Below, piece after piece: positions 1 through 58,715 of a DNA stretch of 58,715 nt (positions within the stretch are counted from its first letter, which is position 1; each line of letters opens with the position of its first letter). The notes beneath the pieces were generated by a model. That model was not told the DNA's origin, searched no databases, and saw only the letters and a list, made by a program, of their open reading frames with translations. The stretch is from positions 1 through 58,715 of the forward strand of contig QQVD01000026.1 of the NCBI GenBank assembly GCA_003388555.1. The letters run 5' to 3'. Source of the stretch: Acidobacteriota bacterium (lineage in GTDB: Bacteria > Acidobacteriota > Thermoanaerobaculia > Multivoradales > Multivoraceae). Both the position numbers and the translations under genes were made by a program.

Positions 1-87
1 ATCAGGAGACACCACAACTCAGCGCGTCGTGGAGTTCCTCCACTCCTTAGACGCCTCCAGACGGTCGGCGGCTCACTCTTCGCCTCT

Positions 88-247
88 CGGCTCGAGTTCG
101 GCGTCGAGTCTGGAGAGGGCCAAGGGGAGGATCGCAGTCGCGGCACATCCACCTCCTCCCCCTGCAGGGGGAGGAAAGAGGTGGGGGTGTCTCGTCAAGC
201 GAACACCTCACGGCTCGAGCTCGGCGTGAGTCGGGAGAGGGACCAAG
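88..247 (+). repeat. Diverged direct repeat pair (88-124 and 211-247)
   Basis: Two 35-37 nt stretches beginning with cggctcgag and ending with agaggg-ccaag match with a few substitutions and a small length difference. They lie 123 nt apart and interleave with the palindrome-bearing repeat that starts at 152. This belongs to the repeat mosaic upstream of the first permease gene. No gene is convincing in 1-565: the small reading frames here are made of the repeats themselves. Confidence 0.6.
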
Positions 248-354
248 CCACAGCCAGCCACTTCGCTGCACCGCGCGGCCCTCGAGCACGCACCGAGACC
301 GCGAGCATCTGGCCTCCTCCCCCTGCAGGGGGAGGAAAGAGGTGGGGGTGTCTC
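152..354 (+). repeat. 42-bp identical repeat pair with 20-bp palindrome (152-193, 313-354)
   Basis: Two 42-nt copies are identical and 161 nt apart. Each contains a perfect 20-bp palindrome (cctccccctg/cagggggagg) at 155-174 and 316-335, followed by a purine-rich aaagaggtggggg stretch. The form is that of a dispersed intergenic REP-like element. Extrusion as a hairpin or cruciform is plausible. Whether it recurs elsewhere in the genome cannot be seen; no other copy is in this window. Confidence 0.75.
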
Positions 355-511
355 ATGAAACGAACACTCCTTCGCGCAGGCTTACACTGCCGCTCCTGCG
401 GCTCGGCTCACTCCTTTCGCCTTGGCGTGGGGATGTCTCCTGAAGCGAATACTCCTCCGCGCAGGCTCACACTGCCGCTCCTGCGGCATGGCTCACTCCG
501 TTCGCCTCGGC
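342..511 (+). repeat. 85-bp tandem duplication (342-426 / 427-511)
   Basis: Two directly adjacent 85-bp units differ at about ten positions (roughly 88% identity). Both start with gtgggg.tgtctc and end with cgcct.ggc. The first unit begins inside the second 42-bp repeat, so the two repeat families are joined. A partial third relative starts at 181. The duplication ends about 55 bp before the preferred start of the permease gene. Confidence 0.75.
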
Positions 512-565
512 GCCGACGGATCTCCTCCCTGTAACGCCCCGCCTCCTTCATCCGTACTCCAGGCC

Positions 566-3058
566 ATGGGATGGCTCGCAGATCTGCACTACGCGGCGCG
601 GGGGCTGCGCAAGAGCCCGGGGCTGGTGGCGGTGGCCGCGGTCTCGCTGGGTCTCGGCATCGCGCTGGTCGCCTCGGTCTTCGCGCTGGTCCACGAGCTG
701 CTGCTGAAGCCGCCGCGGGTCATGGAGCCGGGCCAGCTGGTCAACGTCTACACCCAGGAGGCCAACACCAGTGAGCTGACGCCGCATTCGGTGCCCGACT
801 TCCTCGACCTGCGCCGCGACACCGCAGCCTTCTCCGACCTGGCGGCGCAGTCGCTGGCCATCGTCAACATACGGCAGGACGGCCGCCCGTCGGCGCGCAT
901 CGGCAGCCTGGTGTCGGCCAACTTCTTCGAGCTCACCGGGGTGCCGGCGCTGCTGGGGCGCACCTTCACCGAGGCCGAGGCGATCGGTGGCGGAGCGCCG
1001 CCGACGGTGGTGCTGACCCACGCCTACTGGCGGCGTGAGCTCGACGGCGACCCGGACGTCATCGGCCGCACGATGCGCCTCGGCGGCACACCCTTCGAGA
1101 TCGTCGGGGTCACTCCGCCCGGCTTCCATGGCCTGGTCAAGGGACTGGAACCGTCGCTCTTCGTGCCCCTCGAGCAGCTCGAGCACGTCGAGCCGATGGG
1201 CGAGATCCACACCGAGGGCACGCCGGGCGGCCTGTCGCGGAGCGAGTGGCGCGGCTTCCGTTTCCTCACCCTGTTCGGCCGCCTGCCGGCTGACAGCGAC
1301 CTCGACCAGGCTCGCGCCGAGCTGTCGACCCGGATGGCGAATCTGGCGTCCCAGTACCCGGACTCCAACGCCGGCTACGACGTGGCGCTGCTGCCGACGC
1401 TGCGGGTGCGGGTCGACCCCGATCTCGACCGCGCCATCGTGCCGGCTGCCCTCGTGCTCCTGCTGCTCGTCGCCATGGTGCTGGTGGTCGCCTGCGCCAA
1501 CATCGGCAACCTGCTGCTGGCGAGGGCGCGCCAGCGCCGCCGCGAGATCGCGGTGCGACTCTCGATCGGGGCCGGACGGGCCCAGCTGGTGCGGCTGCTC
1601 CTCTTCGAGAGCGTGCTGCTCGCCCTCGTCGCCGGCTGCACCGGACTGCTGATGGCGGCGGCGGCCCTGCGTCTGCTGGGCCGACTGCGCCTCGATCTGC
1701 CGATCGAGCCGGTCTGGAACATCGGCCTCAGCCCCGCCATCGTCGGTTTCACCTTCGCGGTCTCCCTGCTCACCGGAATCGCCTTCGGTCTCATCCCCGC
1801 CCTGCAGTCGCTGCGGGTCGATCTGGTCAGCGCGATCCGCGACGGCTCCGACGACGGCACCGGCGGCAACCCCTGGATCCGTTGGCTGCGACCGGGCCGG
1901 CTGCTGGTGATCGCACAGGTGGGGCTCGCGCTGGTCCTGCTGGTGGTCGCCGGCCTGCTGCAGCGCAGCGTCGGCGCAGCCCGCACCGTCGACGTCGGCT
2001 TCGACGCCGACCGGCTCGGCGTCCTGACCCTCGATCTCGAGGGGCTGGGGATCGAGCGCGAACGACTCGACTCGAAGTGGGAGGAGCTCTCCACCCTGGC
2101 CGCTTCGGTCCCCGGAGTCGAGCAGGTGGCGGTCGCCTCGCGCCTGCCGTTCGACTTCAACATCCACAGCAACGACTTCTTCATCCCCAGGCACCGCGAC
2201 ACGGCAGACCAGCCGGCGCTGCTGCTCGACACGACGAGCACCGACCGGGCCTACTTCGAGACGCTCGGCGTCCGCCTCGTCGAAGGTGAGCTCTTCCCCG
2301 CGCCGTTGCCCGGCGAGCCGGTGGCGCGGACCGCGATCGTCAACCAGACCGTCGCCGAGCGCTTCTGGCCCGAGCAGGGGGCGGTCGGCCAGACGTTCCG
2401 TATCTCCGCGCCCGACGCGCCGCAGTGGACGATCGTCGGTGTGGTCGAGGACTACAAGGTCCGCACGCCGGGTGAGCGTCAGCGCGGCCTGGTGCACTTC
2501 GACCGCGCGGCGACGCCCAGCACCTACGGCACCCTGGTGTATCGCTCCGCTGAGCGGGCGCAGCAGATCCTCCCGGCGGTGCGCGACGCGCTGATCGCCC
2601 GCGAGCCGGAGATGCTGCTCTTCGACGCCTCCACCATCGCCGCACGACGCGATGTCATCCTGCTGCCGATCCGGCTCGGCGGTGCGCTCGCCAGCGGCCT
2701 CGGACTGCTCGCCATCGTGCTCGCCGCGGTCGGGCTCGCTGGGGTCGTCGCCTACCGCGTCAGCCGACGAACCCGCGAGATCGGGCTGCGCATGGCGCTC
2801 GGCGCCGACATCTCCAAGGTACGTCTGTGGGTGCTTAGCCAGGGCCTCGGCTTCGTGGCGATCGGCGGAGCGTTGGGAGTGCTCGGGGCGATGGCGCTCG
2901 GTCGCCTCCTGCGCTCGGTGCTCTACGTGCCGTCGACCGATCCGATCTCCCTCGGGCTCGCCATCGCGGTGCTGGTGGCCGCCGCCGTGGCGGCGACCCT
3001 GTCGCCGATGCGGCGCGCCACGAGTGTCGACCCGATCGAGGCTCTGCGCTCGGAGTGA
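566..3058 (+). CDS. ADOP-type ABC transporter permease (MacB/FtsX-like)
   Basis: This is an inner-membrane permease of the duplicated MacB/FtsX architecture, 830 residues. A first membrane helix (about residues 20-45) is followed by a MacB periplasmic-core-like region, an FtsX helix bundle (about 290-415), then a second helix near 445-470, a second periplasmic region and a C-terminal FtsX bundle (about 705-828). The hallmark RRREIAVRLSIGAGR and RTREIGLRMALGA motifs follow the first helix of each bundle. No ATPase gene lies next to it, as usual for ADOP proteins. The frame is open back to 422, but those 48 residues are encoded by the upstream tandem repeat; ATG 566 gives the canonical N-terminus. 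Substrate unknown. Unlike the second ADOP gene at 44941, no PadR gene is adjacent. Confidence 0.9.
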   Translation: MGWLADLHYAARGLRKSPGLVAVAAVSLGLGIALVASVFALVHELLLKPPRVMEPGQLVNVYTQEANTSELTPHSVPDFLDLRRDTAAFSDLAAQSLAIVNIRQDGRPSARIGSLVSANFFELTGVPALLGRTFTEAEAIGGGAPPTVVLTHAYWRRELDGDPDVIGRTMRLGGTPFEIVGVTPPGFHGLVKGLEPSLFVPLEQLEHVEPMGEIHTEGTPGGLSRSEWRGFRFLTLFGRLPADSDLDQARAELSTRMANLASQYPDSNAGYDVALLPTLRVRVDPDLDRAIVPAALVLLLLVAMVLVVACANIGNLLLARARQRRREIAVRLSIGAGRAQLVRLLLFESVLLALVAGCTGLLMAAAALRLLGRLRLDLPIEPVWNIGLSPAIVGFTFAVSLLTGIAFGLIPALQSLRVDLVSAIRDGSDDGTGGNPWIRWLRPGRLLVIAQVGLALVLLVVAGLLQRSVGAARTVDVGFDADRLGVLTLDLEGLGIERERLDSKWEELSTLAASVPGVEQVAVASRLPFDFNIHSNDFFIPRHRDTADQPALLLDTTSTDRAYFETLGVRLVEGELFPAPLPGEPVARTAIVNQTVAERFWPEQGAVGQTFRISAPDAPQWTIVGVVEDYKVRTPGERQRGLVHFDRAATPSTYGTLVYRSAERAQQILPAVRDALIAREPEMLLFDASTIAARRDVILLPIRLGGALASGLGLLAIVLAAVGLAGVVAYRVSRRTREIGLRMALGADISKVRLWVLSQGLGFVAIGGALGVLGAMALGRLLRSVLYVPSTDPISLGLAIAVLVAAAVAATLSPMRRATSVDPIEALRSE

Positions 3059-3082
3059 CGCCCCCTGGACCGGGGTCACTCC
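3052..3082. terminator. Hairpin shared by two convergent stop codons
   Basis: GGAGTGA (3052-3058) pairs with TCACTCC (3076-3082), and CCCC with GGGG inside. The stem contains both stop codons: TGA of the permease and, on the other strand, the stop of the FMN-binding protein. There is no T-tract, as is common in high-GC genomes. A bidirectional terminator is likely but inferred. Confidence 0.5.
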
Positions 3083-3501
3083 ATGCGGTCGCTGAAGTCC
3101 CAGGTCGTCCAGCGCTCCGGGCGCAGCTCGATCGCCACCTCGTCGTCGCTGCGACCGAGCAGGAAGCGCTGCAGCTCGGGGGAGTCGGTTCCGAGATAGC
3201 GCTCGATCAGGCGGCGCAGGATCTCTTCGCCACGCTCCGGGAGCACCGTGGCGAGACCCTTGGCGCGCACCCCGCGGTACGGCGGCTCGTCGCCGGCGAT
3301 CTCGAAGGCGCAGCGAGGATCGGCCCTCAGGCAGCGCACCACGAAGGCATCGTCCTGGGTGGCGCACCAGAGCGACGTGCCTTCGTGCAGGTACCAGAAG
3401 GACGCCACCGCCGGATGGCCGTCCGGGCGCAGGAAGGAGAGGCGCACCGGGATCACCGTGCGCTGCAGGTACTCGGCGATCCGATCCTCGTTCCAGCTCA
3501 T
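3076..3501 (-). CDS. Pyridoxamine 5'-phosphate oxidase-like FMN-binding protein
   Basis: A 141-residue split-barrel protein. VRLSFLRPDGHPAVASFWY near the N-terminus, LWCATQDD, and CAFEIAGDEPPYRGVRAKG are the usual strands of the PNPOx-like fold, which binds FMN, F420 or heme as a dimer. The length fits small single-domain members. Substrate cannot be assigned, and a true pyridoxine role is unlikely because those enzymes are longer. It starts at ATG 3501 and converges on the upstream permease through a shared hairpin. Confidence 0.75.
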   Translation of the reverse strand: MSWNEDRIAEYLQRTVIPVRLSFLRPDGHPAVASFWYLHEGTSLWCATQDDAFVVRCLRADPRCAFEIAGDEPPYRGVRAKGLATVLPERGEEILRRLIERYLGTDSPELQRFLLGRSDDEVAIELRPERWTTWDFSDRME

Positions 3502-3643
3502 GACTCGTTCCTCCCACGATCACCGAGTTCTGTGGCAGTGCGACGATACGATGCTCCCTCCCTTCCCGGCTCCTCCGGGGTCTTCCCTGCGACCCGACGA
3601 GAGCCGGAAGCCCTTCAGCCCGACCGCACCAGGAGGCAGGCCT

Positions 3644-4264
3644 TTGAAGCTCTACCACTCGATCGGCCCCAATCCCGCCGTCGTCGATCTCTTCCTCGCC
3701 GAGAAGGGTCTCGAGATCGAGCGCGTGGAGGTCGACCTGAGGGGCGGCGAGAACCGTCGCCCGGAGTACCTGAAGATCAACCCCGCCGGCCAGCTTCCTG
3801 CCCTGGTGCTCGATGGCGGCGAGGTGATCACCGAGGTGACCGCGATCTGCGAGTACCTCGAGGAGGAGCATCGCGAGCCGCCGCTCATCGGCAGCACTCC
3901 GACCGAGCGCGCCGAGACCCGCATGTGGACCCGACGCATCGATCTCGGCATCGTCGAGCCGATGGCGAACGGCTTCCGCTTCTCCGAGGGCCTGAAGCTG
4001 TTCGAGAACCGCATGCGCTGCCTGCCCGAGGCCGCCGACGGGCTCAAGGCGTGCTCTCGCGACAAGCAGCAGTGGCTCGACGGCCAGCTCGGCGAGCACG
4101 GCGGACCCTGGATCTGCGGCGAGCGCTTCACCCTCGCCGACATCTTCCTCTTCTCGTTCCTCGAGTTCGGGGCGCGGGTCGGCCAGCCGCTCGACGAGCA
4201 GCTCGAGCACCTGGTGGGCTGGCGGGAACGGATGCGGGCGAGGCCGACGGTGCAGGCCGGTTAG
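3644..4264 (+). CDS. Glutathione S-transferase family protein
   Basis: A 206-residue soluble GST-like protein. The N-terminal thioredoxin-like domain has KLYHSIGPNP, the cis-Pro segment INPAGQLPAL and the gamma-Glu-binding-type ITEVTAICEYLE. The C-terminal helical domain carries the N-capping motif ERFTLADIF. The frame is open much further upstream, but the start is most likely TTG 3644: AGGAGG at 3631-3636 sits 7 nt before it and the family N-terminus begins there. Substrate unknown; GSH may be replaced by another thiol in this lineage. Confidence 0.88.
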   Translation: MKLYHSIGPNPAVVDLFLAEKGLEIERVEVDLRGGENRRPEYLKINPAGQLPALVLDGGEVITEVTAICEYLEEEHREPPLIGSTPTERAETRMWTRRIDLGIVEPMANGFRFSEGLKLFENRMRCLPEAADGLKACSRDKQQWLDGQLGEHGGPWICGERFTLADIFLFSFLEFGARVGQPLDEQLEHLVGWRERMRARPTVQAG

Positions 4265-4316
4265 CCAGGACACGCCGCCCCGCGACGCACCCGCGCCACG
4301 ACGGCATCGCCCCAAG

Positions 4317-4345
4317 GTCGGGATCCGCGGTGCGCGGATCCCGAC
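4317..4345. terminator. Perfect 13-bp stem, 3-nt loop between convergent genes
   Basis: gtcgggatccgcg (4317-4329) and cgcggatcccgac (4333-4345) are perfect reverse complements around a gtg loop. It lies between the stop of the GST-like gene (4264) and the stop of the methyltransferase (4372). Symmetry and position support a bidirectional terminator although no T-tract follows. Confidence 0.7.
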
Positions 4346-4371
4346 GGCCTCGGAGCATCGTCAGTCATCGA

Positions 4372-5241
4372 CTATGCGGAGATCCGCCCCGCGATCGCCC
4401 ACGGCGCCACCAGCCCCTGCTCGAGAGCCTGCAGCACGTTGCCGAGGCGCTCACGCGCCGCGGCGCCGATGAGCGCCGGCAGACCGACCTTGGGAGCCTG
4501 GCCGGGCGGCGCCTGGAGCGCGGCGCGCAGCCGCTCGGTTCCCCACTCTCCCAGGTCCTCGCGGTGCGAGACCGTGAAGCCGGCCTGCTCGAGGACCTCG
4601 CTCTGTGCCTCCGCAGTGACCAGGAAGCTGGTCGCCCGGCTCGCCGCCCAGGGCACCGGGAAGGTGATCCGATCGCTGGATCCGGGCTGCCGTGCGAAGA
4701 GGTCGTAGATCACGTAGCGCCCACCTGGCCGCAGCACCCGCGCCACCTCGCTCGCCAGACGCGCCTTGTCCTCGATGTTCATGCCGACGTGCAGCTGGAT
4801 CGCGGCGTCGAAGGACCTCGGCCCGAACGGCAGATCGAGCACGCTGCCGTGGTGGAAGTGGGTGCTCTCCGCTGCGCCGGCCAGGCGGCTCAGCTCGCGC
4901 GCGGTGTGGCAGTACTCCTCGGTCAGGTCGACGCCGTCGACCCGGCAGCCGAAGCGACGCGCCAGGTAGCGGGCGGCGCCACCGATGCCGCTGCCGACAT
5001 CGAGAACCCGTTCGCCACCGTCTCCACTCAGGCCGAGCAGTCCCGCGATGCGCTCGGTCGCCGGCCGTCCGCCGACGTGAAACTCCTCCACCGCCTCGAG
5101 ATCCTCCGGCCGCAAAGCCTCGATGTCGGCCCCTGCACGACGCAGCGCCTCGAGCAGCTGGGTGAGCAGGTCGCCGCGAGTGTAGTGCGCGGCCACGTTC
5201 CGTTCTCTTTCTTCGACCACAGTCGTATCGATCGCAACCAT
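4372..5241 (-). CDS. SAM-dependent methyltransferase (sarcosine/dimethylglycine MT-like)
   Basis: A class I SAM-dependent methyltransferase of 289 residues. Motif I is VLDVGSGIGGAARYLA, followed by the acidic ribose-binding strand VDGVDLTEEY, then FDAAIQLHVGMNIEDK and LRPGGRYVIYDLF. The layout resembles small-molecule methyltransferases such as sarcosine/dimethylglycine N-methyltransferases; the exact acceptor is not clear. The start at 5241 (MVAIDTTVV) is chosen because a GGGAG ribosome site precedes it by about 8 nt; an ATG 14 codons upstream has no such site. Upstream lies the heptamer array at 5453. Confidence 0.8.
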   Translation of the reverse strand: MVAIDTTVVEERERNVAAHYTRGDLLTQLLEALRRAGADIEALRPEDLEAVEEFHVGGRPATERIAGLLGLSGDGGERVLDVGSGIGGAARYLARRFGCRVDGVDLTEEYCHTARELSRLAGAAESTHFHHGSVLDLPFGPRSFDAAIQLHVGMNIEDKARLASEVARVLRPGGRYVIYDLFARQPGSSDRITFPVPWAASRATSFLVTAEAQSEVLEQAGFTVSHREDLGEWGTERLRAALQAPPGQAPKVGLPALIGAAARERLGNVLQALEQGLVAPWAIAGRISA

Positions 5242-5452
5242 CTCGTGTTCTCCCTGTCCTCGGATCCTTCGATCCAGCGGCACGGCGAAGTCTCGGCTCG
5301 CCGGCCGTAGGGATCACGAAGAAGACGGGAGAATCCGGTCGAGCTCCGGAGGCGCCCCGGGGCACCTGTGGACAGACCGCGCCCGAACGCCGGCACGCGC
5401 CTCTCCTCTCTGCTCCCCTCTCTGCTCACTCTTCCTCTTCCTCTTCCCTAGT

Positions 5453-5515
5453 CTGATCCCTGATCCCTGACCCCTGACCCCTGACCCCTGACCCCTGATC
5501 CCTGACCCCCGACCC
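5453..5515 (-). repeat. Tandem heptamer array CTGACCC (9 units)
   Basis: Nine consecutive 7-nt units run from 5453 to 5515: CTGATCC twice, CTGACCC four times, CTGATCC, CTGACCC, CCGACCC. A polypyrimidine tract (about 5400-5450, ctcttcctcttcc-like) precedes them. The same heptamer appears in opposite orientation at 52867-52946 and in degenerate form at 53101-53156. It lies between the methyltransferase and the divergent DksA-like gene, close to where promoters would be. Confidence 0.9.
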
Positions 5516-5540
5516 CCAGTCCCGCCGCTACACTGCACCG

Positions 5541-5891
5541 ATGATCGGGCCCTCCGAGGAGCAGCTGACGCGTCTGCACGAGCGTCTCCTGGCTGCGCGC
5601 GAAATCGCCCAGGCCCTGCTCGGCCGACGCGACGCACGGGTCGAGGCGAGCGGCCAGACGATCGGCCGGCTCACGCGCATGGATGCGCTGCAGCTGCAGG
5701 GCATGTCGCAGCTCAGCCGGGGCCAGCTGGCGATCCGGATGCAGCAGATCGAGGCCGCGCTGCGCGCGTGGGAAGCGGGCCGCTACGGCGCCTGCAACCG
5801 CTGCCGGCAGCCGATCGACACGGAGCGCCTGGAGGCGCTACCGGAGGCGCCCCTCTGCCTCCCCTGCCAGGAGGCGATCGAGGCCAGGTGA
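5541..5891 (+). CDS. TraR/DksA-family zinc-finger protein
   Basis: A 116-residue protein with a helical, coiled-coil-prone N-terminal two-thirds and a C-terminal four-cysteine zinc finger of CxxC...CxxC form (ACNRC, then LCLPC about 20 residues later). This is the DksA/TraR arrangement; such proteins bind RNA polymerase through the secondary channel. It is shorter than classical DksA (about 150 residues), so it is better called DksA-like. It starts at ATG 5541, 25 nt after the heptamer array, so its leader is partly repeat. Confidence 0.85.
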   Translation: MIGPSEEQLTRLHERLLAAREIAQALLGRRDARVEASGQTIGRLTRMDALQLQGMSQLSRGQLAIRMQQIEAALRAWEAGRYGACNRCRQPIDTERLEALPEAPLCLPCQEAIEAR

Positions 5892-5948
5892 CGGCCCGGC
5901 AACCAGCGGAAGGCACCGGCGCCGAGGCCGGTCCCGCCTACAGCCGGA

Positions 5949-7109
5949 TCACTCTCCCTCGGGCACGAAGCCATCCATCCGGCTGAGGATCTGCAGCATC
6001 ACCTCGTCGGCGCCGCCGCCGATCGACCACAGCCGCGCGTCGCGGAACTGGCGCGCCGGCTCCGACTCCCACATGTAGCCCTGGCCACCCCAGTACTGCA
6101 GGCAGGCGTCGGTGACCTCGCGCCCGAGACGCCCCGCCTTGAGCTTGGCCATCGAGGCGAGACGGGTGACGTCCTCGCCCGCGACGTAGTGCTCGGTGGC
6201 GCGGTAGATCAACGCCCGCAGGGCCTCGATCTCGGTCTGCAGCTCGGCGAGACGGAACTGGATCACCTGCTTGGAGAGCAGCGGCGCGCCGAACGCCTGG
6301 CGCTGGCCGGTGTACTCCGCGGTCTCCTTCACCAGGCGCTCGAGCGCCCGGATCACCACCGCGGCCGCCCACAGGCGCTCCTCCTGGAACTGGATCATCT
6401 GGTAGCGGAAGCCCTCACCCTCCTCGCCGACGCGGAAGCTCTGCGGCACCCGCACGTCGTCGAAGAAGATCTGCGCCGTGTCCGAGGACCACATGCCGAG
6501 CTTGTGCAGCTTGCGCGAGCGCTCGACCCCCTTGCTGTCGAGCGGCACGACGATCAACGACTTGTCGCGGTGCCGACTGTCGCCGCCGGTGTTCGCCAGA
6601 CAGCACATCCAGTCGGCCTGCATGCCGTTGGTGATCCACATCTTGCCGCCGTTGATCACGTAGTCGTCGCCGTCCTTGCGGGCGGTGGTGCGGATCGCGG
6701 CGACGTCGGATCCGGCCTCGGGCTCGCTGACCCCGATGCAGCCGACCATCTCGCCCGCGATCGCCGGAGCGAGGAACTGCGCCCGCAGCTCGTCGCTGCC
6801 GAAACGCGCCAGGGCGGGGGTGCACATGTCGGTCTGCACCCCGATCGCCATCGGCACGGCGCCACAACGGATCTCTCCGAGTGTCTCCGCCATCATCACG
6901 CCGTAGCTGTAGTCGAGGCCCAGCCCACCGTACGCCTCGGGCTTGGTGAGGCCGAGGAATCCGGCCTCGCCGAGCTTCGCCATCACCTCGTGCGCCGGGA
7001 AGATGCGTGCCTCCTCCCACTCGTCGACGTAGGGGTTGATCTCCTCGGCGATGAGGCGACGCAGGGCGTCGCGCAGCATTCCGTATTCACCTTGGCTGAA
7101 GTCGAGCAT
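5949..7109 (-). CDS. Acyl-CoA dehydrogenase
   Basis: A 386-residue flavoenzyme oxidising an acyl-CoA to the enoyl-CoA, passing electrons to ETF. Visible motifs are CIGVSEPEAGSD (about 124-135), KMWITNGMQADW, GQRQAFGAPL (about 268-277) and the C-terminal RDARLWSIGGGADEVM. Where MCAD carries its catalytic Glu (IYEGT) this protein has Gly; Glu257 in the helix ALERLVKET aligns with the catalytic base used by long-chain and isovaleryl-type enzymes. Start MLDFSQGEYG at 7109 gives the normal family length, although the frame is open upstream to 7364. Substrate class undetermined. Confidence 0.93.
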   Translation of the reverse strand: MLDFSQGEYGMLRDALRRLIAEEINPYVDEWEEARIFPAHEVMAKLGEAGFLGLTKPEAYGGLGLDYSYGVMMAETLGEIRCGAVPMAIGVQTDMCTPALARFGSDELRAQFLAPAIAGEMVGCIGVSEPEAGSDVAAIRTTARKDGDDYVINGGKMWITNGMQADWMCCLANTGGDSRHRDKSLIVVPLDSKGVERSRKLHKLGMWSSDTAQIFFDDVRVPQSFRVGEEGEGFRYQMIQFQEERLWAAAVVIRALERLVKETAEYTGQRQAFGAPLLSKQVIQFRLAELQTEIEALRALIYRATEHYVAGEDVTRLASMAKLKAGRLGREVTDACLQYWGGQGYMWESEPARQFRDARLWSIGGGADEVMLQILSRMDGFVPEGE

Positions 7110-7793
7110 GTCTTTGTCTTCCAGGATTCTCACGCCCGGCGGTCGGGGGATCGCGCTCGTCGGCGCCGGGACTCCGTCCTCGCTTTGCTTCGCGCACCGG
7201 GCGTTCCGGGGCGGGCTGGCGCGAGCCGCCGCTTCGAGGTGCCGCCACGGGCATGGCATCTGATCGCCGCCTCGCCGGCGAGCCGTCGGCGGCGGAGGAT
7301 GCGGTGGTCTGGCGTCGCCCCTCCATCGGTGCTTCGACTCGGCCTGCCGACCGGATCTGCCCACGCGCTCCCGGCGGTCTCGATCCGGCGGTCTGCGGAG
7401 GCACCCCGGCGGCGGTGTCCGGAGGTCCTCTCCGTGCCGCCCGTTCGGAGGCTCGGCTGGGCCCAGCCCGGCCCCGGCAGCCTACCAGCCCGCGCCGAGG
7501 AGACCACCACCCGGAGCAGTCGAGTCCGGCACCGCCGCCGCCACGGCAACGGCGGGGACGTGGCGGCGGGACGGCGACTCCTGCCGACGCGCTAATCTCA
7601 GCGCTTCCGTACTACCTGGTGGCCAGGGCACCGGACCGTCCCCGGGAATCGACCGGACACTGCCCGGCCCCGCCCCGTCCGCGTGCATCGTCTCCTGGCC
7701 GGCGACGGCCAAAGACCCGAAGAGGGTCGCACCTCGGCGCCGAGCCACGCAGCGGCCGTCCTGCTACGACAGAAGAGACTCCAGGAGCCCCCG
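7110..7793. other. Intergenic region, no supported gene (684 bp)
   Basis: Between the divergent acyl-CoA dehydrogenase and the MoxR operon. Long open frames cross it, but they are continuations of flanking genes without family similarity, and I see no tRNA-like arm or strong hairpin. It should contain both divergent promoters, but no convincing -35/-10 pair could be picked. Confidence 0.5.
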
Positions 7794-8756
7794 ATGCAGC
7801 CACGCGACGCCGCCCGAAGACTCGCCGCCGTGCACGGCGCCCTCGACACCGCGGTGATCGGTCAGCAGGAGCTCAAGCGGGCGCTGCTCGAGGCGCTGCT
7901 GGTCGGCGGTCACGTGCTGATCGAGGGCGTGCCAGGCCTGGCCAAGACCCGCGCTGTCAACGCCCTCGCCCAGGCCTGCGGCGTCGACTTCAAGCGCCTC
8001 CAGTTCACTCCCGACCTGCTGCCGGCCGACATCGTCGGCTCGCAGATCTACAGCGCCGCCAAGGAGCGCTTCGAGACCCGCATCGGGCCGATCTTCGCCC
8101 ACTTCGTGCTCGCCGACGAGATCAACCGCGCCGCTCCCAAGGTGCAGGCGGCGCTGCTCGAGGCGATGCAGGAGCGCCAGGTGACCATCGCCGGCGAGAC
8201 CCACCGACTTCCCGCTCCCTTCCTGGTCTTCGCCACCCAGAACCCGGTCGAGCACGAAGGCACCTATCCGCTTCCGGAGGCGCAGGTCGACCGCTTCCTG
8301 TTCAAGCTGGTCGTCGGCTACCCGGAGCTCGACGAGGAGCAACGGATGGTGCGCCTGGTGATGGACGAGACCGAGCCGCCACACCTGGCGGCGGTGCTCG
8401 ACGCGGCGACGATCCTCGAGCTGCAGACGGCGGCCCGGAGCGTCTTTGTCGAGGACCGCATCGTCGCCTACGCCGCCGGCCTGGTGGCTGCGACCCGAGA
8501 TCCGAGGCCGCACGGGATCGAGCTCGGCGATCTGGTCGAGCTCGGCGCCTCGCCACGCGCCTCGATCGCGCTGGTCGTCGCGGCGCGCGCGCACGCCCTG
8601 CTCGACGGACGCGAGAGCGTCGTGCCCGAGGACGTCAAGGCGGTGGCGCCGCGGGTGCTGCGCCATCGGCTGCTGCTGAGCTACCACGCCGAGGCGGAGG
8701 GTGTGCGTGCCGACGAGATCGTCGAGATGCTGCTCGGTGGAGTCCCGGTCGCCTGA
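7794..8756 (+). CDS. MoxR-family AAA+ ATPase
   Basis: A 320-residue AAA+ ATPase of the MoxR group, thought to act as a chaperone with von Willebrand factor A proteins. Walker A is GVPGLAKT (about residues 46-53), Walker B is VLADEINR, sensor 1 is FATQNPVE, and the AAA lid-type C-terminus follows. Start ATG 7794 has AGGAG at 7783-7787. It is the first gene of a five-gene run (MoxR, DUF58, short membrane protein, VWA, VWA fusion), the usual partners of this ATPase in Bat-type operons. The 95-bp gap before the DUF58 gene is the widest in the run. Confidence 0.95.
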   Translation: MQPRDAARRLAAVHGALDTAVIGQQELKRALLEALLVGGHVLIEGVPGLAKTRAVNALAQACGVDFKRLQFTPDLLPADIVGSQIYSAAKERFETRIGPIFAHFVLADEINRAAPKVQAALLEAMQERQVTIAGETHRLPAPFLVFATQNPVEHEGTYPLPEAQVDRFLFKLVVGYPELDEEQRMVRLVMDETEPPHLAAVLDAATILELQTAARSVFVEDRIVAYAAGLVAATRDPRPHGIELGDLVELGASPRASIALVVAARAHALLDGRESVVPEDVKAVAPRVLRHRLLLSYHAEAEGVRADEIVEMLLGGVPVA

Positions 8757-8851
8757 GCGGCCGCCGCGCTCCCAGCGCGCCTCCGCGCTCACCAGCGCGG
8801 ACGAAGCTCGAAGCGCTCGAGTCGCCTAAACGCCGCAGAAACTCGCTCCCG

Positions 8852-9817
8852 ATGCAGCCCGTCCACCGCTCCCTACCCATCCGTCGCCGACCGGAGACGA
8901 CACCCGGTGGCTCCGAGCGCGAGCTGCTGCGAGCGGTCGCCGCGCTCGAGCTCGCGGCGCGTCGCGAAGCGGCCACGCTGCTCGGCGGTGAGCACCGGTC
9001 GGCCTTCGTCGGTGAGGGTCTCGACTTCCACGAGTCGCGTCGGTATCTCCCGGGCGAACCGGTGCGCCGCATCGACTGGCGGATCACGGCGCGCCTGGGG
9101 GAGCCCTTCGTGCAACTCCACCACGAAGAGCGCCAGCGCCGGATCGTTCTCGCCATCGACATCTCGGATTCGATGCGCTACGGCTGGCAGCGCCGCAGCA
9201 AGCTCGAGACCGCCGTGCTCGTCGCCGCCACGCTGGGAGTCGCGGCCAGCGAGCACGGCGATCAGCTGGGATGGCTCACCTTCGACGACAGCGTCCGTCG
9301 ACGGGTACTGCCGCGCCGGGCTCGCCGCACGTTGCGTCCGATGCTCGCCGACCTGCTGCGCGAGCTCTCACCGGACAGCGACCTGTCGCTCTGCGCACGC
9401 GGCTCGGATCTGCGCGCGGCCCTTCACGCCGTCGGCGCCCTGCGCGGCCCGCGCGCGCTCGTCTACCTCGTGTCCGACTTCCTCGACCCCGACCTCGAGG
9501 ACGACCTGCGGCGCCTGCGCAGACGGCACGACACCACCTGCGTGCGGATCGTCGAGCCGCTCGACGAGGCGGCGCTGCCGCGGCGACTGCGGCGCTGGGT
9601 GCGCCCCGCCGAGGGCCCGACGCAGACCCGGTTCGCGGCGGCGACGGCCAACGCCGCCAGCCGAGCCCTCGGCGATCACATCGAGGGACAGCTGCGCCGC
9701 CACAGCGACGCGGCGGTAGAGGTCTCGACCGCCGACGGAGTCGGCGACGTGCTCCGGCGCGCGATGGAGCGCCGGCGGGCCGGGCTGAGGAGGCGGTCGT
9801 TCGGGCCTTCGCGATGA
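8852..9817 (+). CDS. DUF58 domain protein (VWA-like)
   Basis: A 321-residue DUF58 protein. The signature FHESRRYLPGEPVRRIDW is followed by a VWA-like fold with the metal-site motif DISDSM. Unlike many DUF58 proteins it has no evident membrane helices, so it is probably cytosolic and recruited by the MoxR ATPase. Start ATG 8852 (MQPVHRSLPIRR). The ending overlaps the next gene by ATGA (9814-9817), supporting co-translation. Confidence 0.92.
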   Translation: MQPVHRSLPIRRRPETTPGGSERELLRAVAALELAARREAATLLGGEHRSAFVGEGLDFHESRRYLPGEPVRRIDWRITARLGEPFVQLHHEERQRRIVLAIDISDSMRYGWQRRSKLETAVLVAATLGVAASEHGDQLGWLTFDDSVRRRVLPRRARRTLRPMLADLLRELSPDSDLSLCARGSDLRAALHAVGALRGPRALVYLVSDFLDPDLEDDLRRLRRRHDTTCVRIVEPLDEAALPRRLRRWVRPAEGPTQTRFAAATANAASRALGDHIEGQLRRHSDAAVEVSTADGVGDVLRRAMERRRAGLRRRSFGPSR

Positions 9818-10380
9818 TCACCGTGCTCGAACGACTGGTTCGCGCCGCGCTGAGTGGGGTGCGCACTCCGTGGCCCGCGGTCGAGCGGCGGCTGCCCGAG
9901 CCTCCAGCCGATCCGGCCGCCCTCTTCGACGTCGAGCGCGCATTCTGGTTCTCGCTGACGCTGGGGGCGATCGCGCTGCTGGCGTTCGCTGCCGTCCTCT
10001 GGAGCAACCGGCGGCGGCCGGTGCAGCCGGCCGACGCCGGCGCACCCTTGCCAGGCCCTCGAGGCGGCGACGACGATCTCGCGTCGCGGGTGCGCAGACT
10101 CGAGCTGCAGGCGGCAGCCAGCGGCGACTACCGCACCGGCTGCCACCGGCTCGCCCGCCTGGTGCGCGAGCAGCTGCGGCAGCGACTGGGCCTGCCGCAG
10201 GCGGTGGCGCGCACGGCGCAGGAGCTGGCCGCGCTCGAGCCCGATGCCGGCGTCGACGAACTGCTCTTCGCGCTGCGCGAGCGCCGCTTCGGTCGTCGTG
10301 CGCCTCGGCGCCACGAGTTCCAGGACCTCTGCCGGCGCACCGTACGCACTCTCGACGCGGCGGGAGGCAGGGAATCCTGA
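9814..10380 (+). CDS. Single-pass membrane protein of Bat operon (DUF4381-like)
   Basis: A 188-residue protein with one clear membrane helix (WFSLTLGAIALLAFAAVLW, about residues 45-63) followed by a basic stop-transfer NRRR and a helical cytoplasmic domain rich in Arg and Leu. In Bat-type operons this place is taken by DUF4381-like proteins; the assignment rests mainly on position and topology. It overlaps the DUF58 gene by 4 bp and the next VWA gene by 1 bp (TGATG). Confidence 0.65.
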   Translation: MITVLERLVRAALSGVRTPWPAVERRLPEPPADPAALFDVERAFWFSLTLGAIALLAFAAVLWSNRRRPVQPADAGAPLPGPRGGDDDLASRVRRLELQAAASGDYRTGCHRLARLVREQLRQRLGLPQAVARTAQELAALEPDAGVDELLFALRERRFGRRAPRRHEFQDLCRRTVRTLDAAGGRES

Positions 10381-11399
10381 TGTCGCTGCCGATTGTCGGA
10401 CTCGACGTGCAGCTCGGCCAGCCCTGGGCGCTGGTGGCGATGGTGTTGATCCCGGCGCACCTCTGGTTCGCCCGCCGCCGCACCCGTCGAGCATCCCTGC
10501 CGCACGGTCCGCTGCAGCTTGCGCCGCCGACGACCGACGCGGGATCCGGCCGCGGGCCGGCGCCCGTGCTCGAAGTGCTGCTGATCGGGCTGTCAGTGCT
10601 GTGTCTGGCGCGACCGCAGCTCGTCGACGACTTCGAGACGGTGCAGGAGGAGGGCATCGATCTCGCCCTGGTGCTCGACATCTCGGCCTCGATGCAGGCC
10701 GACGACCTGAGGCCCAACCGTCTCGAGGCACTCAAGGCCCTGGCCGGCGACCTGGTGCGCCGCAGCTCCGGCAACCGGATCGGCGTCTACGTCTTCGCCA
10801 AGCACGTCTTCACCCAAACGCCGCTGACCACCGACACCGACCTGCTCGACGAGCTGATCGGCGAGCTGCGCTACGAGACCATCCAGCACGGCGAGAGCGG
10901 CGGCACCGCGCTCGGCGACGCTCTCCTCATCGCCCTCGATGCGCTCGAGCGACAACGTCTCGAGGGCCGTTCGCAGACCATCGTCGCGTTCACCGACGGC
11001 GAGTCGAACGACGGCATCGATCCGCTGCTCGCGGCGCGCGCCCTGCGCGATCAGGGAGTGGCGCTGCAGGTGGTCGGAGTGGGCCGCACCGAGCCGGTGC
11101 CCGTCTCGGTCTACGGGCGTGCCTTCATCAACAGCGAGGACGAGCACCTGCACACGCAGCTGCAGGAGGAGCAGCTGCAGGAGGTCGCCGCCGCCGCCGG
11201 CGGCACCTACCGCCACGCCGAGAGCCTCGGCCTGCTCGAAGCGGTCTTCGCCGAGCTCGCCGAGCTGACCACCGCGCCGCTCGACGTGCGCCGCCACGTC
11301 GCCAGGCGTTCGCTGGTGCCGCACGTCGCCATGGCGATGTTGTTCCTCTTCGCCGGCTGGACCGTCGCCGAGAGCGCACGCAGGAGCCCCCTGAGATGA
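10380..11399 (+). CDS. VWA domain membrane protein (BatA-like)
   Basis: A 339-residue protein with two N-terminal hydrophobic segments (about 15-30 and 60-78), a von Willebrand factor A domain, and a C-terminal membrane helix (VAMAMLFLFAGWTVAES). The MIDAS motif DISAS (about 100), the conserved Thr region and TDGES complete a metal-binding site. This is BatA topology, with the VWA domain between helices. The start at 10380 overlaps the preceding stop (TGATG), and the stop overlaps the next start (ATGA 11396-11399). Confidence 0.92.
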   Translation: MSLPIVGLDVQLGQPWALVAMVLIPAHLWFARRRTRRASLPHGPLQLAPPTTDAGSGRGPAPVLEVLLIGLSVLCLARPQLVDDFETVQEEGIDLALVLDISASMQADDLRPNRLEALKALAGDLVRRSSGNRIGVYVFAKHVFTQTPLTTDTDLLDELIGELRYETIQHGESGGTALGDALLIALDALERQRLEGRSQTIVAFTDGESNDGIDPLLAARALRDQGVALQVVGVGRTEPVPVSVYGRAFINSEDEHLHTQLQEEQLQEVAAAAGGTYRHAESLGLLEAVFAELAELTTAPLDVRRHVARRSLVPHVAMAMLFLFAGWTVAESARRSPLR

Positions 11400-13459
11400 C
11401 CCTCGGCCTGCTCGACGGCTTCGGCCAGCCGCTGGCGTTCCTGGCGCTGCTGCCGGTGCTCGCCCTCTTGCTGCGTTCCTGGCGCGGCCAGACTGGAGTG
11501 CTGCGCTGGATCGAGGAGCACACCGGGCGCCGCTTCACCCATCGCTGGACCCGGCACTCACGCCGCTCGCTGACGCTGCACTTCCTCCTCCTCGCCAGCG
11601 GCGCGGCCACCCTGACGATCGCAGCGGCGCGACCGTTCACGGTCGGCGATCTCGAGGTCGAGAGCGATCGGCGCGCCGTCGTCCTGCTGGTCGACGCCTC
11701 GCTCAGCATGGGAGCGCCCGACGTCCCGACGTCGGCGGGCGGGACGACCACACGGATGCAGGCCGCCAGGCAGTTCCTGCTCGAGCTGGTGGCGGCCCTG
11801 CCGGAGACCCGCTTCGCGCTGGTCTCGTTCAGCGGCGAGCCCGTGGTGCACAGCCCACCGACCTTCGATCACCTCGGCCTGCGCTCGGTGCTCTCCAACC
11901 TGCACACCCACGTCAGCGTGCCTCGTTCCGGCACCCGCTACGGGTCGGCGTTCGAGGCCGCGGCGGCGCTCGTCGACGACAGCGAGGACCCGGTCGATCT
12001 GGTCCTGATCAGCGACGGCGAGCTCCCCGACGAGGACGCGACCGCCTACGAGGCGGGCCTCGACCTGCTCGAGCTCGGCGGCATCCCCGTGCACACCGTG
12101 GGCGTCGGAGGTACCGCACCGGTGCGCATGCGGCTGCTCGACCTGCAGGACGTCTGGGACGGCGCCGCCGAGCCGGCAACCGTCGGCGAGTACGAGACCC
12201 GCCGAGTCGACGACGATCTGCGGCGGATCGCCGAGCGCACCGAGGGCAGCTTCCGCTTGGCGACCGGAGACGGCGCCGTCGCGGAGCTGGCGAACGAACT
12301 GTCGCAGCCCGGACCCGGCGCAGCGGTCGGTGTGCGCGGGCGGCAGGATCTCGCCCACCTGTTCGTCGGCGCCTTCCTCCTCCTGCTGCTGCACGAGCTG
12401 TGGTGGCTGAGCGACACCGATCGCAGACGATGGATCGACGGCCGTCGCGAGTCGGCGGAGGACCGCTCGCCACCGACTGCATGGGACGATCCGGCAGACT
12501 CTGCGAAGGGCAGCCGCCGTGGCCAGAGGGCCCCTCGACGCGCCGGTCTGCTCGCCGTCGCTCCGTTCCTGCTGCTCGCCGAGTGCCCCGAGCCTGGAGG
12601 GTCGTTCTTCCGCGTGCTCGGCACCGCCACTCTCAACGAGCTGGGCCGTGATCTCTTCGCCGTGCGCGAAGACCTCGGCGCCAAGATGGCCTTCCGCCAG
12701 GCCGCGATGCTCGGCTACCGACGAGAGGTCAGTCGCACCAACCTCGCCACCGTAGAACTGGTCACCGACGGCCCGCAGCACGCCCACGCCACCTTCGAGC
12801 AGGTGCTGGTCGACCATCCGGGCCACCGAGCCGCCGAGCTCGGCGACGGTTGGGCCCTGTACGCATGGGGCGAGTCGGAGCTCGACGCCGAGGCCTGCGA
12901 GACGGAGCGCACCCGGGTGTTGTGGACCCAGGCGCGGTCCCGGTTCGCGGCCGCGGCGCGGCCGGCGCTGTGGCTCACCCGCGGCAGCGAGCTGGCCGGG
13001 GCAGCGCGCGTCAATCTCGACGAGATCGACCGCCACCTGGCCGAGCTCGACGTCATCGATGCGCGTTGCGAGCAGCCGCCACCGGCCGGCGGTGGTGGTG
13101 GTGGTGGTGGTGGTGGTGGTGGTGGTGGCGGCGGTGGCGATCAAGGCGACTCGACCCAGTCCGACGAGCCCGGAGAGCCTCCTCCCGGCCCGGCGGGCAG
13201 CGAGGATCCGGACAGTGACCGGGACCGCGACCAAGACCAAGACCCGGATCAGGAGCCCCCGGACGGCGACCCGGGAGGTGGCGGTGGAGCTGGCGGAGCG
13301 CCGCCGCCTCTCACCGAGGATGAGCGCGAGCAGATCGCCGAGGCGCTGGGACGGATCCGCCAAGAGGCGGCGCAGGCATCGGGCTTCCACCACACCGGCC
13401 ATTCGCAGATCAACCCCGACACGGCGGCCGAGGGACAGGGGCAGCGCCGCCGCTGGTAG
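11396..13459 (+). CDS. VWA protein fused to a poly-Gly/acidic tail (BatB-BatC-like)
   Basis: A 687-residue protein. Residues 1-330 look like BatB: N-terminal helices, a VWA domain with MIDAS DASLS (about 100) and SDGE, then a helix (HLFVGAFLLLLLHELWWL, about 320-337). From about 380 a second hydrophobic stretch and a helical region with TPR-like spacing follow, matching the BatC position. The end is low complexity: 17 consecutive Gly (13088-13138), then a Pro/Asp/Glu/Gln-rich acidic segment. In many genomes BatB and BatC are separate genes, so this reads as a fusion. The TPR call is tentative. Confidence 0.8.
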   Translation: MTLGLLDGFGQPLAFLALLPVLALLLRSWRGQTGVLRWIEEHTGRRFTHRWTRHSRRSLTLHFLLLASGAATLTIAAARPFTVGDLEVESDRRAVVLLVDASLSMGAPDVPTSAGGTTTRMQAARQFLLELVAALPETRFALVSFSGEPVVHSPPTFDHLGLRSVLSNLHTHVSVPRSGTRYGSAFEAAAALVDDSEDPVDLVLISDGELPDEDATAYEAGLDLLELGGIPVHTVGVGGTAPVRMRLLDLQDVWDGAAEPATVGEYETRRVDDDLRRIAERTEGSFRLATGDGAVAELANELSQPGPGAAVGVRGRQDLAHLFVGAFLLLLLHELWWLSDTDRRRWIDGRRESAEDRSPPTAWDDPADSAKGSRRGQRAPRRAGLLAVAPFLLLAECPEPGGSFFRVLGTATLNELGRDLFAVREDLGAKMAFRQAAMLGYRREVSRTNLATVELVTDGPQHAHATFEQVLVDHPGHRAAELGDGWALYAWGESELDAEACETERTRVLWTQARSRFAAAARPALWLTRGSELAGAARVNLDEIDRHLAELDVIDARCEQPPPAGGGGGGGGGGGGGGGGGDQGDSTQSDEPGEPPPGPAGSEDPDSDRDRDQDQDPDQEPPDGDPGGGGGAGGAPPPLTEDEREQIAEALGRIRQEAAQASGFHHTGHSQINPDTAAEGQGQRRRW
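13088..13138 (+). repeat. GGT microsatellite encoding 17 glycines
   Basis: Twelve uninterrupted GGT codons (13091-13126), flanked by GGC and one more GGT, give 17 Gly in frame inside the VWA fusion gene. Because the unit is a codon, slippage would change linker length without breaking the frame. Confidence 0.9.
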
Positions 13460-13484
13460 GGCCGCCCCGGCCCCACCGCCATCG

Positions 13485-13505
13485 CCGCCCGCGCTTGCGC
13501 GGCGG
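13485..13505 (+). terminator. GC hairpin after the Bat-type operon
   Basis: ccgcccgcgc-tt-gcgcggcgg forms a stem with one bulged C, 26 nt after the stop of the VWA fusion gene. There is no T-tract. The 238-bp gap to the next gene supports a transcription boundary here. Confidence 0.4.
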
Positions 13506-13697
13506 ACGCGAGCGGCGAACTCTTGCACCGCCTGCTGCGTACTTGATCCGAAGTTCACGGTCGCCAGCCAGGATGAGGCGACGCCCGGCGGCCCACGGAT
13601 CCTCGCGATGCCTTGGGGCGCCGCGGGCGCGGCAGGACCGGGAGCGTCCCGGATGACGGGCGTGGGCATTCACAACACGAAGAGAGGGAGTACGCCA

Positions 13698-14075
13698 ATG
13701 TCGGTCGCCGAGATCGGGAAGAGACTCGTGGAGCTGTGCCAGAAGGGTGAGAACCGCCAGGCCGTGGAGGAGCTCTACGCCGACGAAGTGGTCACCATCG
13801 AGGGCCAGGGCAGCGACGAGATGCCGGCCCGCATGGAAGGCAAGGACGCGGTGCGGGGCAAGCACGACTGGTGGGAGAGCCACCACGAGGTCCACGACGC
13901 CACCGCCGAGGGGCCTTTCTGCGGTCACCGCGACGACCAGTTCGCGGTGCTCTTCGGTATGGACGTGACGCACAAGCAGAGCGGCCAGCGCATCGCGATG
14001 CGCGAGGTGGCGCTGTTCACCGTCGCCGACGGCAAGATCGTGCAGGAGGAGTTCCTCTACCAGACCGGCGACTGA
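13698..14075 (+). CDS. SnoaL/NTF2-like domain protein
   Basis: A 125-residue protein of SnoaL-like (NTF2 cone) type: an N-terminal helix, then EELYADEVVTIEG, the mid segment HHEVHDATAEGPFCGHRDD and the terminal strands MREVALFTVADGKIVQEEF. Such proteins are ligand-binding or isomerase-like and often uncharacterised. The start at ATG 13698 is supported by a gagggag ribosome site at 13684-13690; the frame runs open far upstream through the previous gene. It stands alone, converging on the phosphoesterase. Confidence 0.82.
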   Translation: MSVAEIGKRLVELCQKGENRQAVEELYADEVVTIEGQGSDEMPARMEGKDAVRGKHDWWESHHEVHDATAEGPFCGHRDDQFAVLFGMDVTHKQSGQRIAMREVALFTVADGKIVQEEFLYQTGD

Positions 14076-14112
14076 GTGGCGCGGGCCCGGGGTCCCGGCT
14101 CCTGCGGCGGCG

Positions 14113-15021
14113 TCAGTCGGCGTCGGGGTCCGGCCTGGTGCCGATCACGCCCGCGACGTGCTCGCCGAGTGCCGCCAGCACGTCGCCGCTCTTTCGGCCG
14201 AGGCGATGGCCGGCGCGCGGGAAGATGTGGTGCGAGATCGGCGAGAACTCGTTCTCGTCCTCGAAGTAGAGGTAGTGGGTGATGCCGATCCAGGTGCCAC
14301 GGATCCGGATCAGGTTGAACGAGTTGCGCTCGCGCTCGCGGCCGCGGCCGCGCCGCGATGTCGCGGTTCCGGCCTGCACGACGATGGCGCCGCGATCGCG
14401 CGGTCCCTCGAAGAAGAAGTCGAGAGAGTCACCGATGAACGCGCGGTGCAGGTGGCCGCCGAGCACCAGGTCGACCCGCGCCTGCACGAAGGCCCGCAGC
14501 GCCATGTCGCCGCCGAGCATGGTGCGGTCGCTCAGCGCATCCGGTGCTTCGACGAAGTGGTGGTGGGCGACCACGATGCGGGCGTCCTCCGGACCGGCAC
14601 GCTCGAGCTGAGCCACCGCCCACTCGACCTGGCGACGGGTGATGCGTCCGCGCGTGATGGTGCGGCGCGGCGACGTCGAGTCGAGGGCGACGACCAGCAG
14701 TCCGGGCAGCTGGAGCACCGCCTCGCGCTCGGCGCCGAGGTGCTCGCGGTAGGCGCGGTAGGGGTCGGTGAGGCGCTCCCAGATCCGGTAGAGCGGCACG
14801 TCGTGGTTGCCCGGCACCACCACCCGCGGTACCTGCGGCAGCATGCCGATCAGAGCCCTGGCCTGCTGGAACTGGTGCGGCTTGGCACGTTGTGTGAAAT
14901 CGCCGCTGAGCACGAGCACGTCCGGCTCGAGCGAAGCGGACAGGCGGACCAACGCCTCGGCGACGTGGTTGAGGAACGGAGGCCCGCAGTGGATGTCCGA
15001 GACGTGGAGCAGCGTGGTCAC
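14113..15021 (-). CDS. Calcineurin-like metallophosphoesterase
   Basis: A cytosolic metallophosphoesterase of about 302 residues with all five metal-ligand blocks: SDIHCG, VLSGDFTQ, VPGNHD, VAHHHF and GGHLH. The substrate may be a cyclic nucleotide, nucleotide or lipid phosphate; sequence alone does not decide. No ATG lies near the N-terminus. GTG 15021 is chosen because the fold begins right after it, but an in-frame TTG seven codons upstream is possible and no clear ribosome site distinguishes them. It is divergent from the lipid operon, so the two may share a control region (15022-15192). Confidence 0.85.
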   Translation of the reverse strand: MTTLLHVSDIHCGPPFLNHVAEALVRLSASLEPDVLVLSGDFTQRAKPHQFQQARALIGMLPQVPRVVVPGNHDVPLYRIWERLTDPYRAYREHLGAEREAVLQLPGLLVVALDSTSPRRTITRGRITRRQVEWAVAQLERAGPEDARIVVAHHHFVEAPDALSDRTMLGGDMALRAFVQARVDLVLGGHLHRAFIGDSLDFFFEGPRDRGAIVVQAGTATSRRGRGRERERNSFNLIRIRGTWIGITHYLYFEDENEFSPISHHIFPRAGHRLGRKSGDVLAALGEHVAGVIGTRPDPDAD

Positions 15022-15192
15022 GCGCGGGTACGATAACAACCGGTTCCCGGTCCCGTAGCCCGGGCCCTCGAACCGGTACGGATTACGGCCGCGCGCAGAG
15101 GCCTCTGCCGTTCGGACCACTCCGCCGGATCCCGCCAGACAGTGCCCTCTTCCACCCGAGACAACGTAGACAACCACGGAACCGACGCCGCC

Positions 15193-16254
15193 ATGCGAGT
15201 CTGTCTCGTCTTCAATCCCTCTGCCGGGACCGCCGAACGGGTCAAGGACTTCCTGGTCCACCTGACCGGGAAGGACCGCTGGGAGATCCGCGTCCCGAGC
15301 GACGACGCTGCGCTGCGCGAGCTCGCCGACGAGATCCGCGAGGGCGAGTACGACCGGGTCGCGGTCGGCGGAGGCGACGGCTCGATCAACCGCATCGTCC
15401 AGGCGTTGGCGCCCGACTTCCCCGAGACCCCCATCTCTGTCCTCCCGTTCGGCACCGGCAACGACCTCGCCCGCTCGCTCGGCTACTCGGCGAACGAGAT
15501 GGAGGAGGCGCTTCGCTGCACGCTGGAGGGAGCGACCGTCAGGATCGACGTCGTGCGCTGGCACGGCGGCGACGAGGACGGCTGGTGCGTCAACGTCGCC
15601 AACGGCGGCTTCGGGGGCCGCGTGGCGCGCGACGTCACCTCGGACGACAAGGGACGGTGGGGACAGCTCGCCTACTGGACCACGGGGCTCGGCGCCGTGG
15701 TCGAGGCGGACGGCTACGAGGTGCGACTGGAGATCGACGGTGAGACGACGGACGAGAGGGTCGCGGGCCTCGCCGTCGCCAACGGGCGCTACGTCGGCGG
15801 CGGCTTCCCGATCGCGCGCGAGGCGTTGCTCGACGACGGCCTGCTGCACGTCACCGCGGTGCGCGCTCTGCCGCGGCTGGAGCTGCTGGCCACCGGCATG
15901 AACTACCTGCTCGGCCGCAACGGCAGCGACGAGGTACGCACCTACACCGGTCGCAGCGTCAGCGTCACCTCGGTACCCGACCTGCCCTTCAGCATCGACG
16001 GCGAGGCGGTGCAGGAGTTCGACGCCCACTTCGAGGTGCTCGAACGAGTGCTGCACGTGGTCCGCGGCCCGGGCGAGGCCGCCCTGGTCGAGGATCGAGA
16101 GGCGCGGGAGAGGAAGCGGCAGGAGCAGAGGGAGAAGGCGGAGCAGGAGGAGAGCGAGGGAGAGGAAGCCGAGGAGAAGGAAGCCGAGGAGAAGGCGGAG
16201 AGCGGCGGCGCCGCTGCCGACGGAGGCCACGGCGGCGAGGTCACCGCTCGATGA
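15193..16254 (+). CDS. Diacylglycerol kinase family lipid kinase
   Basis: A 353-residue soluble lipid kinase of the DgkB/YegS type, phosphorylating diacylglycerol or a similar lipid with ATP. Motifs are VFNPSAGT, the nucleotide-binding VAVGGGDGSINRI, and PFGTGNDLARSLG, followed by the beta-sandwich domain ending DGEAVQEF. The last 50 residues form a highly charged Glu/Lys/Arg tail with Ala/Gly end, absent from typical members. ATG 15193 is chosen over an in-frame upstream start because the first beta strand begins there. It overlaps the next gene by ATGA, the first of three such overlaps. Confidence 0.92.
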   Translation: MRVCLVFNPSAGTAERVKDFLVHLTGKDRWEIRVPSDDAALRELADEIREGEYDRVAVGGGDGSINRIVQALAPDFPETPISVLPFGTGNDLARSLGYSANEMEEALRCTLEGATVRIDVVRWHGGDEDGWCVNVANGGFGGRVARDVTSDDKGRWGQLAYWTTGLGAVVEADGYEVRLEIDGETTDERVAGLAVANGRYVGGGFPIAREALLDDGLLHVTAVRALPRLELLATGMNYLLGRNGSDEVRTYTGRSVSVTSVPDLPFSIDGEAVQEFDAHFEVLERVLHVVRGPGEAALVEDREARERKRQEQREKAEQEESEGEEAEEKEAEEKAESGGAAADGGHGGEVTAR

Positions 16255-16976
16255 AGAACGGACGGCGACTGATCCTCGCCCTGGCCGTGGCGCTGCTCGC
16301 GGCGGCGATCTGGTGGCTGGCGCGCGAGCACCTGACGCTGGAGCGGGTGGTCGCCAGCGAACAGGCGCTGCGCGTGGAGATCGAGCGCCATGCCGTGCGC
16401 AGCTGGCTGCTCGGGTTCAGCCTCTACACACTCGTCTCGCTGGTGCCCGGCACGTCGGGCAAGTCGATCGTCTTCGGCTGGCTGTTCGGGCTCTGGGCCG
16501 GCACCGCGATGGTCACCCTGGCTCTGACCCTGGCGGCCACCATCGCTTTCCTGGTCTGCAGGTATCTGCTGCGCGATTGGCTCCAGCGCCGGCTCGGCAG
16601 GCACCTGCGACGCGTCGACCGGCGCATCGAGCGTGACGGCGCCTTCTACATGCTGACCCTGCGCATGCTGCACGCCCCCTACTCGCTGGTCAACGCCTCG
16701 GCCGCGGCGTCGTCGATCGGGGTGCGTACCTTCGCCTGGACCACCTGGGTCGGCCTGCTTCCCGGCACCCTCATCTTCGTCGGACTGGGCTCGAGCCTGC
16801 CGACGCTCGAGGAGCTGCTCGAGCAGGGCGCCAGGGGCGTCGTGCGGCCCGAGCTCTTCCTCCTCCTCCTGGCCAGCGGCGCCCTGCCCTGGTGCGTGCG
16901 CTTCGTCTTCCGGCGACTGACCGGCCACTCGCCGCGCGGGCCGCTCGAGGAAGGCGCCGAGAACCACACGGCGTGA
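16251..16976 (+). CDS. TVP38/TMEM64 (VTT domain) membrane protein
   Basis: A 241-residue integral membrane protein. An N-terminal helix, then the VTT/DedA-like core with VPGTSGKSIVFGWLFG and HAPYSLVNASAAASSIGVR, and a final helix before a polar tail. VTT proteins include lipid scramblases and undecaprenyl-phosphate carriers, which fits its place between a lipid kinase and two phospholipid-synthesis genes. It overlaps both neighbours by 4 bp (ATGA at 16251, GTGA at 16973). Confidence 0.88.
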   Translation: MKNGRRLILALAVALLAAAIWWLAREHLTLERVVASEQALRVEIERHAVRSWLLGFSLYTLVSLVPGTSGKSIVFGWLFGLWAGTAMVTLALTLAATIAFLVCRYLLRDWLQRRLGRHLRRVDRRIERDGAFYMLTLRMLHAPYSLVNASAAASSIGVRTFAWTTWVGLLPGTLIFVGLGSSLPTLEELLEQGARGVVRPELFLLLLASGALPWCVRFVFRRLTGHSPRGPLEEGAENHTA

Positions 16977-18001
16977 GCCCTGTGGTCGCCTCCGGATCCG
17001 GGATCGCCGGCCTGGCGCAGCTCTCAGCGCAGCAGGTGGCGCTGGTCGTCCTGTTCGGCACGCTGTCGGTCGGCAGCGCCGTACGCCTCGCGGTCGCGGC
17101 CCTGCGCCCCAGCGAGAGCACGGCACAGCGGCTCGCCAGCCTGCGCACCTGGTGGCTCCTCGCCCTGGGCCTCGGCCTGGCGGTGGTGCTCGGCCTGCTC
17201 GGAGTCTGCCTGCTGATGGCGGTGGCCAGCGCCGTGGGCTTCGCCGAGTACCGCCGCCTGGTGGTGCGGCGCGGCGCCGCGAAGGCCGCCTCGGCGGTGC
17301 TCTTCGCCACCGTCCCGGTCGCCTACGCCGCGGTCTATCTCGGCTTCGGCCACGTCGTGCTGCCGTCGCTGCCGCTGGTCTGTCTGCTGCTGGTGGCGGC
17401 GCCCCAGATCGTCGCCGGCGACACCGCCGACTACCTGCGCAACACCGCGGCCCTGGTCTTCGGAGCGGTGCTGCTGATCTTCGCGCTCGCCCACGCGGCG
17501 CTGCTCGCCGCACACTCGGGCACCGATGCCGCGCCTCTCGGCGGCGTCGGCTGGTTCCTCTACCTGGTGCTGCTCACCGAGGCCAACGACATCGCCCAGG
17601 CCCTGGTCGGCCGGCGCCTCGGCCGCCGCAAGATCACGCCGAAGGTGTCGCCCAACAAGAGCCTCGAGGGGCTGCTCGGCGGCACCGCCGCGACGGTGGC
17701 GGCAGCACTGCTGCTCGCTCCCCTGCTGACCACTCTGCGCGATCGACCGGTGCCCTTTCCGGTGGCGCTGCCCGGTGCCGTCGAGCCCTGGGTCTGGCCG
17801 CTGGCCGCCGGCCTGCTGATCAACCTCACCGGCTTCCTCGGGGATCTCAACCTGTCGGCGATCAAGCGCAACCTCGGGGTGAAGGACTCGAGCTCACTGC
17901 TGCCCGGCATGGGCGGAGCCTTGGATCGTCTCGACAGTCTCACTCTGACGGCGCCCTGCTTCTACTACCTGATCGCCCTGCCGGCGCTGTGGTCGACGTG
18001 A
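16973..18001 (+). CDS. CdsA-like phosphatidate cytidylyltransferase
   Basis: A 342-residue polytopic protein resembling CDP-diacylglycerol synthase, which makes CDP-DAG from CTP and phosphatidate. The C-terminal signature region reads SAIKRNLGVKDSSSLLPGMGG followed by DRLDS. In canonical CdsA this region is ...PGHGG..DR.DS; here the His is Met, as I recall for some CdsA-like paralogs. GTG 16973 overlaps the previous stop (GTGA), and its stop overlaps the next GTG. The Met substitution leaves activity or substrate open. Confidence 0.88.
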   Translation: MSPVVASGSGIAGLAQLSAQQVALVVLFGTLSVGSAVRLAVAALRPSESTAQRLASLRTWWLLALGLGLAVVLGLLGVCLLMAVASAVGFAEYRRLVVRRGAAKAASAVLFATVPVAYAAVYLGFGHVVLPSLPLVCLLLVAAPQIVAGDTADYLRNTAALVFGAVLLIFALAHAALLAAHSGTDAAPLGGVGWFLYLVLLTEANDIAQALVGRRLGRRKITPKVSPNKSLEGLLGGTAATVAAALLLAPLLTTLRDRPVPFPVALPGAVEPWVWPLAAGLLINLTGFLGDLNLSAIKRNLGVKDSSSLLPGMGGALDRLDSLTLTAPCFYYLIALPALWST

Positions 18002-18654
18002 GCGATCCGGCCGCTGCGGGCGGCGCACCGCCGCCGGGCCCACCCGCCCGAGGCGCCGAGGAGCGAGCGCAGGCGCGCAGCGAGCGACTGCTGACCCTGC
18101 CCAACGCGATCTGCGTGGCGCGCCTGCTGCTGTCACCGCTGATGGTGGTGTTCGCGGCGCGGGATGCGCGTCTCGCCCTGGTGGTGCTCTTCGTCGCGCT
18201 GACCGTGAGCGACTGGATCGACGGCAAGCTCGCAGTGCTCCTGGACCAGCGTTCGCGCATCGGGCCACAGCTCGACACGGTGGCAGACGCGGCGATGTAC
18301 GGCTGCTTGATCGCGGCGGCCGTCTGGCTGGACGGCGACCGACTGGCCGGCGAGTGGATCTGGCTGACGTCGATGCTCGGTTCCTGGGCCGTGCTGCTGA
18401 TCGCCGGTCTCGTGCGCTTCGGCCGTTGGCCGGCGCTGCACACCCGCGCCGCCAAGCTCGCCTGGGGGGTTGCGGCGTTCGGCGCCGTGGCGTTCCTCGG
18501 CGGATGGGCGGTCTGGCCGCTGCGCCTGGCCCTGCTGGCGGTCGCTGCGGCAAACTTCTATGCCCTCGCGGTGCTGCTGACCCTGCCCGAGTGGCGCACC
18601 GACGTGACCTCGCTCAGCCAGGCGCGCCGCCTCCGCGATCAGAGGCGGAGCTGA
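17998..18654 (+). CDS. CDP-alcohol phosphatidyltransferase family protein
   Basis: A 218-residue membrane enzyme expected to transfer a phosphatidyl group from CDP-DAG to an alcohol. The family motif D-x2-D-G-x2-A-R-x8-G-x3-D-x3-D is present as SDWIDGKLAV...GPQLDTVAD; all four Asp and both Gly are kept, but the Arg after Ala is Val. About five to six hydrophobic helices follow. GTG 17998 overlaps the cdsA-like stop. As last gene of the operon it would use CDP-DAG made by its neighbour; the acceptor alcohol is unknown. Confidence 0.87.
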   Translation: MSDPAAAGGAPPPGPPARGAEERAQARSERLLTLPNAICVARLLLSPLMVVFAARDARLALVVLFVALTVSDWIDGKLAVLLDQRSRIGPQLDTVADAAMYGCLIAAAVWLDGDRLAGEWIWLTSMLGSWAVLLIAGLVRFGRWPALHTRAAKLAWGVAAFGAVAFLGGWAVWPLRLALLAVAAANFYALAVLLTLPEWRTDVTSLSQARRLRDQRRS

Positions 18655-18777
18655 CGCTGCAGCCTCACGGGCCGGCGCCGGTCGGCTCCCAATCGGGCAG
18701 CCATCGCGGCGACGTGCCGGCGAGTGTGTCGCCGGGTTCGTGCCAGCCCTGGATCGCGCCGGCGCGGGGGTCGCCGC

Positions 18778-19908
18778 TCAGACCGCGGCCGCGGTCTCGA
18801 ACACCGGCTCACCGAGCACCTCCCAGCGTGGCTCGACGCCCAGGCCCGGCTGTCGGCTGGCGGTGAGCAGGCCGGCATCGGCGCTGCCGGGCTGCGACCG
18901 CCGCGGCGCCCCGGTGGCGTTGCTGACGGTCACGTAGCTGTTGAAGTCGGTGCAGCTGAACAGCAGCTCGGGCGGCGTGCTGTGGGCCAGGTGGGCGATC
19001 GCAGCGGTCACGATGTCGCCGCCCCAGCTGTCCTCGATCGTCATCGCGATCCCGAGAGCGACGCAGAGGTCGCGCGCCTGGCGCGCTCGGGTGAGCCCTC
19101 CCAGCTTGCTGATCTTGAGGTTCACCACGTCCATCGCTCCGTCGGCGTGCCCGCGCAGCAGCGGCGTGAGCCCGTCGACGCTCTCGTCGAGCACGAACGG
19201 GTGGTCGGTGCGGCGCCGGATCTGCAGGCACTCCTCGTAGGTCCTGCACGGCTGCTCGACGTAGACGTCGACTTCGCGCACCGCCCGCACGACCCGCGCC
19301 GCCTCGTGCATCAGCCAACCGGTGTTGGCATCCGCGACCAGGACGTCGCCGTCCTCGAGCACCGCGCGGGTGGCCCGGATGCGCTCGACGTCGATGCCGG
19401 GATCGCCGCCCACCTTGAGCTGGAAGCGACGGTACCCGGCACGGCGGTGCTCGGCGACGCGCTCCGCCATGGCGTCGGGGTCCTGCTGCGAGATCGCCCG
19501 GTAGAGGGTCGCTCCGGCGCCGAAACGCCCTCCCAGCAGGGTCGTCGCCGGCTGTCCGCACGCCTTGCCGAGCAGGTCCCAGCACGCCATGTCGAGCGCC
19601 GACTTGACGTAGGGGTGGCCCTTGAGCGCCGCGTCCATGGTGCGGTTCAGGCGCTCGAGCTGTCGCGGATCCTCACCCAGCAGGTGCGGCGCCAGCTCGC
19701 GGATGCCGGCCCGCGCGCCGGCGCCGTAGGCCGGCAGGTAGAACGGCCCGAGAGGACAGACCTCACCGTAGCCCGATGCCCCGGTGTCGGTGTCGATCGC
19801 CACCACGGTGCTGTCGAACACCTCGACGGACTTGCCGCCGGACCAGTTGTAGCTCCCCTCGTGCAGCGGCAGGTCGACCTGGAAGGCACGCACTCTCTCG
19901 ATCTTCAT
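18778..19908 (-). CDS. Enolase-superfamily enzyme (cis-3-hydroxy-L-proline dehydratase-like)
   Basis: A 376-residue mandelate racemase/muconate lactonizing-type TIM-barrel enzyme. An N-terminal capping domain with [19 protein letters not shown] and [12 protein letters not shown] is followed by barrel residues FQLKVGG (catalytic Lys), [13 protein letters not shown] and LDESVDG as metal ligands, and LKISKLGG with the second Lys. The opening sequence matches what I recall of proteins annotated as cis-3-hydroxy-L-proline dehydratase, so amino-acid catabolism is likely. Exact substrate is tentative. Start ATG 19908. Confidence 0.82.
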
Positions 19909-20199
19909 CGTCCGAGCTCCGGAGGTGGAGGACGAGGCTAGCAGTCCCGGAGGGCCCTTCGGGCCACCCTCGAGATGGATGCAAATGGGTGCTGGGGTAA
20001 GGACGGGCAGCCGCGGGCAAGCGTGGATTCTGGCGCTTACGATCCGTCTCTCGGGCCATTTTCAAAGCAGCCGACAAGAGACTCGACACGGACGTCGGCC
20101 GCTGCTGGAGAGCCGGCGCGAGCACTAACGTCGTCGCGAGCCCGGGTTCCAGAGACCTCCGCGGCGCCGCCGACGACGCCCGTACACTAGGCCTGGCCG

Positions 20200-20757
20200 A
20201 TGCTCTACTTCGCTTACGGTTCCAACCTGCTCGTCGCCCGCCTCCGCCAGGCCGACCGCTGCCCCTCGGCGCGGCCGCTGACGGTGGCACGTCTCGACCG
20301 CCACCGGCTCGACTTCGCCAAGCGCAGCGACGTCGACGGCAGCAGCAAGTGCACCGTGCTTCCCGATCCGGCGCGGAGCGTGCACGGCGTGCTCTACGAG
20401 ATCGCCCAGGCCCACGAACGCCGCGCGCTCGACGCCGTCGAGGGCGTCGGCAAGGGTTACGAGGTGCAGGAGGTCTCCGTCAGCTGCCTGGCCGGCGGGC
20501 GGCACACCGCCTTCACGTACATCGCCCAACCAGCGTGGACCGATCCGGCGCTCCTGCCCTACGACTGGTATCGCGATCTCGTCCTGCACGGAGCGCTCGA
20601 GCACGGCCTGCCCGAAGAGCTCGTCGCCCGCCTGCGGCGTACCGCCACGCGAACGGACCCCGATCGCGCTCGCGCCGAACGCGAGCGGCTCGCGTTGTCC
20701 GGCGACGTCCGCAACGCCAACCGCAGCGTGCACGGAGGCTGCGGCTGCAGCGTTTGA
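20200..20757 (+). CDS. Gamma-glutamylcyclotransferase-like protein
   Basis: A 185-residue GGCT-fold protein. The substrate-binding loop FAYGSNL is at the extreme N-terminus, and LDAVEGVGKGYE carries the probable catalytic Glu about 90 residues in. Enzymes of this fold release 5-oxoproline from gamma-glutamyl compounds. The C-terminal 40 residues extend past the core and end GGCGCSV, a cysteine-bearing tail without clear function. It starts at ATG 20200 and converges with the DUF4097-like gene with a 9-bp gap. Confidence 0.85.
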   Translation: MLYFAYGSNLLVARLRQADRCPSARPLTVARLDRHRLDFAKRSDVDGSSKCTVLPDPARSVHGVLYEIAQAHERRALDAVEGVGKGYEVQEVSVSCLAGGRHTAFTYIAQPAWTDPALLPYDWYRDLVLHGALEHGLPEELVARLRRTATRTDPDRARAERERLALSGDVRNANRSVHGGCGCSV

Positions 20758-20766
20758 GGACCGGAC

Positions 20767-21735
20767 TCAGTCGTCGAGCCGCAGCACCACGTCGCCGTCG
20801 CCGGTGGCGGCGCGCAGCAGGGCCCCGCCGCCGTTCAGCTTGCCTTCCACCCTGCGCTCGCGGCGCTCGCCGGCGAAGGATCCGAGGTCGCCGCGAAGAG
20901 CCACCTCCTCGCCGCGCAGGCTGATGTCGGCTGCCAGGGTCGAGCGCGCGGCGATGTCGACGTCGCCGTCCCCGGTGCGCAGGCTGGCGCCGGCGAAGTC
21001 CTCGAAGAAGAGACTCAGGTTGCCGTCGCCGGTCATCGCGTCGACGGCGCCGCGGATGCCGCGGATGTCGATGTTGCCGTCGCCGGTGCGCACCGTCGCC
21101 TCGTCGGCGACCAGGCCCGCCAGTCGCACGTTGCCGTCGCCGGTGGAGATCGAGACTTCGGCGGCGTCGAGCACGCCGAGCTCGATGTTGCCGTCGCCCG
21201 TGCGCAGCACGATGCGGCCGCCCTCGACCGCCGCGAGATCGATGTTGCCGTCGCCGGTGGTGATCGAGACGTCGCCGGTGATCTCCTGCACCGAGACGTT
21301 GCCGTCCCCGGTGCGCACGTCGAGATCGAAGCGCGAGGGCAGCTCGACGCGGGCGGTGATCGAGTAGTTGCCCCAGCCCCAGCGCAGGCTGCTGCGCTGA
21401 GGTCGACGCGAGGCGATCGAGACGCCTTCGCCGTCCTCGACGAAGGTGAACCCGAGCTCGTCGTAGGCCCGGCGGGCGCGATCGAGATCTCCGCTCAGCA
21501 CCATCTCGACCTGCAGGGAAGACCCGCCCCCGGTGCGCACGACGACGTTGGCATCGCTGACGTCGACACGCAGGAGGTCGCCTGGCTGCACCCGGAAGGT
21601 CTTGCTCGCAGCGATCTCCTCCGCCGCCATGGCGGGTGCGACGAGCAGCGCGCAGAGTGCCGACGCGAGCGCCACGCGACGGCGCCAGCAGCCTGGATCA
21701 CGGGGGGTGGTCGGGGGTCGTGTCACGAAGGTCAT
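20767..21735 (-). CDS. Exported DUF4097-like beta-repeat protein
   Basis: A 322-residue protein with a signal peptide (VALASALCALLVAPAMA, cleavage after about 37), followed by strands typical of DUF4097 putative adhesin-like proteins. Eight copies of a T-G-D-G-N/D motif recur about every 20 residues (for example VRTGDGNVSV, LRTGDGNIEL, AATGDGDVVL), predicting a stacked beta-solenoid with Asp/Asn turns. No anchor follows, so a periplasmic or surface location is likely. The start at 21735 is supported by GGAG 8 nt upstream. Function unknown. Confidence 0.85.
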   Translation of the reverse strand: MTFVTRPPTTPRDPGCWRRRVALASALCALLVAPAMAAEEIAASKTFRVQPGDLLRVDVSDANVVVRTGGGSSLQVEMVLSGDLDRARRAYDELGFTFVEDGEGVSIASRRPQRSSLRWGWGNYSITARVELPSRFDLDVRTGDGNVSVQEITGDVSITTGDGNIDLAAVEGGRIVLRTGDGNIELGVLDAAEVSISTGDGNVRLAGLVADEATVRTGDGNIDIRGIRGAVDAMTGDGNLSLFFEDFAGASLRTGDGDVDIAARSTLAADISLRGEEVALRGDLGSFAGERRERRVEGKLNGGGALLRAATGDGDVVLRLDD

Positions 21736-21869
21736 GGTGGGCGCTCCTGCCGAATCGGGTCTCTGCTCGCGGGCACCGTGGATGGCCCGTCCTCGAGGAC
21801 GGGTGGAGGCCCGCGGCGTCCGCTCCCGACTACGCAGGCTGGGAAGGCAGGGTTTCGCCGCCTGGTGGA

Positions 21870-21891
21870 CCGTCGCCGGGATCCGCGACGG
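21870..21891 (-). terminator. Hairpin between small membrane gene and DUF4097-like gene
   Basis: ccgtcgc and gcgacgg form a 7-bp stem around an 8-nt loop (21870-21891). A perfect 18-bp palindrome lies nearby at 21786-21803. Both sit in the 217-bp gap between two co-oriented minus-strand genes, so termination after the small membrane gene or attenuation of the next gene is possible. Inference only. Confidence 0.35.
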
Positions 21892-21952
21892 TGGGACGAG
21901 GCGAGACGCCGTCCGTCTGGCTCCGGCGCGCCACGCCTCTTCAGCTCGCAGC

Positions 21953-22195
21953 TCAGCCGCGACCAGCGCCACCGCCGCCGCCCCGACCGGGGCGCCGATC
22001 CTGGTCGGCGGCGCCGATCCTCGCGAGATCCTCCTTCTTGACCTCGATCGCACCGACCACGAGGAAGACCACACACACCGTGACGAAGGCGAAGAGCATC
22101 GGCCCGCCCCACGACGGCAGCACCACCGAGCAGGCGGCGAGCAAGAAGGCGACGGCCGCGACGACGAAGTAGGAGCAGCTCGGCCGCCAGCTCAC
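21953..22195 (-). CDS. Small two-helix membrane protein
   Basis: An 80-residue protein with two hydrophobic helices (about 9-27 and 31-49), then a charged segment and a Gly/Arg-rich end. I do not recognise a family. It is supported as a gene by its GTG start at 22195 with AAGGAG 6 nt upstream, and by its place 57 bp after the SDR gene in the same direction. Confidence 0.65.
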   Translation of the reverse strand: MSWRPSCSYFVVAAVAFLLAACSVVLPSWGGPMLFAFVTVCVVFLVVGAIEVKKEDLARIGAADQDRRPGRGGGGGAGRG

Positions 22196-22252
22196 CGGCG
22201 ACTCCTTCGCGAGCGGGGACCGGCAGCCATCGCGCCGGCGCCGCGACCGTCC

Positions 22253-23008
22253 TCAGCCACCGCCGTGCACGTTGATCTTCTCGCCGGTGACGTAGCCGAA
22301 GCGATCCGAGACCAGGCCGCGCACCACACCGGCGATGTCCTCGGGCTGGCAGACGCGGCCGAACGGCATCTCGTCGTCGAGCTGGCGCAGATCCTCGATC
22401 CCGGAGCGCGCCTTCACCAGGCGCCTGCCCATCTCGGTCTCGACGAGGCCGGGCGCGACGATGTTGACCCGCACCCCGTCCGGGCGCAGCTCCTTGGCCA
22501 GGGTCCAGGCCAGCGACTCCATCGCCGCCTTCGCCATGTTGTAGGGGGCGCCCCCGGCGGCGTGGCGCAGGGTGGCCACCGAGGAGATCATCACGATGTC
22601 GGAGCGCCGGTGCTGGCGCAGGTGCTTCGCCAGCCGACCACACAACCGGTGCGGACCCAGGGCGTGCACCCGCAGCACCCGCTCGAGCTCGGCCGGATCG
22701 GTCTCCTCCACGGTGTGGCCGCGCGACGCGATGCCGGCGTTGTTGACCAGGATCGACGGCGGTCCGAGCTCGGCGACGACCGTCTCGACCATCGCGTCGA
22801 CCGCCTCCGTGTCGTCGATCGACGCCGCCACGCACAGCGCCCGCCGGCCCATCTCGCGCGCCGCCCTTGCCGTCTCCTCCGCCGCCGCCGCGTCGCGGCG
22901 GTAGTTGATCGCCACGTCGGCGCCGTCCTCGGCCAGGGCCAGGGCGATGGCGCGACCGATGCCGCGACTCCCCCCGGTGACCAGCGCCACCCTTCCCGTC
23001 AGGCTCAT
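22253..23008 (-). CDS. SDR-family oxidoreductase (FabG-like)
   Basis: A 251-residue short-chain dehydrogenase. The nucleotide-binding motif is TGGSRGIG near residue 11, the NNAG motif follows, and the catalytic Ser-Tyr-Lys set is in ISSVAT and YNMAK. The C-terminus ends GEKINVHGGG, the normal FabG-type close. NADP preference is suggested by NYRRD after the second strand. Start ATG 23008; substrate not determinable. It leads the small membrane gene downstream. Confidence 0.92.
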   Translation of the reverse strand: MSLTGRVALVTGGSRGIGRAIALALAEDGADVAINYRRDAAAAEETARAAREMGRRALCVAASIDDTEAVDAMVETVVAELGPPSILVNNAGIASRGHTVEETDPAELERVLRVHALGPHRLCGRLAKHLRQHRRSDIVMISSVATLRHAAGGAPYNMAKAAMESLAWTLAKELRPDGVRVNIVAPGLVETEMGRRLVKARSGIEDLRQLDDEMPFGRVCQPEDIAGVVRGLVSDRFGYVTGEKINVHGGG

Positions 23009-23157
23009 GCTCCGCTCTCCAGTCTCCGGCGCCAGGGCCGCTCCAGCGCGGCAGGCGTTCGGAGCGTAGCGCGACGCCGCACCGCGACCAGCTGCGCCGC
23101 CGAGGCGCTGCCCGGAGTGCTGCTGCGCCGGGCCTTCGGCTAGCCCTGCGCAGCGAC

Positions 23158-24519
23158 TCAGCGCACGGCGGCGGGGCTGTGCTCCCGGGCGTCCTCGACC
23201 GCCGCCACGATCGGGAACGCCAGGTCGAAGAGGCGACCGCCGAGGCCGAGATACCAGACGAGCGCCAACGAAAGGTGCAGCGGGAAGAACGGCCAGGTCC
23301 AGCGACAACGCGCCGTCAGACGCAGCAGGGCGGCCGCTCCGCACCAGCGGTGCTCCCCGCTCACCGAGGCCGGCACCGCGTCGCCCTGCGCCACGGGCTC
23401 GTCCTCGGACGGCCTACGCAGGGCGGGCGATTCGCCCACCAGCAGTCGCGGCGCCTGCGGATCCGCGGTGACCGTCAACCGAACACTGTCGGCTGGCGCC
23501 AGCCGCGCCAGCGCCGCCACCAGGCCGGGCAGTCGCCGCGCGTCCCCGCGCACCGTCACCTCGAGCCGCGGCACCGCGCCGAGCCAGGCGAGGACCCGCG
23601 CCGTCGTGCGCTCCTCGAGGAAGAGCACGTAGACCAGGCACATGATCAGGCCGAAGGTGAGCAGCCCCATGCCGAAAGCGATGCCCAGGTGCAGCATCAC
23701 ACCGAGGGTCAGGATCCACGGCCGGGTACGGCGGAACCAGACCATGGTCGGGAAGAGCCACTGGAATGCCAGGGTCGTGTACGTACCGATCATCCCCACC
23801 CACGGCCAACGCGTGACGATCTCGTTCATCCACGGATGACTGAACGCATCGGCCTGCAGGATGTAGTAGAGCGCCATGCCGCGCTGCCACAGCTCGCCGT
23901 TGAGCTTGAGCATGCCGGCGGTGAGGTACACGATGACCACCTGCAGCCGCATCAACACCAGACCCGCGTTGGACACAGCGATGCGCAGACGGTCCCAGTC
24001 GGTGCGAGCGATCCGGTGGTGCCCGCTGGTGTCGACCAGGACCAGGTAGAGGAGCAGCAGCTCCGAGAGGTTGTTGCCGCCGTCGAGCAGCGACGGCGCC
24101 ATCGCGTTGACGTTGAGCGTCGCGACGTAGATCAGGAGAGTGACGAGCCGAGAGGTCACTCCGGTCAGCGCGGCGCACAGCAACCCGACCTGGACGACGA
24201 CGAAGACCGTGTAGAAGCCTTCGAAGCCAGGGGCGAGGGAGAGCCTGAACACCCAGTGCACCAGCGACGAGGCGTCGAACGGCTCGCGGATCACCAGCGA
24301 GTCGGGCGCGAAGATCTCCCGGGCGAAGGGCAGCAACAGGAGGGTGTGCAGCAGCAGCCAGGCGAAGAAGAGGTTGCGGAAGAGCCTCTTGGTGGACGGG
24401 GAGCGCTCCGCTTCGGTGAACCAGTCCAGGCCCCGGCGCAGCCGCTCGGTGGCCAGACCCAGATGCGCACCCACGGGCGTTGGCGGTCTCCCTTCCAGCA
24501 GCCGATCGTTCGCGTTCAT
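23158..24519 (-). CDS. HTTM-domain membrane protein (vitamin K carboxylase-like)
   Basis: A 453-residue polytopic membrane protein of the HTTM family, which is related to vitamin K-dependent gamma-glutamyl carboxylase. The core shows several helices, LDGGNNLSELLLLYL (about 145-159) and YLTAGMLKLNGELWQRG (about 198-214). Lys205 in this stretch aligns, from memory, with the catalytic Lys of the carboxylase. The C-terminal part (about 320-430) resembles a DUF393 thiol-disulfide domain without its DxxCxxC motif. It overlaps the DUF5819-like gene by ATGA (24516-24519), so the two are translationally coupled. Reaction unknown. Confidence 0.85.
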   Translation of the reverse strand: MNANDRLLEGRPPTPVGAHLGLATERLRRGLDWFTEAERSPSTKRLFRNLFFAWLLLHTLLLLPFAREIFAPDSLVIREPFDASSLVHWVFRLSLAPGFEGFYTVFVVVQVGLLCAALTGVTSRLVTLLIYVATLNVNAMAPSLLDGGNNLSELLLLYLVLVDTSGHHRIARTDWDRLRIAVSNAGLVLMRLQVVIVYLTAGMLKLNGELWQRGMALYYILQADAFSHPWMNEIVTRWPWVGMIGTYTTLAFQWLFPTMVWFRRTRPWILTLGVMLHLGIAFGMGLLTFGLIMCLVYVLFLEERTTARVLAWLGAVPRLEVTVRGDARRLPGLVAALARLAPADSVRLTVTADPQAPRLLVGESPALRRPSEDEPVAQGDAVPASVSGEHRWCGAAALLRLTARCRWTWPFFPLHLSLALVWYLGLGGRLFDLAFPIVAAVEDAREHSPAAVR

Positions 24520-25310
24520 GGCGCCGCCTCCGCCAGGAGGAGTCCAGCGGCCCTCTCGCCGAGCGAAGCGGTGGAGCTCTCCGCCGGCGCGACCTCGATC
24601 GGCGGCAGCGGCACCTCCATCACCGAGCCCCAGACCGCGCTCTCGTCGTGCCGCTTCGAGAACGGCTTGGGCAGGAAGTCGAGCAGCTTCACCTGAGCCG
24701 CCACGACGCTGTCGCCGCCGTTCGCCCGGCAGGCCCGCACCGCGTAGCGCTGCGCCAGCTCGACCGAGGGCTCGCTCACCAGGAGCGGCACGACGTCACG
24801 GCCCGTGCATTGGGCTGCGCTCTCACCGTCTGTCTCCACCGGCATCTCGCCGCCCTCTGCCTCGGCCCTGGACTGCCTGCAGGATTCCTGCGCAGCGACG
24901 ACGGACTCGCGCAGGTCGGAGCCGATCGAGTGGTAGAACTGCACCAGCTTGCCGTGGCCGAGGACCCGGAACCGATAGTGCTGGCGGTAGAGGTCTTCGA
25001 GCGGATCGGCCCACGGCGTCCATTCGCCGGAGGCGCTGCGGCAGCGCACCGGCAACTTCACCGAATCGAAGGCCGGCATCGGGCTGAACAGGTGCCAGCG
25101 CTGGCGGAAGAAGGGCTCCATGTAGGCAGCCACGACTTCCTGCAGGCTCAGCTTCGCCAGATTCGGCGGCCCGAGGTAGATGGCAGTCATGAGGACGTGC
25201 ACACCGATCAGGATCGCTACCCCGGCGCCGATGCCGCGCGCCAGCGAACATGGGCCCTTGCGGGGCTCGTCGGCGGGAGCCGTCGGTTTCGGATCTCGCC
25301 TCTCTTCCAT
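24516..25310 (-). CDS. DUF5819-like membrane-anchored protein
   Basis: A 264-residue protein with one N-terminal helix (GIGAGVAILIGVHVLMTAIY, about 26-45) and a soluble domain starting with the characteristic RQRWHLFSPMP, as in DUF5819 proteins that accompany HTTM genes. The start at 25310 has AGGAGG 6 nt upstream. The stop overlaps the HTTM start by ATGA. The soluble domain faces outside if the positive-inside rule holds. It is probably a functional partner of the HTTM protein; no enzymatic motif is seen. Confidence 0.75.
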   Translation of the reverse strand: MEERRDPKPTAPADEPRKGPCSLARGIGAGVAILIGVHVLMTAIYLGPPNLAKLSLQEVVAAYMEPFFRQRWHLFSPMPAFDSVKLPVRCRSASGEWTPWADPLEDLYRQHYRFRVLGHGKLVQFYHSIGSDLRESVVAAQESCRQSRAEAEGGEMPVETDGESAAQCTGRDVVPLLVSEPSVELAQRYAVRACRANGGDSVVAAQVKLLDFLPKPFSKRHDESAVWGSVMEVPLPPIEVAPAESSTASLGERAAGLLLAEAAP

Positions 25311-25418
25311 CGCTTTCCTCCTGTGCCATCCGGTGCCGCCTCGGGACTCTTCATGGTCGAGCGGCGGCGGCCGAAAACACGGCTTCCGAGGCCGCGACGG
25401 CCCCGGAAGCCACACTGC

Positions 25419-26009
25419 TCATCGCTCCGCGAGCAGATCGCTGAAGTCGTAGTCGAGATCGCTCGACGACGATCGCAGCTCGGGCGAGCCCGACCCTCCG
25501 AAGCCGTTGACATCGAGCGACTGCACGAAGTCGAGCTCGCTGCTGTTCATGCTGCGCATGACGACCTCCTTGCCACCGGCCAGATTGCCGAGATCCTTGG
25601 CGATGGCGTAGCCGAGGGCCGCTGCGCCGACCAGGGCCGCCACCACCGGAGCGACGCCGAGCACCCTTCCTCCGCTCAGCGCCTGCTCCTTCTCGGAGTA
25701 GGACATCGCCTCCCACATCGAGATCGCCGAGAGCAGCCCCGGTTCGGCGCCCTTCGCCCGGGCGTTCTTCATCGCCTGGTCGAAGGCACCGACGACCTCC
25801 TGCTTCTGCTCGGTCGACAGCCCGGGCGCGAACTGCGGAACGCGATTCTTGGGCATCTCCTTGAGCGTGCGCTTGAGATCACTGGTGACGAAGCGTTCGT
25901 ACTTGCCTCCCTGCGCGATCGCCTCGGGCAGTACGGCCGAGCCGACGAGCAGAGCGACGAGGAGGGCGAATGACACCCGCCTCGACACGCTGGATGTCTC
26001 GCTCTTCAT
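25419..26009 (-). CDS. Exported protein, tandem family member 1
   Basis: A 196-residue unrecognised protein, one of four tandem paralogs (to 27823). It has a signal peptide ending AIAQG, a helical region with FAPGLSTEQKQ and WEAMSYSEKEQAL, a glycine-rich hydrophobic segment (VLGVAPVVAALVGAAALGYA) and a polar C-terminus with RSMNSSELDF and LDYDF. The last two motifs, in varied form, occur in all four copies. It is translationally coupled to the previous copy (its start at 26009 overlaps the 26006 stop). Function unknown. Confidence 0.8.
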   Translation of the reverse strand: MKSETSSVSRRVSFALLVALLVGSAVLPEAIAQGGKYERFVTSDLKRTLKEMPKNRVPQFAPGLSTEQKQEVVGAFDQAMKNARAKGAEPGLLSAISMWEAMSYSEKEQALSGGRVLGVAPVVAALVGAAALGYAIAKDLGNLAGGKEVVMRSMNSSELDFVQSLDVNGFGGSGSPELRSSSSDLDYDFSDLLAER

Positions 26010-26539
26010 CGCGACACCACGGCGTAGTCGAGTGCCACCTCGTCGAGATCGAGGCTGGACCTCATGTCGGGTCCACTCAGGGCATCGAGCTCAGCAGCGC
26101 TCATCGCCCGCATCTGAAGCTCTTCCTTGCCACCGGCCTTCGCCTGGGCAACTCCTACCGCCGCGCCGACGGCCATGCCGGCCGCCATGGCGAGCACTAC
26201 ACCGGCCGCGATCGCAAAGGTGCCCATCGCGGTCTCACCAGACAGCGCCCGCAGCTTGTCGTCCTGGCTCATGCTCTCCCAGATCGTCACCGCCTCCGCC
26301 ATGGCGCCCGACGGGCGTTTGCTCTTCACTGCACGATCGATCTCGGCGATCGTCGCCAGCTTCTGTTCCTGGGTCAGTCCGGGCTTGAAGACCGGGACCT
26401 GACGCGGCGACTTGCGGAGCTCGGCCTTGAGCTCGGAGCTCATCACGCCGCGTCCGCGCTGCGCCGACACCGACTGCATCGTCAGCGTCGACAGGAGGGC
26501 TGCCGCGACGAACGCGGCGAACGGCCTCTTCCAGTGCAT
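26006..26539 (-). CDS. Exported protein, tandem family member 2
   Basis: A 177-residue paralog of the neighbouring genes: signal peptide ending SVSAQ, the block VPVFKPGLTQEQK, WESMSQDDKLRALSG, a Gly/Ala-rich hydrophobic segment of about 25 residues, then MRAMSAAELDAL and LDYAVVSR at the end. The start at 26539 is supported by a GGAGGAG site 5 nt upstream; the longer frame to 26629 has no such support. A 176-bp gap separates it from copy 3, the largest in the set. Confidence 0.8.
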   Translation of the reverse strand: MHWKRPFAAFVAAALLSTLTMQSVSAQRGRGVMSSELKAELRKSPRQVPVFKPGLTQEQKLATIAEIDRAVKSKRPSGAMAEAVTIWESMSQDDKLRALSGETAMGTFAIAAGVVLAMAAGMAVGAAVGVAQAKAGGKEELQMRAMSAAELDALSGPDMRSSLDLDEVALDYAVVSR

Positions 26540-26715
26540 CTGTTCTCCTCCAGTGGGCACTTCAGTTGGTTTGGGATGGAATCGCGCGTCACCGGTGCCC
26601 ATCGGCGACCGCGGACCGTTCTCCACCATCCCTCAGGGGAACTGCGGAGCCCGATCGCCAAGGAGTACGGCATCGATGGCGCCGAATCGGTCACGCATCG
26701 TCACGGCCCGCGGGC

Positions 26716-27249
26716 TCAGGGGGCGAAGTAGTCGAGATCCGGGGGCCCGACGACCTCCGACCTCGCCGCGGCCAGGCCACCACCGAAGTCGTCGGACTTG
26801 AGCTGATCGATCGCATCGAGCTCCTCGCCGTTCAGCCGTCGCTGCCGGAACTCCGAGCCGAGGGCGTCGCGGGTGCCGGTGACGACCGCCCCCGCCAGCA
26901 CCGCGACGTAGACCACCGCCGGAGCGATGCCGGCGACCCGTCCGGTGGTCAGCAGCTGCTCCTTCTCCGCCGGCCGCAGCGACTGCCAGAGGCGCACCGA
27001 GTCGGCGAGGCCCGGCGTCGGGCGGGCCTGCGCGAAGGCCTGGTCGATGCGGGACACCTGCTCCTGCTTCGCTGCGCGGCTGAGTCCGGCCTTGAGCTGC
27101 GGCGCCATCTTCCCGGACAGCTTCGGCAGCTCGGCGCGCAGGGCAGGAGTCAGGAACCTCGCCGCTCGCCCCTCTCCCTGAGAAGACGCCTCTTGCAGGG
27201 TTGCGAGCAACGCCGTGATCGCGATCAAGAAAACCAGTCCGCTTCGCAT
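26716..27249 (-). CDS. Exported protein, tandem family member 3
   Basis: A 177-residue paralog closest to copy 4. Both share SSQGEGR at the signal-peptide boundary, RFLTPALRAEL, GLADSVRLWQSL and EKEQLLT.GRV.GIAPA. After the hydrophobic segment come QRRLNGEELDAIDQL and a C-terminal LDYFAP. The start at 27249 has ggagg 6 nt upstream; the open frame to 27297 is not needed. Function unknown. Confidence 0.8.
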   Translation of the reverse strand: MRSGLVFLIAITALLATLQEASSQGEGRAARFLTPALRAELPKLSGKMAPQLKAGLSRAAKQEQVSRIDQAFAQARPTPGLADSVRLWQSLRPAEKEQLLTTGRVAGIAPAVVYVAVLAGAVVTGTRDALGSEFRQRRLNGEELDAIDQLKSDDFGGGLAAARSEVVGPPDLDYFAP

Positions 27250-27283
27250 CCTTTTCCTCCCTCGTTCCTGTTCTCGCTTTCGT

Positions 27284-27823
27284 TCAGGGTGCCGCATAGT
27301 CGAGCTCGGCCGAGTCGACGCTCTCGAGCACAGCGCGCCCAGATCCGTAGGCGAAGCCGCTGGTGCGTCCCAGTCGATCGATGGTGTCGAGCTCCTCGGC
27401 GTCTAGTGGGCGCTGCAGGAAGTCCTTCGACCCGACCGAATCGTCGTAGTCCACTGCGACGGCCAACGCGACAGCGACTGCCACCACCGCTGCCGGAGCG
27501 ATCCCTCTGACTCGCCCGTTGGTCAGCAGCTGCTCCTTCTCGACCACGCTGAGCGACTGCCAGAGCCGAACCGAGTCGGCCAGGCCGGGGGGCGTGTGGA
27601 CCCCGGCGAGGGCCTGGTCGATCCGGGCGACATGCTCTCGCTTTGCCTGGCGATCGACGCCTGGAACGAACTGCGGTGCGCGCTTGCCAGGCATCTTGGT
27701 CAGCTCCGCTCGCAGGGCCGGGGTCAGAAACCTGTCCGTCCGACCCTCACCCTGCGACGACGCCTGATCGATGGCGGCGAGGAGCGTCACCAGACTGACC
27801 AGCAAAGAGACTCGATAGCGCAT
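27284..27823 (-). CDS. Exported protein, tandem family member 4 (first in order)
   Basis: A 179-residue paralog and probably the promoter-proximal gene of the six-gene minus-strand run down to 23158. Signal peptide ending QASSQ, then the same GEGR, RFLTPALRAEL, GLADSVRLWQSL and GIAPA blocks as copy 3, a Val/Ala-rich hydrophobic segment, QRPLDAEELDTIDRL and a C-terminal LDYAAP. Start 27823 with a GGAGGAGAAGG ribosome site. It is 34 bp from copy 3 and divergent from the AlkC-like gene. Confidence 0.8.
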   Translation of the reverse strand: MRYRVSLLVSLVTLLAAIDQASSQGEGRTDRFLTPALRAELTKMPGKRAPQFVPGVDRQAKREHVARIDQALAGVHTPPGLADSVRLWQSLSVVEKEQLLTNGRVRGIAPAAVVAVAVALAVAVDYDDSVGSKDFLQRPLDAEELDTIDRLGRTSGFAYGSGRAVLESVDSAELDYAAP

Positions 27824-27992
27824 CCTTCTCCTCCTAGTACACCGGGGTCTCCAGAAGACGGCTCGGGGAGCACCCGACCCGTACAAGCCCGCAGGGAGCG
27901 TCGGGAACCCGTCCGGACCGCCGGCTGCTTCCTAGTACGGCAAGCTCGCAGAGCAGCGCGTCATCGCTCCTGCTCGGAGGTAGCATCCCGAG

Positions 27993-29162
27993 ATGCCGGT
28001 GCACGAAGCGAAGAGCGAAGAGGCGACCTCTCGACCCTTCAAGGAACTCATCGACCGCGCCGCGATCCGCCGCCTGGCCGACGCTGTCGCCGCCACCGGG
28101 CGGCCTTTCCGCCGCGCCCTGTACACGCGTCGCGCCACCGCCGGCCTCGACGAGCTCGAGCTCAAGGCGCGGGTGCGCCAGGTCGCGGCGGCGCTGCGCG
28201 ACGCGCTGGACCCGGACCTCGAGGTCGCCACGCAGACCCTGGTCGAGGCGCTGCCGGAGCCGATCGCCAGCGACGAGCCGACGTCGGAGCACTTCCTCTA
28301 CTGGCCGTATCTGCAGTTCGTGGAGGAGTACGCCGCGACACCCGAGCACTTCGAGCTCGCGACCTCGGCGCTGCACGCGATGACCCAGCGCTTCTCGGCC
28401 GAGTTCGCCATCCGGCCGCTGCTCGCAGCGGAGCCTGGGCGCACCCTGGCGCTGCTGCTCGAGTGGACCGGCGATCCCTCTCCCCAGGTGCGGCGCCTGT
28501 GCAGCGAAGGCACCCGGCCACGCCTGCCGTGGGGCCAGCGCCTGCCGGCCTTCATCGACGATCCTCACGCCACGACGCCGATCCTCGACGCCCTGGTCGA
28601 CGATCCCGTGGAGGGGGTGCGGCGCTCGGTCGCCAACCACGTCGGCGACATCGCCAAGGACCACCCCGAGGTGGCGATCGCGCTCTGCCGGCGCTGGCGT
28701 CGCGCCGTCCCGCGTCGCTCCAGCCGTGAGGATCGCGAGCGCCTGGTGCGTCACGCGCTGCGCCACCCGATCAAGCAGGGCAACGCCGAGGCGCTGGCCC
28801 TCTTCGGCTACGGCGAGGCTTCGGTCGAGGCGAAGCTGGCGCTCTCCGCGCCGTCGGCGAAGCTCGGTGAGAGCGTGCGTCTCGAGCTCGAGATCGTCTC
28901 GCTCAGCGGAGAAGCGCAGGACCTGCTGATCGACTACGCGGTGCACTTCCCACGCGCCGACGGCTCGCTGGCGCCGAAGGTCTTCAAGTGGACCGAACGC
29001 TCTCTCGACGGCGGCGCCACGCTGCGCCTCGAACGCCGTCACGTCTTCCGCCGCGTCACCACCCGCAGCAACCGCTCGGGACGTCACCGGATCGAGGTGC
29101 TGGTCAACGGCAGCGCGGTGGCTGGGCGCGACCTCGAGGTCCGTGCTCCCGCCTCGAAGTGA
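27993..29162 (+). CDS. AlkC-type DNA alkylation repair protein
   Basis: A 389-residue protein of the HEAT-repeat DNA glycosylase superfamily that removes N3-alkylpurines. The block LCSEGTRPRLPWG and the following helical pairs (SVANHVGDIAKDHPE) match AlkC/AlkD-like proteins. The last ~110 residues (from about 285) are beta-rich and look like the Ig-like domain that distinguishes AlkC. Start ATG 27993. Cytosolic. It stands alone and is not coupled to a neighbour. Confidence 0.85.
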   Translation: MPVHEAKSEEATSRPFKELIDRAAIRRLADAVAATGRPFRRALYTRRATAGLDELELKARVRQVAAALRDALDPDLEVATQTLVEALPEPIASDEPTSEHFLYWPYLQFVEEYAATPEHFELATSALHAMTQRFSAEFAIRPLLAAEPGRTLALLLEWTGDPSPQVRRLCSEGTRPRLPWGQRLPAFIDDPHATTPILDALVDDPVEGVRRSVANHVGDIAKDHPEVAIALCRRWRRAVPRRSSREDRERLVRHALRHPIKQGNAEALALFGYGEASVEAKLALSAPSAKLGESVRLELEIVSLSGEAQDLLIDYAVHFPRADGSLAPKVFKWTERSLDGGATLRLERRHVFRRVTTRSNRSGRHRIEVLVNGSAVAGRDLEVRAPASK

Positions 29163-29192
29163 CCGGCCGGCCGCTGGTCGCCGCGGCGCTGC

Positions 29193-30245
29193 TCAGCTCG
29201 CCACGTCGAGCACGATCTTGCAGCAGCCTTCCGCGCGCGCCGCCAGCATCCGGTAGGCCTCGGGCCCTCGCTCGAGCGGCATGCGGTGGCTGACGATGGC
29301 TGCGAGGTCCCAGCGCCGGGAGAGCACCAGCGGCACCAGCCGCGGCATCAGGGCACGCGCCGGGCAGCGACCGACGCGCAGGGTGAGGTTCTTGTCGTAG
29401 GCCTCCACCGGCGAGATCCCCAGCTCGGGCCGCGTGTGCACCCCGACCGAGGAGAGCGTGCCGCCGGGGCGCAGCAGATCGAAGGCGAGCCGCGTCGCCT
29501 CGGCACTGCCCACCGCCTCGACCACCGAATCGACGCCGGGCGGATCGCCGGCGAGGGGACCGTCGAGCAGCTCCGCGACCTCGAGCGATCCGCTGGCCTC
29601 GGCGCCGAGAGCCTCGGCGCGCCGCCGGCGCTCCTGCACCGGGTCGATCGCCAGCACCCGCTCGGCGCCGAGCTCGAAGGCTGCGACGACGGCCATCAGG
29701 CCGACCGGTCCGCAGCCGACGACGACGACGTGGCTGCCCGGGCCGATCTCGGCCTGGCGCGCGCCGTGGTAGCCGGTGGCTAGCACGTCGCCGAGCAGCA
29801 GCGCCTCGACCGCGCCGACTCCCTCGGGGATCTCGAGCAGGGTCGACGACGCGAGCGGCACCCTGACGATCTCGGCCTGGCCGCCGTGCAGGCCGCGGCC
29901 GCCGGAACGCCAGCCGAACAGCTCGCCGCGCAGGCAGCGCGAGGTGAGGCCGCGCAGGCACGGGCGGCACTCTCCGCAACTGGTGCTGAACGGCGCGTGC
30001 ACCATCGTCCCCGGTGCCAGGCCGCGCACTTCGGGGCCGCGTTCGAGCACCTCGCCGACCAGCTCGTGACCCGGGATCGTGCCCGGATCGAAGCCACGCT
30101 CGCGCCCGAGGTAGGGGTGCAGGTCGGAGCCACACACAGCGCTGAGCTGCACCCGCACGAGGACGTCGCCCGCCGCCTCGATCGCGGGGTCCGAGCACGA
30201 CTCCCAGCGCAGGTCGCGCTCGCCGTGCAGGGTGAGGGCGCGCAC
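29193..30245 (-). CDS. Zinc-dependent alcohol dehydrogenase (MDR)
   Basis: A 350-residue medium-chain dehydrogenase. Catalytic-zinc ligands are in CGSDLHPY and GHELVGEV, and the structural-zinc cluster is CGECRPC....SRC. The Rossmann motif is VVVGCGPVGL. The family spans alcohol, sorbitol and formaldehyde-like substrates; which one cannot be said. Start ATG 30245. The gene lies downstream of the small kinase in the same orientation with an 81-bp gap. Confidence 0.92.
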   Translation of the reverse strand: MRALTLHGERDLRWESCSDPAIEAAGDVLVRVQLSAVCGSDLHPYLGRERGFDPGTIPGHELVGEVLERGPEVRGLAPGTMVHAPFSTSCGECRPCLRGLTSRCLRGELFGWRSGGRGLHGGQAEIVRVPLASSTLLEIPEGVGAVEALLLGDVLATGYHGARQAEIGPGSHVVVVGCGPVGLMAVVAAFELGAERVLAIDPVQERRRRAEALGAEASGSLEVAELLDGPLAGDPPGVDSVVEAVGSAEATRLAFDLLRPGGTLSSVGVHTRPELGISPVEAYDKNLTLRVGRCPARALMPRLVPLVLSRRWDLAAIVSHRMPLERGPEAYRMLAARAEGCCKIVLDVAS

Positions 30246-30326
30246 CGGCTCACTCCCGCCCGACGCGCCGAGCGTCGCGACCGCCGCCGCGTCCGACCTC
30301 CCGGGCGTGGTGCGGGTGCCGGATGG

Positions 30327-31046
30327 TCACTCCCACGAGAAGTTCTCGAGGTGCTGCACCAGGTGGCGCGCGGTGGGGAAACGGCGGCGGATCAGCGTGT
30401 GTTTGAGGCCGCAGCAGATGGTGCGGATGTGTTCGGGTTGGCTGCGGTAGGTGCGCACCCCGCCGAGGCAGTCGTAGAGCAGCCGCACCGCGTCGATCAC
30501 GTCGCCCTGCTGGGCGTCGCGGGTGGTGCGGCCGCGGTTGAAGAAGTCGAACAGGCGCAGCTCGAAGCGGATGCCGCGCCGCTCGACCAGCACGTTGCCG
30601 TCGTGCAGGTCGCCGTGGTAGAGGCCGGCGGCGTGCATCGCCTCGAGCCCCTGCGCCAGCCGATGCAGCAGGTGCAGCGCCTCGAAACGCTCCATCTGGG
30701 CGCCGCGCCGGTCGCGCGGCAGCGAGCTCAGCGGCCGTCCGCGCGCCAGCTCGCTGAGCAGCAGCGTCGCGCGGCGGTCGTCGATCTCCACCTCCTCGGT
30801 GTGGTGGTAGTCGATGGTCAGCGGGCAGCCGCGCAGCTTCTCGAGTTGGCGGGCGTAGCGGCGCACCGTGCGGTTGGCGGGATTGCGCTCGGGGTAGAAG
30901 AGCTTCGCCGCCCGGTGCACCCCGGTGCCCCGCTCGACGACCTGGTACACCTCGCCCTCCCAGCCGCCGCCGAGCCGGGCGCGCACCCGGTACTTGTCGG
31001 CCAGGACGGTGCCGGGCTCGAGGTCGAAAGCGATCGGCCTGGCCAA
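30327..31046 (-). CDS. Small protein-kinase-like protein
   Basis: A 239-residue kinase-fold protein without transmembrane segments. The Gly-rich loop is RLGGGWEGEVY, the ATP-Lys is in AAKLFY, and the catalytic loop is HGDLHDGNVLV. The DFG position reads LFDFFNRG, so the metal-binding Asp remains but Gly is Phe. The catalytic loop is of the HGD type seen in lipopolysaccharide and small-molecule kinases rather than the HRD of classical Ser/Thr kinases. TTG 31046 is the start, with GGGAG 7 nt upstream. Substrate unknown. Confidence 0.8.
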   Translation of the reverse strand: MARPIAFDLEPGTVLADKYRVRARLGGGWEGEVYQVVERGTGVHRAAKLFYPERNPANRTVRRYARQLEKLRGCPLTIDYHHTEEVEIDDRRATLLLSELARGRPLSSLPRDRRGAQMERFEALHLLHRLAQGLEAMHAAGLYHGDLHDGNVLVERRGIRFELRLFDFFNRGRTTRDAQQGDVIDAVRLLYDCLGGVRTYRSQPEHIRTICCGLKHTLIRRRFPTARHLVQHLENFSWE

Positions 31047-31104
31047 CTACGGTCTCCCTCGTCGAGCGGCGGTTCTGCGTCGCAACGGCTCGGATCGGGG
31101 CCCC

Positions 31105-32223
31105 TCAGCGCAGCGGGGTTCCGAGAGCGCCGTCGAGGCTATCGAACAGCGCATCGGCCGAGGGCTCGACGGCGTCGCCGGCCTCTCCCGGCTCGAGCAG
31201 ATCGGCCAGCGCCGGCGACTCCGCAAAAGGATCCTCGGCGAGCACCTCGGCCGGGAAGGCCGAAGCCGCCGGGCCGGGACCCGGGATGCGCCTTCCCGAG
31301 GAGGTGTAGGAGATCAGCACGACGGCGACGAGGGTCAGTGCCCCGGCGACCAGGGTGCGCGGCCCGACCACCTCGCCGGCGAACGCCCAGCCGAGCAGCA
31401 CGGCGACGATCGGGTTGACGTAGGAGTGGGTGGACACCAGCCCGATCGGCGCCACCCGCAGCAGCCAGCAGTAGCAGCCGTAGCCGATCACCGAGCCGAA
31501 GAGCGACAGGTAGAGGAGGGCGCCGATCGTCGAGCCGCCGACGGCGGCAGGGTCGAAGCGATCGCCTTCGCCGGAGAGCAGCGACAGCACCCCGAGGCAG
31601 AGGCCGCCGAAGACCATCTGCAGACCGGTTCCGAGCCGCACCGAGCGGGGCGGCGGCATGCGTCGCGCGAACACCGAGCCGACCGCCCAGGAGAAGCAGC
31701 CGAACAGCACAACGACCAGGGCCAGCCGGTCGTATCGACCCGTGTCGGCGAACGGCTCGGCCAGCACCACGGTCGCCGCGATGCCGCTGAGCAGACCGAG
31801 CACGGTGGCGGGATGGAAACGGCTCCTACGCTGCAGCGACCAGTCGAGCAGCACGATGAAGCAAGGGGTCATCGAGGAGACCAGTGCCGCGACGCCCGAG
31901 GGGATCGTCTGGCAGGCCCAGCTCACCGCGCCGTTGCCGCCCACCACCAGGAAGAGACCCAGCACCGCCGCCGCGCCGAGCTCGCGCGCCGTCGGCACCA
32001 GCCCACGCAGCAGCGGCCAGGCGGCGAGCAGGGCCCCCGCGAGCACGAAACGCAGGGCGCCGAGCAGGAAGGGAGGGAAGCCCTGCAGCGCGACGCTGAT
32101 CGCCAGATAGGTCGAGCCCCAGATCAGGTACACCGCGAGCAGCGCCGCGACGATCGCCAGGCGTGTGGTGCCGAGCCGCGGCGCCGCGCCGGCGCGCGCC
32201 GTGCTCGCCGATGTGGAGGACAT
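31105..32223 (-). CDS. EamA/DMT-family transporter
   Basis: A 372-residue inner-membrane transporter with ten predicted helices in two EamA repeats (the first begins AVYLIWGSTYLAI, the second LVVVLFGCFSWAVGSVFARR). DMT proteins export metabolites or amino acids. The C-terminal ~65 residues after the last helix are an acidic, disordered tail (LAEDPFAESPALADLLEPGE), longer than usual. Start ATG 32223. The kinase gene follows 58 bp downstream. Confidence 0.9.
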   Translation of the reverse strand: MSSTSASTARAGAAPRLGTTRLAIVAALLAVYLIWGSTYLAISVALQGFPPFLLGALRFVLAGALLAAWPLLRGLVPTARELGAAAVLGLFLVVGGNGAVSWACQTIPSGVAALVSSMTPCFIVLLDWSLQRRSRFHPATVLGLLSGIAATVVLAEPFADTGRYDRLALVVVLFGCFSWAVGSVFARRMPPPRSVRLGTGLQMVFGGLCLGVLSLLSGEGDRFDPAAVGGSTIGALLYLSLFGSVIGYGCYCWLLRVAPIGLVSTHSYVNPIVAVLLGWAFAGEVVGPRTLVAGALTLVAVVLISYTSSGRRIPGPGPAASAFPAEVLAEDPFAESPALADLLEPGEAGDAVEPSADALFDSLDGALGTPLR

Positions 32224-32670
32224 GGGCGATCTTCCCGACTGTGAGGTGCCCCGGCACCTGAGCTGCTCCGGCGGCGTGCCGGCTCAGCCGGAACGAAGCG
32301 CGCGGCGGCGGATTCTACGCCCGAGGGGGCAGCCTCGTCACCACCGGCCTCGGACCACCGACGACGCAACCGGCGCACTGCCGGCGCACTGCCGGCGCAC
32401 GGGTCGGCACTCGCCGACTCCTCTCGGCGCCACCGCCGTCCGAGGTCATGCAGCGAGCTCGGGCTCCAGGGCCACGATCCGGGCACCGCACGCCGCGGCT
32501 ACCATCTCCGGGCGCCTCTTTCTGGCCGCAGCCCGGAAGGCGCTGCGGTGCCGTGAGCGAAACGTCACGGCTCCTCGCACGTCGTCTCAGGTGGCGCGTC
32601 GCCGGATCCGGGCCGGGATCCGGCGTGCTGGTCGACTCTCCGACCGTTCGACCCCCCGGCTCTGGATGCG
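32224..32670. other. Intergenic region, no supported gene (447 bp)
   Basis: Divergent gap between the EamA gene and the DUF2062 gene. No conserved coding sequence, tRNA or strong hairpin was seen. It should hold promoters for both directions, though none could be placed. Confidence 0.45.
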
Positions 32671-33198
32671 TTGCCTCCCCTCGTCAGCTCCGTGGTCAGC
32701 CTGAAGCAGTTCTCCCCCGCCTTCTTCTGGCGCCAGCGGGTGATGAAGACGCTGGTCGGACTGCTGCGCGTCGGCGTCACCCCCGAAGAGCTGGCGCGCG
32801 CCCTGGCGCTCGGGGCCACCCTCGGTCTGCTGCCGACGGTCGGCACGACCACCGCCGCCTGTCTGCTCATCGGCGGGCCGCTGCGGCTGAACCAGGTGGC
32901 GGCACAGCTGAGCAACTACGCCGTCACTCCGATCCAGATCCTGCTCATCCTGCCCTTCCTGCGCCTCGGGGAGACGGTGCTCGGCGTCGACAGGCGCTTC
33001 CCGCTCAGCGCCGCCGAGATCGCCAGACGGGTCGAGGAGTCGGGCTTCGGCTTCACCCTCGAGCTCGGTCTCTCGGTGGTGCACGCGCTGGTCGGCTGGG
33101 CCTGCGTCGCGCCGGCGGTCTTCGCCCTGGTGTGGCTGGCGAGCCGCGGCGCCATCGGCTGGCTGGCCGAGAAGCGGCGTCACCCGGCCGGGACCTGA
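32671..33198 (+). CDS. DUF2062 domain membrane protein
   Basis: About 175 residues. LLRVGVTPEELARALALGATLGLLPTVGTTT is the DUF2062 pattern of helices around a Gly-rich turn; two to four membrane segments are present, including the final VGWACVAPAVFALVWLAS. The start is uncertain: TTG 32671 opens the longest frame, but GTG codons or ATG 32743 are possible. Function unknown; DUF2062 proteins often accompany glycosyltransferase or envelope genes, which fits its position before an AsnB and a GT39-like gene. Confidence 0.75.
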   Translation: MPPLVSSVVSLKQFSPAFFWRQRVMKTLVGLLRVGVTPEELARALALGATLGLLPTVGTTTAACLLIGGPLRLNQVAAQLSNYAVTPIQILLILPFLRLGETVLGVDRRFPLSAAEIARRVEESGFGFTLELGLSVVHALVGWACVAPAVFALVWLASRGAIGWLAEKRRHPAGT

Positions 33199-33252
33199 GG
33201 GCCGCGTCTCGCAGGTCCGAGTCGGGAAGGGTCGCGTAGAGTCGGCGGCCAG

Positions 33253-35199
33253 ATGTGCGGGATCTACGGTTGCGTCGCGCTCGGCGGAGCTCCACTCGGC
33301 GCGACGGACCGGGTCGCGGCGATCTCGGCCGGTCTGCGACACCGCGGCCCGGACGCCGACGCCACGTGGCAGGGGGAGCACGCGGTGCTCGGCTGCCGAC
33401 GCCTGCGCATCGTCGACCTCAGCCCAGCGGCCGATCAGCCGTTCTCCTCGCCCGACGGGCGCTACCACGTGGTCTGCAACGGCGAGATCTACAACCACCT
33501 GGAGCTGCGCCGCCGCCACCCCGATCACCCCTACCGCTCGCACAGCGACGTCGAGACGATCGTGCCGCTGGTCAGCCGCGGCGGAGTCGCCGCGCTACGC
33601 CAGCTCGAGGGCATGTTCGCGGTGGCGGTCTGGGACGCCCGCGAGCAGCGGCTCACCGTGGCGCGCGACCGCGCCGGCGAAAAGCCTCTCTTCGTCACCC
33701 GCAGCGGCGGCCTGCTCTGGTTCGCCAGTGAGGTGCAGCCGCTGCTCGAGGTCGCCGAGGACCGCGGACTCGACGAGTCGGCCCTGCGCGAGTTCCTCTC
33801 GAGCGGCTTCATCGCCCAGCCACGCACCGCCTTCCGCTCCATCCGCAAGGTGGCGGCCGGAGCGCTGACCACCTTCTCGGCCGCCGGCGAGACGGTGGAG
33901 AGCTTCTGGCCCGACGCCGAGGCCTTCGCTGCGGCAGGGATCGGAGAGGGCGACGCTCTCGATGCCGCCACCGCGCCGTCCGGCGTCGCGGCGGAGGACG
34001 AGCTCGATCGCCTGCTGCAGCTTGCGGTGCGCTCCCAGCTGCAGGGCGACCAGCCGATCGGTCTCTTCCTCAGCGGCGGCATCGACTCCTCGCTGCTCGC
34101 CGCCTCCTTCGCCGGCCAGCTGGCCGCGGCGCGCCAGTCCGAGCGGCTGACCAGCTACGCCGCCAAGTTCGTCGGCGCCGGCTGCTCGGCCTCGTACGAC
34201 GAGGAGGAGTGGGCCGAGTCGGTGGCACTCCGCTTCGGTTTCGAGCATCGCGCGGTGCCGGTCGACGAGCACGGTCTGCAGCGTTCGCTCGAGGCGATCT
34301 GCGACCGCATCGCCGAGCCGATCGCCGACCCTGCGATCCTGCCGACCTACCTGCTGGCGGAACGTGCCCGCCAGGAGGTACCCGTGGTGCTGGGCGGCGA
34401 GGGCGCCGACGAGCTCTTCGGCGGCTACCCGACCTATCTCGGCCACCGTTTCGCCAGCCGCTGGGCGCGCCTGCCGCGACTGCTCCGGCGACCGATCGAG
34501 GCCGGCGTCGGCGCCCTGCCGGCGAGCCGCAGCAAGGTCTCGCTCGAGTTCCTGCTCAAGCGCTTCCTGCTCGCCGCCGACCAGCCCTGGCGGCAACGTC
34601 ACCGCCGCTGGCTGGGCCCCGACGCCGCGGTGCTCCTCGCCGCCGGCGCGCCAGCCTCGGCCGCGGCCGGGGGCGACGAAGCCGCGGCCGACGACGTCGC
34701 CCGGCTGATCGAGGCGCCGAGAGACGAATTCGTGCGCGCCATGCGTCTCGACTACTTCGGCTACCTGCGCGAGAACCTGCTGGTCAAGCTCGACCGCGCC
34801 TGCATGCTGCACAGCGTCGAGTCGCGGGCGCCCTACCTCGACACGGCGCTCACACGTTTCGCCTGGTCGCTGGCGCCGAGACAGCTGATCCGCGGCCTGC
34901 GCACCAAATCGCTGCTCAAGCAGGTCGCCGAACGGCGGCTGCCCAAGAAGCTGGTGCACCGCCGCAAGCGTGGCCTGTCGGTGCCGATCGCGACCTGGAT
35001 CGACGGCGGCCTGGGGCGCGAGGTCGACCGCCTGCTCGACCGCCGGGCGCTGTCCCGCCAGGGCCTGTTCGATGCCGACGCGACGAGCGGCCTGCTCGCC
35101 GCCCACCGCAGCGGCCGGGTCGACGCCAGCCGCACCCTCTGGTCGGTGATCGTGCTGCAGAAGTGGCTCGAGCGCTGGAGCCCCGGCGACGCGATCTGA
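33253..35199 (+). CDS. asnB: Asparagine synthase (glutamine-hydrolysing)
   Basis: A 648-residue two-domain enzyme that makes asparagine from aspartate with Gln-derived ammonia and ATP. The mature N-terminus MCGIYG places the catalytic Cys at position 2 of the glutaminase domain. The synthetase domain has the PP-loop SGGIDSS near residue 275 and GGEGADELFGGY further on, with RMDYFGYLREN-like and LVKLDRACM blocks. All key motifs are intact. Start ATG 33253. Many AsnB-like enzymes beside envelope genes modify other amides, so the acceptor is not certain. Confidence 0.9.
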   Translation: MCGIYGCVALGGAPLGATDRVAAISAGLRHRGPDADATWQGEHAVLGCRRLRIVDLSPAADQPFSSPDGRYHVVCNGEIYNHLELRRRHPDHPYRSHSDVETIVPLVSRGGVAALRQLEGMFAVAVWDAREQRLTVARDRAGEKPLFVTRSGGLLWFASEVQPLLEVAEDRGLDESALREFLSSGFIAQPRTAFRSIRKVAAGALTTFSAAGETVESFWPDAEAFAAAGIGEGDALDAATAPSGVAAEDELDRLLQLAVRSQLQGDQPIGLFLSGGIDSSLLAASFAGQLAAARQSERLTSYAAKFVGAGCSASYDEEEWAESVALRFGFEHRAVPVDEHGLQRSLEAICDRIAEPIADPAILPTYLLAERARQEVPVVLGGEGADELFGGYPTYLGHRFASRWARLPRLLRRPIEAGVGALPASRSKVSLEFLLKRFLLAADQPWRQRHRRWLGPDAAVLLAAGAPASAAAGGDEAAADDVARLIEAPRDEFVRAMRLDYFGYLRENLLVKLDRACMLHSVESRAPYLDTALTRFAWSLAPRQLIRGLRTKSLLKQVAERRLPKKLVHRRKRGLSVPIATWIDGGLGREVDRLLDRRALSRQGLFDADATSGLLAAHRSGRVDASRTLWSVIVLQKWLERWSPGDAI

Positions 35200-35392
35200 A
35201 CCAAGGAGGATCCGCTGCGCTGCGGCATCAGAAGATCTCTGCGGGACCGCGCGGGCGCTGGCGCCATACGATCGGACCGCCAACCCACTCCGCACCGCGC
35301 CCCACCGTCTGCTCGGCCGGCCAGCACCGCCCCGACGTCCTGTCCGCTCTCGTCGTCCCGACCACCTCGTCGCCACCGCTGGATCATTCACC

Positions 35393-37132
35393 ATGGATCT
35401 CTCCTCATCCCTGCGCTCCCCCATCCAGGCTCGCTGGGTGGTGCTGCTCGCCGCCGTGCTCTTCGCCTGGAACGTCTGGGCCTACGACGTGTGGGCGCCC
35501 GACGAGCCGTTCTTCGCCGAGGGCGCACGCGAGATGATCGACGACGGCCACTGGCTCGTGCCGCACATCAACGGCCAGGTCAACGACCACAAGCCACCGC
35601 TCTTCTTCTGGCTCATCGCCCTGCCGAGCGCGACGATCGGAGAGGTCACCTCGACCACCGCCCGGCTGCCGTCGATCCTCGCCGGGCTCGGCACCCTGTT
35701 CCTGGTGATGCGTCTGGCCCAGCGCTCCGGCTCGGCGCCCGCGGCGGGGCTGGCAGGGCTGATGATGGTCACCAGCCACATGTTCTGGGAGAAGTCGCGT
35801 TCGGCCCAGATCGACGCCACCCTCTGCTTCTTCGTCACCCTGGCGCTCTACGCCTTCGCCGGCTTTCGCGACGGACGCTGGAGCGGCCTGCGCGCCGGCC
35901 TGGTGTTCTGGTCGGCGTGCGCCCTCGGCACCCTGGCCAAGGGCCCGGTGGCCGTGATCATCCCGGTCGGCGTCGCGCTCGCGGTGAGCCTCTGGGATCG
36001 ACGGCCGGGGCTGCTGCCGCGCATGGGCGCCGTCGCCGGGCTGGCCGGCTTCCTGGTGCTGACGCTGTCGTGGGCGGTGGCGGCGACCCTGGCCGACAAC
36101 GGCTACAGCGCGTTCGACGCGCTGCGGGTGCACTTCGTCGACCGCGCCTCGGGCGGCATGCACCACGTGCGGCCGTTCTGGTACTACGGCAAGGTGCTGC
36201 CCTACGCGCTGCTGCCGTGGAGCCCGCTGCTGCCGGGCGCGGTCTGGTTCGCCTGGCGTCGCAGGAGAAACCCCGAGGACCGTCTGCTGCTCGTCTGGGC
36301 GGTCTTCGTCGTGCTGATGTTCTCGGTCTCCACCGAGAAGCGGGATCTGTACATCCTGCCCGCCTTCCCGGCCTTCTTCCTGATGATCGGACGGCTCGCA
36401 GCCTCGATCCTGGAATGGTGGCGGGACGACGACGCCGACTCCTTCAGGCTCGGGCGGCGCTGGTTGACGGTGCCGATCGCGATCTCCGCCACCCTCCTCG
36501 CGGTCGCCGCCGTGGCGGCGCCTCTGGTGGCGCGGGCCGAGGCGCCGGAGGTGACGCCCCACTCCTTCGTGCTGGCGGCAGGACTCCTCGGCGCCGCCCT
36601 GCTGATCTGGTGGTCGCTGCGCCGAGGCCTGGCAGTGCGGGCCATCTCCCGCCTCGCCGGCGCGATGGCGATCCTGCTGCTGATCGCGGTGACCTTCGTC
36701 TACCCGCGGCTCAATCCCTCCAAGTCGGGTCGCGAGCTCGCCGATGTGGTCGCCGAACAGGTGCGGCAGCACGCCGCACCGGACGCCCTGTTCGGCATCG
36801 AGATCGGCTACCTGCACCGGCCGATCAACTTCTATCCGCCCGGTCTCTACCTCGACTTCGTCGGTCCGGCCGAGTTCGCCAATCGGGCCGAAGCTCTCTT
36901 TGCCGCAGGGCGCTCGGCCGTCCTGGTGATCAAGCAGGATCGGATCGGCGACATCCCCGTGCCGGTACTCCGGCAGGCAACGACCGTCTACGAGACGCGT
37001 CTCAGCCGACGCGACGTCGCGGTGCTGCGCTTCGATCCGCCGCCGCAACCGCAGGCCACGCCGATGCCTCCCGCGCCTGCCGAGGAGGACCCGGCAGCCG
37101 CCGCCGGAACACCCGGAGGAGGGGGCGCGTAG
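35393..37132 (+). CDS. GT39/ArnT-like membrane glycosyltransferase
   Basis: A 579-residue polytopic protein (about 11 helices). VWAPDEPFFAEGAREM, close after the first helix, carries the Asp-Glu pair of the GT39/GT83 active site, and HKPPLFFWL follows as the usual second motif. Such enzymes transfer sugar from a polyprenyl-phosphate donor to lipid A or proteins at the periplasmic face. The C-terminal tail (about 60 residues) is Pro/Ala-rich and ends GGGGA. Start ATG 35393; its 193-bp upstream gap contains no gene. Confidence 0.88.
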   Translation: MDLSSSLRSPIQARWVVLLAAVLFAWNVWAYDVWAPDEPFFAEGAREMIDDGHWLVPHINGQVNDHKPPLFFWLIALPSATIGEVTSTTARLPSILAGLGTLFLVMRLAQRSGSAPAAGLAGLMMVTSHMFWEKSRSAQIDATLCFFVTLALYAFAGFRDGRWSGLRAGLVFWSACALGTLAKGPVAVIIPVGVALAVSLWDRRPGLLPRMGAVAGLAGFLVLTLSWAVAATLADNGYSAFDALRVHFVDRASGGMHHVRPFWYYGKVLPYALLPWSPLLPGAVWFAWRRRRNPEDRLLLVWAVFVVLMFSVSTEKRDLYILPAFPAFFLMIGRLAASILEWWRDDDADSFRLGRRWLTVPIAISATLLAVAAVAAPLVARAEAPEVTPHSFVLAAGLLGAALLIWWSLRRGLAVRAISRLAGAMAILLLIAVTFVYPRLNPSKSGRELADVVAEQVRQHAAPDALFGIEIGYLHRPINFYPPGLYLDFVGPAEFANRAEALFAAGRSAVLVIKQDRIGDIPVPVLRQATTVYETRLSRRDVAVLRFDPPPQPQATPMPPAPAEEDPAAAAGTPGGGGA

Positions 37133-37204
37133 TAGAGGCATCCCGTAGGACCGCCACGAAGCCGCGAGCGGGCCGTGTCGGAGCAGAGCTGGAAGGAGGC
37201 TGCG

Positions 37205-38296
37205 ATGGGAGGCAGGGCACTGGTGATGGTCGGCACCCAGAAGGGCGCCTTCTTCTACCGCTCGGATCCGCGGCGCGACCGCTGGGAGATCGAGGGACCG
37301 TACCTCGAGGGCTGGGAGGTGACCACGATCGGCGTCGACGGGCGCGGCGAGCGGCCGGTGCTGTACGCCGGGGTCGGACACTTCGTCTACGGGCCCACGG
37401 TGCACCGGTCCGACGACCTCGGCGCCACCTGGCGACAGCTCGAGGCGCGGCCCTCCTACCCGGGTGACTCCGGGTTCAGCCTCAACCGGATCTGGACCAT
37501 CGTGCCGGGCCGAGACAGCCAGCCGGGAGTGCTCTACGCCGGCGTCGACGAGGCCGGGATCTTCCGTTCCGACGACGACGGCGCCAGCTGGCAGGGCCTC
37601 GACGGGCTCAACCGGCACCCGACGCGTGCCGCCTGGGGCCCGGGCGCCGGCGGCCTCTGCTGTCACACGATCCTGCTCGACCCTCACGACGACCGCCGCC
37701 TGTGGGTCGGGATCTCGGCGGTCGGAACGTTCCGCAGCGACGACGGCGGCGAGACCTGGCAGGTCAAGACCGACGGACTGCCGATCATCGAGCCGCGGGA
37801 GGATCATCCCGGAGTCGGCAGCTGCGTGCACCGCATGGTCCTGGATCCCGAAGACTCGAACAACCTTTACCAGCAGAACCACCAGGGCGTCTTCCGCTCG
37901 CGCGACGCTGGCGACAGCTGGCAGCGCATCGAGAGCGGAGTGCCGTCGACCTTCGGCTTCCCGATGGTGATGCACCCGCGCGATCCGAAGACCCTCTTCG
38001 TGGTGCCACAGAAGAGCGACGAGCAGCGCACCGCCATCGACGGACGCCTGGCGGTCTACCGCACCAGCGACGGTGGTGACTCCTGGGCGGCGCTGCGCTC
38101 AGGGCTTCCCGACCACACCTTCCAGGGGGTGCTGCGCGGAGCGATGGCGACCGATGCACTCGATCCGTGCGGTATCTACTTCGGCACCACCGGTGGACAG
38201 GTGTTCGCCAGCGCCGACGCCGGCGAGAGCTGGCGGCCCTTGCCCGGCGCCCTGCCGCGCATCAGCAGCGTCACCGCCATCGAGTTGGCCGACTGA
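37205..38296 (+). CDS. Asp-box (BNR) repeat beta-propeller protein
   Basis: A 363-residue protein built of sialidase-type Asp-box repeats. Six SxDxGxxW boxes are visible (RSDDLGATW, RSDDDGASW, RSDDGGETW, RSRDAGDSW, RTSDGGDSW and ASADAGESW). No signal peptide or catalytic sialidase Arg triad is evident, so it is likely a cytoplasmic, non-enzymatic propeller. ATG 37205 is preferred over the frame start at 37175 because of GGAGG just upstream. The next gene is a ThiS/MoaD protein 14 bp downstream. Confidence 0.88.
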   Translation: MGGRALVMVGTQKGAFFYRSDPRRDRWEIEGPYLEGWEVTTIGVDGRGERPVLYAGVGHFVYGPTVHRSDDLGATWRQLEARPSYPGDSGFSLNRIWTIVPGRDSQPGVLYAGVDEAGIFRSDDDGASWQGLDGLNRHPTRAAWGPGAGGLCCHTILLDPHDDRRLWVGISAVGTFRSDDGGETWQVKTDGLPIIEPREDHPGVGSCVHRMVLDPEDSNNLYQQNHQGVFRSRDAGDSWQRIESGVPSTFGFPMVMHPRDPKTLFVVPQKSDEQRTAIDGRLAVYRTSDGGDSWAALRSGLPDHTFQGVLRGAMATDALDPCGIYFGTTGGQVFASADAGESWRPLPGALPRISSVTAIELAD

Positions 38297-38310
38297 GAGC
38301 CGGATCGGGA

Positions 38311-38631
38311 ATGCCAGAACGAGGAGACCGCCCGGACGACGAGGGCGACGCCGTCGAGAGGGTCGAGGTACACCTGCCGTCGCTGCTGCGTCCTGCGGTG
38401 GGAGGCCGCAGCTCGGTCACGGTGGAGCGCGGCACCCTCGGACAGTGCCTCGAGCGTCTGGTGCGCGACCACCCGCTGCTGGCCCCCCATCTGTTCGACG
38501 ACCGCGGCGAGCTGCGCGAGCACGTCAACCTGTTCGTCGGCGAACGGAACGTGCGCTGGCGCGATCGCTGGCACGAGGCGGTGCCGACTGGTGAGGGCAT
38601 CACGGTGCTGCAGGCGGTTTCGGGAGGCTGA
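38311..38631 (+). CDS. ThiS/MoaD-family beta-grasp protein
   Basis: A 106-residue ubiquitin-like beta-grasp protein ending VSGG, the di-Gly terminus that is adenylated or thiocarboxylated in sulfur-carrier proteins. The strands VERVEVHLPSLLRP and VNLFVGERNVRW and the terminal ITVLQAVSGG match the fold. ThiS/MoaD normally work with thiamine or molybdopterin enzymes, none of which is nearby; its partner here is the Asp-box protein, with which it is probably co-transcribed (14-bp gap). Confidence 0.82.
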   Translation: MPERGDRPDDEGDAVERVEVHLPSLLRPAVGGRSSVTVERGTLGQCLERLVRDHPLLAPHLFDDRGELREHVNLFVGERNVRWRDRWHEAVPTGEGITVLQAVSGG

Positions 38632-38712
38632 GACTCTCGAGTTGGAGACCGGTGGTGCCGACGCCGGGCCGGCGGCGATCGGGCAGCCCGGACGCGCCGC
38701 CTCGGCCGGCTC

Positions 38713-39258
38713 TCACTCCGGGCTCGCCAGGTGCTCGAGCTCGAGGAAGAGAGCGGCGCCGCCCTGCCGCCAGGCGCCGACGAGCCGCCCTCCACCCGTC
38801 GTCAGGCGGCCTTCGTACCGCGCCGCCAGCGAGGGCACCTCGAAGTGCACCCTCCTCGAGTCCGCACAGTCGCCTTCGTTCGACGGGGTGAACGCGATCC
38901 CGGTGACCGGGATGCCCTCGACTCCCTGGTCGAGGCTGTCGAGCGAGCCGGTGCCGGCCGCTTCCGCGCCGCCCGGACCCGGCGGGATGTGCAGGACCAG
39001 GCGCAGGCTGACGCCGCGGCCGGCCTCCAGGGCTCCGCGCCAGACCCCGGTGACCGGCGGCACCCCGGCAGGCTCGGAGGCTGCAGTCTCCTCGGCGGCG
39101 GTGACCGGCGCGGCGCCGGAGAGGCAGGGCAACGGCACGGACGCCAGACTCGCCACGAGCGTCGCGCGCAGGAGCACGGCTCGCGGCCGCGGAGCCGAGA
39201 ACGTGGCCCGCCACGAGGGTCGCCGCCGCGATGTCGATATTCGGATCGTGCGCTTCAT
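38713..39258 (-). CDS. Exported small beta-rich domain protein
   Basis: A 181-residue protein with a twin-arginine-free, Arg-rich leader and a hydrophobic segment (about 30-45), followed by GVWRGALEAG, VLHIPPGPGG, SLDSLDQGVEGIPVTGI and YEGRLTTGGGRLVGAW. This is the small beta-barrel-like domain that often precedes alpha/beta hydrolases, here as a free-standing exported protein. It starts at 39258 with a 4-bp overlap with the XRE gene, so it is the last gene of a coupled trio. Function unknown. Confidence 0.7.
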   Translation of the reverse strand: MKRTIRISTSRRRPSWRATFSAPRPRAVLLRATLVASLASVPLPCLSGAAPVTAAEETAASEPAGVPPVTGVWRGALEAGRGVSLRLVLHIPPGPGGAEAAGTGSLDSLDQGVEGIPVTGIAFTPSNEGDCADSRRVHFEVPSLAARYEGRLTTGGGRLVGAWRQGGAALFLELEHLASPE

Positions 39259-39452
39259 GCCTGCTCCTCCTCGAAGATCTCCTCGATGCTCTGCCCGAAC
39301 AGGCGGGCGATGCGGAACGCCAGCGGCAGGCTGGGGTCGTACTTGCCGGTCTCGATCGCATTGACCGTCTGCCGCGAGACGTCGAGCTGGCGGGCCAGGT
39401 CGGCCTGGGTCCAGTCACGCTCGGCGCGCAGCACCTTGAGCCGGTTCCTCAT
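39255..39452 (-). CDS. XRE-family helix-turn-helix regulator
   Basis: A 65-residue HTH_3 regulator consisting only of the DNA-binding domain: RLKVLRAERDWTQADLARQL then VSRQTVNAIETGKY and the terminal EEIFEEEQA. This is a complete phage-repressor-type fold. It overlaps the upstream gene (39449) and the downstream exported protein by 4 bp each. Palindromic operators in the promoter at 39926-39988 make autoregulation likely. Confidence 0.92.
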   Translation of the reverse strand: MRNRLKVLRAERDWTQADLARQLDVSRQTVNAIETGKYDPSLPLAFRIARLFGQSIEEIFEEEQA

Positions 39453-39904
39453 CGGTAGCGCCAGATCTGGTGGAACAGGGTCGCGGTGTAGACGACCGCC
39501 ATGACCAGCGCCAGGTCCGCGAGGTCGAGCACGGGACCTTCCGCGCGCTCGAGCAGACGCAGGATCCCCGTGGCGAAGAAGCTGACGCCGAAGGCGAGGG
39601 CCAGGGCCCGATAGTGGATCAACCGCTGCAGCTCGTCGCCCTGGTCGAGGAAACGTGCGTAGACGGCGATCACCGCCAGCCCGGCAACGGCTGGCAACGC
39701 CACCAGGGAGAAGGCGACGACGCCGCCGGCCTCGACCATCTCCCGTTCGAGCAGCTGCGACGCCGCAACGAAACAGACGGCCCAGGCGAACATCGCCACC
39801 AGGAAGCCGGCCAGATTGCGCCGATCGCGAGCGTTGGGGCCGGCGCAGGCGGCCCAGAAGCTCGATCCCCGGGCCGGCGAGAGGTTTGGTGATGGATCGT
39901 TCAT
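39449..39904 (-). CDS. Four-helix membrane protein paired with XRE regulator
   Basis: A 151-residue protein with four predicted helices (about 31-49, 60-81, 98-114, 125-142) and a small cytosolic N-terminus. Small membrane proteins of this shape are often encoded directly before a single-domain XRE regulator; they may respond to membrane or redox signals, but no function is established here. The start at 39904 has AGGAG 7 nt upstream, 22 nt after the operator block. First gene of a three-gene operon. Confidence 0.8.
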   Translation of the reverse strand: MNDPSPNLSPARGSSFWAACAGPNARDRRNLAGFLVAMFAWAVCFVAASQLLEREMVEAGGVVAFSLVALPAVAGLAVIAVYARFLDQGDELQRLIHYRALALAFGVSFFATGILRLLERAEGPVLDLADLALVMAVVYTATLFHQIWRYR

Positions 39905-39925
39905 GTCGAGTCTCCTTTTCTTGAA

Positions 39926-39988
39926 GTCAAGCTTGCTTGACCACAGAGAATGTAGCGGTACCTTGACTCGATGTCAAGTACCATTGAC
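39926..39988 (-). promoter_or_regulatory. Sigma-70 promoter with palindromic XRE operators
   Basis: On the minus strand TTGACA (39972-39977) is followed by a 17-nt spacer and TACATT (39949-39954), close to sigma-70 consensus, starting transcription near 39942. Perfect palindromes surround it: GTCAAGC-TT-GCTTGAC (39926-39941) at the start point and CTTGAC-N5-GTCAAG (39962-39978) over the -35 box. GTCAA-N6-TTGAC (39973-39988) is a third pair. Their shared TTGAC/GTCAA half-sites mark them as operators for the encoded XRE protein; binding is inferred. Confidence 0.75.
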
Positions 39989-40134
39989 TCTATCGCGCGT
40001 GCTCGTCGCCCTCACCCCGCCTCGGCAGCCCATTCCCCGGTCAGCGGACAGACGTTCGAGGACCGCCAGCCGGCGACCGAGTGGCTCGCCCCTCTCCTTC
40101 CGCCGGGCTCACCGGACGGGTGCCCGGCCTGCCG

Positions 40135-41571
40135 CTAGTCGCTGGCAGCCTGGGTCAGCACCCCCAGCGGCGCCACGCCGTCGGGGGCCGCGAAGTCCAG
40201 GCCGAGCAGCTCCGCCACGGTGGGCGCGATGTCGACCAGGCGCATCCGGTGCACGGTGCGACCGGACGCGAAGCCGGCGCCCCAGCCGACGAAGCCGGTG
40301 TGGATCTGGGGGAAGTCGTCGGGCGCGTAGCCGTGTGTCCCGCCAACGGTCGGGCCCACGGCCGCTCCGGACGCGGTGGCCGAGAAGGAGACGCCGAGTG
40401 CGCCGGTGAGCGCGAACGCGACCTGCGGGTCGGCGCCGAGACGCTGGAGCTCGTCGCGCTCGACGACACGGAACAGCCGCTGCACCCGCTCGGGCTGCGC
40501 GTCGACGGCGCGGCGGGCCGCGGCGACGGCCTCCGCGGCCGCGTCGCCCGCCTGGCGGGTGTACAGCAACGCGGCGCCGCCGGCGGTGTGGAAGGTGGCG
40601 GTCCAGTCACCGCGGTCGGGTGCCTCCTCGGTCAGACCCGCGGCGGCGAGCCAGACGTTCGGCCTGACCTCGGTGTGCAGCTCGACGAAACCGTGGTCGC
40701 CGGTGACCACGAAGGCTGTGCGATCGAGCACCCCGGCCCGCTGCACGCCCTCGACGATCGTCGCGATCGCGCGGTCGGCGGCGGCAACCGCCAGTCGCAC
40801 GCGGTCCGAGTCGCGCCCGTCCGCGTGCTCGAAGTGATCCACCGCGATCAGGTGCACCGCGAGCAGGGTGGGCCGGTAGGTCTCGAACAGGTACGAGGCG
40901 GCGGCGCCGGTCACGTCGTCGCGGCTGGTGTAGTCGATCGAGAAGCGCGCGGTCTCGAGACCCGGCGCGGCGCGCTCCACCAGCTCGCGCCACAGTCCCT
41001 CGGGCTTCGACCCGGCGCGCATCGGCTCGAGCACGTCACCCGACAGAGCCCAGATCTCGGGCACCACGCGATCGATCGGTGCACCTTCGCTCACCGGCCA
41101 CGAGAAGGCCGCGGTGGTGCCACCCGCGCCGCGCACCGCCTGCCAAAGGGTCTCCGCCCGGATCGCCTCGGCATGCCAGTACCACCGGCCGGTCTGACCT
41201 CCAGGCTCGAACGGCTGGTTGTTGTAGATGCCGTGCCGCACCGGCAGGGCCCCTGTGACCATGCTGGTGTGCGACGGGTAGGTCACCGAAGGGAAGACGC
41301 CGACGACGCCCTCGGCACTGGCTCCGTCGCGCGCCATCTGCTGGATGCGCGGCGCCGGCCAGGTCGCGTCGAGGTAGAACTCGGGCCGCAGGCCGTCGAT
41401 CGAGATCAGCACCACGTGGTCGGCGCGCCTCTCGGCGGCTCCGGCCTCGGCGCCGAGGGCGCTCAGGCAGAGCGCCAGGCCGACGGCCACGCCTCGGCGT
41501 CGCCGCCGATTTCGGATCGCGGTCTGCTCCACCACCGTCGCCGGTTTCCGTGTCGTCGTCGCGCGCTGCAT
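40135..41571 (-). CDS. Exported nucleotide pyrophosphatase/phosphodiesterase-like protein
   Basis: A 478-residue exported alkaline-phosphatase-superfamily enzyme. A basic N-terminus and helix (VAVGLALCLSALGAEAGAA) form the signal peptide. The metal and nucleophile blocks are ISIDGLRPEFY and FPSVTYPSHTSMVTG, where the Thr after PSV is the expected nucleophile; VVTGDHGF and THGYAPD supply further metal ligands. This matches NPP-type phosphodiesterases acting on nucleotides or lipids. The start at 41571 is supported by GGAGGAGGTGG just upstream. Probably periplasmic. Confidence 0.9.
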   Translation of the reverse strand: MQRATTTRKPATVVEQTAIRNRRRRRGVAVGLALCLSALGAEAGAAERRADHVVLISIDGLRPEFYLDATWPAPRIQQMARDGASAEGVVGVFPSVTYPSHTSMVTGALPVRHGIYNNQPFEPGGQTGRWYWHAEAIRAETLWQAVRGAGGTTAAFSWPVSEGAPIDRVVPEIWALSGDVLEPMRAGSKPEGLWRELVERAAPGLETARFSIDYTSRDDVTGAAASYLFETYRPTLLAVHLIAVDHFEHADGRDSDRVRLAVAAADRAIATIVEGVQRAGVLDRTAFVVTGDHGFVELHTEVRPNVWLAAAGLTEEAPDRGDWTATFHTAGGAALLYTRQAGDAAAEAVAAARRAVDAQPERVQRLFRVVERDELQRLGADPQVAFALTGALGVSFSATASGAAVGPTVGGTHGYAPDDFPQIHTGFVGWGAGFASGRTVHRMRLVDIAPTVAELLGLDFAAPDGVAPLGVLTQAASD

Positions 41572-41840
41572 CGTCCCACCTCCTCCGAGCTCCGGCCTCC
41601 GCCGCCACGCCGCCTCTCGGTGAGCGACAACTGTAGCGACACCCACCGGGCATCTCGAACCGTCATCGCGCCGGGCAGGCGGCCTAGCCGCGCGACGCGA
41701 ATGTCCCGCCGAGGCGCTCGATCGACATTCTCGTCGCAGCGCGGATGTCGCCTGCACGGGCCGCCGGCGCCGCGGCAAACGTCGGTGACTCAGCGTCTTG
41801 CGACGCCGGATGCCAACCCTCGCGGTGACGCCAGAGGGCA

Positions 41841-41856
41841 TGGCACATCGATTGCG
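41841..41856 (+). promoter_or_regulatory. Candidate sigma-54 promoter upstream of porin gene
   Basis: TGGCACA-TCGA-TTGCG matches the sigma-54 (RpoN) pattern TGGCACG-N4-TTGCW at all core positions, including GG at -24 and GC at -12 with correct spacing. It lies 139 nt before the porin ATG on the same strand. An enhancer site was not recognised. TorF-type porins are often linked to nitrogen genes, so nitrogen control is plausible; this is inference. The rest of the 423-bp gap (41572-41994) has no gene. Confidence 0.6.
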
Positions 41857-41994
41857 CCAGGAACCGCTGCTCGCCCGGTCGACCGCGCAGCGCGAACTCC
41901 CCACCCGCGGGTTCGCTGGTTCCCTCAGCGTCCTCAACGGACTCCGTGCAACCCATGGGGTGACCCAAGGAAACCCCACAAGGAGCCTCTGCGC

Positions 41995-42816
41995 ATGTTC
42001 GACTCCCTTCCCACTGCGGCCGACCCCGACATCCCACCGACCTCTCCTTCCCATCACCCACGGCGCCGCGCACAGCAGGTCCGCTGGCGCGGCGCCGCCC
42101 GCCCTTCCCTCCCGACCTGCCTGCTCGGCGCCCTGGCGCTCCTCGCCGCCGCCACGCCCGCCACCGCCGTCGAGGTCTCGTACGACCTGGCGCTCGACTC
42201 GGCGTACGTCTGGCGCGGGATCACCTTCACCGACGGAGCGGTCTTCCAGCCCTCCGTGACCACCTCGCACGAGAGCGGTTTCAGCTTCAACGCCTGGGGC
42301 AACCTCGACATCGACGACGTCAACGGGCTCGGCGGCGACTTCCAGGAGATCGACCTGACACTGTCCTACGGATGGGGAGGTGAGGCGGTGAGCGCCGAGG
42401 TGGGACTGATCGAGTACCTCTTCCCGAACGGCGTCGGTGCCGGCACCCGCGAGGTCTACTTCTCGCTCGGCTTCGAGGTTCCGCTGTCGCCGTCGGTGAC
42501 CGTGTACTACGACTTCGACGAGATCGACGACTTCTACGCCACCTTCGACGTCGGCTGGGAGAACGAGGTCGAAGGCACGCCTTGGAGCTACGGCCTCGGA
42601 CTGCTGGTCGGCTACGCCGGTGAGGACTTCGCCGCCGTCGCCGGCGGCATCGACGCCGGCTTCTTCAACGGCGAGGTCAGCGCCAGCCTGACCTACTCGG
42701 CGGAGAGCTGGTCGGCGGGCGGCTTCGTCGCCTACACCGACTCGCTCGACGACGACGTCCTGCCCGACCAGCCGGTCGATCTCCACGGCGGAGTGGTCTT
42801 CTCGCTGTCCTTCTAG
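41995..42816 (+). CDS. TorF-family outer-membrane porin
   Basis: A 273-residue predicted beta-barrel. A long N-terminus with a late signal segment (LLGALALLAAATPATA, cleavage near 57) is followed by VSYDLALDSAYVWRGITFTDG, the hallmark start of the TorF/Gcw_chp family, and alternating strands. It ends FSLSF, with the terminal Phe that marks outer-membrane barrels for assembly. The start at 41995 has AGGAG at 41981-41985; a shorter start is possible given the long leader. It lies downstream of a sigma-54 site, suggesting control by nitrogen or another RpoN signal. Confidence 0.85.
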   Translation: MFDSLPTAADPDIPPTSPSHHPRRRAQQVRWRGAARPSLPTCLLGALALLAAATPATAVEVSYDLALDSAYVWRGITFTDGAVFQPSVTTSHESGFSFNAWGNLDIDDVNGLGGDFQEIDLTLSYGWGGEAVSAEVGLIEYLFPNGVGAGTREVYFSLGFEVPLSPSVTVYYDFDEIDDFYATFDVGWENEVEGTPWSYGLGLLVGYAGEDFAAVAGGIDAGFFNGEVSASLTYSAESWSAGGFVAYTDSLDDDVLPDQPVDLHGGVVFSLSF

Positions 42817-42946
42817 AACCGCGGCGCGCGCACCGCGGGACTGCGGACCGCCACGATCCCTGTGGAACAATCGGCGGGCCGGACGCAGCCGGCAACGGCC
42901 GGGCTGCCCGTGTCGTTGCGGACCCGGCGAACACCAGAGGTGCGCG

Positions 42947-43951
42947 ATGCTCGCGATGAAACTGGCACGGCCAGGGGGTCTCGACCTCCTGGCGGCCGCC
43001 GAGGCGCCGATCCGCGAGCCCGATCCCGGTGAGATCCGGGTACGGGTGCGCGCCAGCTCGCTCAACTTCCACGACTACGCCGTGGTCACCGGCCGCATCC
43101 CCAGCGGCGAGGGACGCATCCCGATGTCGGACGGCGCCGGCGAGATCGAGGCGGTCGGCGACGGGGTGGACGGCTTCGCCGTCGGCGACCGGGTGATCAG
43201 CTGCTTCTTCCCCAACTGGCTCGACGGCCGCCCCGAGCTGCGCAAGCTGGTCGGCGTGCCAGGCGATCATGTCGACGGCTTCGCGACCGAGCAGGTCACC
43301 GCGCCCGCCACCGCCTTCACCCGGGCGCCGCAGGGCTACAGCTTCGAACAGGCGGCGACCCTGCCCTGCGCCGCGCTCACCGCGTGGCGGGCGCTGATGG
43401 TCGAGGCGCGGATCAAGCCGGGAGACGTCGTGCTCACCCAGGGGACCGGCGGTGTCTCGATCTTCGCTCTGCAGCTGGCGAAAGCGGCCGGCTGCCGCGT
43501 GCTCTCGACCTCGTCGTCGAACCAGAAGCTCGAGCGCCTGAAAGAGCTCGGCGCCGACGAGCTGATCAACTACCGTGAGGTGCCGCAGTGGGGAAAGCGC
43601 GCGCTGGAGCTCACCGGCGGACGCGGCGTCGACGTGGTGGTGGAGATCGGCGGCGCCGGCACGCTGCCGCAGTCGATCGAGGCGATCCGCATCGGCGGCC
43701 ACATCTCCCTGATCGGGGTGCTCGCCGGCATGTCCGGCGAGGTCCCCACCGCCAAGCTGTTCACCAAGAACGGGGTCGTCTCCGGCATCACCGTGGGCAG
43801 CCGCGCCCACCAGCTCGAGATGGTCGAGGCGCTGGAACAGAATCGGATCGAACCGGTCATCGACAGCACCTTCCCTCTCGCGGAGCTCGCCGACGCGTTC
43901 CGCCACCAGGAGTCGCAGAAGCACTTCGGCAAGATCTGCATCTCGATCTGA
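42947..43951 (+). CDS. Quinone-oxidoreductase-type dehydrogenase (MDR)
   Basis: A 334-residue medium-chain dehydrogenase of the zinc-free quinone-oxidoreductase/crotonyl-CoA-reductase-like class. No Cys-rich zinc lobe is present. SSLNFHDYAVVTGR, VLTQGTGGVSIFALQLAK (nucleotide-binding) and GADELINYRE are visible. NADPH use is likely. Starts at ATG 42947, or three codons later. The cupin gene follows 47 bp downstream on the same strand. Confidence 0.88.
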   Translation: MLAMKLARPGGLDLLAAAEAPIREPDPGEIRVRVRASSLNFHDYAVVTGRIPSGEGRIPMSDGAGEIEAVGDGVDGFAVGDRVISCFFPNWLDGRPELRKLVGVPGDHVDGFATEQVTAPATAFTRAPQGYSFEQAATLPCAALTAWRALMVEARIKPGDVVLTQGTGGVSIFALQLAKAAGCRVLSTSSSNQKLERLKELGADELINYREVPQWGKRALELTGGRGVDVVVEIGGAGTLPQSIEAIRIGGHISLIGVLAGMSGEVPTAKLFTKNGVVSGITVGSRAHQLEMVEALEQNRIEPVIDSTFPLAELADAFRHQESQKHFGKICISI

Positions 43952-43998
43952 TCGAAGACCCGAAGCAAGTCGATTCGGAGAAGAGGGTCAGCCAAGCG

Positions 43999-44394
43999 AT
44001 GCCATCACGCCTACATGGTGCCCTCGAGCGGATCGACCTCGCCGAGAAGCTCGCGTCGTTCGACGATGCCTGGAACCCGCGCATCGTCGCCGAGCTCAAC
44101 GGGCAGGAGGTTCGACTGGTGAAGCTGCGTGGCGAGTTCGTATGGCACTCCCACGCCGACGCGGATGAGCTGTTCCTGGTGCTGCGGGGGGAGCTCGAGA
44201 TGCACCTGCGAGATCGCGTCGTCCCACTCGCCGCGGGCGACGCCTTCGTGGTTCCCCGGGGCGTCGAGCACAAACCGGTCGCGCCGACGGAAGCCCACGT
44301 GCTGCTGTTCGAGCCGGCCGGCACCGTGAACACGGGCGACGCGTCGTCGGAACGCGCAGGTTCCCTGCGACGCCAGGATCTCGACCGGACCTGA
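43999..44394 (+). CDS. Cupin-domain protein
   Basis: A 131-residue single-cupin protein. FVWHSHADADELFLVLRGE is the first cupin motif with two His and the Glu as metal ligands, and DAFVVPRGVEHKPVA is the second motif with the third His. The metal-binding set is therefore complete. Small cupins act as isomerases or dioxygenases, or as binding proteins; substrate unknown. Start ATG 43999. Confidence 0.88.
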   Translation: MPSRLHGALERIDLAEKLASFDDAWNPRIVAELNGQEVRLVKLRGEFVWHSHADADELFLVLRGELEMHLRDRVVPLAAGDAFVVPRGVEHKPVAPTEAHVLLFEPAGTVNTGDASSERAGSLRRQDLDRT

Positions 44395-44611
44395 CGACTC
44401 CCTCCAGAGCCGGGCTCGCCGCTCTCTGGCCGCTCAGCCACGGACTTCCTCTCCGTCGCCCCCGGGCGATCGGCAGCGGACGTCGGGTCGACCTGGCCCC
44501 AGATCCGGCCACGAACCGTAATCCGGCGCCGCGTCCCAGCGTATTTCCGTGACAAAGCCACCAAAACCGCCCGAGACGCGCGGTGTGCTGGTCGACGAAC
44601 GGAGCCAACGG

Positions 44612-44941
44612 ATGCAGGACAAGCTGGGAGAGTTGGAGTTGTACGTGCTGCTCGCCGCGGCGAGTCTCGGGGACGACGCCTATGCCGTCTCGATCGCGCG
44701 CGAGATCCACGAGCAGACCGGTCGGCGGATCCATCGGGCGACGATCTACGTCACCTTGCAGCGTCTCGAGAAGAAGGGACTCGTCGCGTCGTATCTGGGC
44801 GAGCCGCTGCCTCAGCGAGGTGGCAAGGCCAGACGCCTCGTGCAGGTCCAGCCTGCCGGGATCGCCGCACTGGAGCGGACCAGAACCGCACTCAGTCGGC
44901 TCTGGCTCCGGCTCGATCGTCGTCAGTTGGAGGCTCGGTGA
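44612..44941 (+). CDS. PadR-family transcriptional regulator
   Basis: A 109-residue winged-helix regulator. LGELELYVLLAAASLGDDAY, IHRATIYVTLQRLEKKG and RGGKARRLVQV are the PadR core. GTG 44549 opens a longer frame but has no ribosome site; ATG 44612 has GGAG 8 nt upstream and gives the standard PadR N-terminus. Its stop overlaps the permease start (GTGATG at 44938-44943), the fixed arrangement of PadR-ADOP pairs, implying it controls the permease. Confidence 0.9.
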   Translation: MQDKLGELELYVLLAAASLGDDAYAVSIAREIHEQTGRRIHRATIYVTLQRLEKKGLVASYLGEPLPQRGGKARRLVQVQPAGIAALERTRTALSRLWLRLDRRQLEAR

Positions 44942-47604
44942 TGCAGCCGGGAGCACCGCACCCACTGCCGGGCCCGGCTCGCGTCCTGCTCGGCCTGGCG
45001 GTGCCGTCCGAGCGCCGCGAGGACGTGGTGGGAGATCTGGTCGAGGTGCACGCGGATCGCCGGAACCGTCTCACTTCGACCGCGGCCTGGTGGGCGACGT
45101 CAGCAGAGGCGACGCTGCTGGCGCTCGCCTTCCTCGTCTACCGACTTCGAGACAGAGACTGGTCCATCTGGGCGTGGCCGACGATCTCGGCGAGCGACGT
45201 GCGTCACGGTCTCCGCCTGATGCGCCGCAACGCCCTGATGGCGGGCATCTCAGCAGCCGCCCTGACCCTCGGCCTGACGGTGGCGGTCACCGGGTTCACC
45301 ATGCTGTCCGGCACCTTCTTCTCCAGCCTGCCGTTCGACGACGGTGCTCGCTTCGTGCGTCTCGATCTCCACGCCATCCCCAGCATGCGGTACGCGCGAC
45401 TCGACCTGGAGAGACACGGCCTCTTCTCTGCCGCCGACAGCTTCCTCTTCTTCGGCGCCGAGGACACCGACGTGGTCAGCGTCCTCCACCCGTCGGGGAC
45501 ACTCGAAGCGGTGCGCGGCAACTGGATCACCGCAGGTGTCTTCGAGCACCTCCCCTACCGCCCTCTACTCGGCCGCAACCTGGTTCGGGAAGATGGGTCT
45601 GTGGGCAGCGATCCGGTCGTCGTGATCCGGGAGAGCCTTTGGCGCCGAAGCTTCGGAGCCGACCGCGCGGTCGTCGGCCGGAGGGTCGACATCGGAGGAG
45701 AGTCGCGGTCCGTCGTCGGCGTGCTGCCGGACGAAGCCGGCTTTCCGAGCTCCCCCGAGCTCTGGCTCCCACTCGACGACCGCAATCTGGGCGGCTCGAA
45801 CGGCGAGCCCAAGCCCGGCCTCGAACACTTCGGCATCCTGCGAGCCGGCGTCTCAGCAGAGACGGCCACTGCGCGGCTGCAGACCCTCTCCGAGCTGGCT
45901 CGAACGGAGAACCCAGAGCTGGACGGCCTACGAGTGACAGTGACGCCCTACACGCAGGGAGCGCCGCAGGAGCGCCGTGCTGCGGTGGTCGTCGTGATCG
46001 TCCTGCTGACCCTGCTCGCCGTCGTTGCAGCCAGCCTCGCCAATCTCACCCTGACCCGCACCTCCGCCCGGATGCGGGAGCTCTCGGTTCGCGCCACGCT
46101 CGGCGCCCCACGTACCCGCCTGGTCGCACAGCTCAGCCTCGAGTCCCTGCTGGCGGGGCTGGTTGCCGCAGTGACCGCGGTGGGTCTGTCGCAGGTGGCG
46201 GTGCGCCACCTCTCCACCAGCCTCGAGGCGGTACCCTTCTGGGTCGATTTCGATCTCGACTGGCGGACCGTCCTGTTCACGGTGGGCGCCACCCTGCTCG
46301 CCTGTGCTCTCGGTGGCGTCGTGCCGGCGCTCAGAGCCACGGCGCAATCCGACGAGAGGACGTGGTGGAACGGCTCGGCGCCTCGCCTCGGCCGTCTCGG
46401 TTCGACGCTGATGGTCCTCGAGATCGCGGCGTCGGTACTGCTGCTCACGGCGGCACTGGTCGTCGCCAGGGGTCTGGCGAGCCAGGCCGCGGTGTCCCTG
46501 CCCGTGCCGGAGGAGCGGATCCTGACTGCGCGTGTCTCGAGTCCCCATGCCGGACCAACGGCGGAAGACACGGGAGGAGAGAGCGACAGGGCTGGCCGGG
46601 ATCTGCTCGAGGTTCTGGATCGGCTCCGACAGGGGCCGGGAATCGAGGCTGCCGGCGCGGCGCGGAGACTGCCTAAGGTCAGGATCGCCGAGCAGCGCTT
46701 CCATCTCGCCGTGACCGGCGACGACGACATCGCGCTGACAGCGGCGACCAACCACGTCTCGGCTGGTTTCCTCGAGTCCCTCGCGATCCGTCCGGTCGTC
46801 GGGCGTCTCTTCGACTCCGATGACCAGAGACCGGGGGCGCCCCCGGTCGCGCTGGTCACCACGACCTTCGGGGATCGCTACCTGCGCGGCAGGTCGCCCC
46901 TGGGAGAGAAGATCGGGCCTGTCGGGACAGTGGAGGCCAGCGCCGATCCGAACGAGTGGTTCGAGATCGTCGGCGTGATCCCGGACGACGGCCTGGGTCG
47001 CGACCGGATCGACGACGGCGCTGCCGTGCTGCTTCCCATGCGGGGCGCCGCATGGCCCGCCGGCCTCGTGGTGCGGACCAGCTCGTCAGCGGAGGAGTGG
47101 GCTGTGCCGCTGTGGACCGTCGTCACTCAGGTCGATCCTCGGCTTCAGGTCAGCGACGTGCGACCGCTGACCGAGGTCGGACGCGACGAGCAGGTCCTGC
47201 TCGCCGGACTCTCCTCCGTGCTCGTCGCCATGGGCCTGTTGGTGCTCGGTCTCTCCTCCGCCAGCCTGTACGCGATGGTGTGTTTCGATGTCGTGCGGCG
47301 CAGGCGGGAGATCGGTGTCCGGGTGGCCCTCGGTGCCTCACGTGCCAACGTCCTGTGGGACGTGATGCGTGGCACCGGTTCTCGCCTCGTCCTGGGCTGC
47401 GGCCTCGGCCTGACCGGAGTCGCCCTGGTGAGTGTCGCAGACCTCAGCCGTCGCGCCCTCGATCTACCGACGGACGGCCTGACGTCCACCACCGGGCTGG
47501 TCATGGCGATCCTGTCGATGGCTGCGGCATTGGCGAGCTGGGGGCCGGCCCGCCGAGCTCTGAAGATCTCGCCCCGCGATGCGCTGCAGCAGACCGAGCC
47601 TTGA
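44941..47604 (+). CDS. ADOP-type ABC transporter permease with PadR partner
   Basis: An 887-residue permease of the same duplicated FtsX/MacB family as the gene at 566, with an extra N-terminal prefix (about 1-85, including VPSERREDVVGDLVEVHADR and a helix) often seen in ADOP proteins beside PadR genes. Helix 1 of the core is at about 96-122. The first FtsX bundle starts near 344 (RRAAVVVVIVLLTLLAVVAA), and the second ends with SPRDAL. GTG 44938 is an alternative start. No ATPase gene is adjacent. Confidence 0.9.
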   Translation: MQPGAPHPLPGPARVLLGLAVPSERREDVVGDLVEVHADRRNRLTSTAAWWATSAEATLLALAFLVYRLRDRDWSIWAWPTISASDVRHGLRLMRRNALMAGISAAALTLGLTVAVTGFTMLSGTFFSSLPFDDGARFVRLDLHAIPSMRYARLDLERHGLFSAADSFLFFGAEDTDVVSVLHPSGTLEAVRGNWITAGVFEHLPYRPLLGRNLVREDGSVGSDPVVVIRESLWRRSFGADRAVVGRRVDIGGESRSVVGVLPDEAGFPSSPELWLPLDDRNLGGSNGEPKPGLEHFGILRAGVSAETATARLQTLSELARTENPELDGLRVTVTPYTQGAPQERRAAVVVVIVLLTLLAVVAASLANLTLTRTSARMRELSVRATLGAPRTRLVAQLSLESLLAGLVAAVTAVGLSQVAVRHLSTSLEAVPFWVDFDLDWRTVLFTVGATLLACALGGVVPALRATAQSDERTWWNGSAPRLGRLGSTLMVLEIAASVLLLTAALVVARGLASQAAVSLPVPEERILTARVSSPHAGPTAEDTGGESDRAGRDLLEVLDRLRQGPGIEAAGAARRLPKVRIAEQRFHLAVTGDDDIALTAATNHVSAGFLESLAIRPVVGRLFDSDDQRPGAPPVALVTTTFGDRYLRGRSPLGEKIGPVGTVEASADPNEWFEIVGVIPDDGLGRDRIDDGAAVLLPMRGAAWPAGLVVRTSSSAEEWAVPLWTVVTQVDPRLQVSDVRPLTEVGRDEQVLLAGLSSVLVAMGLLVLGLSSASLYAMVCFDVVRRRREIGVRVALGASRANVLWDVMRGTGSRLVLGCGLGLTGVALVSVADLSRRALDLPTDGLTSTTGLVMAILSMAAALASWGPARRALKISPRDALQQTEP

Positions 47605-47608
47605 TCGC

Positions 47609-47635
47609 CTGGCGACCCCTGAGGCGGTTCGCCAG
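47609..47635 (+). terminator. Hairpin after the second ADOP gene
   Basis: CTGGCGA (47609-47615) and TCGCCAG (47629-47635) form a perfect 7-bp stem with a 13-nt loop, beginning 5 nt after the stop codon of the permease. No T-tract. Position favours a terminator. Confidence 0.4.
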
Positions 47636-47738
47636 CGCTCCGTCCGACGCCTTCTCGCCTACCATCTGCAAGTCGGCCTGCGCCGCGATCCTCAGATACT
47701 CCCCGTGGGTTGTCCCACGGCTCACGACGATCACCCGG

Positions 47739-48437
47739 ATGTCAGCGAGACCCCATTCCAGCACCTCCCCGCCAGTGCCCGAGGCGAACGGGCCGAGCAC
47801 CAGAGACTTCGTCGGGCACGACGACCTCGTCTTCAGCTTCGGTCCCTCTTGGAACGGCGACGTGCCGGCGCCGTTCGAAGTCGTCGCCAACACCGTCCGC
47901 CTGGTCGACGCGGTCGCGCCGCGGGTCTTGATCCTGGGCTTCGGGCTCGGGGCGATGGCGCGGATCGTGCGAAAGCGCCGACCCGCTGCGCGCATCACCG
48001 GCGTCGAACCGGACGTGGACCTGGTGCGACGGAGCTCGGCAGCGGAAGACCTGGCCGGAGTGGAGCTGCACCGTCTGTCGGCCCGCGACTTCCTGCAGCG
48101 CGTTCGCCCTCCCCAGGACGACGATCGCTTCGACCTGGTGATCGACGACTGCTTCGAGATGCGTGGCGATGAACCGGTGCGGCCGTCAGGAATGAACGAG
48201 AGCGCCGAGTGGGTGGCGCCGTGGCTGCAACCGAGGGGCATCGTGGTGCGCAACCTGCTGCCCGAAGACGGTCCGGTGGAGGAGCAGACCCGCGACCTCG
48301 CCAAACGCTTCCGTCACCGCCTCGTGCGCCGCTTCCGCGACTGGGAGAACGTCGTCGTGCTGACCAGCTCACGGCCCTTCCCGGCGGCCTCGAGGGCGCA
48401 ACTGCGGCCCCGACTGCACCGGCTGCCGGGGGCGTGA
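47739..48437 (+). CDS. Spermidine-synthase-like methyltransferase-fold protein
   Basis: A 232-residue Rossmann-fold protein resembling the catalytic half of spermidine synthases. The nucleotide loop is VLILGFGLGAMARIV, the acid strand is ITGVEPDVDLV, and DLVIDDCF is the expected post-motif. The N-terminal half is much shorter than in true polyamine synthases, so polyamine synthesis is unlikely and a methyltransferase role is possible. Start ATG 47739 is the best of several candidates. Confidence 0.65.
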   Translation: MSARPHSSTSPPVPEANGPSTRDFVGHDDLVFSFGPSWNGDVPAPFEVVANTVRLVDAVAPRVLILGFGLGAMARIVRKRRPAARITGVEPDVDLVRRSSAAEDLAGVELHRLSARDFLQRVRPPQDDDRFDLVIDDCFEMRGDEPVRPSGMNESAEWVAPWLQPRGIVVRNLLPEDGPVEEQTRDLAKRFRHRLVRRFRDWENVVVLTSSRPFPAASRAQLRPRLHRLPGA

Positions 48438-48458
48438 GCCGTGCCGGACAGGCGCCGA

Positions 48459-49268
48459 TCAGGCCGCGAGCGCCAGCCAGGCGGTCCAGAAGAGCACGTG
48501 CATGTAGACGAAGAGCGGCGCCAGAAAAGCGATGAACACAGGCCCTGCGACCAGCGATGCGGACCAGCGAGCGAGGCGGTAGTAGCGGCGCAGCGCGCGG
48601 TGGAGCCACAGGCACAGCGCCAACGTCCACACCGCGAGCGCGACGGCCATCGCGGTCCCGACTGCACCGCTGCCGCCCCCGATCGCGATCGCCAACCTCC
48701 CGACCACGCCGAGAACCATCAGCAGCAGCAGGAACACCGTGAAGGCGGTCGTCGCCAGCAGCAGGTGCTCGACGAAGAAGCGTCGACGCGTCCGGAGCAT
48801 CAGCCACAGCAGCAGCGCGAAGAGCGGCAGCATCACCACCACGAAGGCGCCCTGGCTCGATCCCGTGCGCTGGTCGAAGAGCAGCATGTACGTCGCGCGA
48901 TCGAGGCCGAGCTCCGCCGCCTGCCCCTCCACCAGGGCCGGATAGGCGGGATGCAGGGTGGCGAGCGCTTCGCCGTCCATCGACCAGATGGTGCCGATGT
49001 CGGTGTTGAACCACGGAACGAGTACGAAGAACAGGAGATTCACCAGCAGATAGAGGCGTGCCGGGTGGATCAGCCGGTGGCGCTCGAGCTCGCCGGGCTG
49101 CAGCGCGGCCTGCTCCAGAACGCCGGGCTCCAGCAGCAGCGTCCGCAGACTGCGCCAGAGGCGCCCGCGCAGCCCCAGGAAGTCGTGCACGAAGTGCCGC
49201 AGATAGGTGCGCAGCGACAGATCGATCGCGTCGTCCTGCGGCCGCCGCTGATCTACCGCCGGCTTCAC
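48459..49268 (-). CDS. DUF3667-like membrane protein
   Basis: A 269-residue membrane protein with five or more helices. LRTYLRHFVHDFLGLRGRLWRSLRTLL followed by LIHPARLYLLVNLLFFVLVP is the DUF3667 start, and an extracytoplasmic loop of about 60 residues follows. GTG 49268 is preferred over TTG 49274 because it lies 9 nt from GGAGG, while the TTG is only 3 nt from it. Function unknown. Confidence 0.8.
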   Translation of the reverse strand: MKPAVDQRRPQDDAIDLSLRTYLRHFVHDFLGLRGRLWRSLRTLLLEPGVLEQAALQPGELERHRLIHPARLYLLVNLLFFVLVPWFNTDIGTIWSMDGEALATLHPAYPALVEGQAAELGLDRATYMLLFDQRTGSSQGAFVVVMLPLFALLLWLMLRTRRRFFVEHLLLATTAFTVFLLLLMVLGVVGRLAIAIGGGSGAVGTAMAVALAVWTLALCLWLHRALRRYYRLARWSASLVAGPVFIAFLAPLFVYMHVLFWTAWLALAA

Positions 49269-49341
49269 GGTCAACGACCTCCCTCCGCCCTTCGCCTGAC
49301 AACCGCGGCTCCGGGCCGCGGTCGCAATCGCACGGTCGAGA

Positions 49342-49938
49342 TCACACGATGCGGCTCACCTCGTCGAAGCCCGGCCGCGGATGGCGAGGGAAAAGCCCCT
49401 CGGGATCGCCCTTGCCGAGCGAGCAGAGCACGTTGGAGCGCCACGAGGTGCCGGCGAAGTAGAGCTCGTCGACCGCGTCGTTCGAGAAGCCCGACATCGG
49501 CCCGCAGTCGAGGCCGACGGCGCGTGCGGCGAGGATGAAGTAGCCGACCTGGATGGTGCCGTTGCGGAAGGCCGTGGTGCGGGCGATCTCCTCGTTGTCG
49601 GCGAAGAACTCGGCCAGATCCGGATCGTGCGGGAAGAGCACGTCCATGCGGTCGAAGAAGCGCAGGTCGTGCGCCAACACGGCGGTCACCGGGGCCTGTC
49701 GGATCTTGGCGGCGTTCGAGTCCATCGCCGTCTCCGCCAGCCTCTCCTTCTCCGCCGCACTGCGTACGTAGAGCACCCGCAGAGGCCAGCCGTTGCCGCT
49801 GGTCGGACCCCACTTCATCAGCTCGTGGATCGCCCGCAGCTGATCCTCGGAGACCTCGACGTCGGGGCGCCACTCGTTCTGGGTCCGCGCCTCGCGCCAC
49901 AGCACGTCGACGGCTTCTTCGCTGATCGACAACTTCAT
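49342..49938 (-). CDS. Nitroreductase-family protein (RutE/HadB-like)
   Basis: A 198-residue FMN-dependent nitroreductase-like protein. PTSGNGWPLRVLYVRS is the typical FMN phosphate-binding segment and ARAVGLDCGPMSGF the later cofactor loop. The length and motif match malonic-semialdehyde reductase RutE-type members, but no pyrimidine-degradation genes surround it, so substrate stays open. Start ATG 49938 with GGGAG 5 nt upstream. Confidence 0.88.
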   Translation of the reverse strand: MKLSISEEAVDVLWREARTQNEWRPDVEVSEDQLRAIHELMKWGPTSGNGWPLRVLYVRSAAEKERLAETAMDSNAAKIRQAPVTAVLAHDLRFFDRMDVLFPHDPDLAEFFADNEEIARTTAFRNGTIQVGYFILAARAVGLDCGPMSGFSNDAVDELYFAGTSWRSNVLCSLGKGDPEGLFPRHPRPGFDEVSRIV

Positions 49939-50228
49939 CCGGGCTCCCGTCCTGGTGCTCCGTCGACATCCGCTGCGCAGGCCGGCGTCGGGCGCCTCTT
50001 CCGAGCACTGCTCAGCGGTCGGCTGCGATCCGACCCGAGCCCGCTTCGTTCCGCCGCGCACCAAAGGTTCGATCCGATTGTGGCAGACTCGTCCGGCCCC
50101 TCCACCCCCATCGACGAGCACACGCCCCGTAAGCGTGGCTTCGGGCGCAAGGCGCAGCGCGAACGCACTGCGGCGTCTGGTCTGCGCCCATCCACTCCGA
50201 TCCACTCCGAGGCCAAGAGAGGTCCGCC

Positions 50229-51836
50229 GTGAGCGAAGCCCAGATCGAAACCCCCCAGGCTCCGGCGAAGCCGAGCCGCGCCTACGCGAACTACGTCCTC
50301 GCCGTCCTGGTCCTGGTCTACGTCTTCAACTTCATCGACCGCCAGATCCTCTCGATCCTGGCCGAGGACCTGAAGGCCGACCTGGGGCTCACCGACGCCA
50401 GCATCGGCTTCCTCTACGGCACCGCCTTCGCGGTCTTCTACGCCATCTTCGGCATCCCTCTCGGTCGACTGGCCGACGTCTGGGTGCGCAAGAGCCTGAT
50501 CTCGATCGGACTCTTCTTCTGGAGCGCGATGACCGCTCTGTCGGGCACCGCCGGCAGCTTCGGCTCGCTCGCCGCCTACCGCATCGGCGTCGGCATCGGC
50601 GAGTCGAGCGCCTCCCCGGCCGCGTTCTCGATGCTGGGCGACTACTTCCCGCCGCGACTGCGCGCCACGGCGGTGTCGATCTACTCGAGCGGCGTCTACA
50701 TCGGTTCGGGCATCGGCATCTTCCTCGGCGGCCTGATCGTCGACAACTGGAACGAGAGCTTCCCGGATCGCGCCCAGGCGCCGTTCGGCCTGGTGGGCTG
50801 GCAGGCGGCGTTCTTCGCCGTCGGCATCCCGGGCCTGCTGATGTCACTCTGGGTCTGGACGCTGCGTGAGCCGGTGCGTGGCGCCAGTGAGGGCATCGTC
50901 AACAAGAAGACGCCGCCGGTCAGCCCGGTGCCCTTCCTGCTCAAGGAGATGGCGGCGGTGTTGCCGGGCTTCGCCCTGATCAACCTGGTGCGCCTCGGCG
51001 GCTCGGCCGCGGTGGTGCGCAACCTGGCGATCGGCGGCGCCTGCGCGCTCGGCGCCTGGGGCCTGATCGTGCTGCTCGGCACTCCGGCGCAGTGGATCGC
51101 CCTGGCCATCGGGCTGTACTCGTTCTTCTCCTGGCTGCAGGGCCTCGCCTACACCGACCGGCCGGCCTTCACCATGATCTACAAGAGCCGCGCCATCGTC
51201 TACGGGATGGTCGGCTTCGCCTGGCTGGCCTTCGTCGGCTACGGCATCGGCTTCTGGGCACCGCCGTACTTCCAGCGGGTGCACGGGGTCTCGGCGAGCC
51301 AGGCCGGCACCATCCTGGGGCTCTCCGCCGCGATCGGCGGCTGGCTAGGAGTCTCGCTCGGCGGCATCTTCTCCGACCTGCTGCGCCAACGGCACCCCAA
51401 GGCCCGGCCCTGGATGGGCATCGTCACCGCTCTGCTGTCGATCCCGTCCGGTTACCTGCTGGTCACCGCAGAGAGCGTCAACACGGCCTACGTCGCCAAC
51501 TTCTTCTTCCAGCTCCTGTCGCCGATGTGGATCGGCTCGGCCGTCGCCCTCTCCAACGAGCTGGTGATGCCGCGCATGCGCGCCAGCGCCTCGGCCTTCT
51601 ACATCCTCGCGGTGACCTTCATCGGTCTGGCGCTCGGCCCCTACACGATCGGACAGATCAGCGATCGCCTGTCGGTGTCGGGACGGGGCAGCGGCGATGC
51701 TCTCGCCAGCGCGCTGCTGGCCTCGCTGCTCGCCTACGGCCTCGCCATCGCCTTCCTCTTCCTCTCCAGCCGCTCGGTCGTCGACGAGGAAGAGAACCGC
51801 CTCGCCCGCGCCGAGGCGGCGGGCGAAGGGGTGTGA
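50229..51836 (+). CDS. MFS transporter (spinster-like)
   Basis: A 535-residue transporter with twelve predicted helices. The first, YVLAVLVLVYVFNFIDRQIL, carries the FNFIDRQ motif of the spinster-type MFS group, followed by GRLADVWVRKS as the helix 2-3 loop and GVGIGESSASPAAFSM. A cytoplasmic loop between helices 6 and 7 separates the halves. Exporters of this group handle organic acids, lipids or drugs. GTG 50229 is the start. Eight bp separate it from the hydrolase gene. Confidence 0.9.
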   Translation: MSEAQIETPQAPAKPSRAYANYVLAVLVLVYVFNFIDRQILSILAEDLKADLGLTDASIGFLYGTAFAVFYAIFGIPLGRLADVWVRKSLISIGLFFWSAMTALSGTAGSFGSLAAYRIGVGIGESSASPAAFSMLGDYFPPRLRATAVSIYSSGVYIGSGIGIFLGGLIVDNWNESFPDRAQAPFGLVGWQAAFFAVGIPGLLMSLWVWTLREPVRGASEGIVNKKTPPVSPVPFLLKEMAAVLPGFALINLVRLGGSAAVVRNLAIGGACALGAWGLIVLLGTPAQWIALAIGLYSFFSWLQGLAYTDRPAFTMIYKSRAIVYGMVGFAWLAFVGYGIGFWAPPYFQRVHGVSASQAGTILGLSAAIGGWLGVSLGGIFSDLLRQRHPKARPWMGIVTALLSIPSGYLLVTAESVNTAYVANFFFQLLSPMWIGSAVALSNELVMPRMRASASAFYILAVTFIGLALGPYTIGQISDRLSVSGRGSGDALASALLASLLAYGLAIAFLFLSSRSVVDEEENRLARAEAAGEGV

Positions 51837-51843
51837 GGCGAGC

Positions 51844-52866
51844 GTGTGCACCTCGGCCTGGGGCCGCCCAGCGGCGAACCGTGGAGCCACTCGACCGTGG
51901 CGGCTACCGGGCCTGGGGAGCTCGGGCCGCCCGGCCCTCGTCCTCCTCGCGACCCTGATCGGAACCCTGGCCGGGACGGGCTGCGATCCGGGGCTGAACC
52001 GGCATCCGCCGTCGCAGGAGCTGCGAGACGCACCTGGTGCGCCCCTCTCGGAAGAGCGCCGGACCGACCACCGCGGCGGCCAGGTCGCCTACCTGGCGCT
52101 GCGCGACCTGGGCGCAACCGGCTCGGCGCCCACCCTGGTGCTGATCCACGGCTGGGCGAGCACCCGCCTCGCATGGGAGGGCCTGCTCGACGAAGAGCGC
52201 GCGACCACGCTTCTCGCCGAACGCCGCATGCTGGTGATCGATCTGCCGGGACACGGTGCCTCGAGCCCACTGCCTGAAGACGTTCCCTACTCGCTCGCGG
52301 AGCTCGCCTCGGCAGTCGTGTCGGTGCTCGAGGCGGAAGAGGTGGAACGAGCCATCCTCGTCGGCCACTCGAACGGCACGCCGGTCGCGATGCAGGTGCT
52401 GCACCGCGCCGCCGAGAGGGTGGCGGCCGTGGTGGCGGTCGACGGCGCGGTGGTGCCGGTGGCAACGCGCGACATGGTCGAGCCGATGCTCGAGAAGCTG
52501 CGGGGCGAAGACGCCGCCGCCACCGTGGAGGGGATGGTGCGGGGCATGGCGGGCCAGGCCTTCGACGAAGAGACGACGGCCGCCCTGGTGGAGATGACCG
52601 CCTCGGTGGACCGCCGCGCCCTGGTCGAGAGCGTCGAGTCGGCGGCGGATGCGAGCCACTGGGGCAACCAGCCCGTCACGGTGCCGCTGCTCCTGGTGCT
52701 CGCCGAGCAGCCGACCTGGGACGAGACCTACCGCACCCGCGTCGCCGAGATCGCCGCCGACGCCACCTGGATCGTCTGGCCCGACACGAACCACTTCCTG
52801 CAGCTGCAACGACCCGACGAGTTCGTCGCCGCGGTCGACGGATGGTTGCGCGAGCAGGGGCTGTAG
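51844..52866 (+). CDS. Alpha/beta hydrolase, probably exported
   Basis: About 340 residues. After an unusually long N-terminus and a hydrophobic segment (LVLLATLIGTLAGTGC) comes the hydrolase fold: oxyanion loop LIHGWAS, nucleophile elbow VGHSNG (Ser), DLPGHGAS and the catalytic His in PDTNHFLQL. The Cys after LAGTG could be a lipobox, but the -3 residue is Gly, so lipoprotein status is doubtful. GTG 51844 is the only start near the previous stop and is uncertain. Substrate unknown. The heptamer array begins at the base after the stop codon. Confidence 0.85.
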   Translation: MCTSAWGRPAANRGATRPWRLPGLGSSGRPALVLLATLIGTLAGTGCDPGLNRHPPSQELRDAPGAPLSEERRTDHRGGQVAYLALRDLGATGSAPTLVLIHGWASTRLAWEGLLDEERATTLLAERRMLVIDLPGHGASSPLPEDVPYSLAELASAVVSVLEAEEVERAILVGHSNGTPVAMQVLHRAAERVAAVVAVDGAVVPVATRDMVEPMLEKLRGEDAAATVEGMVRGMAGQAFDEETTAALVEMTASVDRRALVESVESAADASHWGNQPVTVPLLLVLAEQPTWDETYRTRVAEIAADATWIVWPDTNHFLQLQRPDEFVAAVDGWLREQGL

Positions 52867-52946
52867 GTCAGGGGTCAGGGGTCAGGGGTCAGGGGTCAGG
52901 GGTCAGGGGTCAGGGGTCAGGGGTCAGGGGTCAGGGGTCAGGGGTC
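52867..52946 (+). repeat. Tandem heptamer array GTCAGGG (about 11 units)
   Basis: Eleven near-perfect GTCAGGG units plus a diverged GTCGGGG run from 52867 to about 52946, starting at the base after the TAG of the alpha/beta hydrolase. The unit is the reverse complement of the CCCTGAC array at 5453-5515, nearly 47 kb away. It is not CRISPR (no spacers) and is too long to be a simple terminator. Confidence 0.95.
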
Positions 52947-53100
52947 GGGGAAGGAGATAGCAGATCATCCTCGGCCCGAGTTCCGGCATCTCTGCCGCCA
53001 TCGCCTCTTCCGCCTTCCCTCCTTTCTCCTGCAGTCGCTTCCCCCCTGTCGCTCCCGTCCCCTGCCTCCGGTCTCCTGCCACGACCATCATTCCCTCTTC

Positions 53101-53156
53101 CCCAATCCCCAATCCCCAACCCCCAATCCCCAACCCCTAACCCCTGACCCCCAACC
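53101..53156 (-). repeat. Degenerate heptamer array (CCCAACC/CCCAATC)
   Basis: Eight 7-nt units at 53101-53156 read CCCAATC, CCCAATC, CCCAACC, CCCAATC, CCCAACC, CCTAACC, CCTGACC and CCCAACC. One unit matches the complement of the array at 52867, so the pair is inverted about 150 bp apart and could pair over short stretches. Between them (52947-53100) is pyrimidine-rich sequence without a gene, like the tract before 5453. Confidence 0.85.
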
Positions 53157-53175
53157 CCTGCGCCGCCCTCTTCCC

Positions 53176-54255
53176 TCAAAGGATCTGCATCGGCCGGTTC
53201 TGCTCGTCGGGCACGTAGACGCTGGTCGCGATGTTGGCCCGCTCCATCAGCTTGCCGAGGGTCGACTCGCCGGTCGCCAGACCGAGCTCGACGCGCTTGA
53301 AGTCGTCGTTGAAGGCGTCGGTCACGAAGTCCTGGCCGTACTCCTCGGGCACCACGATCACCGGCAGCCGCTGGGCGGGCGCCTTGCGCCGCAGCTCGTC
53401 GAGCACCCGGCGCGCGAATCCGTGACCCTGGCACGACGCCGAGATGACGATGCGCTGCTCGTCGTTCGCGGCGAGCAGCTCGGCGAGCTCGGCCGAGGTC
53501 AGCTTGCCGGCGAACTGGAGGGCGGTCTCACGCCCGTGCCCCTCGAAGAAGAAGGTGGTGGGAGCTGCGGCGCTGAGGCTGCTCTGGAGCTGGGCCATGG
53601 CGGTGCGCCGCTCGGCGCCAGGGGCGTCCGGCTGCAGGAACTGGAAGGTTCCGGCCTGTCGCTCTACCCGACCACGCGACACGCCGCGGCCGAAGACCTC
53701 GCGACCGCTGCCGCGCTGGGTGTCGTAGCTGGCCGCGAAGACGACGTTGCGCTCGGCGAACAGCTCGAGCCCGGCCAGCTCGGCGCGCACCCGGCGGATG
53801 CGCTCGATCTCGGCCCGCACCGTTCCGGCGTCGACCGGCCTGTCCTGGAAGAAGAGATTACGCGCCACCATCACCTGCAACTGGACGAGCTCGCGCGGGG
53901 TGGTGAACACCACCCCTTGGAAACCGGCGAACCACTCCGCGCGCATGGCGTCGAACCCGCGCACCGCCGGGTCGGCGTAGAAGTCGCGCACCCGGGTCGC
54001 CAGGTTCGGCATCTTGCGAGCGTCCCGCAGCCGCGGCCGCCCGATGTAGAGCTCGACGCGCTCGCGCGCCGAGAGCTGGGAGACCCGCTCGACGACCCAA
54101 TGCTGCGCTGGCGCCTCGGCCGTGATCGAGAGGTCCATCCCGACGTCGCCGGAGCGGCTCGCCAGGGCGCGATCGAGGTCGCCGGCGACGCCGACGGTGA
54201 AGAGCTGCGTGGTTCCGAGAGCGAGGGCCAGGGTCAGGGTGGCGGCGGAGAACAT
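53176..54255 (-). CDS. Exported caspase-like (clan CD) putative cysteine peptidase
   Basis: A 359-residue protein with a weak signal peptide (TLTLALALGTTQLFTVGVAG). The N-terminal half is unrecognised. The C-terminal half shows the clan CD pattern: strand NVVFAASYD (about 170-178), hydrophobic block then His-Gly in TFFFEGHG (His240), and hydrophobic block then Ser-x-Cys in IVISASCQGHG (Cys275), matching the caspase/CHAT dyad. Export and the absence of a known partner are unusual. The start at 54255 is supported by GAGGA about 7 nt upstream. The call rests on motif spacing only. Confidence 0.6.
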   Translation of the reverse strand: MFSAATLTLALALGTTQLFTVGVAGDLDRALASRSGDVGMDLSITAEAPAQHWVVERVSQLSARERVELYIGRPRLRDARKMPNLATRVRDFYADPAVRGFDAMRAEWFAGFQGVVFTTPRELVQLQVMVARNLFFQDRPVDAGTVRAEIERIRRVRAELAGLELFAERNVVFAASYDTQRGSGREVFGRGVSRGRVERQAGTFQFLQPDAPGAERRTAMAQLQSSLSAAAPTTFFFEGHGRETALQFAGKLTSAELAELLAANDEQRIVISASCQGHGFARRVLDELRRKAPAQRLPVIVVPEEYGQDFVTDAFNDDFKRVELGLATGESTLGKLMERANIATSVYVPDEQNRPMQIL

Positions 54256-54283
54256 CTCGAGTTCCTCATCGGTTGTTCGATGA

Positions 54284-54302
54284 GAGAAATCTAGAAATTC
54301 TC
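54284..54302 (-). promoter_or_regulatory. AT-rich dyad upstream of caspase-like gene
   Basis: GAGAA-N9-TTCTC (54284-54302) lies in a conspicuously AT-rich island (about 54280-54310) about 30 nt before the start of the caspase-like gene, in an otherwise GC-rich window. It may be a promoter or operator. No clear -35/-10 pair was found. The remaining gap to 54607 has no gene. Confidence 0.4.
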
Positions 54303-54607
54303 TTAAATCGCTCCTATCCGCCCTCTTCTGCGCCGAGCGTCAGCGATCGGACCCTGCACCTCGCCGCCGGTCTCCGTCGGCACGTAGGACACACCCGCTC
54401 AGCCGGCACGGACGTCTTCCGACGGGCCGGCGGCTTCGCTGGCGCCCGAGCCGCACCCTCACCGTCGGCTGCGACACTGCAGCGCCGAACGGCGGCGGCC
54501 GAGGCGTGCTGAGCCCAAAGCACGCGTCCGGTGGGCCGTCTACCTGGAGCAGCCGGGAACGGCCGCGCCTCGAGCGGCCGGGCACGAGACGCGACCAGGA
54601 TCCGGGC

Positions 54608-55429
54608 TCAGAGCTCGATGCGGCGGTAGCGAGCCTTGATCCACTGGTACAGGCCGTAGGCCAGCATGCCGAGCGACAACGCCCCGAGCGCCAGCGGTCC
54701 GCCGAGGCTGGCCGACTGCTGCAGAGCGTCGCCGGTGTCCGTTGTGCTCGGCGTGGACGAGCTGCCCGCCGCCTGCAGGAAGGTGAAGCCGAGGATCGCG
54801 AAGACAGCCGAACGTGCCAGCAGCCCCGAGCGGGCGATGCGGTCGAGCCAACGCCTCGTCGGCGCCGCGACTCCCCCGAGATCGAGTCTCTTGCGGTAGC
54901 TGGCGCGGACGGCCACCCAGCCGCTGCGCAGCGCGGCGACCAGGAAGCCGACCGCCACGGACAGCAGGACGAAGTCGGTCCAGCCGTCCGGCACGAAGCT
55001 CATCCAGCGATTCGTCGACTCGTCGGACTGCGAACGAGCCGTCCAGGCCATGCGTGCGGAGTAGGCCGTGAGCAGGGCGTAGGCGACGGCGCTGATCGCC
55101 GCGTAGAGCCTCGAGAAGAGACTCTTCTCGCCCGACGAGAGCTCCGGGTCGAGCACCGCCTGGATCGATCGCCACACCACGTAGGCAGCGAGCCCGAGAG
55201 CGATGACGCCGAGCAGCCAGCGACCGAAAGGCTGCACCAGCAGGTGCTGCAGCGCCTCGCGCGTCCCCGCCGAGCGGGCCCGATCGCCCAAGGCGGCCCA
55301 CGCCGAGAGGCCGCCCACCAGCACGTAGACGAAGCCCTTGGCGGTGTAGCCGCAGCGGGCGGCGAGCTCGAGGAAACGAAACGAGCCTGCGGAGCGCGAG
55401 CCGCCCATTCTCCCTGATCGTGCCGCCAT
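54608..55429 (-). CDS. DUF1206 membrane protein
   Basis: A 273-residue membrane protein made of repeated two-helix units, each opening with a GYTAKGFVYVLVG- or RSGLLARSAVFAILG-like stretch. This is the DUF1206 pattern, and about six helices are predicted. Start at 55429 with AAGGAGG 6 nt upstream. It lies just after the PLD-type gene in the same direction (26 bp), so co-transcription is likely. Function unknown. Confidence 0.85.
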   Translation of the reverse strand: MAARSGRMGGSRSAGSFRFLELAARCGYTAKGFVYVLVGGLSAWAALGDRARSAGTREALQHLLVQPFGRWLLGVIALGLAAYVVWRSIQAVLDPELSSGEKSLFSRLYAAISAVAYALLTAYSARMAWTARSQSDESTNRWMSFVPDGWTDFVLLSVAVGFLVAALRSGWVAVRASYRKRLDLGGVAAPTRRWLDRIARSGLLARSAVFAILGFTFLQAAGSSSTPSTTDTGDALQQSASLGGPLALGALSLGMLAYGLYQWIKARYRRIEL

Positions 55430-55455
55430 CCGAATCCTCCTTCCCCGAGGGCCTC

Positions 55456-56754
55456 TCAGAGTTGTGAGCGCAGCAGGAGCAGCGCGCGGTTTCTCAGGTC
55501 GCGGAGCAGCGAACGGCCCTCGACCTCGGAGCGTTCGATACGCCGCGAGCGCGCGAAGTCCTGCTCGACGGAGTCCCGCAGCGCCGCGAGCAGCTCTTGG
55601 CCGCACACCACCAGGTTCAGCTCGTCGTTGAGGTGCAACGAGCGGCAGTCGAGGTTCGCCGAGCCGATCATCGCCACCTGGTCGTCGACCAGGAGGGTCT
55701 TGCAGTGGTTGAGGGTGGGCTGGAACTCCCAGACCTCGATCCCGGCACCGAGCAGTCGCGGCTGCAGTGCCTCGCAGAGCCAGCTCGCCATCTTCGAGTC
55801 GGTATGCTCGCCGGGCACCAGCAGCCGCACACGAACCCCCTCCTCGGACGCCCTGCACAACGCCTCGAGGGTCTCCGGGCTCGGACCGAAGTAGGGAGTG
55901 ACGACGTCGATCCTCTCCTCGGCGCGCGAGAACAGGGTGACGAAGGCCCTCTCGACGACCGTCGGCCGAGCGCCGGCGGAGGAGAAGAGCGGCACCACCA
56001 CGGTGTCTCCCTCCGCCTCGAGCTGACGCGGCACGGGATGCCGGTCGGTGAGAGGCCGGCCGGTCGCCGTCACCCAGTTGTCGAGAAAGGCGCCCTCGAG
56101 CCAGGCGACGAGGGGCCCATGCACCTCGAACTGGTCGTCGCGCCAGCTCCCGGGCGAGTCGCCGTCACCGTCCCACTCGGCAGCGATCCCGGCGCCGCCG
56201 GTGAACGCCAGCTCGCCGTCCACCACCATCACCTTGCGGTGGGTGCGGTGGTTGCTGCGCTGCGGCTGCAGCAGCGACGGCGGCCGGAAGATCGCCACGT
56301 CGCAACCACCTCCGAGCAGCGCCCGGCTCTGCTCGGCGTCCATCTCGAGCCCCCCGTAGCCGTCGACCAGCACCCGCACCCTGACGCCCCTGCCCGCCGC
56401 ATCGACCAGCGCCTCGGTGAAGCGGTGGGTGATCGCACCGGTCCACCAGACGTAGGTCAGCAGGTCGACCGACTCCTGCGCCGAGGCGATCGCTTCGAGC
56501 ATGCGCGGGAAGTAGCGCTCACCGTTGCGCAGCAGCTCGACGCGATTACCGCTGAGCACCGGCGAACCGGTGGTGGCCGCGAGCGCAGGAAGCACCGGAT
56601 CGCAGGTAGATCGTGCCGCGAAAGCCAGGCCGCCGTCGGATCCACGATCGTGCGCGCTGCCCTGCCCGCCCGCCTCGGCGGAGCCCGCCGCGCCGGCTCT
56701 ACCGGCCCGCTCTCCGCCGCTCTGCTCCGGCCCGGCCGGGTTTTCTCGTGCCAT
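55456..56754 (-). CDS. Phospholipase D-type cardiolipin synthase-like protein
   Basis: A 432-residue enzyme with two HKD motifs: HRTHRKVMVVDGELAFTGG (about 180-200) and NHCKTLLVDDQVAMIGSAN (about 365-385). Each supplies the His, Lys and Asp of a PLD active site, as in ClsB/YwiE-type cardiolipin synthases that condense phosphatidylglycerol or similar lipids. There are no N-terminal helices; instead a disordered Gly/Ala leader of about 50 residues precedes the catalytic part. The start at 56754 lacks a strong ribosome site. It likely acts at the inner membrane. Confidence 0.88.
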   Translation of the reverse strand: MARENPAGPEQSGGERAGRAGAAGSAEAGGQGSAHDRGSDGGLAFAARSTCDPVLPALAATTGSPVLSGNRVELLRNGERYFPRMLEAIASAQESVDLLTYVWWTGAITHRFTEALVDAAGRGVRVRVLVDGYGGLEMDAEQSRALLGGGCDVAIFRPPSLLQPQRSNHRTHRKVMVVDGELAFTGGAGIAAEWDGDGDSPGSWRDDQFEVHGPLVAWLEGAFLDNWVTATGRPLTDRHPVPRQLEAEGDTVVVPLFSSAGARPTVVERAFVTLFSRAEERIDVVTPYFGPSPETLEALCRASEEGVRVRLLVPGEHTDSKMASWLCEALQPRLLGAGIEVWEFQPTLNHCKTLLVDDQVAMIGSANLDCRSLHLNDELNLVVCGQELLAALRDSVEQDFARSRRIERSEVEGRSLLRDLRNRALLLLRSQL

Positions 56755-56956
56755 GACTGCTTCTATCGCCTTTTCGGGACTCGTGCCGAAGGTCGCCTCC
56801 GGATCGCCTCCCGGGCACCGACGGGGCAGCCCTGGCGACCTCTGCACCGAGTCTCTCAGCAAGACCGCTGCCGGTCGTCGTGGCACTGGATGTCCGCCCC
56901 GAGACAGCAGCCGCGTCTTCCTCGCCGACGCGGGTTTCTCGACATGCGCGGGCTCT

Positions 56957-58168
56957 CTAGGAGAGCAGGTCGGCCACCGGTCCCTGCGGCGCGACGTGGT
57001 CGCAGATGATCTTGGTCGCGACCAGCAGCGGAACCGCCAGCAGCACCCCCACGATGCCCCACAGCCAGCCCCAGAACAGCAGTCCCACGAAGATCGCCAC
57101 CGGATTGAGCTTGAGCCTCGACCCCAGCGCGAGTGGGGTCAGGAAGGTGCCCTCGAAGGCGGTGAGGCCGGCGTAGATCGCGGCCGGCGCGACCATCGTG
57201 GTCCACAGGTCGCCACCCGCCGCCGCGTTGCTCAGCACCAGCAGCCCGATGACTGTCAGCGCGCCCAGGTAGGGGATGTAGTTGGCGATCGCCGCCAGCA
57301 CCCCCCACAGCACCGGGCTGGGCACGCCGAGCAGCGCCATCGCCACGCCGACCGCGACCCCCAGCCCCAGGTTGATCGCCGTGATGGTCAGCAGGTAGCG
57401 GGCGAGGTCCCTCTCGATGCGGGACGCCACCAGCGTCGCCTCGTCGCGGTCCTCGAGCTGCGGCGCCAGACGCAGCAGCTTGGCGAGCAGCCGATTCTCC
57501 GAGGCGAGGAGGAAGAAGAGCAGGGCGATCAGCACCGCGGCGCCGAACAGGAGGCTGCGCATGCCGCGCACCACGCTCTCGCTCAGCGTCGGCTCCGCCT
57601 GCACCGTGACCACCTCCTGAGGTCGCCGCTGCGATCCCTCTCCGAGCTGGTTGGCCATCTCCTCGACCTTCTCGGTCGCTTCGGTCACCGGCTGCAGCGG
57701 GTTCTTCACCCCGCGCAGCTGACGCTCGACCGCCCGCATGCGCCGCGGCATGTCGTCGATCATCTCTGCGGCCGGGCCCTGGATCCGCCATCCCGCCAAA
57801 GCCAGTCCTGCGAGGACCAGCAGCAGTACGAGGGCGGCCGCCAGAGCTCGCGGCAGCAGCCGTGCGCCACGGCGCACCAGCGGCTCGAGCAGCAGGCTGA
57901 ACAGGATGGCGAGGACGAAGGGCAGCAGGAAGGAGCGGGCGATGTGCACCGTGTACAGGCAGGCGAGCAGGAAGAGGCCACCCACCGCCGCACCGAGCCG
58001 ACTCACCGGATCGACCCGCGACCAGGCGCCGAGCAGACCCGCGCCCCCGCCGGAGGTTTGTCCCGACGACGTCGCTGCCTCGGAGCTGGAGACCCCGGGT
58101 GCCGAGGCCGCCGGGCCGGAGGCCTCGTGCCCAGGCGTCTCTTCTTCGTCACTTGCGGCACTGCCCAT
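56957..58168 (-). CDS. AI-2E family membrane protein
   Basis: A 403-residue polytopic protein of the AI-2E (PerM) transporter family. Eight helices are predicted, with the conserved VLWGVLAAIANYIPYLGALTV (about 283-303) and LKLNPVAIFVGLLFWGWLWG near the end. A disordered Ala/Ser/Glu leader of about 55 residues precedes the first helix. Substrates vary in this family and are not predictable. Start ATG 58168. Confidence 0.9.
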   Translation of the reverse strand: MGSAASDEEETPGHEASGPAASAPGVSSSEAATSSGQTSGGGAGLLGAWSRVDPVSRLGAAVGGLFLLACLYTVHIARSFLLPFVLAILFSLLLEPLVRRGARLLPRALAAALVLLLVLAGLALAGWRIQGPAAEMIDDMPRRMRAVERQLRGVKNPLQPVTEATEKVEEMANQLGEGSQRRPQEVVTVQAEPTLSESVVRGMRSLLFGAAVLIALLFFLLASENRLLAKLLRLAPQLEDRDEATLVASRIERDLARYLLTITAINLGLGVAVGVAMALLGVPSPVLWGVLAAIANYIPYLGALTVIGLLVLSNAAAGGDLWTTMVAPAAIYAGLTAFEGTFLTPLALGSRLKLNPVAIFVGLLFWGWLWGIVGVLLAVPLLVATKIICDHVAPQGPVADLLS

Positions 58169-58359
58169 CGCTGCGTCCTCCACACCGGTCCAGGATGGCG
58201 CAGCATCGGCTGGCCGTGCGACAGCGCCGGACGCAACTGTAGCGCCGCCGGCCGCCCGACGAGGGCGCCGACGACGCATTCCGAACCGCGGCCCTCCGCA
58301 CGGACGAGCGGGCCGACACCTACGCGCCGGGCAGACCGCGACGGTCGCTGGCGGCGCGA

Positions 58360-58715
58360 TCAGTCCTCGCCGTAGCGGACTTCGAAGCGTCGCACGAAGA
58401 AGCTCGAAGCCACCAGCACGGCGGCGGTGAGCAGCAGCAACCCGAGCACCGAGACCCACACCGCCGGCGGCTCGGCAACGACCGCGAACGGCCCCTCCGA
58501 CATCGGCAGCGGGATCAGGCTCTTGAGGTAGTGGATGACGCTGATCTTCTTGAGCATCGGCGGCAGCAGGAAGTGCAGCGCCTCCCACCCCAGGACGATG
58601 AACGCCGGCAGGATCGGGTTACGGAACACCAGTCCGAGGATCAGGAACACCGAGCCGTAGCCGAGGCAGGCCAGCAGCACCACCGACACGTCGGCGAAGA
58701 GCTGCGCTCCGCGCG
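58360..58715 (-). CDS. ABC-2 type permease, C-terminal part (cut by window end)
   Basis: The last about 118 residues of a membrane protein whose frame continues beyond the right edge. LACLGYGSVFLILGLVFRNP, FIVLGWEALHFLLPPMLKKI and a final helix (VSVLGLLLLTAAVLVASSFF) resemble the C-terminal half of ABC-2 permeases. The N-terminus and any ATPase partner lie outside the window, so orientation and substrate cannot be judged. The GTG at 58689 is internal. Confidence 0.7.
   Translation of the reverse strand, partial: RGAQLFADVSVVLLACLGYGSVFLILGLVFRNPILPAFIVLGWEALHFLLPPMLKKISVIHYLKSLIPLPMSEGPFAVVAEPPAVWVSVLGLLLLTAAVLVASSFFVRRFEVRYGED

What the first reader, a model, noticed from the sequence alone, without database searches (positions are those of the whole stretch)
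23158..27823. Four tandem exported paralogs next to an HTTM/DUF5819 pair: candidate undescribed modification system
Four consecutive genes encode small exported proteins with shared order: signal peptide ending with SQ/AQ, a PGL....K block, W-E/Q-S/A-M/L..EK block, a hydrophobic segment, then an E-L-D motif and a C-terminal L-D-Y. They run into DUF5819-like and HTTM genes with overlapping codons. HTTM is related to vitamin K-dependent Glu carboxylase, and Lys205 sits where I recall the carboxylase base. A substrate family plus a modifying enzyme is a natural but untested reading.
Basis: partly seen in the sequence, partly recalled or inferred. Interest (0 to 1): 0.68.

Follow-up and report, generated by a model that had tools for sequence, protein, structure and literature searches.

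The report
SDP-like secreted peptide maturation operon
Four neighbouring genes make small secreted precursor proteins that sit with two membrane-protein genes resembling the machinery Bacillus uses to mature a membrane-killing peptide, and a similar arrangement, with a shared tail motif on the precursors, turns up in several distant bacterial groups.

Summary
In detail: four tandem exported paralogs (56, 36 and 28% identical to paralog B) precede a DUF5819 and an HTTM gene on the minus strand, 23158-27823. The HTTM protein is an SdpB relative (hhalign 99.8%) with the GGCX fold; Lys205 aligns with the GGCX base Lys218, but the GGCX Glu-pocket triplet N158-N159-H160 becomes Asp-Gly-Gly. DUF5819 is, more weakly, an SdpA relative. 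The closest analogue is sdpABC (toxin precursor plus two maturation proteins), not vitamin-K carboxylation. In 52 of 53 loci fetched with HTTM (seeded from DUF5819-linked HTTMs), DUF5819 lies directly upstream; in 43 of those 52 an ORF upstream of DUF5819 ends in [FL]D or [FL]DX (17 of 3544 other ORFs do), and 37 of the 43 pass a signal-peptide heuristic. The window's near-terminal LDY looks like its version. Window, two Myxococcota MAGs and a Pseudobacteriovorax MAG form one HTTM clade; the window and both Myxococcota carry the paralog domain, Pseudobacteriovorax a short exported protein ending DLDY. Best reading: an undescribed branch of SDP-like secreted-peptide systems, here with four precursors. 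Not shown: toxicity, processing, chemistry; no immunity gene found.

The parts
27284..27823 (-). precursor A, 179 aa, signal peptide ending ASSQ
26716..27249 (-). precursor B, 177 aa (in-frame upstream ATG at 27297 possible)
26006..26539 (-). precursor C, 177 aa (in-frame upstream ATG at 26629 possible); stop overlaps start of D by 4 nt
25419..26009 (-). precursor D, 196 aa
24516..25310 (-). DUF5819 (PF19136) protein, 264 aa (in-frame upstream GTG at 25415 possible), N-terminal hydrophobic segment, W..F.P.P motif; SdpA-like by profile comparison
23158..24519 (-). HTTM / SdpB-like membrane protein, 453 aa, GGCX fold; start overlaps DUF5819 stop by 4 nt
23905..23907 (-). codon of HTTM Lys205, aligned with GGCX Lys218
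24076..24084 (-). codons of HTTM Asp146-Gly147-Gly148, aligned with GGCX Asn158-Asn159-His160
23161..23568 (-). C-terminal degenerate DCC1/thioredoxin-like domain of HTTM, no CxxC
27296..27304 (-). near-terminal LDY motif of A
26728..26736 (-). near-terminal LDY motif of B
26024..26032 (-). near-terminal LDY motif of C
25449..25457 (-). near-terminal LDY motif of D
27449..27505 (-). most hydrophobic 19 residues of A beyond residue 40 (candidate mature-peptide core)
26881..26937 (-). most hydrophobic 19 residues of B beyond residue 40
26156..26212 (-). most hydrophobic 19 residues of C beyond residue 40
25599..25655 (-). most hydrophobic 19 residues of D beyond residue 40

Best explanation
This is an SDP-like secreted-peptide system. 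The four paralogs are precursors exported by Sec. Their conserved front block (P.F...K, W-E/Q-S...K) would act as a pro-region, the Ala/Gly/Val-rich hydrophobic stretch would be the core of the mature membrane-active peptide, and the E-L-D/L-D-Y tail would be the tag by which the maturation pair recognises its substrate. DUF5819 (SdpA-like, membrane-anchored) and HTTM (SdpB-like, GGCX fold, with a dead DCC1-type domain) would form the membrane complex that matures the precursors outside the inner membrane, probably with a quinone-coupled base reaction at Lys205 on a substrate other than a Gla-type Glu. Shown by sequence: paralogy, HTTM-SdpB and HTTM-GGCX homology, conserved DUF5819-HTTM pairing, precursor-like genes upstream of the pair in other bacteria, the shared tail motif. 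Supported but weaker: DUF5819-SdpA homology. Inferred: export route, processing, tag function, quinone chemistry, membrane toxicity.
For: HTTM: NCBIfam export_SdpB 1.1e-16, hhalign to six SdpB 99.8%, E 1.8e-27. DUF5819 against six SdpA: score 36.2, nearly end to end, versus a maximum of 16.7 in 100 column shuffles. Gene order precursor-DUF5819-HTTM mirrors sdpC-sdpA-sdpB in Tsukamurella and S. virginiae (Niallia has sdpA-sdpB-sdpC instead). DUF5819 directly upstream of HTTM in 52 of 53 loci fetched with an HTTM alignment, and HTTM downstream in 19 of 19 further stretches fetched with DUF5819 only. In the three genomes that hold the paralog domain it occurs only at this pair: 4 hits in the window's genome, 6 in that of L023, 1 in that of L025. 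Upstream ORFs ending [FL]D or [FL]DX: 48 of 321 versus 17 of 3544 elsewhere; 43 of 52 loci; 14 of 20 genus-level groups versus 0.5 expected. Window, L023, L024 and L025 HTTMs form one clade, 100/100. SDP itself is an internal hydrophobic 42-residue piece of an exported 203-aa SdpC and needs SdpA and SdpB (PMC6818787, passages).
Against: No precursor tested matches the NCBIfam SdpC model, which does recognise three annotated SdpC used as a control. The window's DUF5819 has no hit to the SdpA models and HTTM reaches 61 of the 178 bits of the SdpB cut-off (control SdpB 245 bits). No immunity gene was recognised, though not every neighbour was scanned. The first DUF5819-SdpA comparison, with two SdpA, gave 0.9%, E 0.06; the later ones 28 and 65%. 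The seeds of the 53-locus scan were HTTMs already known to lie beside DUF5819, so 52 of 53 overstates the link for HTTMs at large; other HTTMs (own genome, Hymenobacter, linaridin clusters) show no DUF5819. Nine of 52 loci, 14 of 19 Polyangia-class stretches and 3 of 6 opened plasmid loci lack the tail motif, and four actinobacterial loci have proteins with LPxTG-like tails there instead. L023 proteins are three-domain and lipoprotein-like, odd for a toxin precursor. The L024 precursor is not detected by the paralog profiles. The tree call warns of long branches meeting near the window's clade.
Confidence: 0.62

Rival explanations
1. The pair is a maturation or anchoring system for non-toxic exported proteins (surface structure, signalling peptides or adhesion); the four paralogs are such cargo and no killing is involved.
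For: Some DUF5819-HTTM pairs sit beside proteins with LPxTG-like tails (L018; L066, L068, L070); L023 precursors are lipoprotein-like with three domain copies; no immunity gene recognised.
Against: Of 43 loci with the tail motif, 37 have it on a short protein passing a signal-peptide heuristic, many with an Ala/Gly-rich stretch like bacteriocin precursors; HTTM is close to SdpB; patchy distribution, DUF5819 in 1 of 396 genomes of the phylum, fits competition systems (inference).
Confidence: 0.23
2. HTTM is a vitamin K type carboxylase making gamma-carboxyglutamate (or beta-carboxyaspartate) in the ELD/LDY region of the four proteins.
For: GGCX fold (Foldseek E 3.1e-6, prob 1.00) and base Lys205 = Lys218; an acidic residue sits three before the [FL]D pair in 71% of tails, 50% with one tail per genus; L024 (EEPELEFEEEDLDY) and L025 precursors have acid-rich tails.
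Against: Glu-site residues N158-N159-H160 become Asp-Gly-Gly in 24 of 27 aligned HTTMs and 6 of 6 SdpB; at most 2-4 Glu per 20 residues in the four window precursors; the part after the TM domain looks like a dead DCC1 domain, with no propeptide-binding domain recognised.
Confidence: 0.1
3. Chance neighbours: four paralogs of unrelated function beside an HTTM pair.
For: Only the window's genome among 396 of its phylum has the paralogs at E <= 1e-4.
Against: Homologs beside the same pair in two other genomes and motif-bearing ORFs there in 43 of 52 loci.
Confidence: 0.02

Closest known systems
sdpABC (sporulation-delaying protein) of Bacillus subtilis and its paralog yitPOM
   Same: Exported precursor with hydrophobic core plus SdpA-like and SdpB-like proteins, same gene order in two plasmid-borne actinobacterial sets, strong SdpB homology
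   Different: Precursors do not match the SdpC model and carry a tail motif; SdpA relation only by profile; no SdpI-type gene recognised; HTTM carries a DCC1-type domain; four precursors in tandem; Gram-negative clade
Vitamin K-dependent gamma-carboxylase (GGCX)
   Same: TM fold; Lys205 = Lys218; Phe289 aligns with F299, one of three Phe mutated together as a vitamin K site
   Different: Glu-site N158-N159-H160 replaced by Asp-Gly-Gly; no propeptide-binding domain recognised; window substrates not Glu-clustered
HTTM proteins of linaridin clusters (corynaridin CrdG)
   Same: HTTM protein encoded with a ribosomal peptide precursor and assumed to take part in its maturation (PMC9927463, one passage)
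   Different: Other partner genes in the passage (alpha/beta hydrolase, SDR); DUF5819 not mentioned there
DCC1-like thiol-disulfide oxidoreductase (PF04134)
   Same: Fused to or beside HTTM in Virgibacillus, Streptomyces, Macrococcus, Pseudobacteriovorax and Caldilineaceae loci; window C-terminal domain aligns at 95.2%, E 2.6e-8
   Different: Window, L023 and L025 versions lack the CxxC pair (sequences); no Pfam hit for the window domain alone

Membership tests
SdpABC (SDP) systems | SdpB protein passing NCBIfam TIGR04033 | tested here: not met
   61.2 bits, cut-off 178.4, E 1.1e-16; control SdpB 245.5 bits; homologous, not a member
SdpABC (SDP) systems | SdpA protein passing TIGR04034 / PF17418 | tested here: not met
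   No hit; both models recognise a control SdpA; remote homology by hhalign, score 36.2 vs max 16.7 in 100 shuffles
SdpABC (SDP) systems | SdpC-family precursor (TIGR04032) | tested here: not met
   No match for the four paralogs or the other precursors tested; three control SdpC pass the cut-off
SdpABC (SDP) systems | Exported precursor with internal hydrophobic core | tested here: met
   Hydrophobic 19-residue windows with mean KD 2.1-2.4 beyond residue 40 in all four; signal peptides judged by eye and heuristic only
SdpABC (SDP) systems | Immunity gene (SdpI type) nearby | tested here: inconclusive
   None among the neighbours scanned with Pfam, PADLOC or NCBIfam; not every neighbour was scanned, and an annotated SdpI control gave no NCBIfam hit either
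SdpABC (SDP) systems | Processing of precursor to a killing peptide dependent on A and B proteins | not testable with these tools
   needs expression and mass spectrometry
Vitamin K-dependent carboxylase | TM fold and base lysine (Lys218) | tested here: met
Vitamin K-dependent carboxylase | Glu-binding N159 and H160 | tested here: not met
   Gly-Gly in the window at these columns
Vitamin K-dependent carboxylase | Glu-rich (Gla) substrate | tested here: not met
   2-4 Glu at most per 20 residues in the four; relatives L024 and L025 are acid-rich at the tail
PF19136 DUF5819 | Pfam gathering score | tested here: met
   44.2 bits, cut-off 27.1
PF05090 HTTM | Pfam gathering score | tested here: met
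   29.7 bits, cut-off 27.7
BLB8/JUQZ-1 bacteriocins (NF053514) | NCBIfam cut-off 40 bits | tested here: not met
   No hit for the four window paralogs; best elsewhere 14.9 bits over residues 1-49 in Macrococcus

The most novel reading that the evidence does not exclude
DUF5819-HTTM pairs define a widespread, undescribed class of extracytoplasmic peptide maturation in at least five named phyla (Actinomycetota, Bacillota, Chloroflexota, Bdellovibrionota, Myxococcota) plus the window's, in which a quinone-driven carboxylase-fold enzyme, stripped of its Glu pocket, carries out a different base-started reaction on exported precursors recognised by a C-terminal [DE]xx[FL]D tag, releasing membrane-active peptides; the window's clade brings it into Gram-negatives with multi-copy precursors.
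Probability: 0.3. Interest if true: 0.82.

Novelty: new variant of a known kind. Interest (0 to 1): 0.63.

Why it matters
What SdpB/HTTM proteins do to their precursors is unknown to my knowledge (recalled), although SDP is well studied. A second, broader precursor class with a short shared tail gives a direct handle on the recognition signal, links DUF5819 to SdpA, and points to a set of unannotated candidate antimicrobial peptides in Streptomyces, Bacillota, Chloroflexota and Gram-negatives such as Polyangia and Pseudobacteriovorax.

Tried and rejected
JUQZ-1/BLB8 bacteriocin family: the Macrococcus precursor gave 14.9 bits over its first 49 residues, which include the signal peptide; four other precursors and ten proteins gave no hit to it, and in the genome search 11 of 14 control genomes also ring at E <= 1 with none over the cut-off; rejected as a link. 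Sequence and fold searches of the paralogs against the PDB gave nothing significant (the model has pLDDT 66, so a missing match says little). DUF5819 against the PDB: nothing significant. Paralog D in plasmids and paralog B and HTTM in viral contigs: none. DUF5819 single-protein scan of genome contigs: none confirmed. A weak hit in G300 (E 3.3e-4, profile positions 10-60) was dropped as probable signal-peptide similarity; one search does not list it, but used a stricter limit (1e-4). Anti-phage defence models: none. dN/dS among the paralogs is near saturation and was not used.
Full report
OBSERVATION. The minus strand of 23158-27823 holds six genes in one direction: four paralogs A-D, a DUF5819 protein and an HTTM protein. 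The four share signal peptide, a P.(F/L)..G(L/V)....K block, W-(E/Q)-(S/A)-(M/L)...K, a hydrophobic stretch, E-L-D and L-D-Y. A search of the genome with B finds all four and no fifth place at E <= 1. Coding periodicity (GC3 0.79-0.91) and ribosome-binding-like sites before A, B, C and DUF5819 support them as genes; C/D and DUF5819/HTTM overlap by 4 nt. The starts of B and C nearest such a site are used here; longer in-frame starts exist. The paralogs have no significant Pfam, NCBIfam or PADLOC family.

DISTRIBUTION OF THE PARALOGS. Protein B finds nothing in 40 relatives. The four-row profile finds nothing in the other 147 genomes of the class, nor in the other 395 drawn from the phylum apart from one weak hit (G300, 3.3e-4); the 11-row profile at E <= 1e-4 finds only the window's genome. 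DUF5819 is in 1 of 396 genomes of that phylum. The cassette is thus rare in the window's own lineage, which suggests horizontal gain.

RELATIVES OF THE PAIR. A scan of genome contigs with a four-row HTTM alignment, whose rows all came from DUF5819-linked HTTMs, gave 53 loci. The three closest are Gram-negative: a Polyangia MAG (L023, 46% in the best segment), a 'Deltaproteobacteria' MAG of Myxococcota (L025, 43%) and a Pseudobacteriovorax MAG (L024, 41%). A profile of DUF5819 finds it upstream on the same strand in 52 of 53; the exception, L075, has a broken HTTM frame. In reverse, a DUF5819 search over 289 genomes of the class of the L023 genome found 18 genomes with a match, 10 of them over the curated cut-off. 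From the 21 places listed I took 19, leaving out those of L023 and L025 already held; all 19 have HTTM downstream. Five of the 19 (L131-L133, L136, L137) belong to a divergent doublet with weak DUF5819 scores. HTTMs at large are not tied to DUF5819: the strong HTTM elsewhere in the window's genome and that of Hymenobacter have none annotated or found beside them. A maximum-likelihood tree of 65 HTTM/SdpB proteins puts WINDOW, L023, L024 and L025 in one clade with 100/100 support; the tool warns of long branches meeting there.

PRECURSORS ELSEWHERE. Upstream of DUF5819, L023 has two proteins of 470 and 476 aa, each with three copies of the paralog domain (domain E-values 2.4e-14 to 9.9e-18); L025 has one protein of 206 aa (8.3e-10). 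L024 has one of 138 aa that ends EEDLDY and has an IWQSM...ER block but is not found by the profile (0.29). The best of 1000 shuffled sequences gave 0.05. In the L023 and L025 genomes the domain occurs nowhere else (6 and 1 hits, all at the locus). In an 11-row domain alignment P58, W99, L111 and D160 of paralog D are invariant, and the ELD of the window aligns with the repeated (D/E)LDY of L023. L024 and L025 tails are acid-rich.

THE TAIL MOTIF. Reading candidates upstream of DUF5819, I saw that many are proteins of about 90-130 aa with a signal peptide, an Ala/Gly-rich stretch and a C-terminus such as VFDK, AYFDR or AFDY. I then counted, so the motif was chosen after seeing part of the data. 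ORFs of 50 aa or more ending [FL]D or [FL]DX: 48 of 321 upstream versus 17 of 3544 others; 43 of 52 loci; 14 of 20 genus-level groups versus 0.5 expected (binomial 1.6e-18); one of the 14 (Rhizohabitans) looks like chance. Of the 43 loci, 37 show the tail on a candidate of the signal-peptide heuristic (L024 as well, but by an internal start; L040, L047, L069, L071, L073 do not). An acidic residue lies three before [FL]D in 71% of the tails, 50% with one tail per genus. With a narrower last-residue set the count was 46 of 321 versus 12 of 3544 and 42 of 52 loci. Loci without it: L023 and L025 (paralog-type precursors), L038, L057, L060 (nothing obvious), and L065, L066, L068, L070, of which L066, L068 and L070 show LPxTG-like tails on neighbouring proteins. 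On plasmids, 10 of 20 HTTM records were opened and two more; six have DUF5819, three of them with FD tails (L013, L014, L016) and three without (L017, L018, L019). A separate set, the 19 stretches fetched by DUF5819, gives 7 of 122 upstream versus 6 of 1314 other ORFs of 40 aa or more, in 5 of 19 loci: same direction, weaker. The window's LDY lies 3-9 residues before the end, so it is a variant of the motif by analogy, not a match to the counted pattern.

WHAT THE PAIR IS. HTTM: NCBIfam export_SdpB 1.1e-16 but below its cut-off; hhalign to six SdpB 99.8%, E 1.8e-27. A profile search of the PDB finds only GGCX at E <= 10 (best 5.6e-11); the predicted model (pLDDT 83) matches GGCX by Foldseek at 3.1e-6, prob 1.00. 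From the printed alignment, with an offset of 31 between chain and full-length numbering (83-299 versus 114-330 in the same table), Lys205 falls on Lys218 and Asp146-Gly147-Gly148 on Asn158-Asn159-His160. In GGCX, Lys218 deprotonates vitamin K hydroquinone, while N159, H160 and Y395 hold the Glu side chain (PMC12589487, passages). Lys205 is invariant in 10 of 10 HTTM/SdpB proteins aligned without selecting for it; in the 27-row alignment (the window and 26 of 51 locus proteins given) the locus rows had been picked by a pattern that contains the Lys, and one of 52 loci (L070) failed that pattern. Asp-Gly-Gly is complete in 24 of those 27 and in 7 of the 10. So the base is kept and the Glu pocket is not. 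The C-terminal part of the window's HTTM, aligned with L023 and L025, matches DCC1-type domains (95.2%, E 2.6e-8; score 52.3, 60 shuffles at most 16.8) without the cysteine pair.

DUF5819 AND SdpA. The first comparison, with two SdpA sequences, gave 0.9%. With six, it gave 27.7% and 65.4% (E 6.5e-4 and 5.9e-5), aligned from the TM segment through W..F..P to a C-terminal P(W/F)S.R / PWAWR stretch. The score of 36.2 exceeds all 100 column shuffles (maximum 16.7), the reversed profile (13.9) and four unrelated alignments (12.4-17.4). I read DUF5819 as an SdpA-like protein; the curated SdpA models do not recognise it.

MECHANISM. SDP is an internal hydrophobic 42-residue peptide of exported SdpC and needs SdpA and SdpB; SdpC groups differ in the hydrophobic domain (PMC6818787, passages). 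HTTM proteins are also assumed to help mature linaridins (PMC9927463, one passage). By this analogy the paralogs are precursors, the hydrophobic stretch is the active core and the tail is the recognition tag. In the window the pro-region is the most alike part (mean pairwise identity 0.41) and the hydrophobic part less (0.32), a modest difference. Toxicity, processing and chemistry are inferred. No immunity gene was recognised among the neighbours scanned.

LITERATURE. DUF5819: 0 papers. Of 13 papers with at least three of SdpA, SdpB, SdpC and HTTM, none held HTTM. 'HTTM domain/family/protein': 2 papers. Transport-protein genomics had placed a Streptomyces coelicolor protein in the SdpAB family and a Myxococcus xanthus protein in the SdpC family (PMC3924187, passages). 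The JUQZ-1 paper (PMC11747845) and a Brevibacterium genome paper (PMC5719810) were seen in passages. These searches cover only the open PMC library.

VERDICT. Real, conserved, and best explained as a new variant of SDP-like secreted-peptide systems; not a member of sdpABC by curated models, and not a carboxylation system on present evidence.

Noticed in passing
L018, L066, L068, L070 beside DUF5819-HTTM: A side branch of DUF5819-HTTM pairs lies beside Ala/Asn- or Asp-rich proteins with LPxTG-like tails, suggesting another substrate class.
   Followed up: partly
L131, L132, L133, L136, L137 (genomes of 11-13 Mb in the class of the L023 genome): Doublets of weak DUF5819-like and HTTM-like genes in a row, in four of the five with an upstream HTTM-bearing frame of about 850 aa; possibly another SdpAB-like branch.
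   Followed up: no
L023:8761-9657 and 994-1941: A second HTTM-like membrane protein near the precursor cassette of the Polyangia MAG, and a PrsW-like membrane protease upstream; both named by eye.
   Followed up: no
window 21953-22195 (-): Small membrane protein downstream of the SDR gene, weak Pfam hit to a membrane toxin family (PF07254, E 0.002, below cut-off), no NCBIfam or PADLOC hit; an untested immunity candidate or ordinary gene.
   Followed up: partly
L078 (Niallia plasmid) 2059-2490: A DUF393 (DCC1-type) gene directly before sdpA-sdpB-sdpC, so a thiol-oxidoreductase partner occurs with both kinds of system.
   Followed up: no
own genome C23:32314-33075 (L001): A second, much stronger HTTM (212 bits) in the same genome; the only DUF5819 of the genome is at the window.
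   Followed up: no
L013:2003-2861: Virgibacillus plasmid carries two nearly identical tandem precursors before DUF5819, another case of precursor multiplication.
   Followed up: no
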